From the NCBI GenBank assembly GCA_029261155.1, contig JAJDBW010000062.1, forward strand, positions 1-33,683: 33,683 bases of DNA, given 5' to 3'. Shown piece by piece: positions 1 through 33,683 of the stretch. A program made the translations under genes and the position numbers. The DNA comes from Nitrospirota bacterium. Lineage in GTDB: Bacteria; Nitrospirota; Nitrospiria; SBBL01; JAADHI01. How positions within the stretch are numbered: the stretch's first letter is position 1; each line of letters opens with the position of its first letter. The notes below the pieces were generated by a model, which was not told where the DNA came from, did no database searches, and saw only the letters and a program-made list of their open reading frames with translations.

Positions 1-90
1 CACGGCGACCTTCCACTGCCCTGTTTTCCACAAACGCCAGATCTCCTGTCGATCCAGCGGCGTTAACCTGATCCGCTTGTGCATCACCAT
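1..90 (-). CDS. IS481-like transposase, N-terminal fragment cut by the window edge
   Basis: Reading the minus strand from the ATG at 90 gives 30 open codons that run off the window. The peptide begins MVMHKRIRLTPLDRQEIWRL and continues with a WKTGQWKVAV-like stretch. From memory this matches the N-terminal helix-turn-helix region of IS481-type DDE transposases (RLTP-x-DR-x-x-IW-x-LWKTG-x-x-KV). An AGGAGG lies at 101-106, 10 nt before the start, so this is a real gene start rather than a random ORF. The family call rests on 30 residues only. The terminal inverted repeat was not recognised in 91-273. Confidence 0.65.
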   Translation of the reverse strand, partial: MVMHKRIRLTPLDRQEIWRLWKTGQWKVAV

Positions 91-273
91 GTCTACAGAA
101 CCTCCTCTTCGTTAAATTACACGAAATTCTGTAAACAACGCTCAAAAATCTAACAAATTATTCGATAAACTCCTTGGAGACCTAAATCAATGATTAATCT
201 TGCCAGGCAGCCTCAATACCTTCTATTTGAATAGCCCCTGCCTTGCAATCTCTTTTCGCCTTGTGCTAAATAA

Positions 274-1632
274 ATGCCCACGATGTCCTATAAAGAAACA
301 ATCGATTACCTTTATAACTTACAACGACATGGTATCCGTCCCGGACTAGCCAGGATGTCTTCCTTGCTCGCCATTCTGGGTCATCCGGAAGAGACTTTTC
401 AATCCATCCATATCGCCGGGACAAATGGGAAAGGCTCCACGGCGGCCATGGTCGCCTCCGTTCTGTCGCACTCGGGGCACACCGTCGGCCTTTATACCTC
501 TCCCCACCTCATCGATTTTTCGGAGCGGATTCGTATTGGCGGTCTTCCGATTTCAGAAGATGCCATTGTTCGTCTAACAGATAAAATCCGGGACCTCATG
601 GAAAGGCGCTCTCCCCTTCTTGCGAAAAAGATCACTTTTTTTGAATTGACGACTGCGCTTGCCTTTCTCTATTTTTCGGAAAAAAATGTAGCCTATGCCG
701 TGGTGGAAGTCGGTATGGGCGGGCGATTCGATGCGACGAATTGTCTAAAGCCTCTGGCTACGGCCATTACGCAAATTGATTTCGATCACGAAAATTATCT
801 GGGTACAACCTTGCCTCAAATTGCTGGAGAAAAGGCGGGCATTATTAAAAAAGGGGTTCCGCTGATCAGCGGCGTTCGCGAATGGGAAACCGCCAGCCTC
901 CTTGATAAAGAGGCCCAATCCAAACGCGCCCCGCTCTTTCGCCTGGGAAAAGAGTTTCGGGTTTCATCGAAAGCCCTACGACACTCACCTTGGACCCTTT
1001 CCACGGAGATTTACTACGAAGGTATGGAGGCTTTCCGCCTCCCCTTAAATCTCTTGGGTCGCCATCAGGCCGACAATGCCGCTGTGGCACTGGGTTTGAT
1101 CGAAGCGCTTCGGGCGCAGGGCGTTTCAATTTCAAAGACGGATATTACCGAAGGATTCAAGCAGTTGCAAATCCAAGGGCGATTGGAAATTATGCAGACC
1201 GAGCCTCTTATATTACTCGACGTCGCGCACAATCCTTCCGGGGCCCGCGTCCTGGCCGATTACCTGAAAGAAACCGAACATCCGGGCTTAGGCAAACGCT
1301 GGCTCATCCTCGGGGTGATGCAAGATAAAAACATTAAAGAAATCCTAAGACCCTTGATCTCCTGCACCGACGAACTGGTGTTAACCCGGCCCCAAATCGA
1401 GCGGGCGGCAGTGCCTCAAGACATTGTTTCCGCCCAAATCGCACAGCTTCGCCTGGAAGAGGGTTGTCACGACCTAAGTGTCTGCGTTCGAGATAGCGTC
1501 ATTGAGGCAGGGTCCTATGTCGATGCGCGAATTCAGCCGGAAGACCGGCTCGTGATTAGTGGATCATGTTATACGGTCGGAGAAGCGCGGGCTAATTTCC
1601 TAGGCACAAGGCCTTCCCCGATTCGAGGATAG
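274..1632 (+). CDS. folC: Bifunctional dihydrofolate synthase / folylpolyglutamate synthase
   Basis: Cytoplasmic Mur-ligase-family enzyme that adds glutamate to dihydropteroate and to folates using ATP. Visible motifs are the ATP-binding loop GTNGKGS at residues 49-55, VEVGMGGRFDATN, EKAGIIKK, and a DVAHNP variant of the usual D-G/A-AHNP motif. Its 452 residues fit the family. The N-terminus (YLYNLQRHGIRPGLARM) is typical. Two ATGs are possible, 274 and 283; family alignments often begin near the second (MSYKET). No Shine-Dalgarno is evident before either. A weak promoter-like pair (TTGCAA at 243-248, TAAATA at 267-272) would put the transcript start near the second ATG. lptD follows with no spacer, so the two are probably co-transcribed. 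Confidence 0.95.
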   Translation: MPTMSYKETIDYLYNLQRHGIRPGLARMSSLLAILGHPEETFQSIHIAGTNGKGSTAAMVASVLSHSGHTVGLYTSPHLIDFSERIRIGGLPISEDAIVRLTDKIRDLMERRSPLLAKKITFFELTTALAFLYFSEKNVAYAVVEVGMGGRFDATNCLKPLATAITQIDFDHENYLGTTLPQIAGEKAGIIKKGVPLISGVREWETASLLDKEAQSKRAPLFRLGKEFRVSSKALRHSPWTLSTEIYYEGMEAFRLPLNLLGRHQADNAAVALGLIEALRAQGVSISKTDITEGFKQLQIQGRLEIMQTEPLILLDVAHNPSGARVLADYLKETEHPGLGKRWLILGVMQDKNIKEILRPLISCTDELVLTRPQIERAAVPQDIVSAQIAQLRLEEGCHDLSVCVRDSVIEAGSYVDARIQPEDRLVISGSCYTVGEARANFLGTRPSPIRG

Positions 1633-3801
1633 ATGGCCCATCGTCTCACTCTCTCTCAAGGTAGAGAGCACCCCCTGAGCGATCGGCTTTCGGGCATAAG
1701 TCCAGTCTCGAACCAAAACCCCCTACTTTTTAAAAAGCGTCTTTTTATTTTTATTTGCCTTCTTTTTCTCCTTTTTTATCCGAAACCGGCTCGTTCGGAA
1801 ACAGAAGAAAAAGGGCCCATCTATCTCAAATCCGATAGCCTTCAGTACTTTAAAGAAACCGATATCTATTTGGCCGTCGGCTCGGTCATTATCGAGCAAG
1901 GGGCCTTAAAAGTGAAGGCCGATTCCGCCCGGCTTAAAGGTGAAAGCGGCGAGGTCGATGCCTTTGGAAATGTGCATTTCTCCGATGGAGAAAATGCCTT
2001 CGAAGCCCGTCGGGTTCTATTCAATATCGATACGCAATTGGGCGTACTCTACCAAGGAAAGCTTTTTATAAAGTCAGACAACTATTATATTAATGGCGAG
2101 AAAATCGTCCGTATGGCTTTAGATCGCTACGAACTAAAAATCGGTAATTTTACGGCTTGCGATTGCCAGGAAAACCCGGCCTGGCGAATCCAAGCGGGTG
2201 AACTGAATTTACAACTCGACAATTATCTGTTTGCAAAGAATGTCGTTTTCTATGTGAAAGATGTCCCGATCTTCTATCTCCCCTATTTTATCTATCCGGT
2301 GAAAACAGAACGTCAATCCGGGCTCTTGGTCCCTCACATCGGATACAGTTCTCTCTACGGCTTTCGCTATCGCCAAGAATTTTTCTGGGCGATTTCCAAA
2401 CAGCAAGATGCAACCTTTGCGCTTGAACATCGCGGTAAAAAAGGAGAGGGCTTGGGTCTCGAATATCGCTATGTCTTATCTCGGAAATCTTTCGGACAAT
2501 TAAATACGATGTACTTTAAAGATCGAGAAAATAAAGTGGATCGTTGGGAAGTTCGATATACACATGATCAACGTTTATCGGACCGGGTGCGCGCGAAGCT
2601 CGACATCAGTTATATCAACGAAAATGACAGCTTTCGGGACTTGTCCGATCGCACTGCGGAACGCGCCCTCCAAAACATAGAATCGAATCTTTTTGTCACC
2701 TACCATGGAGAGGTGTCTTTCGCTTATCTGCTCGCGCGATACACCCAGGATTTACTGTCGCTGAGTAACAATCAAACCCCGCAAAAACTCCCGGAAATCG
2801 GTTACAATTTAATTGAATATCGCTTGGGCGAAAGCCCTGTCTATTTTAATTTCGAGAGCACTGCCGTCAATTTTTGGAGCGAGGGCGGATTGAACCTTCA
2901 AAGAATGGATTTCTATCCCAAACTCTCCTTACCGATCCCGCTGACTTCCGGGGCAAACTTGACGCCTTGGGCCGGATTCCGTGAAACATGGTACAGCGAA
3001 GGGGCCTTAACGGAGCCTTCAATTAGCCGCGCTGTTTTTCCAGCCGGCATTACCCTGGACGGAAGGACGGCAATGGACATAGGCGCGGGCCGCTATGTAT
3101 TTAACCCGACCTTGTTCTATGAAAATATTCTTGTCGAAGAGGAAGGGGATATTCTACAGATCGACGCCATTGACGCCCTTCACGACCGTGAATCCCTGAC
3201 CTTAACCCTCATGCAGCGCTACATCACCCTGGATGAAAAAGGCATTCCCCAAGAGAAATTAGGCTTAAGATTTACAGAGACCCTGCACCTCGATACCATC
3301 CCCACTGCGGCCTTAAACACACGGCGCTTTTCGGACCTGCGCGCTGAGTTACATCTGCAACCCTGGACCCCGGTCTCGCTTCATGTGGATAGTTTTTATG
3401 ATGTATACGATAATCGGTTTATAGCTTGGAACACTGATCTCCAAATTGTCTTTTCATCCTATCTCTCCCTTTCCATCACGCAAAGAGAAACCCGGGATGG
3501 AACCTTAGCTCAAAAAGGCGATCTCTTTAATCCCTATTACTTGGGCGACCGGGAAGCTGTGACACCCGCCATCGATTTTTTGTCGGAAGAAATTGCGATC
3601 ACAACACCCTGGGGTATCCGCTTTATAAACCGGGCCTACTACGATGTCGATCAAAGCAAAGTCGTTGAAATTGATTACATCTTAGAATTTCAGGCCCAAT
3701 GCTGGGCCCTTGGGCTGTCTTATCTCGATTTTCACGACCGAGACGAGTTTTCGTTTTTAATTACATTAAAAGGCTTGGGTGGATTCAGCCCCGAACAATA
3801 G
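1633..3801 (+). CDS. lptD: LPS-assembly outer-membrane protein LptD
   Basis: Outer-membrane beta-barrel that, with LptE, inserts lipopolysaccharide into the outer leaflet. The 722 residues show a late signal sequence (hydrophobic stretch around residues 37-52, cleavage near PARSE), an OstA/LptA-like N-terminal domain (PIYLKSDSLQYF, ALKVKADSARLKGESGEVDAFGNV), then the family motif region with FTACDCQENPAWRI and the periplasmic/barrel signature PIFYLPYFIYPV. A Cys near the C-terminus (AQCWALGL) could pair with the CDC cysteines, as the disulphides do in E. coli LptD. The ATG directly follows the folC stop, with GAGGA at 1624-1628. No later in-frame ATG, GTG or TTG precedes the signal peptide, so an unusually long n-region is kept. 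Slightly shorter than E. coli LptD. Confidence 0.93.
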   Translation: MAHRLTLSQGREHPLSDRLSGISPVSNQNPLLFKKRLFIFICLLFLLFYPKPARSETEEKGPIYLKSDSLQYFKETDIYLAVGSVIIEQGALKVKADSARLKGESGEVDAFGNVHFSDGENAFEARRVLFNIDTQLGVLYQGKLFIKSDNYYINGEKIVRMALDRYELKIGNFTACDCQENPAWRIQAGELNLQLDNYLFAKNVVFYVKDVPIFYLPYFIYPVKTERQSGLLVPHIGYSSLYGFRYRQEFFWAISKQQDATFALEHRGKKGEGLGLEYRYVLSRKSFGQLNTMYFKDRENKVDRWEVRYTHDQRLSDRVRAKLDISYINENDSFRDLSDRTAERALQNIESNLFVTYHGEVSFAYLLARYTQDLLSLSNNQTPQKLPEIGYNLIEYRLGESPVYFNFESTAVNFWSEGGLNLQRMDFYPKLSLPIPLTSGANLTPWAGFRETWYSEGALTEPSISRAVFPAGITLDGRTAMDIGAGRYVFNPTLFYENILVEEEGDILQIDAIDALHDRESLTLTLMQRYITLDEKGIPQEKLGLRFTETLHLDTIPTAALNTRRFSDLRAELHLQPWTPVSLHVDSFYDVYDNRFIAWNTDLQIVFSSYLSLSITQRETRDGTLAQKGDLFNPYYLGDREAVTPAIDFLSEEIAITTPWGIRFINRAYYDVDQSKVVEIDYILEFQAQCWALGLSYLDFHDRDEFSFLITLKGLGGFSPEQ

Positions 3802-3812
3802 GAGCACCGACG

Positions 3813-4640
3813 ATGAAAAATAAAGAAAGGTCCTATGTCTCCAACATCTTTCTTGTGTCGGATTCCACTGGGGAGACGGCCGAAAAAATATTCAAGGCCG
3901 CGGTGGCCCAATTTACCAATGCCGATACGCAATTGCACCGGCGGCGCTACATTCGCTCGGAGGAGCACATTAAAGCCTTACTGGACGAAGCAAAAAATAT
4001 GGAGGCCTTGATTATTTTTACCTTCGTTTCGGAACCCCTCCGTTTAAAAATGCGAGAAGGCGCCCTCAATTCAGGACTTTTTGCAGTCGATCTCATGGGA
4101 CCGGTCTTAACGGCACTGAGTCATTTTCTCGATAAACCCGCGCACTCCGAGCCCGGACGTATACACCGAATTGATACCGATTATTTCGGCCGGGTCGAAG
4201 CCGTTCAATTCACGGTAAAACACGATGATGGGCAAAACATTCATGGCCTCCCCAATGCGGACATTGTTTTAGTCGGCCCTTCTAGAACCGCGAAGACACC
4301 GCTTTCCATCTACCTCGCCCGCTTTGGTTATAAAGTGGCCAACATCCCCATTATCCTAAATCTGCCGCTACAAAAAGAGCTCTTATCTGTCGATCCCAAT
4401 CGAGTGGTGGCCTTAATGATCGATCCAAAACGATTGATGGAAATTCGAGCGGCTCGACTCAAAAAATTAAAACAACCGCTCTCCAATTACGCCAATATCG
4501 AATCCATCGTGGAAGAACTCAAGTATTGCCGAGAGATCTACAGACAACACCCCCAATGGGAGGTCATCGACGTCTCGGGCCGCGCCGTGGAAGAAGTGGC
4601 GACCGATGTCATGAGTTGGATTCGAAACGGGAACCGCTAA
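3813..4640 (+). CDS. ppsR: Pyruvate,water dikinase / PPDK regulatory kinase-phosphorylase (DUF299)
   Basis: Bifunctional ADP-dependent kinase and Pi-dependent phosphorylase of the PpsR/RP family. It switches PEP synthase or pyruvate phosphate dikinase by reversible Thr phosphorylation, controlling pyruvate-PEP flux. Visible are the N-terminal FLVSDSTGETAEKI (residues 13-26) and the P-loop-like VGPSRTAKT (residues 154-162) followed by PLSIYLARFGYKVANIPI, both diagnostic. I chose the ATG at 3813 because AGGAG sits at 3800-3804 and the protein then has 275 residues, the usual family size. The same frame is open upstream into the end of lptD but that part is not conserved. Target dikinase is not in the window. 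Confidence 0.93.
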   Translation: MKNKERSYVSNIFLVSDSTGETAEKIFKAAVAQFTNADTQLHRRRYIRSEEHIKALLDEAKNMEALIIFTFVSEPLRLKMREGALNSGLFAVDLMGPVLTALSHFLDKPAHSEPGRIHRIDTDYFGRVEAVQFTVKHDDGQNIHGLPNADIVLVGPSRTAKTPLSIYLARFGYKVANIPIILNLPLQKELLSVDPNRVVALMIDPKRLMEIRAARLKKLKQPLSNYANIESIVEELKYCREIYRQHPQWEVIDVSGRAVEEVATDVMSWIRNGNR

Positions 4641-4807
4641 ACCTTTTCCACGGCATTAATTCAGGCCCTTCCAATCCAGAGGGCTTGATTTTCCTCCTGA
4701 TTGAATGCCGACTTATTATTCCCATTCGAAACACGTAGAAAGCAATCTAATATCTCGTCGATCATTCTCCTTTACCTCCAGATCGAGGAGACTGTAGAAT
4801 AAGCTTC

Positions 4808-5155
4808 ATGAAAAAGAAATTGCCCATGGCCAAAAAGTGGAAAATTGTTTTGTTGATTGCCGTCTTTTCCCTTTCCGCCTGCCCCAGAAAACCCTCGCCT
4901 TTACCCGATCATCCTGGTGGAAAATTATTTCACGGCGATATCCGACTTGATGTAAAATGTCATGGATGTCATGGATGGCTCGGAGAAGGCGGCCAAAGCG
5001 GAAAACCTCTGGTACAACTCGGGAGGACGATCGCACATGATAAATTCATAAATGCCGTTTTACGTGGAAGAGGAGGAATGCCCGCTTTCAATACCGTTCT
5101 GAACGAAAATGATGTCCGGCAAATCATCGATTGGCTTGAAAAGATTCCTCAATAA
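4808..5155 (+). CDS. Monohaem c-type cytochrome lipoprotein
   Basis: A 115-residue exported protein. It has a lysine-rich start, a hydrophobic stretch (IVLLIAVFSLSAC) ending in a lipobox-like LSAC, and then a class I cytochrome c domain. The haem-binding CxxCH is CHGCH, followed by GWLGEGGQSGKPL, and the probable axial methionine lies in GGMPAFNTVLNENDVRQIIDWL, the usual cytochrome c C-terminal helix. It is probably anchored in the outer or inner membrane on the periplasmic side as a small electron carrier. GAGGAG lies at 4785-4790, rather far from the ATG at 4808; the ATG at 4826 is an alternative but lacks a ribosome site. The next gene follows 15 nt later, so they may share a transcript. 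Confidence 0.85.
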   Translation: MKKKLPMAKKWKIVLLIAVFSLSACPRKPSPLPDHPGGKLFHGDIRLDVKCHGCHGWLGEGGQSGKPLVQLGRTIAHDKFINAVLRGRGGMPAFNTVLNENDVRQIIDWLEKIPQ

Positions 5156-5170
5156 GATATCGAAACCCCA

Positions 5171-6565
5171 GTGCAAATAAAACGAAAACAACCCATTAAA
5201 CGCATTATTTTATTCTTCCTATTGACCGGATTCATTCTCTTCGTTCTGTTCCCCGCAGCCTTTCTTTTAATCGCCCTTGAAGACCATCCCGCCGTCTTGA
5301 ATGTTCGGCGTGTCAATTCCGATCGCGCTGTGGGCACACGCCTTTTCGTGAAACGCGTCATTGAGGATTTAAGAACAGAAAGTCATAAGCCCTTGACCCT
5401 TTCAGCGACGGAGGACGACCTGAATGGCCTATTCGCCTTCGGCCACCGCTCGATTTCTCGAATCAGCGGAGAGGCAAGTATCTCAGCGCGTGGCTTGCAA
5501 ACCCGAGCAACGCTTCGTATCCCGCATAATCCTTTCGGTGACTACTTAAACTTTCACTTAAAGATCATCCCTTCCACTTTAGGCTTGCACTTCGATCAAG
5601 CGTCTATGGGTGGGCTTTCATTTTCGAATGGGACCATGCGCTTCTTTACAATATTATTCCTTAACATGGCCGTCGGTTTTAATGAAGGAAAGACGCTTTA
5701 TGAATCAATCGAAGAAGTGACGCTCAGCGAGGACCGTATCAACTTTCATTTAAGTCCCATTCCGGATATGGACCGGCATGTGCTCAAAATTCGGGAACGC
5801 CTCAGTTTGCTTCGAGACGAAGTCGCACTCATGGGTGATCCAAAAAAGGTCCGCAGTTATTATACGCAAATCGTAAAAATTGCGGAAAGGGTTCCAGAAG
5901 GTCGGCCCGTTTCCCTTTCCTATTATATTGGGGCGCTTTTTAAAATAGCGGATGCCCGCGGTGGAGATCCGGTTGTAGAAAATCGCGCAGCGATCCTTGC
6001 TCTGGGCATTTATTTCGGCAGCTGGCGTGTCGAGCAAATGATTGGACCCGTTCGAACGGAGGAAATGAAACAACAAAAACGAAAAACAAAAGATGTCGGT
6101 CTTGCAGGGCGCGAAGACCTCAGACTCCATTTTATTATTTCAGCGGCCTTAGAGATTGCCTCGAAGCAGGGCATCACGCATGCCATCGGCGAATTTAAAG
6201 AACTCCTCGATGCGGGGGATGGCGGAAGCGGCTTTAGTTTTGTCGATCTTGCTGCCGACCGCGCAGGGGTGAGGTTTTCTGAATTCGCCACCTCCCCGTC
6301 CACAGCAAAACGCTTTCAAGAACATTTGGCAGAAAACGCCAATGAAGACCAATTTTTCCCAAACATCGAAAACCTTCCGGAAGGGCTGACGAAAGAAGAT
6401 TTTCAAAACGACTTTGGCGATGTGGAAAGTTCGCGCTACGTAAAACTGGTAAAGGCCGTGGATGCCTGCCTTATGCGGCTTCCAGCCTATCGCCAGAACA
6501 CTGTGGGTTTAGGCCCAGACCCCGATATCTGCCAGATCGACGACACCGCGCCAGAAGATCTTTAA
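5171..6565 (+). CDS. Unrecognised membrane-anchored protein with a large extracytoplasmic domain
   Basis: I do not recognise this 464-residue protein. It starts with basic residues (KRKQPIKR) and one strong membrane segment at about residues 11-35, then a long soluble part with mixed alpha/beta character, so an inner-membrane anchor with a periplasmic domain is the simplest reading. The C-terminal third holds a striking run (GGSGFSFVDLAADRAGVRFSEFA) that looks like a conserved motif, and two cysteines near the end (DACLMRL, DICQID). The start at 5171 is GTG with no clear Shine-Dalgarno. It lies 15 nt after the cytochrome gene and ends at a strong terminator. Function unknown. Confidence 0.75.
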   Translation: MQIKRKQPIKRIILFFLLTGFILFVLFPAAFLLIALEDHPAVLNVRRVNSDRAVGTRLFVKRVIEDLRTESHKPLTLSATEDDLNGLFAFGHRSISRISGEASISARGLQTRATLRIPHNPFGDYLNFHLKIIPSTLGLHFDQASMGGLSFSNGTMRFFTILFLNMAVGFNEGKTLYESIEEVTLSEDRINFHLSPIPDMDRHVLKIRERLSLLRDEVALMGDPKKVRSYYTQIVKIAERVPEGRPVSLSYYIGALFKIADARGGDPVVENRAAILALGIYFGSWRVEQMIGPVRTEEMKQQKRKTKDVGLAGREDLRLHFIISAALEIASKQGITHAIGEFKELLDAGDGGSGFSFVDLAADRAGVRFSEFATSPSTAKRFQEHLAENANEDQFFPNIENLPEGLTKEDFQNDFGDVESSRYVKLVKAVDACLMRLPAYRQNTVGLGPDPDICQIDDTAPEDL

Positions 6566-6566
6566 A

Positions 6567-6603
6567 ATAAAAGGCCCCTTCTCTCGGAGAAGCGGCCTTT
6601 TAT
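6567..6603. terminator. Strong bidirectional intrinsic terminator
   Basis: Arms ATAAAAGGCC (6567-6576) and GGCCTTTTAT (6594-6603), plus an inner CTTCTC/GAGAAG stem around a TCG loop, form a 16-bp hairpin with one C-C mismatch. A and T tracts at the two ends let it stop transcription from both sides. It sits between two convergent genes, ending at 6565 (plus) and 6635 (minus). Confidence 0.85.
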
Positions 6604-6634
6604 CAGTGTATATTTGAGCGAATGAATCTTGATT

Positions 6635-7213
6635 TTAGTAAGTCGGTCGGGCTTCATCTTCTCCGGTGATCGAACGATAAAGCGCGTGAAAAGCTTCGGT
6701 CGAAAGACTCGGATCCCTGAGCTTTTCAAGATCTTCGGGAAAGAGGGGGATTTCAGCTTGTTCGTCATAGGCGTTAGAACCGATGCCGATGTAATGCGGA
6801 AAGAAACGGAATTCCGGGAGAATGGATCTTACGTCTTTATTATAATCCAGGGCGATCTCGATCGCGAGACGCGCGATGTCGGCGGGAACATCTTTTCCGA
6901 TCACTAAGTTTGTGGGCGGATCTCCAAATCGAAAGTATTGGATTTTTACCCGTTTTACCGAGACGTCGTGTAATTTCTTTTTGATGGTTTTATCTTCCGG
7001 TTTCCACTTTTTCGCCAGTGACATTTCAACCTTGATCTCTTCGGGTTTTAGGGGCTTGATCGTACTTTTTAAGACGGGTTTATCCGAAACGAGATCGGCC
7101 GGCGAAGCCTGTTTTCTTGCCGCGCAGCCAAACGAAATTAAAATTGTCGGGATGAATAAAGAAAGCAAGAGGAATCCACTTCGCTTATTGAGGAATTTGT
7201 TTACACTAATCAC
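6635..7213 (-). CDS. Hypothetical lipoprotein
   Basis: A 192-residue protein of unknown function. The chosen start is GTG at 7213, because AGGAG (7224-7220 on the minus strand) lies 6 nt upstream. The same frame is open further up to an ATG at 7279, but that start has no ribosome site. From the GTG the protein has a textbook export signal: basic KFLNKR, hydrophobic FLLLSLFIPTILISF, then GCAARK, so lipidation at that Cys is likely although the lipobox is not classical. The mature part is charged, with a compact domain near VKIQYFRFGDPPTNLVIGKDVP and DYNKDVRSILPEFRFFPHYIGIG. No family recognised. It is transcribed alone, convergent with the 5171 gene. Confidence 0.75.
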   Translation of the reverse strand: MISVNKFLNKRSGFLLLSLFIPTILISFGCAARKQASPADLVSDKPVLKSTIKPLKPEEIKVEMSLAKKWKPEDKTIKKKLHDVSVKRVKIQYFRFGDPPTNLVIGKDVPADIARLAIEIALDYNKDVRSILPEFRFFPHYIGIGSNAYDEQAEIPLFPEDLEKLRDPSLSTEAFHALYRSITGEDEARPTY

Positions 7214-7562
7214 AATCTGCTCCTGGTTAGACGCTGGATATAATCGAGACCCGAATGCTGCTAAAGTCCTCTGTATCAAATTATGGAAATTCGATTATAG
7301 CAAAGGTCCCTCTTTTTTAAAAGAGTCCTTCAGCAATTAAAGTCTCCTGTATCCTGAATAGAGCTTCCAGATATTGAGATGTACCACCTAATGGATTCGA
7401 TTGACACCCTCTAAACCCTTTGTTATTCTGGGGAAAGTACTATTCGGTGGGAGGATCGCAACTCCCTCAAATTAAAGCGGTCATCATCATAAGCAGTCGA
7501 TTCAAAATAGTAAGAAGAGACTGTTTAGGCAGCGAACGCGACAAAGGAAGAGAAAATACACT
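7214..7562. other. Intergenic region with a promoter and a 5' leader
   Basis: About 350 bases without a convincing gene. The left part should hold the promoter of the minus-strand lipoprotein gene. The right part holds the promoter at 7401-7429 and a leader of roughly 127 nt ahead of the small membrane protein gene. The leader contains a short hairpin, GGGAG (7451-7455) and CTCCC (7464-7468). I could not match it to a known riboswitch. Confidence 0.5.
7401..7429 (+). promoter_or_regulatory. Sigma-70-type promoter of the cation exporter operon
   Basis: Perfect -35 TTGACA at 7401-7406, a 17-nt spacer, and -10 TATTCT at 7424-7429 preceded by TG at 7421-7422 (extended -10). Predicted start near 7436. 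It would drive the 7563 and 7775 genes. Confidence 0.7.
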
Positions 7563-7778
7563 ATGGGACGCTTAAAAAAAATAAAAGAAGGAAAGGGCTT
7601 CAGCGATCTTTTAATCGGCCAATTTTTGATTGCCGTTTTAATCTATATCGCGGTCGCCTTTTATGACAGCGCACCACAGCTGACACTCGGCATCGTGGGT
7701 TTGTTGTTAATCGGTGTCTTGTATTTTTCCTTGAAAGGAATCAAGCAACTTTGGTTTAAAGGACCGAAGCGGCAATGA
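7563..7778 (+). CDS. Small two-helix membrane protein
   Basis: A 71-residue protein with a basic N-terminus (MGRLKKIKEGKG), two hydrophobic helices (about residues 18-34 and 40-57) and a basic tail (KGPKRQ), so both ends are probably cytoplasmic. No family recognised. AAGGAAG lies about 12 nt before the ATG. Its stop overlaps the start of the cation exporter gene (ATGA at 7775-7778), which implies translational coupling and perhaps a helper role in the same process; that role is inference. Confidence 0.75.
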   Translation: MGRLKKIKEGKGFSDLLIGQFLIAVLIYIAVAFYDSAPQLTLGIVGLLLIGVLYFSLKGIKQLWFKGPKRQ

Positions 7779-8758
7779 GTCTTCATCATCAAGGACAGGA
7801 AGAAACACTTCACCTCCACCCACCGTCCTGCGAGCTCGATCTCTGTCATTCTTCCGATCTTGAAATCACCACACTAAGGCCCTCCGATTATCGAAAGTTT
7901 TATTGGGCGATTGGCCTGACCGCTGTGGTGATGTTGGTCGAAATGGTGGGTGGAATTCTGACAAATAGTCTCGCCTTACTTTCGGACGCAGGCCATATGC
8001 TCACCCACTTGATGGCGCTTTTGATCAGTTTTCTCGCCATTATTTTTGCGAATAAGCCAGCGACCTTAAAAAAATCTTTCGGCTTTTACCGCTTGGAAAT
8101 TCTGGCTGCACTCTTCAATGGCTTCTTTCTTTTTTTAATTACCGCATGGATTTTGTACGAGGCCTATCAGCGTTTCTACACACCCGAAGCGGTGGCCACT
8201 AGAGAGATGATGATTATCGCCGTAATCGGGCTTGTGACGAATCTCCTCACCGCCTTCTTGCTGACGGGGACAAAGCGAAAAGACATGAACACACAGTCTG
8301 CGATTTTGCACCTGGCGGGAGACACCTTTGCTTCCGTGGGTGTCGTTATCGGTGCAGGAATAATTGCCCTTACAAATTGGTTGTGGGTCGATCCGGCCTT
8401 GAGCGTGATGATCTCGGTGCTCATCCTCTATTGGGCCTACGATTTAATCCGTGATGCCATCGACATCCTTCTCGAAGCGACGCCGAAGGAAATCGATCCT
8501 GACCGTGTCGTCGATGCTATCAAGGTTTTCGAGGAAGTTCAGGACATGCACGATGTCCATGTCTGGACCCTGACTTCTGGTATGTATGCCTTATCGGCTC
8601 ACGTCGCTGTAAAAAACATGCCATTGAAAGAGACTGCGCCGCTTTTAAAAAAGATTAATACTCTGCTTTGCGATCGTTTTAAAATCGGCCATGCCGCGAT
8701 ACAACTTGAAGCCGAAGACACTGAAGCGAATTCGGCAGATACGCCGATTTCAAAATAA
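7775..8758 (+). CDS. Cation diffusion facilitator, CzcD/ZitB-like metal exporter
   Basis: Inner-membrane proton-coupled antiporter that exports divalent metal, most likely Zn(II). The 327 residues hold a His-rich cytoplasmic N-terminus (SLHHQGQEETLHLHPP), six membrane segments and a cytoplasmic C-terminal domain (DPDRVVDAIKVFEEVQDMHDVHVWTLTSG). The helix 5 metal motif is intact: HLAGD, His179 and Asp183. The helix 2 motif reads DAGHMLTH, with His74 and His78, where CzcD/ZnT proteins usually have HxxxD. The codon is clearly CAC (8006-8008). Metal selectivity may therefore differ. It is translationally coupled to the small membrane protein upstream. No metal sensor gene is adjacent. Confidence 0.9.
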   Translation: MSLHHQGQEETLHLHPPSCELDLCHSSDLEITTLRPSDYRKFYWAIGLTAVVMLVEMVGGILTNSLALLSDAGHMLTHLMALLISFLAIIFANKPATLKKSFGFYRLEILAALFNGFFLFLITAWILYEAYQRFYTPEAVATREMMIIAVIGLVTNLLTAFLLTGTKRKDMNTQSAILHLAGDTFASVGVVIGAGIIALTNWLWVDPALSVMISVLILYWAYDLIRDAIDILLEATPKEIDPDRVVDAIKVFEEVQDMHDVHVWTLTSGMYALSAHVAVKNMPLKETAPLLKKINTLLCDRFKIGHAAIQLEAEDTEANSADTPISK

Positions 8759-8857
8759 TTCGATTAAACATGCAGAATGAGTTCGGGCAAAAAAGTGCGT
8801 ACTCTAACCCGTTTTCATCCATTTGTTTTTAATATGGCCAGGAGGGAAGTGAACGCG

Positions 8858-9910
8858 ATGACAACACCCCTTTTCGAAATGATGAAAACCGGAGGGCACG
8901 AACAGATTCTATTCTGTTCTGATCGGGAGACAAGTCTCAAGGCCATAATCGCCATTCACAATACCAGCCTGGGACCTGCCCTGGGGGGATGCCGTATGTG
9001 GCCCTATAAAACCTTCGATGCCGCCCTCAACGATGTAATGCGATTGTCCCGAGCCATGTCTTATAAAGCTGCGGTCAGCAACCTGCCACTTGGTGGTGGA
9101 AAGAGCGTGATTTGGGGAGATCCGGAAACGGACAAAACAGCTGCATTGTTAAAGGCCTTCGCAAAACATATCGATCACTTAGGGGGTCGCTACATTGTTG
9201 CCGAAGACGTTGGAATCGGCGTTCCGGATATCGAAGCCATTCGGAAGGTTACTTCACATGTTTCCGGCTTTCCGATCTCGGACGGAGGGAGTGGCGATCC
9301 CTCTCCTCTCACTGCGTATGGAGTCTTCTGCAGTATGCGCGCCTGTTTGGAAGCTGTCTTTGGTAATGCGTCTTTTGAAGGCAAGCGCATCGCGATACAA
9401 GGGATGGGCAAGGTCGGAACAGCCTTAGCAAAGCTCCTGCACGAAGCAGATGCGAAACTGTATGTCTCCGATATGGACCCTGAAAAAATGGCGTATGCAA
9501 CACGGGAATTCGGGGCTGATCCCATTCACGGACACGAGATCTACCGGGTGGATTGCGACATCTTTTCGCCCTGCGCGCTGGGTGGCACGATTAACGAACG
9601 GACCATCCCCAGCCTGTCTTGTCCCATAGTCGCCGGAGCGGCCAACAACCAACTCGAAAAACCTGAAGACATCCGCTTACTCGAAGAACGAAAAATCCTT
9701 TATGCGCCAGACTATGTGATAAACGCGGGCGGCCTGATTAATATTTACGAAGAATTGAAGGGCTATGATAAAGATCGCGCCTATAAACGTGTTGGTGCCA
9801 TATATGGGCGATTGAAAGAGGTCTTTGCCTTGGCACAGGCAGAGGGGGTTTCAACGGCAGCGGCGGCGGATCGCATCGCGGAAGCGCGATTAAGGGTGAA
9901 AAGTGCATGA
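8858..9910 (+). CDS. Leucine dehydrogenase (Glu/Leu/Phe/Val dehydrogenase family)
   Basis: NAD-dependent oxidative deaminase of branched-chain amino acids to 2-oxo acids. The 350 residues carry the LeuDH pattern: LKAIIAIHNTSLGPALGGCRMW, substrate-binding MSYKAA (Lys70), catalytic LPLGGGKS (Lys82), AEDVGIGVPD, and the NAD-binding IQGMGKVG. The length suits leucine dehydrogenase better than glutamate dehydrogenase. The frame is open back to 8777, but AGGAGG at 8840-8845 and the conserved N-terminus favour the ATG at 8858; a GTG at 8849 is possible but too close to the ribosome site. It overlaps the next gene by ATGA. Valine or phenylalanine as main substrate cannot be excluded. Confidence 0.9.
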   Translation: MTTPLFEMMKTGGHEQILFCSDRETSLKAIIAIHNTSLGPALGGCRMWPYKTFDAALNDVMRLSRAMSYKAAVSNLPLGGGKSVIWGDPETDKTAALLKAFAKHIDHLGGRYIVAEDVGIGVPDIEAIRKVTSHVSGFPISDGGSGDPSPLTAYGVFCSMRACLEAVFGNASFEGKRIAIQGMGKVGTALAKLLHEADAKLYVSDMDPEKMAYATREFGADPIHGHEIYRVDCDIFSPCALGGTINERTIPSLSCPIVAGAANNQLEKPEDIRLLEERKILYAPDYVINAGGLINIYEELKGYDKDRAYKRVGAIYGRLKEVFALAQAEGVSTAAAADRIAEARLRVKSA

Positions 9911-10290
9911 ATAAGTTAAAACGACCAACCCTTGGGCGAATACTCGTCGCACTGACTTGTTCAATCTTTTTCCTTCGACTGCCAGACTTGATGCCCATAA
10001 CCTGGAAAGCGCTCGTCGTGGTCATGATCCTCCTCTTTTTTCTCGTCATCCCCGATTTACGCGGACTGAAAGGAGGGCTGGTTGCCTGTTTCTTTTCTCT
10101 CTCTTTTGCGGGTTTCGGCCAATTTTATGCGCGTGAGTATCTCAGAGGCTTCCTCTTTTCCTTTGGTGCGGTCTTTTCCTATATGATGCGGAACTACTCC
10201 GCTAAATCTGAGATCTTCAACATTGTATTATTCATCATTGCCGCCATCGACGCTTTTTCCTACGGCAAGCGAGGCATCGGCATCTTTTAA
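9907..10290 (+). CDS. Small polytopic membrane protein
   Basis: A 127-residue protein with about four hydrophobic segments: one from about residue 12, one around residues 34-48, one around GFGQFYAREYLRGFLFSFG, and the last near NIVLFIIAAIDAFSY. The GxGQFYxxxxxxG run resembles the motif of small TM2/DUF5683-like membrane proteins, but I would not assign it firmly. It overlaps the leucine dehydrogenase stop (ATGA), so the two are translationally coupled. Confidence 0.75.
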   Translation: MNKLKRPTLGRILVALTCSIFFLRLPDLMPITWKALVVVMILLFFLVIPDLRGLKGGLVACFFSLSFAGFGQFYAREYLRGFLFSFGAVFSYMMRNYSAKSEIFNIVLFIIAAIDAFSYGKRGIGIF

Positions 10291-10345
10291 GTTCTGCGTT
10301 CTCTTCTCTTTTAGAAGGTTATTCTTACCGCTTTCCTGGCTTTGG

Positions 10346-10351
10346 TATAAT
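10346..10351 (+). promoter_or_regulatory. Extended -10 element upstream of the agmatinase gene
   Basis: TATAAT with TG one base upstream (TGG-TATAAT), 19 nt before the ATG at 10371. No good -35 at 17 nt; TTACCG at 10325-10330 is a weak candidate with a short spacer. A start near 10358 leaves room for the AAGGGAG ribosome site. Confidence 0.6.
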
Positions 10352-10370
10352 AGAACAATAAGGGAGCGCC

Positions 10371-11297
10371 ATGAAGAAGAGAGACAGCTTAGAAGCGACA
10401 AGCGCATGGGCCAGATTGAATCGTCCGCAGGCTGAAGGGCCCGATGTGGCGATGTTCGCATTGCCTTACGATGGCGCAGCGTGTTTTCGGGCCGGGGCGG
10501 CGAAAGGCCCTGATCGCATTCGAAGCCTCTCGTCCGAAATTCCTCCCGTCCTTGAAACCGGGCAGGATTTAAAAAACCTCCTTGTGCGCGATTTCGGAAA
10601 CATCCCTTTCGGAAACAATTTCGTCGCCTCTTATCCAAAAATTGAAGAAATGATTACGCAAAAACTGGAGCATTCTTTTGTCCTTACCCTCGGCGGTGAT
10701 CATTCCATTGCCATTCCTGTTCACCGTGCTTTTAGTCAAAAAGCAACTGAGCCGATCGGATTGATTTTTATCGATGCCCACACCGATCTTTCAGATCAAT
10801 TTCAAGGTTCGGCCTACTCCAATGCCTGTCCTCTTCGGCGTACCATGGAAACAGCGTCCTTTTCACCGGAGAACACCATTTTGGTCGGAACACGTTGTTT
10901 CGAACCTGCGGGACTGTCCTACATTCAAGATCATAAAATAAAGATCTACCCGGCACATATTGTCGCGGAGCGCGGTATTTTTGCCGTCGCCTCAGAAATT
11001 GTTCAGCATTTATCGGGGCTTTCCAATGTTTACCTCTCGATAGATATCGATGTACTCGATCCGGCCTTTGCCCCTGGTACCGGCATTCCAGATGCGGGTG
11101 GGCTAACAACACGAGAGCTGATGACACTCATTAGGGCGATGGATGCTTTGCCCGTTGTGGGCGCAGATCTTGTCGAAGTTGCCCCGAATTTAGATGTGTC
11201 GGATGTCACAAGTTTTGCGGCTTTACGGGTTATCATGGAAATCTTGGGCTTAGTCGACCGACGAAAAATCCGTTTGGAGCGATACACGCTGTTATGA
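10371..11297 (+). CDS. speB: Agmatinase/arginase-family ureohydrolase with an altered catalytic residue
   Basis: Binuclear Mn enzyme of the ureohydrolase fold; the closest reading is agmatinase, which makes putrescine and urea. All metal ligands are visible: GGDHS (His111), DAHTD (Asp135, His137, Asp139), SIDIDVLD (Asp225, Asp227) and LVEVAP (Glu269). In the segment after DAHTD the family usually reads YSHAC or SHG, where the His is the proton shuttle (His141 in arginase). Here it is YSNACPLRR, with Asn151 (AAT at 10821-10823). Activity or substrate may thus differ. AAGGGAG precedes the ATG by 4 nt. The aminotransferase gene follows after 10 nt, in line with an agmatine-putrescine-type pathway. 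The exact substrate is uncertain. Confidence 0.82.
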   Translation: MKKRDSLEATSAWARLNRPQAEGPDVAMFALPYDGAACFRAGAAKGPDRIRSLSSEIPPVLETGQDLKNLLVRDFGNIPFGNNFVASYPKIEEMITQKLEHSFVLTLGGDHSIAIPVHRAFSQKATEPIGLIFIDAHTDLSDQFQGSAYSNACPLRRTMETASFSPENTILVGTRCFEPAGLSYIQDHKIKIYPAHIVAERGIFAVASEIVQHLSGLSNVYLSIDIDVLDPAFAPGTGIPDAGGLTTRELMTLIRAMDALPVVGADLVEVAPNLDVSDVTSFAALRVIMEILGLVDRRKIRLERYTLL

Positions 11298-11307
11298 GGA
11301 GGAAAAC

Positions 11308-12642
11308 GTGAAAAAGAAAAAAGCAAGCGGGCCACCCGGTCCCAAAGCGCTCTCTTGGGTCCATCGAGATCATCGCGTCATTTCTCAATCGGTCACGCGG
11401 GCCTATCCTTTGGTTGTTGAATCGGCAAAAGGAGCATCGATTATCGATGTCGATGGAAAATGCTATCTCGATTTTACCTCCGGCATCGCCGTGACGGCCA
11501 CCGGACATTGCCATCCCAAAGTCGTCCAAGCGATCACCAAGCAAGCCAAACGCCTGATTCATATGTCGGGTACCGATTTCTACTACCCCTCCGAAGTTTT
11601 GCTCGGAGAAACCTTGACCGCACTCGCGCCGGGACGCGCACGCAAAAAAGTATTCTTTACGAACTCGGGTGCGGAATCCGTGGAAGGGGCCATGAAGCTG
11701 GCCCGCTATTATACAGACCGGCCCTACTACATCGCCTTTACCGGAGCCTTTCACGGACGAACCATGGGGGCCCTTTCCCTTACGGCCAGCAAAGCGGTTC
11801 AAAAAAAAGGATTCGGACACTTGGTTCCAGGCGTGATCCATGCGCCCTATCCAAATCCCTACCGCGCCCCCGACGGCGTCTCGGCAGAGCAGTGCGTGGA
11901 ATACACGCTGGATTGGATTAAAGAAACCGCCTTCCGTCACCTTGTGCCTGCGGAAGAAGTTGCGGCCATCTTCGTCGAGCCGATTCAAGGCGAAGGCGGC
12001 TACATTGTTCCCCCAAAGTCGTTTTTGAAAAAACTGGCGAAACTCGCGGCATCGTACGGAATCGTTTTAGCCGTGGATGAAATTCAAAGCGGCATGGGCC
12101 GCACGGGGAAAATGTTCGCTAGCGAACACTTCAACTATGCCCCCGAAATGATGACTTTAGCCAAGGGCATCGCATCGGGCCTTCCGCTGGGCGCGATCCT
12201 TGCCGATTCTAAAATCATGGACGCCTGGGAATCCGGGTCTCATGCCAACACCTTTGGTGGAAACCCCATCGCCTGTGAAGCAGCACTGGCGACCCTCGAT
12301 CTCCTGAAGGAAGGTCTAATTGAAAATGCAGCGCGGACCGGAGAGTTTATCTTGTCACGATTACGGACGATGCAAAAATCGCATCGTCTCATGGGAGATG
12401 TCCGAGGGCTCGGTCTGATGATTGGGATTGAACTGGTCCAAGATCGAGAAACAAAAATTCCGGCCATTGCTGAACGAAATACCATTGTCCGACGCTGTTT
12501 TGAAAAAGGACTCTTGGTTCTGGGCTGCGGCCAGAGTGTGCTGCGTTTCATGCCTCCCCTAACGCTAAGTAAAAAGGAAGCCGATCGCGGTTTGACGATT
12601 TTTGAAGAGGTGCTTAGCGATGTGGAGCATCAAAAAAGATAA
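11308..12642 (+). CDS. Class III PLP aminotransferase (GabT/putrescine aminotransferase type)
   Basis: Fold-type I pyridoxal phosphate aminotransferase of 444 residues. Visible are FTNSGAESVEGAMKLAR, AFHGRTMGAL, IFVEPIQGEGGYIVPP, VDEIQSGMGRTGKMFA and the Schiff-base lysine in MTLAKGIASGLPLGA. C-terminal FMPPLTLSKKEAD is typical. Candidates are 4-aminobutyrate, putrescine or other omega-amino acid transaminase; sequence alone does not choose. The agmatinase-like gene just upstream favours a polyamine-derived amine. The start is GTG at 11308 with AGGAGG at 11297-11302 and a 5-nt spacer, overlapping the end of the upstream stop codon. Confidence 0.9.
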   Translation: MKKKKASGPPGPKALSWVHRDHRVISQSVTRAYPLVVESAKGASIIDVDGKCYLDFTSGIAVTATGHCHPKVVQAITKQAKRLIHMSGTDFYYPSEVLLGETLTALAPGRARKKVFFTNSGAESVEGAMKLARYYTDRPYYIAFTGAFHGRTMGALSLTASKAVQKKGFGHLVPGVIHAPYPNPYRAPDGVSAEQCVEYTLDWIKETAFRHLVPAEEVAAIFVEPIQGEGGYIVPPKSFLKKLAKLAASYGIVLAVDEIQSGMGRTGKMFASEHFNYAPEMMTLAKGIASGLPLGAILADSKIMDAWESGSHANTFGGNPIACEAALATLDLLKEGLIENAARTGEFILSRLRTMQKSHRLMGDVRGLGLMIGIELVQDRETKIPAIAERNTIVRRCFEKGLLVLGCGQSVLRFMPPLTLSKKEADRGLTIFEEVLSDVEHQKR

Positions 12643-12662
12643 ATACCGAAGCGAGAGATCAA

Positions 12663-12770
12663 TTATCCCCGTTTGAAAAAAGACATCATCAAAAGGACAA
12701 TAATAAAGACAAGAATGGGGGCAAAGGTGCTGGTGACATGCACCATGTTCGGAAATTGTGAGATAATCAT
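12663..12770 (-). CDS. Possible 35-residue single-helix membrane peptide
   Basis: The minus-strand ATG at 12770 opens a 35-codon frame. It begins MIISQFPNMVHVTSTFAP, then has a hydrophobic helix (ILVFIIVLLMMSFF) and ends KRG before TAA. Small peptides of this shape are common bacterial membrane proteins. It lies 59 nt downstream of the ArnT-like gene on the same strand, so it could be a fourth gene of that operon. TATACT and GATAAT hexamers just upstream could also give it its own promoter. The ribosome site is weak. No homologue recalled; it may be chance. Confidence 0.4.
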   Translation of the reverse strand: MIISQFPNMVHVTSTFAPILVFIIVLLMMSFFKRG

Positions 12771-12829
12771 AGCCTGCTCATGTGTGTATTATCGAGTATA
12801 CTAAAGCGTCCATCAGAATAAAAGCTGTC

Positions 12830-14581
12830 TCAATGCAAAAGTGAAGCGCCCGCGCGCGTTGTAAACCGTTTTACCGTGTGGGTGGCCTCACCGCAGGCTT
12901 CACCTAAGGCCTCCCGTCCTACCATATACCACGCTCTTCCATGTCTTAAACCTAAATAATCGGATTTATCGATCATGAAACACTGTGCCATATTTTGCTT
13001 CGGGACCATGAGTACGCGACCTTCTTTTTCCCGAAGCCAGTGTGCGGCTGTAATTTCTTGTTTATGATCTGCTTGACGATAACCAAAATGCGTCACCGGC
13101 CGGTCGGCATGCAAAATAAACTGTTCCTTGAATTTCACCATGGCCAGTTCCCGCTTTGGCCCCAAGCGCTGTCCGACCTCTGCCATGAAGGATGCCGGAG
13201 ATCGCCCTGAATTGAAGAGAGGATATCCCATCCAACCGTAAAACAGCCACACGGCGATAAAAAAATAGCCCAAGGCGAGTACGCCCCTCTCCTTTCGATG
13301 GAAGAACAGGATGAGTAATCCAGCAAGGCCAACACTCAAAGTTAGCTTCCAAGGACTGGCCCCAAGCGCTTCAACCTTGGTATTTAGGGGTGTATTTAAT
13401 ATCATCCCTGCGAAACTGATAACAATGAAGAGTGCAACCAGAAATAAGGTCACTCGCCAGGCCGTTTTTTGAAAAGCGACTTTGCGGAGCAATCCGGCAA
13501 TAAGCGGCGCGGTCACCAACGCAAGTGCTGGGGCAATGGGGAGGAGGTATACACCCCTTTTACCTGGGCTAACGCTGAAGAAAAGTAAGACAAGAAGGAT
13601 CCAAACCAAGAGCAAGAAATAACGGGCGTCTTTTCGTTGAAGGCGCCATCTCCAGGCTGGAATGTACCAGGGCAATCCGAAATTCAAGGGAAACCAGGCC
13701 CAGGGGATGACCGAGACAAGATAGTACCAGGCCGGTTTAATATGATGCCATGAAGACGCGTAACGCTGGGCGGTTTGGCGCCACAAAATATTATTTTGAT
13801 AGGCCATCAAGGCGGGGTCCCCGCTTTGGCGGACAAGTATCATCATTGGAATAAACCAAAGACAGATGGCACTCAAAAAGAAAGCGGGACCCAGTAGCCA
13901 TCGCCATTGACCCTTTTCAGAGTCAGTGGGAAGCCTTCGCCAGGATCGCCATCGGCAATATATATAAGGAATTAAGAGAAAGGCCGGTAAAAATCCAACA
14001 CCCTTGGTAATGACACCCAGTCCCATCGCAAAGCTGCCGAGGCAGTACCATCGCCAGTTCGGGGCAATGAGGAGATGGCGCAGCAGACCATAGAGCCCAA
14101 GCGTCGTCCAAAAACAAAGGAAGGCATCAATTTGCGCCCCTTTCGCCAAGAGTGGGAATTGAAAAATTAATAACAAGGCCAAGGCGGCATAGAGCCCGAC
14201 ACGCCGGTGCCATAAGCGGCTGCCCAAATCATAGGTTAGGAGTAAAGTCCCCAGGCCGGCGAGAAGAGAAGGGACAAGAAAGGCGCTTCGCATAGAACCA
14301 GTGAGGAGATAAAATCCGGCGATTGACCAAAGAAATAAAGGCGGTTTGTCGGGATAGAGCTCTCCCGCCCGACGCGGAAAAAACCAATCACCGGATGTAA
14401 CCATTTCCTTTGCAATTAAGGCATAGCGGGGTTCATCGGCTGGCCAAGGATCTCTCAGGCCGAAGCCGGATGAAAAAATGAGAAGACCTAAGATTCCCAA
14501 AAATAACAGGTCGCCCTGGCGGCTGGCTCCGCCTTTAAATCTTTGTCGAATAAAATGAAGGCATCGATTCGGACTAGTCAT
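12830..14581 (-). CDS. ArnT/PMT-like polyprenyl-phosphate sugar transferase
   Basis: Polytopic inner-membrane glycosyltransferase of the GT-C fold. It would move a sugar from undecaprenyl phosphate to lipid A or another periplasmic acceptor. The 583 residues show the first-loop acidic motif DPWPADEPRYA (Asp49-Glu50), the second motif YPDKPPLFLW (residues 76-85), about a dozen membrane helices and a C-terminal periplasmic domain. These motifs are shared by ArnT and relatives. It overlaps the LAB_N gene by 8 bp and completes a GT2, LAB_N, GT-C trio, so donor synthesis and transfer are probably encoded together. Sugar and acceptor are unknown; 4-amino-arabinose is not implied, since no arnA/arnB is in view. 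Confidence 0.85.
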   Translation of the reverse strand: MTSPNRCLHFIRQRFKGGASRQGDLLFLGILGLLIFSSGFGLRDPWPADEPRYALIAKEMVTSGDWFFPRRAGELYPDKPPLFLWSIAGFYLLTGSMRSAFLVPSLLAGLGTLLLTYDLGSRLWHRRVGLYAALALLLIFQFPLLAKGAQIDAFLCFWTTLGLYGLLRHLLIAPNWRWYCLGSFAMGLGVITKGVGFLPAFLLIPYIYCRWRSWRRLPTDSEKGQWRWLLGPAFFLSAICLWFIPMMILVRQSGDPALMAYQNNILWRQTAQRYASSWHHIKPAWYYLVSVIPWAWFPLNFGLPWYIPAWRWRLQRKDARYFLLLVWILLVLLFFSVSPGKRGVYLLPIAPALALVTAPLIAGLLRKVAFQKTAWRVTLFLVALFIVISFAGMILNTPLNTKVEALGASPWKLTLSVGLAGLLILFFHRKERGVLALGYFFIAVWLFYGWMGYPLFNSGRSPASFMAEVGQRLGPKRELAMVKFKEQFILHADRPVTHFGYRQADHKQEITAAHWLREKEGRVLMVPKQNMAQCFMIDKSDYLGLRHGRAWYMVGREALGEACGEATHTVKRFTTRAGASLLH

Positions 14582-14876
14582 GCCGAAGTGACGAAGCAGT
14601 CACTGGACTCGAAATCGATTTTTTGCTTCGAATGAGCTGAATATTTCGGAGATAAATAATAATGCCAGTCGATTGACCGACAATAAATACAGGATCTTTT
14701 CTGTGAATCGCGTAAAAGAGAAGGGTGAGGCCACCGAAGATACTCAGGTACCAGAACAACATGGGGATGACACTTTTTTTTACATACTCACTTGCAATCC
14801 ATTGAACGAGAAAGCGCGCTGAAAAAAACGCTTGACCCGTAAAACCGACCATCATCCAAACCGTCTCTTTTGCCAT
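14574..14876 (-). CDS. LAB_N-domain small membrane protein
   Basis: A 100-residue membrane protein of the lipid A biosynthesis N-terminal domain type (LAB_N). Diagnostic are WMMVGFTGQAFFSARFLVQWIASE, KKSVIPMLFWYLSIFGG and the C-terminal VGQSTGIIIYLRNIQLI. Three hydrophobic segments. I used the ATG at 14876, since AGGAG sits 8 nt upstream and the family starts here; the frame extends to 14927 without a better site. Relatives occur between a GT2 and an ArnT-like gene in many diderms, possibly aiding flipping or handling of the lipid-linked sugar. That role is inferred from context. Confidence 0.87.
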   Translation of the reverse strand: MAKETVWMMVGFTGQAFFSARFLVQWIASEYVKKSVIPMLFWYLSIFGGLTLLFYAIHRKDPVFIVGQSTGIIIYLRNIQLIRSKKSISSPVTASSLRHD

Positions 14877-14878
14877 CA

Positions 14879-15613
14879 CTATAACTCCTTTAACTCTCCA
14901 GGAATTTTCGTCCGACGCTGCAGCCACAGGACACCGATAAGATCGACAATGCCGATCCAGAGGCGGTCGAAGACGCCGTAGTTAGATTGGCCGTGTTTCC
15001 GTGAACGATGCTTGACCTCAACCGAAATCATTTTCCCACCCTGCCGTTGAAATAAAGCGGGCAAGAAGCGATGCATATGGTCGAAGTAAGGCAGGGCGAA
15101 AAATGCATCTCTTGAAAAAACCTTTAATCCACAGCCTGTATCGGGGGTCTGGTCTTTTAACAATCGCCGCCGTACCGTGTTGGCGATGCGGGAAGACAGA
15201 CGAGTTACGAAAGAATCGCTCCTCCGTTTTCGATGTCCGACAACGAGGTGTAAACGATCATCTTTGAAGGGATCAAGAAGATAGGATAAAAGTAAGGGGA
15301 TATCCGAAGGATCGTTTTGCCCATCGCCATCCAAGGTCACGATCCACTCGCCTCTAGCCGCCTTGATGCCGCTGATTAAGGCTGTGGTCTGGCCGAGGCT
15401 TTTTTCATGTTTAAAGATCCTTAGTCGATGGCATCCTGTGTGACGAATTTCCTTTAACTTTTGGACAGAGCCATCTGTACTGCCATCGTCCACGACGATT
15501 ATTTCATAGTCGTAGCGATTTTCTAATGTTTCTTGAATTTCGTGTATGAGGCGAGGCAGGTTCTTGGCCTCATTTTTAGAAGGAATGATTAGAGAAATCG
15601 TCGATTTGTCCAT
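14879..15613 (-). CDS. GT2 polyprenyl-phosphate glycosyltransferase (ArnC/DPM1-like)
   Basis: Cytoplasmic-face GT-A glycosyltransferase that loads a sugar from a nucleotide donor onto undecaprenyl phosphate. In the 244 residues are SLIIPSKNEAKNLP, VVDDGSTDGS (residues 40-49), the metal-binding TLDGDGQNDP (residues 93-102) and DTGCGLKVFSRD, which marks the dolichol-phosphate-mannose synthase/ArnC group. A C-terminal amphipathic or short hydrophobic part (IGIVDLIGVLWL) is present, but not the two full helices of ArnC. It is the first gene of the minus-strand trio; the next gene begins 2 nt after its stop. Confidence 0.88.
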   Translation of the reverse strand: MDKSTISLIIPSKNEAKNLPRLIHEIQETLENRYDYEIIVVDDGSTDGSVQKLKEIRHTGCHRLRIFKHEKSLGQTTALISGIKAARGEWIVTLDGDGQNDPSDIPLLLSYLLDPFKDDRLHLVVGHRKRRSDSFVTRLSSRIANTVRRRLLKDQTPDTGCGLKVFSRDAFFALPYFDHMHRFLPALFQRQGGKMISVEVKHRSRKHGQSNYGVFDRLWIGIVDLIGVLWLQRRTKIPGELKEL

Positions 15614-15880
15614 CGTTTCTTCACCGGGAATAGAACTTTAAACTAACACACCTTCCTTTAATCATTCAAGAACTTATGCAAGATAATAATCGCGATATTT
15701 TACGTTTATTCGTCTCCTTTTACGTGTTCTATTCTGTATAAATTCTATTTCCAAAAAATAAAGTAGGCGGGCTTACAAGAGGCCGTTATTTTTCCCACCC
15801 ACCCCAAAGTGAGGACGCATATGATAAAATTAACCCTTAACAGCACTATTTTTATATTCTAATATTAAGGAGCCGATTAA

Positions 15881-16231
15881 ATGGACGATCGTAGAAAAAG
15901 TATAAGAATTCCAGTTGCAACCGTCGCACATATTACGCCTCATGGGCTCGAATCCTCAACCAAAGTCATGGTCCGAGATCTTTCAACAAGTGGAATGGGC
16001 TGTATCTCCGAACATCCCTATCAAAAAGGAGATGTGCTTCGCGTTAAAATAAAATTGACAACGGAAAATAAAGAAGCCATTGTAGAAACACTCACAGCCC
16101 GTATTGCTTGGGTGTCGGAAATTAATGTGCAAAAATATGCCTTGGGTATCGAATTTCACGATGTCGAGTTAAAGAACCCAAACCTTTATGCCTACGTCAT
16201 GAATCTTGAAAGTTTTGCTAATCCAGGCTGA
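15881..16231 (+). CDS. Single-domain PilZ protein (c-di-GMP receptor)
   Basis: A 116-residue stand-alone PilZ domain. The c-di-GMP-binding signature is present: RRKSIR (the RxxxR arm) near the N-terminus and DLSTSGMGC (the D/NxSxxG motif) about 30 residues later, followed by the usual beta-barrel (ARIAWVSE, ALGIEF). Such proteins change the activity of a partner when c-di-GMP rises; the partner is not identified. AAGGAG at 15867-15872 gives an 8-nt spacer. It is divergent from the GT2 operon. Confidence 0.88.
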   Translation: MDDRRKSIRIPVATVAHITPHGLESSTKVMVRDLSTSGMGCISEHPYQKGDVLRVKIKLTTENKEAIVETLTARIAWVSEINVQKYALGIEFHDVELKNPNLYAYVMNLESFANPG

Positions 16232-16276
16232 TTCTGAGTAAAAATAAGCTCAGAACTTATTCGAGTAAGGCCACAC

Positions 16277-16305
16277 CGAAAAGGTCGTTATCCTTTCGAC
16301 TTTTT
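16277..16305 (+). terminator. Likely intrinsic terminator after the PilZ gene
   Basis: CGAAAAGG (16277-16284) can pair with CCTTTCG (16292-16298), with one bulged A, followed by ACTTTTT. A second, weaker hairpin (TTCTGAG 16232-16238, CTCAGAA 16249-16255) directly follows the PilZ stop. Confidence 0.5.
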
Positions 16306-16467
16306 ACCCTCCTGCCGAAATACGGTAAATTTCCCATAATTTTCTTTAAAGAAACGCTTTCTTAAACCCTATTAATAATGATATAAAACGGATACGTTCG
16401 CTAAGAAGCACCGGACTTTTCCTGGGTCCGAGGCTGGGTCCGAATCTAAACAGAAGGAGCAAGTGGA

Positions 16468-17637
16468 ATGATCCTAAAGACCGTAAAAAATCCTCATATA
16501 AAAAGAATGACCCCTAGGATTCTGATATCGACCTTTATCGTATTCTCTCTTTTCCTGCCGGGAAAACCGGTCAATGCCGCAGAACCTTTAGCTTCTCTCC
16601 GCGGCGCAGAAATCGAGATTGGTGGAGAACTCGAACTAGAGATTATTGATTCACAGGCCGATGGCACCGTCGTTAGAGATGGAAATGGGAATATCCTCGG
16701 TGGAACCCCCAATCCCAACTCACGAATGTCCATCGATAAAATTGTGATCACACCCAAAGTCCGCTTTAACACCGGCATTCTTTTTCAGGCCGACATTGAG
16801 TTTGGCCCAAGTAGTTCAAAAATAGATGAGGCCTGGATCAAGATTCCGGGCTTGCCCTTTAATTCCTGGATTAAATTTGGCCTGGAAGATACCTTTCACC
16901 ACCCTTCACGTAAGACGGAAGCCTATCCCATCGTGGGCCACGCCTTCTGGCAGGATGAGGACTTGGGCCTATTTATGGGGGGAGAACAGGGATCTTTCTA
17001 TTGGCGGTTTTCCGCGACGAACGGTCGAAGACTCAGAGACCGTCAAGCCGGAGAGGATGCGGTCTTCCCCATTACGACCGACGATGACGACAACGCGGAA
17101 ACCAATGCCAATAAACAAGTCGGTCTCGGGCTGGGGCTCGACCACAGCTTCAAGGAAGCCCATAAAATCGACATTCTGCCGTTTTACTTTGAATCCGATC
17201 TTAGCGCCGGAGACATGGCCTACTTGAATGCAATTACGACCTACGCGGGAGGAACACAGGACAAGCAAAGCCGCTATGGCCTTAACCTCGACTACGTGTT
17301 GAGAGGCTTTTCCTTTTTTGGGCAAATCATCATGGCGGAAGATGGCGGCATGGATCGGGATGGCTGGTATATCCAGCCTTCCTACACGCAGAAAATCGGC
17401 ATGGCCCGTTTACAGTCCATGGAATTTCTTGTGCGTTATGAAGAATACAATGTCGATCTCGTGCTTGATCCAAGCGATTCCCGAACCTGGAACCGGCAAA
17501 GAACCACCCTTGCGATTTTGAGCAAAATCGTCCCGGGTTTTACAGTCAAAGTGGAATATTATATTAACGAGGAAGACACGGGCGGCGCCAAAGTCGATAA
17601 CAACGAAGCCCTTGTCCAGCTCGAAGCCAAGTTTTAG
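16468..17637 (+). CDS. Outer-membrane porin, OprO/OprP-like
   Basis: A 389-residue predicted beta-barrel. It has a signal peptide (hydrophobic ILISTFIVFSLFLPG, cleavage near VNAAEP), then alternating amphipathic strands such as VRFNTGILFQADIEFG, DILPFYFESDLS and FTVKVEYYINEED, ending in VQLEAKF, the terminal aromatic used by the BAM complex. The pattern (IDEAWIKIPGLPFNSWIKFGLE) resembles the phosphate-selective porin O/P group, but the substrate cannot be told. AAGGAG at 16454-16459 gives an 8-nt spacer to the ATG. Its stop lies 10 nt from the end of the convergent ABC ATPase gene. The leader has a repeated CTGGGTCCGA. Confidence 0.8.
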   Translation: MILKTVKNPHIKRMTPRILISTFIVFSLFLPGKPVNAAEPLASLRGAEIEIGGELELEIIDSQADGTVVRDGNGNILGGTPNPNSRMSIDKIVITPKVRFNTGILFQADIEFGPSSSKIDEAWIKIPGLPFNSWIKFGLEDTFHHPSRKTEAYPIVGHAFWQDEDLGLFMGGEQGSFYWRFSATNGRRLRDRQAGEDAVFPITTDDDDNAETNANKQVGLGLGLDHSFKEAHKIDILPFYFESDLSAGDMAYLNAITTYAGGTQDKQSRYGLNLDYVLRGFSFFGQIIMAEDGGMDRDGWYIQPSYTQKIGMARLQSMEFLVRYEEYNVDLVLDPSDSRTWNRQRTTLAILSKIVPGFTVKVEYYINEEDTGGAKVDNNEALVQLEAKF

Positions 17638-17647
17638 CCTGCGGGTT

Positions 17648-18709
17648 TTAGGAGGACGGTCGATTCAAGGCCATTTTTTCGAAAACAACGGTGTGGGTCA
17701 ACTTCAAGCGAATATCAACCTTGACCTGATTGGGGTAGACATCGAGAGAATGCTGACTGCTATGGACGATTTCTCCGGAAGATAGGCGGAGTGTATATAG
17801 ATTCTCCGAGCCCCTAAATTGGCGTCCCCACACCGTGGCCGTTCCTGCGGGATTGGGCACCAAGTCAATGTCATCGGGACGAATCATAACTGAAACCTCT
17901 GTGCCACTGGGAAACTTCGAGTTGTTTTGAAGTGCGCCTATGACTGTTTCGATACGATCCTGTTCAACCACCCCCGAAATAAAATCTGCCTGACCCACAA
18001 AGTCGGCTACAAAAGGATTCACGGGCGTATGATAAACCGCTTCAGGCGTCCCCTGCTGCTCTAATCGCCCCTCATTCAGGAGTACAATCTTATCGGCCAT
18101 GGCAAAGGCTTCTTCGTGATCGTGAGTCACCAAGACGGCTGTTCGTCCCGTTTTCTGAAGGATCTCGGAAACGTCGGCGCGCATTTGATTACGCATGTCG
18201 GGATCCAGATTACTAAAGGGTTCGTCCAAAAGGACTACGATGGGATCGGGAGCCAAGGCCCGAGCCAAAGCCACCCGCTGCTGTTGTCCGCCCGAGAGTT
18301 CGTGTGGATAGCGATCCCGAAACGTGGAAAGTTCCACAATCGATAAGATTTCTTTTACTTTTTTATCTTGGGCCGACTTCGATAAGCGCATCAGTCCAAA
18401 GGACACATTTTTCGCTACAGTCAGATGAGGAAAAAGTGCGTAATCTTGAAAGACCATTCCAATCGCCCGATTTTCAGGGGGAACGAAATGGCCCGGCCTG
18501 CACATCTCACGTTCCTCAAGAAAGAGGGTGCCCGCATCGGGTTTCTCCAATCCGGCGATCAAACGAAGGAGGGTGGTCTTACCGCTTCCGCTCGGGCCCA
18601 AAAGCGCAAGCACTTCCCCTTCTTTGACTTGAAATGAAATATCCGAGACGGCCGGTGTCTTGCTTCCGGGATAGGCCTTGGAAACTCTGACAAGATCAAT
18701 CGTCGTCAT
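17648..18709 (-). CDS. fbpC: ABC transporter ATPase, ferric-iron (FbpC) type
   Basis: Cytoplasmic ATPase of an importer. The 353 residues include Walker A GPSGSGKTT (from about residue 38), Q-loop FQDYALFPHLTV, signature LSGGQQQR, Walker B VVLLDEPFSNLD, the H-loop in VTHDHEEA and a C-terminal TOBE-like regulatory domain. FbpC/PotA/CysA-type ATPases all share these; the iron call comes from the two-domain permease upstream and the Fur gene in the same run. It follows the permease gene by 29 nt and is the last gene of the minus-strand block. Thiamine or polyamine import remain alternatives. Confidence 0.82.
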   Translation of the reverse strand: MTTIDLVRVSKAYPGSKTPAVSDISFQVKEGEVLALLGPSGSGKTTLLRLIAGLEKPDAGTLFLEEREMCRPGHFVPPENRAIGMVFQDYALFPHLTVAKNVSFGLMRLSKSAQDKKVKEILSIVELSTFRDRYPHELSGGQQQRVALARALAPDPIVVLLDEPFSNLDPDMRNQMRADVSEILQKTGRTAVLVTHDHEEAFAMADKIVLLNEGRLEQQGTPEAVYHTPVNPFVADFVGQADFISGVVEQDRIETVIGALQNNSKFPSGTEVSVMIRPDDIDLVPNPAGTATVWGRQFRGSENLYTLRLSSGEIVHSSQHSLDVYPNQVKVDIRLKLTHTVVFEKMALNRPSS

Positions 18710-18738
18710 GATCCCACTCTAGAAGAATTGTATCGCAC

Positions 18739-20382
18739 TTAAAATCGTTTCTCTGGATCTCGCATTAATAAATACACAGGAATCAGACCGGCCAATACCA
18801 GGACCATTGCAGGAAGCGCGGCACGAACCCATTCGCCTTCCGAGGTCATTTCAAAGATGCGAATCGCGAGGGTATCCCAACCGAAAGGCCGTGTCATCAG
18901 GGTAATCGGCATCTCCTTCATGACATCGACGAAAACCAGCACAAGTCCAGACATCAAGCCTCCCCGCATAATCGGAAGATAGACTCGTTTTAATAGTCCT
19001 AGACCGCTGCAGCCCAGGCTTCTCGCCGATTCGTCGAGATTTGGCGACATGCGCTTTATCGCACTTTCAATCGGTTGGTGCGCCACCGCGAGAAATCGGA
19101 TCAGATACGCGACGAGCACCACCATCAAGCTGCCTTGAAGAAAGGTCGTATTATTGAAATAATCCGCAACCCAATTATCGAACCAGGCCAGTGGAATAAA
19201 GATGCCGACAGCAAGTACCGAACCCGGTAAGGCATAACCCAAGGTGGCAATGCGAACGCACATGCGGATAGGCTGGGAGTGATGCAGACGCTCGGCATAC
19301 ACAAGAACCAGCGTACAGGCCACAGTCATGAGCGCCGCCATGCCTCCCAGAAAAAGCGAGTGAGACAAAAAATCGAAATAACGTGAACCCAGATCTCGAC
19401 CTATGGCCTGAGCACTCCAAAGAAGGAGTTGAACGACCGGGATCAAAAAAGAGATCGATAAAATCGTGAGCGCATAAGCGAAGCTGAGCCACTTTTTGAC
19501 AGGAGAAAGGGCAACACGATCTCCCTGTATGCCGCCTCTGTCAACCCGGGTATAGCGGCTCCGGAAGGTTAAACTTTGTTCCAAGACCAGAAAGGCCAAT
19601 ACGACCAAAACGAGTATCGAAGCGAGCTGAGATGCTGTAGAAAGGGAAAAAAAACCAAACCAAGATTTATAGATGAGCGTTGTAAAGGTGTCGTAATTAA
19701 AGATGGCGACGGCACCAAAATCGGCCAGCGTTTCCATCAAGACCAAGGCTAAGCCCCCCGCGACCCAAGGTTTCGCCATCGGCAAAGCCACTTTAAAAAA
19801 ACCGCGCGTCCGATTGTGTCCTAGGGTTTGTGCCGCTTCCAGCGCCCGGCGGCCTTGCGTTAAAAATGCGTTGCGTGCCAAGAGGTAGACATAAGGGTAA
19901 AGCGTCAGGGTGAAGACCAAAATCACGCCGCCTCTCGACCGGATGGGTGGAAACCAGAAACCTCCGCCAAACCATGCTCTGAATATGCTTTGAATCGGTC
20001 CGCTATAATCTAAGAGGCCAATCGCGACAAAAGCGGTGACATAGGTCGGAATTGCCATGGGTAACATGAGGGCCCAGTCGAAAAGTTTTCGACCAGGAAA
20101 GTCGTTTGCGGCGACGAGCCAAGCCAAGCTCACACCGATAAGCCCCGTTCCAAGAACCACGCCGAGACTCAGCCAAACGGTATTGCGCAAGACCTCCAGA
20201 AGAACGGTGTCGGCAAGATGCTGCCAAACCGCATCGTCAGCCTGAAATAATGATGAAAAAACAATCCCCAGCGGCACTAAGACAAGGGCGGCGATCAAAG
20301 CGACGGCCAGGCTCCATCGGTCGAATGTAAATCGGGCGATGGGTAATGCAGGTTTCCGATATTCTTCAGTCGCGATGGTCAT
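18739..20382 (-). CDS. fbpB: ABC transporter permease with two fused domains, FbpB type
   Basis: A 547-residue inner-membrane permease with twelve or so helices. It carries two copies of the EAA coupling loop: EAAQTLGHNRTRGFFKVALP in the first half and a second ESARSLGCSGLGLLKRVYLP. Two fused permease domains are typical of FbpB and ThiP. The iron reading is favoured by the Fur gene and a Fur-box-like site upstream. No periplasmic binding-protein gene is present anywhere in the block, which is unusual for this type. The ribosome site is weak. The gene lies 61 nt after the four-helix membrane protein. Confidence 0.85.
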   Translation of the reverse strand: MTIATEEYRKPALPIARFTFDRWSLAVALIAALVLVPLGIVFSSLFQADDAVWQHLADTVLLEVLRNTVWLSLGVVLGTGLIGVSLAWLVAANDFPGRKLFDWALMLPMAIPTYVTAFVAIGLLDYSGPIQSIFRAWFGGGFWFPPIRSRGGVILVFTLTLYPYVYLLARNAFLTQGRRALEAAQTLGHNRTRGFFKVALPMAKPWVAGGLALVLMETLADFGAVAIFNYDTFTTLIYKSWFGFFSLSTASQLASILVLVVLAFLVLEQSLTFRSRYTRVDRGGIQGDRVALSPVKKWLSFAYALTILSISFLIPVVQLLLWSAQAIGRDLGSRYFDFLSHSLFLGGMAALMTVACTLVLVYAERLHHSQPIRMCVRIATLGYALPGSVLAVGIFIPLAWFDNWVADYFNNTTFLQGSLMVVLVAYLIRFLAVAHQPIESAIKRMSPNLDESARSLGCSGLGLLKRVYLPIMRGGLMSGLVLVFVDVMKEMPITLMTRPFGWDTLAIRIFEMTSEGEWVRAALPAMVLVLAGLIPVYLLMRDPEKRF

Positions 20383-20443
20383 TTTATAAATTCACGATCC
20401 AGCACTAAGGGTTTCTATGCACCAAGATGGATGCGAATCGGAA

Positions 20444-20935
20444 TTATTTCCGTCTCCAAAGTGAGTAGATTGGGGTTAATGTGAGCGGGAGGTAACTGAC
20501 CGTCATGCCTGTCCAGGCGCCGATCTGTCCGAAGGCCGCATAGGGCGTCACATATCGAATAATCCAAGGCGAGAGGAGATCGAGAAAGGTACTTCCAAAG
20601 GAAAGCCCGATAACACCCCACTTGATTTTTTGCGAAATAGGAACGGCGACATAGAGATGCGCCAAGACCAGGAGAACAATTCCCTCGATATAGGCATGAA
20701 AGTGTGTGACTTCCAATAGCTCTATAAATTCCTTTGGAAAGGCCATTTCTTCACTACCCTCGCCCCCGCGGTAATGTTTGACGATTTCGGAATAGCCGGG
20801 GCCCACGCGTTCCACAGCGATCAAAACAAAGCTTAAGTGTCCCACGAGGGCAAACACCAGAAATGCTGTATATATCACACGAATTTCACTTGAAGCTGAC
20901 TCTAGCCAATTTCCCCGCCGTGTAAAATTTTTCAC
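20444..20935 (-). CDS. Four-helix membrane protein with membrane histidines, unknown family
   Basis: A 163-residue inner-membrane protein. Four hydrophobic segments can be seen: IYTAFLVFALVGHLSFVLIAV, a THFHAYIEGIVLLVLAHLY helix, WGVIGLSFGSTFLDLLS, and WTGMTVSYLPLTLTPIYSL. Histidines lie within or at the edges of helices 1 and 2 (GH, THFH, AH), which would suit b-type haem ligands; this is inference. The start is GTG at 20935, overlapping the TGA of the flavin-transferase gene (GTGA), so the two are translationally coupled. An electron-carrier role next to an FMN-binding domain would make sense. No family recognised. Confidence 0.72.
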   Translation of the reverse strand: MKNFTRRGNWLESASSEIRVIYTAFLVFALVGHLSFVLIAVERVGPGYSEIVKHYRGGEGSEEMAFPKEFIELLEVTHFHAYIEGIVLLVLAHLYVAVPISQKIKWGVIGLSFGSTFLDLLSPWIIRYVTPYAAFGQIGAWTGMTVSYLPLTLTPIYSLWRRK

Positions 20936-22512
20936 TGCCCTACTCCATCTCTATAAATAATCTCGAACAAGACCAAGCTCTTCCGAACCGCATAGGTTGC
21001 GGCGCGAGAAGAAAGCGTTGCCCCACTAATGGGAAGTACTTCCCGGCCGAGTTCCAATGGGTCTTCACGCCGCTTTCCAAAAAACTGTTTCATAAAACGC
21101 GGGTAACGGACCTCTGAACCTTTCGATTCACGATAAACCAAGACCTCATTGCCGACGATGCAACCTTTTAAATCTATTCCCACAAGAAAAGTGATAGGAC
21201 GTTTCTTTCCAACAACATTGAGCAGCACGGCGTAACCGACTGCTTTCTTTTCCTTTCGAGCAACCCAAAATCGGTAATTTTTCTCACGAAAGCCCATACC
21301 CAAAAGCTGCTGGGCTGCATCGTGTTGCATCGTGTTCAGTTGAACATTTTCGACATCGTAGCCATCGGCATCTGGATGCATTTTTCGAAGGGCCTCTTCC
21401 TCGCTCGCAAAACGGATGGCTGTTGCATTGGCCCGGTCGGGCAGTAAAACCCCCAAGGCCAAGATGCCCATCATCGCAAGGAAAGATCGTCGTTTCATTA
21501 CACGAGGTGTAGAAAAAAAAGACCATCCCCCTGTGTTCGATATGATGATGTCTGCTTGGCTAGGCTCAGTATCGATGGAGAGCATCAAGCCTTCCACATT
21601 GGATTGAGATTCAAGCAGACGGCGGCCTTCTTTTTTACCCATGACAAAGGCTGCCGTTGAGAGCGCGTCTGCTTCCATGGCCGATTGCGCAATCACACTC
21701 ACGCTGGCCATGCCCTTTACCGGATACCCCGAACGTGGATCGATAATATGGCTATAGCGATTCCCTTGATGTATAAAACAGCGCTCGTAGTCTCCCGATG
21801 TCGAAAGGGCACGATTGGACAGCAGGACCAAATCCACCACGCCCTGTTCTCGACGTGGATCTTGAATCCCGATTTGCCAGCCGGTTTTCCCAGAAGGCGC
21901 ACCTAGCGCATAGAGTGAGCTTCCAAAACTAAGCAGGCCGTCTTTAATGCCATAAGACTTTAGGCTTGCGACGGCGCGATCAATGGCATAGCCTTTTACA
22001 ATCCCACCCAAATTGAGGGACATGTCCCTTTTGCCCAGGACAAGTTCTCCGATCTCCTCGTCAATTTTCAGTGATTGAAACCCCACTGCACGACGTTTCG
22101 AAGCAATTGCGGCGTCCGAGGGCGGACCGATATGATGATGCTTCAGACCGAAGCCCCAGAGATCGATTAAAGGGCCGGAACTGGGATCGTAAGCCCCCGC
22201 GCTCATTTCTGAATAGTGTAATGCGCAGGAAAGGATCTCAAGTATCTCCGGCACCAAGCGATATCGCCCTTCTCTACCCGCTGCATTTACAAGAGCGATA
22301 GGGCTCTCCGGTCTAAAAATACTAAAGAGCGCTTCGATTCGGGCCACTTCCCGAAAGGCTGCGTCGACCGCTTTTGCACAAAGCGTTTCGGGGCCCAGGG
22401 CGGTAATTTCCATCGGCGCACCCATCAGGACACGGGTGCGCCGATACATCCTGTTTATTATTTTTGAACGAAAGGCGACCCTTCGGTCGCCTTTCGAGGC
22501 ATTATCGTTCAT
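20932..22512 (-). CDS. ApbE flavin transferase fused to an FMN-binding domain
   Basis: 526 residues in one open frame, two parts. Residues about 22-335 are a full ApbE: RTRVLMGAPMEIT, GAYDPSSGPLIDLWGFG, LGGIVKGYAIDRA (residues 168-180), SHIIDPRSGYP (254-264) and MEADALSTAAFVMG. ApbE links FMN to Thr/Ser of a target protein in the periplasm. Residues 339-526 start with a signal-like MKRRSFLAMMGILALG and form an RnfG/NqrC-type FMN-binding domain with flavinylation motif SGATLSS (496-502). I chose the ATG at 22512, 13 nt after the porin stop with a GGATGG site. No N-terminal signal for ApbE is visible. Either a true enzyme-substrate fusion or two proteins joined by an error or slippage at the T8 tract (21513-21520). 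Confidence 0.82.
   Translation of the reverse strand: MNDNASKGDRRVAFRSKIINRMYRRTRVLMGAPMEITALGPETLCAKAVDAAFREVARIEALFSIFRPESPIALVNAAGREGRYRLVPEILEILSCALHYSEMSAGAYDPSSGPLIDLWGFGLKHHHIGPPSDAAIASKRRAVGFQSLKIDEEIGELVLGKRDMSLNLGGIVKGYAIDRAVASLKSYGIKDGLLSFGSSLYALGAPSGKTGWQIGIQDPRREQGVVDLVLLSNRALSTSGDYERCFIHQGNRYSHIIDPRSGYPVKGMASVSVIAQSAMEADALSTAAFVMGKKEGRRLLESQSNVEGLMLSIDTEPSQADIIISNTGGWSFFSTPRVMKRRSFLAMMGILALGVLLPDRANATAIRFASEEEALRKMHPDADGYDVENVQLNTMQHDAAQQLLGMGFREKNYRFWVARKEKKAVGYAVLLNVVGKKRPITFLVGIDLKGCIVGNEVLVYRESKGSEVRYPRFMKQFFGKRREDPLELGREVLPISGATLSSRAATYAVRKSLVLFEIIYRDGVGQ
22469..22496 (-). other. Perfect 12-bp hairpin at the porin-apbE junction
   Basis: CGAAAGGCGACC (22469-22480) and GGTCGCCTTTCG (22485-22496) pair without mismatch around a 4-nt loop. 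It lies 30-57 nt past the porin stop and inside codons 6-15 of the ApbE fusion. There is no good T-run, so it may act in mRNA stability or attenuation rather than as a full terminator. Confidence 0.7.
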
Positions 22513-22525
22513 CAACTTCCATCCA

Positions 22526-23722
22526 CTAGAACATATAGGCGAGTCCGAAATTGTATTGATCTGTATCGCCACCGGCGGCATCCTGAAAATTTTGAAAGTC
22601 CGCCTTGAAAGCCACTTGAGGATCGGGATAATAAACAATTCCGACTGTCGTGACCTCTCGATCGTTTTTGCCACTGGCTGCAAAAGCGACCCCATCGCCA
22701 TTAAGACCGCTCGGAAGGGCATCTTGCGTATTCACTTCGGAAAGACGCGCGAAGGGAACGAGATCCCATGATGTTCCCATAAGATGTGCCAGATGATAGG
22801 CCAGCTCTATGGACCATCCGACCAGCTCTTCACCCACGGTTTGGCATGCGAGCGGACCGGATATAAACGCACCCGTCGTGGTATTGGCTGCACTGGGTGC
22901 TCCCGCTTTACATGTGGCGCGACTAATGTTATCGGCCTCGTCAATATCGATCTTTGCATACACGGCCTGAACATCGATCCCTGACATGCGTAGCCTGCCA
23001 TCAAGTGTGTAAAGGAAAACGGAAGGACTGCCCACGATAGTGTTATTCTGATCCACCTCGCCATGATAGACGGACGTGCCCAAATCCAGGCCGGCAAGGG
23101 GGTTGTATTCCAGGCGGCCGACCACGGCAAGTTTCTCACCGGTTTGCGGCTTACCTTCACCACCGGCAGCCTTTCCTCGGCCGCCTCGTATCCCTGAAGA
23201 CCCGCTAAACCCTTCGGCGGCCAGTCCGGAAACGACATAGACCCGATATTTGAGGCCTTCCATCGGCGACCCAAAAATGCCGATTCCTCCTTCCTGCCAA
23301 GTCGTCGGAATAATGACCGATTGAAGAAGCGGGCGTTCGACACTGTAAAAGAGCGTAGGCTCGTGATATTCGTTCAAAGGACCCACCGGCATTAACATGA
23401 CACCCGCCCGCATGTTAAAAGACGGATTGATCGAAAAATCGAGATAGGCAAATTCCAATTCCATCTCCTGCGCCGCATGTTCAAAATCGACCTCAGTGTG
23501 AAGGCTGATGGTGTCGTTGATGTCATAACTTAAGCCCCAAACCATTCTGTGCAAATCCATTTTGGATTGGCCGCCATTACTCGGAACGTTGTAGTGAAGC
23601 TCACCATAACCATGAAGCTGGACCTTAGAACTTTCCGCTTCGGCCTCCATCTCCAAGGCCCAGGCCTGCGGTTCCATATCTAGTACGAATAAAGTAAAAA
23701 AAGTGAATACCCATTTTTGCAT
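22526..23722 (-). CDS. Outer-membrane porin-like beta-barrel protein
   Basis: A 398-residue predicted barrel: signal peptide (KWVFTFFTLFVLD, cleavage after QAWALE), then HGYGELHYNVPSNGG and a Met-rich strand region (FNMRAGVMLMPVGPLNEYHEP), typical of porins that resemble OprP or DUF3138-like barrels. It ends NFGLAYMF, with a terminal Phe. A Gly-rich loop (SGSSGIRGGRGKAAGGEG) is probably extracellular. The ATG at 23722 was chosen because GGGAGG sits 8 nt upstream; the frame is open to 23776 but has no site there. It follows fur and precedes the flavin genes, so it may serve iron uptake; this is inferred from context. Confidence 0.8.
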   Translation of the reverse strand: MQKWVFTFFTLFVLDMEPQAWALEMEAEAESSKVQLHGYGELHYNVPSNGGQSKMDLHRMVWGLSYDINDTISLHTEVDFEHAAQEMELEFAYLDFSINPSFNMRAGVMLMPVGPLNEYHEPTLFYSVERPLLQSVIIPTTWQEGGIGIFGSPMEGLKYRVYVVSGLAAEGFSGSSGIRGGRGKAAGGEGKPQTGEKLAVVGRLEYNPLAGLDLGTSVYHGEVDQNNTIVGSPSVFLYTLDGRLRMSGIDVQAVYAKIDIDEADNISRATCKAGAPSAANTTTGAFISGPLACQTVGEELVGWSIELAYHLAHLMGTSWDLVPFARLSEVNTQDALPSGLNGDGVAFAASGKNDREVTTVGIVYYPDPQVAFKADFQNFQDAAGGDTDQYNFGLAYMF

Positions 23723-23863
23723 CTTCCAGAACCTCCCTTTTGATTGATTTATAGTGTTAGATGTGCGTTTCCGCACCTTCGGGCTCTGGTTCGCAAAGGA
23801 TCTCTGGCCTCAGGTATAGAGGGACAACTCCCCCTATTATCTTTTAATTCACACGAATGTCGT

Positions 23864-24301
23864 TTATTTATTATTCTTGGTGCAGGTTGCACAAGTACCA
23901 TAAAGCTCCAGTCGATGACTGAAAATTTTAAAGTGATGTTTCTTGGCGACCTCTTCCTGCAATTTTTCGATTTCTCTATTCTCAAACTCGATTATTTTAT
24001 TGCACTGACGACAGATGAGATGATCGTGATGGTTCACATTGTAAGTGAGTTCGTAACGGGCCTGTCCATCGCCAAACTGGCGTTGCTCGGCAAGACCGCT
24101 TTCACAAAAAAGATTTAAGGTTCGGTAGATGGTTGCCAAGCCGACCGATGCACCTTTGTCCTTCATATGCCGATATAATTCCTCTGCCGTAATGTGACGC
24201 TCAAGCGCCATAAAGGCCTTCAGAACGGCATAACGTTCTTTGGTGACTTTGAGACGATGTTTGGAGATATGTTTTTTTAAAATGTCTTCTTCTTTGGTCA
24301 T
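23864..24301 (-). CDS. fur: Fur-family metal-dependent repressor
   Basis: A 145-residue winged-helix repressor. Visible are LKVTKERYAVLKAFMALERHITAEELY, the recognition helix SVGLATIYRTLNLF, the metal-site run HHDHLICRQC (residues 91-100) and the C-terminal LYGTCATC. The two CxxC pairs (Cys97/100, Cys137/140) form the structural zinc site. The layout fits Fur better than PerR or Zur, though these cannot be separated for certain. AGGAAG lies 3-4 nt before the ATG. It follows the Com-like gene by 56 nt, and a Fur-box-like site upstream of that gene suggests autoregulation. Confidence 0.92.
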   Translation of the reverse strand: MTKEEDILKKHISKHRLKVTKERYAVLKAFMALERHITAEELYRHMKDKGASVGLATIYRTLNLFCESGLAEQRQFGDGQARYELTYNVNHHDHLICRQCNKIIEFENREIEKLQEEVAKKHHFKIFSHRLELYGTCATCTKNNK

Positions 24302-24357
24302 CGTCTTCCTGATAAAGGAGATTCAAGTCTATGGCTAAAAGGATAAATCCTTTCGTC

Positions 24358-24525
24358 TTATTGCATCACGTCTTCCCGCTCCACCGTCACCGGTATGAGA
24401 TGTAGGCGTTTACAGCGTTTGCACTTCAACTCCAGCCCGGTCGGCAGCAAACGGGCCACCAAACTGCCACACATGCAACGTATTTCCTTCGGACCGGCCC
24501 GCTTGATTTCAAATTTTTCTTTCAT
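24358..24525 (-). CDS. Com-like small zinc-finger protein
   Basis: A 55-residue protein from the ATG at 24525 to TAA at 24358. It reads MKEKFEIKRAGPKEIRCMCG, and further on LKCKRCKRLHLIPV. The CxCG followed about 16 residues later by CxRC is the Com-type (Mu Com) zinc-finger pattern; phage Com activates translation of mom by binding RNA. Many genomes carry stand-alone versions of unknown role. This one is the first gene after a Fur-box-like site at 24568-24586, with fur next. A small hairpin (AAAGGA 24338-24343, TCCTTT 24348-24353) lies between the two. Confidence 0.72.
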   Translation of the reverse strand: MKEKFEIKRAGPKEIRCMCGSLVARLLPTGLELKCKRCKRLHLIPVTVEREDVMQ

Positions 24526-24567
24526 ATTTTTTAATAACCCAACTTATACCCAATACTTATCTAAATT

Positions 24568-24586
24568 GAGAATCATTATCATAATC
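24568..24586 (-). promoter_or_regulatory. Fur-box-like operator
   Basis: GAGAATCATTATCATAATC matches the 19-bp Fur consensus (GATAATGATAATCATTATC) at 15 positions by direct comparison. It lies 43 nt upstream of the Com-like start and within the likely promoter region (TTGATT at 24590-24585 on the minus strand). Iron-loaded Fur would be expected to block transcription of the Com-fur run. Confidence 0.75.
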
Positions 24587-24794
24587 AATAAAAACATATT
24601 AACGCGGCACTATCCTGGAGTCAAGTCAATTCCTATAAAAAAAATTGTGTTAAAAAATGCGGACTCTAAGCTTTAAAACGACCTCACCTAAATTCACGAT
24701 CTTTCTGATAATTGTGCCCCCTTTTCCTATCGAATCGGCAATTGATCTTGACCCGAGAAGGAGAATGAGACGATAATTGGACCGGTTTAATCTC

Positions 24795-25478
24795 ATGACG
24801 GATCTCCTCATACTCTTCGCAAAATCGCCCGAACCCGGTCGGGTCAAGACCCGCTTGCTCCCCCTTTTCAATAAAGAGGAAACCGCCAAGCTCCAAGAAG
24901 CTTTTATTTTGGACAGTCTCCATTTAATTCAAGCCTTAAACGCCAACAAAGCCATGGCCTGTTCGCCGGATACCACCCACCCCTTTTTCCACCATTGTGA
25001 AAAGGAACACGCGATTCCTTTGATTCCCCAAGAAGGAAAGGATCTTGGGGAACGGATGAAAAATGCCTTCTCATGGGCTTTTTCTAATCATTTTCATAAA
25101 GTGGTCATTATCGGGTCCGATTCTCCGACCCTGCCGAGGGCCTTTATTCGAAAAGCCTTTCAAGCGCTTGAAGCTCGATCAATCGTCTTGGGACCCAGTC
25201 TCGATGGCGGCTACTATCTCATTGGCGCAAGCGCCCCACTCCCCGATCTATTCAGCAAAATACCCTGGGGCACCGCAAGCGTTTTAACCCAAACGCTTAT
25301 GCGATTGAATGAAATGAAAATCCCGACCTCCCTCCTCCCCTTTTGGTATGATATAGACCGGCCCGATGATGTGGCCTTTCTCAAGGCTCATTTGGCCAAT
25401 GTCGATGGAGACGAAGGACTCCGGCCAAATTATACGATGGAATTACTTTCAATATGGGATAGGAAGAAGCGCGATTGA
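24795..25478 (+). CDS. DUF2064 glycosyltransferase-like protein
   Basis: A 227-residue cytoplasmic protein of the DUF2064 (TIGR04282) group, a nucleotidyl/glycosyltransferase A-type fold. The signature LILFAKSPEPGRVKTRLLP is at the N-terminus, with VVIIGSDSPTLP, LGPSLDGGYYLIG and WYDIDRPDDVAFL further on. The substrate of this group is not established. The ATG at 24795 fits the conserved N-terminus; a TTG at 24777 extends the protein by 6 residues and lies 13 nt after AAGGAG (24758-24763), so it is an alternative start. It overlaps hemW by 4 nt and opens the plus-strand housekeeping run. Confidence 0.85.
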   Translation: MTDLLILFAKSPEPGRVKTRLLPLFNKEETAKLQEAFILDSLHLIQALNANKAMACSPDTTHPFFHHCEKEHAIPLIPQEGKDLGERMKNAFSWAFSNHFHKVVIIGSDSPTLPRAFIRKAFQALEARSIVLGPSLDGGYYLIGASAPLPDLFSKIPWGTASVLTQTLMRLNEMKIPTSLLPFWYDIDRPDDVAFLKAHLANVDGDEGLRPNYTMELLSIWDRKKRD

Positions 25479-26596
25479 AGGACATGGGTCTCTATATCGA
25501 TTTTCCTTTTTGCATCGCACGTTGCGCGTTTTGCGCCTTTCCCATCCAGGGTTTTCGTTCTGGTCTTGCCGAGGAATACCGCCTTGCCCTCCATCAGGAA
25601 ATTGAACTCCTCGCATCCTCTCCTGAAATGGAAGGCCGGGAGATTGACAGCCTCTACTTGGGGGGCGGCACGCCCACACAATATCCTGCGGAAATACTGA
25701 TCGCCTTTATTGAGCATTGCCGAGCGCATTTTCGGTTTGCACCCGATCCCGAAATTTCTCTGGAGGCCCATCCTGCAACATTGAATAAATCTGGACTGTC
25801 GGATCTGCTTCGAGGGGGGATTAACCGCTTGTCCCTTGGCGTACAGTCTTTTTCCGATACACATCTGCACCGCTTGGGCCGAAACCACAGTGCAGCAGAT
25901 GCGGATGCCGCTTTTCAGGCCGCCCGATCCGCGGGTTTTGAAAATATCGGCATCGATCTTATCTATGGCCTCCCTGAGCAGGATCTTGAAGATTGGATAA
26001 AAACACTTCAGCATGCGATTGCCCTTTCACCAGACCATATCTCGATCTACGGCCTAAGCATCGAAGAGGGAACCCTTTTTGGAAAAATGGAAAAGGCAGG
26101 TACACTCACTCAGACGCGTGATGAAGTTCTTCTGGACTATTATGAAACAGCCCGCACCATTTTGGGGAACGCAGGCTATCTTCAATACGAAATTTCCAAT
26201 TTTGCCAAGCCGGGTAAAGCCTGCCGGCATAATCAACGTTATTGGAATCGATCTGAAATGCTCGGCTTAGGCCTCGCCGCCCATTCCTATATTCGACATG
26301 AACGGCGGGAAAACACTGAAAACCTTTCGGATTACATTGAAGCCCTGAAAAAGGGAAAAAGTCCTTCAATTCGCTGCGATAAAATCAGTAAAGAAGACGA
26401 ACAGATCGATAAAATCATCTTCGGACTCAGAAAGACAGAAGGGATTCCATTTCAATTCTTGAAGCACGATGCACAGCGTTCGCGTAGCGCATCCGCCCTT
26501 GCTAATGATGGACTTGTGGAGATTCACAATAACCGTCTTCGATTAACACCTAAGGGTATGCACTTGGCGGATGAAGTAGCGATCGCGCTTATTTAA
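25475..26596 (+). CDS. hemW: Radical SAM haem chaperone HemW
   Basis: A 373-residue radical SAM protein of the HemN/HemW group. The 4Fe-4S site is CIARCAFC (Cys13, Cys17, Cys20), followed by SLYLGGGTPTQ, RLSLGVQSF, IGIDLIYGLPEQ and YEISNFAKPGKACRHNQRYW, which are typical. HemW proteins carry haem to target enzymes; true HemN makes protoporphyrinogen. The length and the missing HemN N-terminal extension favour HemW. The start is TTG at 25475 with AGGAAG 8 nt upstream, overlapping the previous stop (TTGA). An ATG at 25484 is possible but too close to a ribosome site. Confidence 0.88.
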   Translation: MKDMGLYIDFPFCIARCAFCAFPIQGFRSGLAEEYRLALHQEIELLASSPEMEGREIDSLYLGGGTPTQYPAEILIAFIEHCRAHFRFAPDPEISLEAHPATLNKSGLSDLLRGGINRLSLGVQSFSDTHLHRLGRNHSAADADAAFQAARSAGFENIGIDLIYGLPEQDLEDWIKTLQHAIALSPDHISIYGLSIEEGTLFGKMEKAGTLTQTRDEVLLDYYETARTILGNAGYLQYEISNFAKPGKACRHNQRYWNRSEMLGLGLAAHSYIRHERRENTENLSDYIEALKKGKSPSIRCDKISKEDEQIDKIIFGLRKTEGIPFQFLKHDAQRSRSASALANDGLVEIHNNRLRLTPKGMHLADEVAIALI

Positions 26597-26616
26597 GATG
26601 ACACCGGCGTCATCGA

Positions 26617-26646
26617 TTGCCATCCCCTCCCGAATCGGTGTATAAA
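26617..26646 (+). promoter_or_regulatory. Promoter placing the dus start codon at or next to the transcript start
   Basis: -35 TTGCCA (26617-26622), an 18-nt spacer, and -10 TATAAA (26641-26646). The expected start is near 26653, and the dus ATG is at 26654 with no Shine-Dalgarno. That would give a leaderless mRNA. Confidence 0.5.
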
Positions 26647-26653
26647 ACGATCT

Positions 26654-27895
26654 ATGGAAAAAGAACCCATCGAATCTCGCCTCAATGACGAAACATCCAA
26701 AGCGTCGCAATTGAATCGTCCCGTAGAGGAAACCTTTTGGCGGCGGCTCAAAAAGCCCATCGTGGGCCTCTCGCCCATGGACGGTGTCACCGACCCTTGC
26801 TTCCGGCTTATGATGGCCTTGCACGGACGACCGGATCTCATCATGACGGAGTTCTTAAGTGTCGATGGCATTTGTCATGGCGCAGAGAGTGCCCTGCAGG
26901 GCCTGGCCTTTCACGAAAGTGAACGCCCCATCATCGCGCAGCTCTATGGTCCCACACCCGAAACCTTTTACCATGTCGCCCAATTGGTTTGCGAATTGGG
27001 TTTTGATGGTCTCGATATTAATATGGGTTGTCCGAGCAAAAAGGTTTCGGCGCTCGGTTCGGGAGCCGCGCTAATTCAAGATCCACCACGGGCTCAAGCC
27101 ATCGTCGAAGCGGCAAAAGCCGGCATCGCGCGCTGGGTGAGTGGCGCTCCGCTTTCCATCTGCCAAAAATATCCCCTTGTTGCGGACTGGCTTGCAGGGC
27201 GAAAAAAGAAAAACACTCCGATAGACGATAGGCGCTCCATCCCTGTCTCCGTAAAAACGCGTATCGGCGTTGATCGCATCGTCATCGGCGATTGGATTGC
27301 TGCCTTACTCGAGGCCAGGCCTGCAGCCATCTCCATTCACGGACGAACACTGAAGCAAGGCTATCGCGGCGATGCCGATTGGGATAAAATTGCGGAAGCC
27401 GCCGAAATTGCCCAAGGCAGCGGCACTTTTATTCTCGGCAACGGCGACCTCCGCTCCTTAAAAGACGCCTTCCTCCGTATTCGGAAAACAGGTGTCGATG
27501 GCGTGCTTATCGGACGGGCCGCCATGGGCAATCCTTGGATCTTCCATCGGAAAGAAATTCTACGCGCAATCTCAGCCCAAGCGGAATCTGTCCCAAATGC
27601 GATTGATTTATCTCTTCTAGAAGAAAGACCTGTAAGCACCCATTCTCGTTTTGCCGTCGCCCTTCAACACGCCCGCCTCTTTCAAGCCAGCTATGGTGAG
27701 CGCTATTTTAAAGGCATGCGGAAACACTTGGGTTCATATTGCCGAGGTTTCGAAGGCGCGCGCGCCCTGCGCTCTAAAATGGTTCGCGTGCTGAATGCGG
27801 AAGAGGCCGCCGCCTTAATCAAAGATTATCTTTCCCATCCGACCGCTCCTCCCGCCTCGACGACGATTCAAAGCGATGCCCAACTCACCCGCTGA
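26654..27895 (+). CDS. dus: tRNA-dihydrouridine synthase with an internal insertion
   Basis: FMN enzyme that reduces uridines in the tRNA D-loop. In the 413 residues are GLSPMDGVTDPCFR (38-51), the catalytic-Cys motif NMGCPSKKVSALGSGAALI (Cys126), VKTRIG (200-205), SIHGRTLKQGYRGDADW and DGVLIGRAAMGNPWIF. Between SGAALI and VKTRIG there are about 60 residues where common Dus proteins have about 25. The extra piece, roughly 161-196, includes WLAGRKKKNTPIDDRR and is basic. The protein also has a 30-residue N-terminal extension. Which subfamily (DusA, B or C) is unclear. It overlaps maf by 20 bp. Confidence 0.9.
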   Translation: MEKEPIESRLNDETSKASQLNRPVEETFWRRLKKPIVGLSPMDGVTDPCFRLMMALHGRPDLIMTEFLSVDGICHGAESALQGLAFHESERPIIAQLYGPTPETFYHVAQLVCELGFDGLDINMGCPSKKVSALGSGAALIQDPPRAQAIVEAAKAGIARWVSGAPLSICQKYPLVADWLAGRKKKNTPIDDRRSIPVSVKTRIGVDRIVIGDWIAALLEARPAAISIHGRTLKQGYRGDADWDKIAEAAEIAQGSGTFILGNGDLRSLKDAFLRIRKTGVDGVLIGRAAMGNPWIFHRKEILRAISAQAESVPNAIDLSLLEERPVSTHSRFAVALQHARLFQASYGERYFKGMRKHLGSYCRGFEGARALRSKMVRVLNAEEAAALIKDYLSHPTAPPASTTIQSDAQLTR

Positions 27896-28481
27896 ATTAA
27901 TTTTGGCCTCAAGCTCTCCGCGCCGCAAGGAGATTCTCTCGCGCCTCGGACTCCCCTTTCGCATTGTCGCGCCCGCCTATCAAGAACACAGCAATCCTGC
28001 ATACTCCGCCGAAGCCGAAGCACGCTGTTTTGCCGAAGGCAAAGCGCTATCAATTGCAAAGGACCTTAAAAACACAATTGTGATTGGAAGCGACACCCTG
28101 ATCGAGTTTGAAGGAGAGAAGATCGGAAAGCCCGAAAGCCCGCAAGCGGCTCAGTCGATGTTGAAGCGGCTGCAAGGGAAATCGCACATCATTTGGACCG
28201 CCGTTTTTTTGATTGATACGACCGATGGGGCGAGCCAAGGCTCTGTCGAAAGCGTCGCGGTGACGATGTATCCAATAAAGGACAATGAGATTTCAAAATA
28301 TGTTGAAACAGGTGAGCCCTTAGACAAGGCCGGAAGTTATGCCGTTCAGGGCATCGGACAAAAATTTATTAAAGAATTAAAAGGAGACCGCTTAGCCGCG
28401 ATTGGTCTACCCTTGCAGACCATCGCGGCATTTTTACGCGCGCGGTATTTTAACTTGCCTAAGGATGAGCATCTCTTATGA
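27876..28481 (+). CDS. maf: Maf-family nucleotide pyrophosphatase
   Basis: A 201-residue house-cleaning pyrophosphatase that hydrolyses non-canonical NTPs such as modified dTTP/UTP. Signature motifs: LASSSPRRKEILSRLGLPF at the N-terminus, FAEGKA, VIGSDTLIEFEGEKIGKP and GEPLDKAGSYAVQG. It starts inside the end of dus, and its stop overlaps the helicase start (ATGA at 28478-28481), so the three are translationally linked. Confidence 0.93.
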   Translation: MPNSPAELILASSSPRRKEILSRLGLPFRIVAPAYQEHSNPAYSAEAEARCFAEGKALSIAKDLKNTIVIGSDTLIEFEGEKIGKPESPQAAQSMLKRLQGKSHIIWTAVFLIDTTDGASQGSVESVAVTMYPIKDNEISKYVETGEPLDKAGSYAVQGIGQKFIKELKGDRLAAIGLPLQTIAAFLRARYFNLPKDEHLL

Positions 28482-29725
28482 AGTTCGAAAAATATCCCAT
28501 TTCCGACGCCATCAAAAAAAACCTGAATAGACTGGGCTTCGTTCGGACCACGGACATTCAATTTAAAGCCATCCCTTCCATTATGGCGGGAGAAGACGTC
28601 TTGGCCATCGCCCAAACCGGAACCGGAAAAACGGCGGCCTTCGCCATTCCCATCGTCAACGCAATCCATAACAATAAAATCAGCAAGCGCGCTCAAGGGA
28701 TTCGATGCATCGTCCTCGTCCCGACGCACGAACTGGCCCTACAAATTGAAGAGGTCTTCAGCGCCTTATCGGCCCATACCTTTGTTAAGGTTCTGGCCAT
28801 TTATGGGGGTGTAGAACAAGAAGCCCAGATCCAAGCCTTAGAAGACGGCATCGACGTTTTGATTGCCACGCCTGGACGGATGTTCGACCTCATCCATCAA
28901 GCTTATATTAAATTAAATCGGATCGAAACCTTTGTCATCGACGAGGCCGACCTGATGCTCGACCTCGGTTTTATCGAAGACATTCGTTCCATCAAGCATA
29001 AGCTCACTCGGAGACATCAAACCCTATTCTTTTCCGCTACCATCAACAAAGAAATCAAAAACCTCGCCTATACTCAGGTAAACCATAACGCAATTCGAAT
29101 TCAAATCTCGCCCGAAAATCGCGTCTCGAAAAATGTGTCGCACTATGTCATGTTCGTAAAGATGGACGACAAGCGATTTTTTCTTCAGCGCTTCATCACC
29201 GATCACCCCGAAAGCAAAATGATTGTTTTTGTTCGCACACGGGTCCGTGCCGAACGCGTGGTCAAGGCCATGGCGCGTGTGGATATCAAGGCCTTGAGCG
29301 TCCACGGCGAAAAGGATCAAGTCGAACGGTCGGAGGTGATGCAGACTTTTAAATCGGGCGACTGTTCTATTTTGATCGCCACTGATTTGACCGCCCGCGG
29401 CATTGATATCCCGAACGTGAACTATGTCATCAATTATGACCTTCCCGAACAGGCGGAAAATTACATCCATCGCGTGGGACGTACAGGCCGCGGCACAAAT
29501 AAGGGCGAAGCCCTCTCCTTTTGCAGCCCTGAAGAAAAACCACGTCTTGAAGAAATCCAGTCTTATCTCGATAAAGAGATCGAAGTCGTCAAACTCGCTA
29601 AAAAAGACTACGCCTTCACCCTCGATCACCCCAAAGCCGAAAATACCTTGGAGGCCCTACGCGTAGAGATCGCAGATTGGGAAAAAGCCAAGCCCAGGAA
29701 AAAACGCAAACTTAAGAAGAAATAA
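28478..29725 (+). CDS. DEAD-box RNA helicase, RhlE-like
   Basis: ATP-dependent RNA helicase for ribosome assembly or mRNA turnover. The 415 residues carry the Q motif (IQFKAIP), motif I AQTGTGKT (45-52), PTHELALQI, TPGRM, DEAD (155-158), SAT (186-188), then in the second domain ATDLTARGID and HRVGRTGR. A short basic tail (KAKPRKKRKLKKK) probably helps RNA binding. No ATG-adjacent oddities. It ends the housekeeping run; no clear terminator follows. Confidence 0.93.
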   Translation: MKFEKYPISDAIKKNLNRLGFVRTTDIQFKAIPSIMAGEDVLAIAQTGTGKTAAFAIPIVNAIHNNKISKRAQGIRCIVLVPTHELALQIEEVFSALSAHTFVKVLAIYGGVEQEAQIQALEDGIDVLIATPGRMFDLIHQAYIKLNRIETFVIDEADLMLDLGFIEDIRSIKHKLTRRHQTLFFSATINKEIKNLAYTQVNHNAIRIQISPENRVSKNVSHYVMFVKMDDKRFFLQRFITDHPESKMIVFVRTRVRAERVVKAMARVDIKALSVHGEKDQVERSEVMQTFKSGDCSILIATDLTARGIDIPNVNYVINYDLPEQAENYIHRVGRTGRGTNKGEALSFCSPEEKPRLEEIQSYLDKEIEVVKLAKKDYAFTLDHPKAENTLEALRVEIADWEKAKPRKKRKLKKK

Positions 29726-29914
29726 AATGAGAAGCTCCATGTTGAAATTCTGGGAATTGTTCGGATAAGAACATTTGATTGGAAAACATTCGCTGAGAGA
29801 TTAAACCTCAACTTCTTCCCGAAAGCGTTAATTTTAATTTTAGGCTTTTTATCCACCCTTTCAATCGCCATTCATTGATCTGTGTTTATCATGTTTTCCA
29901 AAATGATTTTCAAA

Positions 29915-29928
29915 GACCCCAAAGACCC
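29915..29928. repeat. Left copy of a 14-bp inverted repeat bracketing the recombinase gene
   Basis: GACCCCAAAGACCC, which is also part of a tandem pair CAAAGACCC x2 at 29911-29928. It lies 13 bp past the recombinase stop. The matching inverted copy is at 30805-30818. Confidence 0.75.
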
Positions 29929-29941
29929 AGTTCATAATTAA

Positions 29942-30781
29942 TCATCTCTCATGCAGGACATCCATCCATCGAATCGCCTCTGCGTCAGTAACCTTCCCTA
30001 AGTAAACTTGTGTTGTTTTCAAATCTTGGTGCCTCAGAATGACTTTTGAGATGATCTCCAAGGGCATCCCGTTCCGACTGGCATAGGTGGCCGAATAACG
30101 GCGCAGGTCATGGGGCGAAATCTCGACATGCAGTTTCGCCCCATACTCTCGAATCATGCTTCTGGCCGTCGAATAACAGATCGGAAAGATCTTGTCTTGA
30201 GGCAAAAGATTTTTCTGATTCACATAATCCATTAATCGCTTTGCCACTTGTGCCGGCATGAAGGCAATCTCTTCATCCTTCCCGGATTTTGGATTCTGTA
30301 GAATCAACTTTCGGTCGGCGATATCTTGCGCCCGGAGATTGAGCACTTCCCCGATTCTTAAGCCGCATCGGGCCTGAAGTTCCATGATGAGCCGGTCTCT
30401 GATCTTTTTTGTGTTGTAAATCATCTCATCAACGGTTTCCTTATCCAGGATCTTTCTTGGTTTGCGTTTTGGCATGCGAAAGGACTTGGAAAGAATCTTT
30501 GCAGTACACGGGTTCTTCATCTCCAAGCTGCAATTTTCGATGATGAAGTTGTAGAAGGCCTTGAGCTGCGCATAGCGCAATCGCCTCGTTGCTTTGGCAC
30601 GACCTTCCGTGAGGGATTCCAGGAATTGATAAAGTGCTTCCGGTCCAAGCATGTCGATCAAATAATCCCCAAATTGTTTTTCAAAGTGCTCCAGAATATA
30701 CCGATACGTTTTCCGTGTCTTCAGTTTAAAGCTGGCCTGTTGATGGTTTTTAAAGTGTCTGATGGCTTCTTTGATATTCAT
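29942..30781 (-). CDS. Tyrosine recombinase (site-specific integrase)
   Basis: A 279-residue lambda-integrase-family recombinase. An N-terminal SAM-like core-binding domain (residues 1-90) precedes the catalytic domain. All active-site residues are visible: Arg142 in CGLRIGEVLNL, a Lys at 165-168 (NPKSGK), His224-x-x-Arg227 in SPHDLRRYSATYA, His251 in ILRHQDLKTTQ, and the nucleophile Tyr260 in QVYLG. It has the length of XerC/D-type enzymes but lacks the extra integron-integrase patch as far as I can see. No tRNA gene or other phage gene is nearby. It stands alone between 14-bp inverted repeats, next to a toxin-antitoxin pair, which suggests a small mobile unit. Confidence 0.9.
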   Translation of the reverse strand: MNIKEAIRHFKNHQQASFKLKTRKTYRYILEHFEKQFGDYLIDMLGPEALYQFLESLTEGRAKATRRLRYAQLKAFYNFIIENCSLEMKNPCTAKILSKSFRMPKRKPRKILDKETVDEMIYNTKKIRDRLIMELQARCGLRIGEVLNLRAQDIADRKLILQNPKSGKDEEIAFMPAQVAKRLMDYVNQKNLLPQDKIFPICYSTARSMIREYGAKLHVEISPHDLRRYSATYASRNGMPLEIISKVILRHQDLKTTQVYLGKVTDAEAIRWMDVLHER

Positions 30782-30804
30782 GACCCTTCCTCCAATTGTA
30801 AATG

Positions 30805-30818
30805 GGGTCTTTGGGGTC
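30805..30818. repeat. Right copy of the 14-bp inverted repeat
   Basis: GGGTCTTTGGGGTC, the exact reverse complement of 29915-29928, lying 23 bp upstream of the recombinase ATG. The surrounding sequence (TGGGGTC...GGGGTCAGG) is similar but not identical in both arms. Confidence 0.75.
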
Positions 30819-30892
30819 AGGCAACTTTATAACATCGATTCACAATAAAAGATAAAGTAATATTTTACTATGATGCATGATGCGCAATATGC

Positions 30893-30898
30893 TATACT
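30893..30898 (+). promoter_or_regulatory. -10 element of the higBA operon
   Basis: TATACT, 6 nt before the GTG at 30905, with no good -35 at 17 nt. Just upstream GCAT-G-ATGC (30875-30883) is a short palindrome that could be part of the HigA operator. The spacing suggests a leaderless higB mRNA. Confidence 0.45.
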
Positions 30899-30904
30899 TT
30901 GCCG

Positions 30905-31183
30905 GTGATCAAGTCATTCAAGCACAAGGGATTACGGAATTTGTATGAAACGGGTAGAACGACTGGCATTCAGCCAGCTCATAAAAAGCGACTTCGATTG
31001 CAACTTGCAGCTTTGGATACAGCGGCAACAATTAAGGATATGGATGTCCCTGGATTTCGGCTTCATCCCCTGAAAGGGGAACGAAAGGGGATTTGGTCTA
31101 TTACAGTCAGTGGAAACTGGCACCTTACGTTTGAATTTTTAGAGGGTAACGTTTATATCTTAAACTATGAGGATTATCACTGA
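30905..31183 (+). CDS. higB: HigB-type toxin (RelE superfamily mRNA interferase)
   Basis: A 92-residue toxin that in known systems cuts mRNA on the ribosome. The start VIKSFKHKGLRNLYETG and the core PGFRLHPLKGERKGIWSITVSGNWHLTFEF are typical of HigB/plasmid-maintenance killer proteins. I chose the GTG at 30905 because the family begins M-I-K-S-F; the frame is open 2 codons further to a TTG at 30899. No Shine-Dalgarno precedes it. The antitoxin gene follows with a 1-base overlap (stop TGA and ATG share A/31183). Toxin first is the standard HigBA order. Confidence 0.92.
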   Translation: MIKSFKHKGLRNLYETGRTTGIQPAHKKRLRLQLAALDTAATIKDMDVPGFRLHPLKGERKGIWSITVSGNWHLTFEFLEGNVYILNYEDYH

Positions 31184-31476
31184 TGGGCATGTACAATCCG
31201 CCACACCCCGGCGAATTTATTAGAGAAATATATATTACGCCTTCCAAGATGAGCATCCGAAAAGTTGCTATTAGTCTAGGTGTCTCACCTTCAACATTGA
31301 ATCGCCTTTTAAACGGCGAGAGCAATGTATCTCCTGAAATGGCTTTACGCTTGGCAAAAGGCTTGGGACGTTCTCCTGAGAGCTGGCTGGCCATGCAAGA
31401 TCAATATGATCTTTGGCATGCAAGGAAGCGCGTTGATTTGAAGTCGGTTAAGAAGTTAGACGTATCGGTTGCGTAA
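31183..31476 (+). CDS. higA: HigA-type antitoxin (XRE helix-turn-helix)
   Basis: A 97-residue DNA-binding antitoxin. NPPHPGEFIREIYITPSKMS is the usual HigA/VapI opening and KVAISLGVSPSTLNRLLNGES is the helix-turn-helix. The pattern SWLAMQDQYDLW near the end is also conserved. It would bind HigB and repress the operon promoter together with it. It is translationally coupled to higB. Confidence 0.93.
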   Translation: MGMYNPPHPGEFIREIYITPSKMSIRKVAISLGVSPSTLNRLLNGESNVSPEMALRLAKGLGRSPESWLAMQDQYDLWHARKRVDLKSVKKLDVSVA

Positions 31477-31789
31477 TATAGAGTCCATGCATCCGATAAA
31501 TCTGGGGATGTTTATAGTCGCTTAGCTCTATTTCTCGGTAAGCCTGTAATTCGTTGGTTTCAATAGAGTTTACTAGGCAATTGTCTTCCCAAAATCCGAT
31601 AAAAATTTGACCCGAGATGAAGTACAGATTTTAGAAATCCTTTTTTTAAGAGTTTTCATATACATTGAATATATTTAATAAACGGTGTAGATTTACCTGA
31701 AAACCATAGGGACTGTACGGATGAATTTTCCGTAATACAACAATCGGTTCTCATATATAAAAGGTTGCTTTCAGCTTTATAATTAGCCC
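31477..31789. other. Intergenic stretch without a convincing gene
   Basis: About 313 AT-rich bases. A small hairpin (TACGGA 31716-31721, TCCGTA 31729-31734) and the -10 element of the next gene were seen. I see no HspR-type inverted repeat, no gene and no obvious mobile-element end. Confidence 0.5.
31778..31783 (+). promoter_or_regulatory. -10 element of the HspR-like gene
   Basis: A consensus TATAAT ending 6 nt before the ATG at 31790, with no Shine-Dalgarno between; a leaderless start is likely if it is used. No clear -35 is visible; the AT-rich CATATATAAAAG upstream may act as an UP-like element. Confidence 0.5.
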
Positions 31790-32167
31790 ATGCCAAAGGA
31801 TATCGATCCAAATAAACCCCTTTTCCCGATAAGTGTTGCCGCAGAAATACTAGAAGTGGATCCTCGTACCCTTCGGATTTATGAAGAAAAAGGTCTAATC
31901 AATCCTTCAAGGACTGACGGTAACAGAAGGCTTTACTCCCTCAAGGACATTGACCTTTTAGAGTATGTTCATTATCTCGTTCAAATAAAGCGTGTCAATG
32001 CCGCGGGTGTTCGGGAAATCCTCTCTATTCTCAAGTCGATGCCTGAGGATACACGCGAGGAACTAACCGCGAATGTGGAAAAGACGATTGAAAAACTTCC
32101 CCAAAAGGCCCTTGAAAAATATAAAAAGGGCGATGAGGACATCGCCGAGTCTCTGACCAGCGAATAA
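31790..32167 (+). CDS. MerR-family regulator, HspR-like
   Basis: A 125-residue regulator. The N-terminal helix-turn-helix is FPISVAAEILEVDPRTLRIYEEKGLINPSRTDGNRRLYSLKDI, the MerR/HspR pattern; HspR controls dnaK/clpB-type heat-shock genes in several lineages. The C-terminal part is helical and charged (LTANVEKTIEKLPQKALEKYKKGDED) and has no Cys metal site, so a metal or redox sensor is less likely. No chaperone gene lies in the window, so the target is unknown. A MerR relative of different function remains possible. Confidence 0.82.
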   Translation: MPKDIDPNKPLFPISVAAEILEVDPRTLRIYEEKGLINPSRTDGNRRLYSLKDIDLLEYVHYLVQIKRVNAAGVREILSILKSMPEDTREELTANVEKTIEKLPQKALEKYKKGDEDIAESLTSE

Positions 32168-32305
32168 ACGCCCCCCTGAAATATCTTCCCTTATTTTCAT
32201 CCAATGATCGGCGCTTGGCAGCATTTTTCGATCTCTCTTGAGCCCATAATTCTATAAAGATTATTGTCATATTTAATGATAGATTTAATACATTATTTAT
32301 GCTAT

Positions 32306-32329
32306 ATTACATATCATATTATATGTAAT
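32306..32329. promoter_or_regulatory. AT-rich palindrome, possible operator
   Basis: Perfect 9-bp arms ATTACATAT and ATATGTAAT with a 6-bp centre, 94 nt upstream of the ManC-like ATG. Another imperfect palindrome (TTCGA-CTTC-TCGAA) follows around 32339-32353. The binding protein is unknown. Confidence 0.55.
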
Positions 32330-32422
32330 TAACATGCGTTCGACTTCTCGAAGCGACCATTCGACCTTTAAATAGGTGAATCTGTTTCCTAAGACCTTAA
32401 TTAAGAACAGGAGGGAAAGCCA

Positions 32423-33337
32423 ATGGGAAAATCGGAAACTGCTGTTCGATGCGGGATTGTCTTGGCTGCCGGAAAAGGCATGCGCCTAAGGCCCTATATT
32501 CACCGGATACGAGGAGATCACCTACCGAAACAATTTGTACGTTTACAGGGCGTCCGGTCGATGCTGGAGCAAACCGTTCACCGTTGTGAAAAGTTAATCG
32601 ATCCCGAGCGGCTTTTCATTGTGATCGATCAATCCCACATCGATTATGAAGAGGTCCAATGCCAGCTTTCGCATCATCCCGAGGGGTGCGTGGTCCTCCA
32701 ACCCGAAAACAAAGATACGGGCCCCGGCCTACTCCTCCCTCTAATGCATCTTTATAAGGATTATCCTGAATCCATCGTCGCTGTTTTTCCTTCCGATCAT
32801 TTCATCAAAGAGGAAAACCTTTTCATGCGCTATGTCGATCTGGCCTACGACAGGGTTGCAGAAGACCCTTCACGCATCGTGCTGATCGGCATGGAACCCA
32901 ATAAACCCGAAGGGGAATATAGCTACATCCTTCCAGGCGAGAAGATTGCCGGTCCGTCGTTTTCCGTTCTTCGTGAGGTGCGACGTTTTGTCGAAAAACC
33001 GCAAGCCGCCACCCTTGCAAAACTGCACCGTGAAGGCGGTCTGTGGAACACCCTTGTGATGGTCTTTCATCCGGAGAGGCTTTTAGCCTTGGTCCGCACC
33101 CTCCATCCGAGAGGGTACTTTGGCTTTTTACGGATCTGGAGGGCATTGGGAACCCCTCATGAAAAAGAGGAAATCAAGGCCGTTTATCGTGACTTAAAGC
33201 CCTTTAACTTTTCGAGGGATTTTCTTCAAAAACTATCGATTCAACACCCTTCGAGCTTCGCCGTACTCCCCGTCCAAAATGTGCTTTGGAGCGACCTTGG
33301 ATCGGAGGACCGCGTCAATCGGATCGTGCATGCCTAA
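32423..33337 (+). CDS. ManC-like mannose-1-phosphate guanylyltransferase
   Basis: Cytoplasmic nucleotidyltransferase that makes GDP-mannose or a related sugar nucleotide for surface polysaccharide. In 304 residues are GIVLAAGKGMRLRP (11-24), PKQFV, VAVFPSDHFI, FVEKP and WSDLGS, typical of ManC-type GMP enzymes. The usual WNSGMF is WNTLVMVF here. There is no C-terminal isomerase domain, so it is monofunctional. AGGAGGG lies 7 nt before the ATG. Its sugar specificity cannot be read from sequence; GTP versus other NTPs is also open. Confidence 0.85.
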   Translation: MGKSETAVRCGIVLAAGKGMRLRPYIHRIRGDHLPKQFVRLQGVRSMLEQTVHRCEKLIDPERLFIVIDQSHIDYEEVQCQLSHHPEGCVVLQPENKDTGPGLLLPLMHLYKDYPESIVAVFPSDHFIKEENLFMRYVDLAYDRVAEDPSRIVLIGMEPNKPEGEYSYILPGEKIAGPSFSVLREVRRFVEKPQAATLAKLHREGGLWNTLVMVFHPERLLALVRTLHPRGYFGFLRIWRALGTPHEKEEIKAVYRDLKPFNFSRDFLQKLSIQHPSSFAVLPVQNVLWSDLGSEDRVNRIVHA

Positions 33338-33612
33338 TGAAAAAAAGAAGCGGTATAAAAAGAGGCGCGAAACCAAGAGACCCTCGGCTAAAATTGGCCT
33401 TTGATGATTCGGAGCTTAAGCTTACCCTAAAATTCAATATTTATTATTATTTTTTTGTAATATAATATGCATTTATTTTAAATAAATATTGCTTTAAATC
33501 TCTAAATTAAATATCATTAAATCCTGCATATATTTATATTAAATAACTTGCCTCTTAACAATTTACAGCATAGGAGATATAATGGTGAAAATTGAGGGAA
33601 AGAGGAGGCGAG
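33338..33612. other. AT-rich intergenic region ahead of the right-hand transposase gene
   Basis: 275 very AT-rich bases with no gene recognised. A near-perfect palindrome ATTTATTT-T-AAATAAAT lies at 33471-33487. No terminal inverted repeat of an insertion sequence could be identified by eye, though one is expected here. Confidence 0.4.
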
Positions 33613-33683
33613 ATGCAGAAAGAAGAGGCCGTATTTTTAAAATGGCAAATCCGTTTTGGGACAGAAGAAGCGTGTGTAAAGTA
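33613..33683 (+). CDS. IS1595-like transposase, N-terminal fragment cut by the window edge
   Basis: From the ATG at 33613, with AGGAGG at 33603-33608, 23 codons are open to the end. The peptide reads MQKEEAVFLKWQIRFGTEEA and then CVK. From memory this matches the start of IS1595-type transposases (FLKWQ-x-x-FGTEEAC), whose zinc-ribbon domain would follow. The call rests on 23 residues. Confidence 0.6.
   Translation, partial: MQKEEAVFLKWQIRFGTEEACVK

Follow-up and report, generated by a model that had tools for sequence, protein, structure and literature searches.

The 33,683-nucleotide stretch of Nitrospirota DNA analysed here (the window) encodes a protein of 526 residues in which a predicted flavin transferase of the ApbE family is joined in frame, through an internal signal of the twin-arginine (Tat) type, to an FMN_bind domain. 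This layout suggests flavin attachment within the cell, with export limited to the completed electron carrier. The reading we favor, to which we assign a probability of roughly 0.6, is that of a self-flavinylating, half-exported protein: the cytoplasmic ApbE half would modify the C-terminal domain of its own chain, and the Tat system would export that domain in its folded state.

A transferase and its predicted substrate in one reading frame

The gene and its parts lie in the window as follows.

20932-22512, minus strand: fusion gene, ApbE then internal Tat signal then FMN_bind, 526 amino acids (open reading frame, Pfam, homologues)
21586-22425, minus strand: ApbE FAD:protein FMN transferase domain, residues 30-309, without an N-terminal export signal (PF02424, 275.8 bits, above the Pfam cut-off)
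21513-21520, minus strand: T8 tract, coding, no frame change needed (sequence and relatives)
21424-21498, minus strand: internal twin-arginine signal MKRRSFLAMMGILALGVLLPDRANA, residues 339-363, with an A-x-A cleavage-like site (motif in 17 of 17 fusions)
20974-21210, minus strand: FMN_bind domain of the RnfG/NqrC type, residues 435-513 (PF04205, 31.1 bits, above the Pfam cut-off)
21016-21018, minus strand: Thr499 of SGAT, the predicted flavinylation site (fusion alignment and published motif)

The frame opens with an ATG at 22512-22510, and its stop codon ends at 20932. A preliminary description of this DNA, which did not give the strand, had proposed that a full ApbE runs without interruption into an RnfG/NqrC-type domain carrying SGATLSS (S496 to S502), and the intact frame with its two Pfam domains bears this out. 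The ApbE half keeps the signatures of its family and is predicted to be a flavin transferase: S239, H255 and D282, positions set by alignment to solved ApbEs, are invariant across the 15-member fusion alignment, and a review lists Ser241, His257 and Asp285 as the conserved ApbE residues (PMC12052999). Foldseek matched the fusion to FmnB (E 6.3e-25), with FmnB and other ApbE structures spanning E 2e-19 to 6e-25; these were followed by RnfG and NqrC. The FMN_bind domain matched RnfG chains both by profile (E 5e-8) and by fold (E 2.7e-6), and PF02424 and PF04205 were both matched in all 15 members of the alignment. The rnfG score of the fusion (NCBIfam, 28.7 bits) lies below the cut-off of 102, and no Rnf operon surrounds the gene, whose neighbors encode a porin, a four-helix protein, ABC components and Fur. 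In an AlphaFold2 model (mean pLDDT 82.6) the chain forms two folded domains with a signal helix (residues 341-355) between low-confidence, loose linkers.

The motif described for ApbE flavinylation is D-x-x-[S/T]-G-A-[S/T] (PMC12052999), of which the window has the [S/T]-G-A-[S/T] part as S496-G497-A498-T499, the first three residues being invariant and the threonine almost invariant in the fusion alignment. Two departures count against our main reading. The Asp of the motif, six residues before Thr499, is replaced by Leu in the window, at a position that varies among relatives and is Asp in some; in another protein its loss had minor effects only (PMC12052999). The other departure is a G-S at residues 197-198 (window positions 21919-21924) in all 15 fused ApbEs, where the solved ApbEs used for comparison mostly have G-G, and on this alignment it is a change specific to the fused clade.

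The fusion is shared among Nitrospiria

Homologues were sought in 147 genomes; the one that carries the window is 3.56 Mb in size and 95.6% complete. Full-length two-domain homologues at about 38-54% identity occur in the same family, order and class, and because they share the same two-domain frame, a frame fused by chance is excluded. The unit is present in 17 Nitrospiria genomes including that of the window, the 16 others comprising 14 intact copies, one cut by a contig end and one split within ApbE; carriers include Candidatus Manganitrophaceae, Candidatus Manganitrophus sp. GAC4, Candidatus Troglogloeales and other Nitrospiria metagenome-assembled genomes (MAGs). An apparently separate FMN_bind gene (genome G008) was rejected as such, since its reading frame begins inside ApbE at the contig end and is thus a cut fusion. 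The split copy (G017) probably reflects assembly frameshifts, because the ABC permease of the same chromosome is also in pieces.

The preliminary description had correctly located a run of eight T residues at 21513-21520, just before the internal signal, and had raised slippage or a sequence error there. That such an error joins two genes strikes us as extremely improbable: the tract does exist, but relatives that carry other DNA at the joint are fused nonetheless and keep both frame and spacing, with exactly 10 residues between a conserved Trp and the twin arginine in 10 of the 17 fusions, the window among them. Slippage was accordingly rejected. An alignment of homologues had also been proposed for finding fused or split forms; homologues of the fused clade turned out to be fused, as opposed to all relatives having two separate genes. 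Judged by these comparisons, the fusion is real and conserved and is not a homopolymer error.

The FMN_bind profile gave no match in three further genomes from the family, one of which belongs to the same genus. Across most of the class, in families f6, f13, f14 and f15, FMN_bind is encoded by a frame of its own, about 207-434 codons long, after which comes the same four-helix gene. Where looked at, these unfused proteins carry a Sec-type signal; an ApbE lies nearby in several of the sampled Nitrospiria loci, and wherever it is in view it is an exported one. In the tree, the fused ApbEs form one clade (support 98/96) that also takes in a long-branched planctomycete row and stands apart from both exported and Proteobacterial ApbEs, and the fused FMN_bind domains likewise form one clade (91/69). 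With a single clade for each half, the fusion most simply arose by one event.

Other arrangements of the two domains were also encountered. A Planctomycetota MAG record (L062, 5965-7542) has the reverse fusion, with an N-terminal signal, FMN_bind and then ApbE, after a porin gene. It was rejected as an instance of the same arrangement and is treated as a separate one; its long branch groups with the fused ApbEs, but its placement is unsure. Elsewhere (genome G383, L131, 4440-6519) an FMN_bind gene, a signal-less ApbE and a second FMN_bind gene follow one another, the DNA that separates ApbE from the second FMN_bind looking unrelated; this locus was set aside.

An internal Tat-type signal and no signal ahead of ApbE

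The MKRRSFL sequence noted earlier at residue 339 (codon 21498-21496) is where it was said to be and forms the start of the junction signal. An RR-x-[FV]-[LM] motif occurs at the junction in 17 of 17 fusions, as RRRFL in most; a hydrophobic core follows the twin arginine, and in most of the fusions an A-x-A or similar site lies behind that core. It is the combination of an S/T-R-R-x-F-L-K-like motif with a hydrophobic core, both found at the junction, by which we assign it as a putative Tat signal. TatC is encoded in the genome.

No hydrophobic stretch precedes the ApbE fold in any of the 15 fused ApbEs, in which only 8-29 residues (29 in the window) come before the first ApbE strand motif; the ten exported ApbEs used for comparison have 33-70 residues before the fold. 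The best 12-residue Kyte-Doolittle mean in this region is 0.10 in the window versus 2.05-3.13 in the exported set. The fused ApbE thus lacks the N-terminal signal that marks exported ApbEs, whether lipoprotein or Sec, and the earlier remark that ApbE lacks an export signal of its own holds for the window and for all 15 fusions alike.

Genes around the fusion

The following neighbors belong to the same locus.

23864-24301, minus strand: Fur-family regulator (PF01475, 131 bits)
22526-23776, minus strand: outer-membrane porin-like beta barrel, upstream partner gene (weak Porin_4 match, below the cut-off)
20444-20935, minus strand: 163-residue membrane protein with four long helices and invariant H78, H80 and H93 (model pLDDT 85)
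18739-20382, minus strand: two-domain ABC permease, putative substrate iron from the Fur context (profile matches and linkage)
17648-18709, minus strand: ABC ATPase partner (profile matches and linkage)

The porin, fusion and four-helix genes are linked, and the Fur, ABC permease and ATPase genes join them in loci of the order: a porin-like homologue stands next to most fusions and a Fur gene is linked in most fusion loci. The four-helix gene overlaps the fusion stop by 4 bases and adjoins FMN_bind both in fusion loci and in unfused Nitrospirota loci. Its product gave no Pfam match over the cut-off, and a fold search returned common helical bundles only, with no clear match. In Pseudocolwellia, cytochrome b561 and Rieske proteins occupy the place beside FMN_bind, and in another gammaproteobacterium PepSY does; because of this analogy, together with the invariant histidines, we regard the four-helix protein as a putative membrane b-type cytochrome and a candidate for a new cytochrome family.

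The NCBIfam models nearest to the ABC genes represent several substrate families, none over its cut-off. Flavinylation is generally linked with iron (PMC8238504), and from this link and the Fur neighbor we infer that the cluster may have a role in iron metabolism. A second porin-like gene (16468-17637, plus strand) lies beside the ABC genes, and a similar-looking protein is found between Fur and the permease in another locus (L034, 9664-10806).

Proposed flavinylation before export and its alternatives

According to the reading we favor, the ApbE half would fold in the cytoplasm and take up FAD there, and FMN would be transferred to Thr499 of the C-terminal domain, either in cis or from one copy to another. 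Guided by the internal Tat signal, this domain, folded and already flavinylated, would then cross the inner membrane and leave ApbE inside, after which signal peptidase would cut, probably after A363, to free the FMN protein in the periplasm. The exported protein would there relay electrons from the neighboring four-helix histidine protein, itself probably a cytochrome of the b type, to an acceptor that is perhaps ferric iron, a suggestion made because Fur and ABC-transporter genes adjoin. No ApbE or FMN_bind other than those of the fusion was found in the genome, and DUF2271 and DUF3570 gave no match in it. An RnfD-like match (NQR2_RnfD_RnfE) in the genome was considered as a second substrate, but it is not an obvious one and has no SGAT.

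A comparable pairing exists in unfused form and speaks for this reading, as does the exported ApbE seen near Sec-type FMN_bind in the sampled Nitrospiria. In ten Proteobacterial loci (Curvibacter, Pseudocolwellia, Colwellia, Marinicella and others), a gene for a Tat-FMN_bind protein is directly followed by one for a signal-less ApbE. In six Gammaproteobacteria the FMN_bind that precedes a signal-less ApbE is Sec-like, and these loci break any strict rule that a signal-less ApbE always accompanies Tat-FMN_bind; an unsignalled ApbE by itself does not, therefore, imply Tat export. One Pseudocolwellia locus (L067, 4868-8449) encodes an outer-membrane DUF6662 barrel, the Tat-FMN_bind protein, the signal-less ApbE, a cytochrome b561-like protein and a Rieske protein with a twin-arginine start.

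The preliminary description had left a choice between a fusion threaded across the membrane and an internal start at 21498 that yields a separate FMN protein. The conserved Tat signal gives the former a concrete form, with ApbE inside and the FMN domain outside, and the latter now looks weak. We think it unlikely that two products are made, namely the full fusion and a Tat-exported FMN protein begun at codon 339 (21498) and modified in trans by the ApbE-containing product. A start codon does stand at this position in 9 of the 17 fusions, as ATG in the window only and, in 8 of its 16 relatives, as TTG (seven) or GTG (one); every Leu found there is encoded by TTG, a codon that supplies 7-32% of the Leu codons in those seven genes, and in unfused Proteobacteria MKRR forms begin exactly at this point. 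However, none of the 17 fusions has a Shine-Dalgarno sequence before codon 339, eight have no start codon at the position, and three of these have none within 25 codons upstream either. Codon 339 may instead be the relic of a formerly separate gene's start, or a weak second start.

An uncleaved fusion that remains in the inner membrane seems to us a little less probable still. Here ApbE would be cytoplasmic, a single transmembrane helix would follow, and the FMN domain would be tethered outside as a fixed electron relay; the one hydrophobic segment (residues 341-357) with short linkers on either side would suit such a design, but most fusions have A-x-A or similar sites behind the hydrophobic core, and the paired unfused proteins carry ordinary, cleavable-looking signals. 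Transport of the whole fusion, with ApbE flavinylating its partner in the periplasm, would agree with the review that places most bacterial ApbEs outside the cytoplasm, where most of the known enzymes work (PMC12052999). The reverse-order planctomycete protein, with its N-terminal signal, is probably exported whole in this manner. In the Nitrospiria fusions, by contrast, the sole signal comes after ApbE, and we rate whole export as highly improbable. It is well established that Tat signals enter the membrane in looped form and leave the N-terminus on the inner side (Fincher 1998, cited in PMC13186574).

Relation to known flavinylation systems

Each part of the proposed system has a precedent. 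In the kinetoplastid NADH:fumarate reductase (Leptomonas, Trypanosoma brucei), an N-terminal ApbE domain is fused to its target (PMC12052999) and acts inside the cell, as we propose here, but that target is an intracellular reductase with no export signal between the parts, whereas here the target is an FMN_bind domain of RnfG type that follows a Tat signal. Klebsiella pneumoniae has a cytosolic ApbE, also without a signal peptide, that goes with a soluble fumarate reductase (PMC12052999); its genes are separate and not fused, and the product stays in the cytoplasm. RnfG and NqrC share the FMN_bind fold with SGAT but are parts of the Rnf and Nqr pumps served by a separate ApbE, while the domain described here stands alone in a porin and four-helix cluster. 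The closest likeness for the signal is the Streptomyces Rieske protein, which has an internal Tat signal, so that an N-terminal part remains in the membrane and Tat moves the C-terminal domain (PMC13186574); the part left behind there consists of polytopic membrane helices, and here it is a soluble enzyme predicted to modify the cargo. Flavinylation clusters with PepSY, MsrQ or DUF4405 cytochromes (Meheust 2021, PMC8238504; Huang 2024, PMC11334425) resemble this locus in placing a flavinylated protein by a membrane cytochrome and iron-related genes, but differ in that here ApbE is fused to the substrate and the four-helix protein matches no Pfam family over the cut-off. In a word search of those two surveys the combination did not turn up, and neither "fused" nor "fusion" occurred.

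Implications

An enzyme-target fusion with a Tat signal between its parts points to flavinylation before export. More broadly, and with our judgment evenly poised, maturation enzyme and cargo may here be united in one chain such that modification occurs in the cytoplasm, Tat export follows by way of the internal signal and the enzyme is left behind, yielding an extracytosolic flavoprotein without export of either FAD or ApbE; the fusion would then belong to a broader pathway of pre-export flavinylation that several Proteobacteria follow with paired Tat-FMN_bind and signal-less ApbE proteins. If this is true, the need to export FAD falls away, and the order of events becomes testable within one protein. 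The lineage that carries the fusion includes the manganese oxidizer Manganitrophus, and the neighbors of the fusion are putative metal uptake or redox genes.
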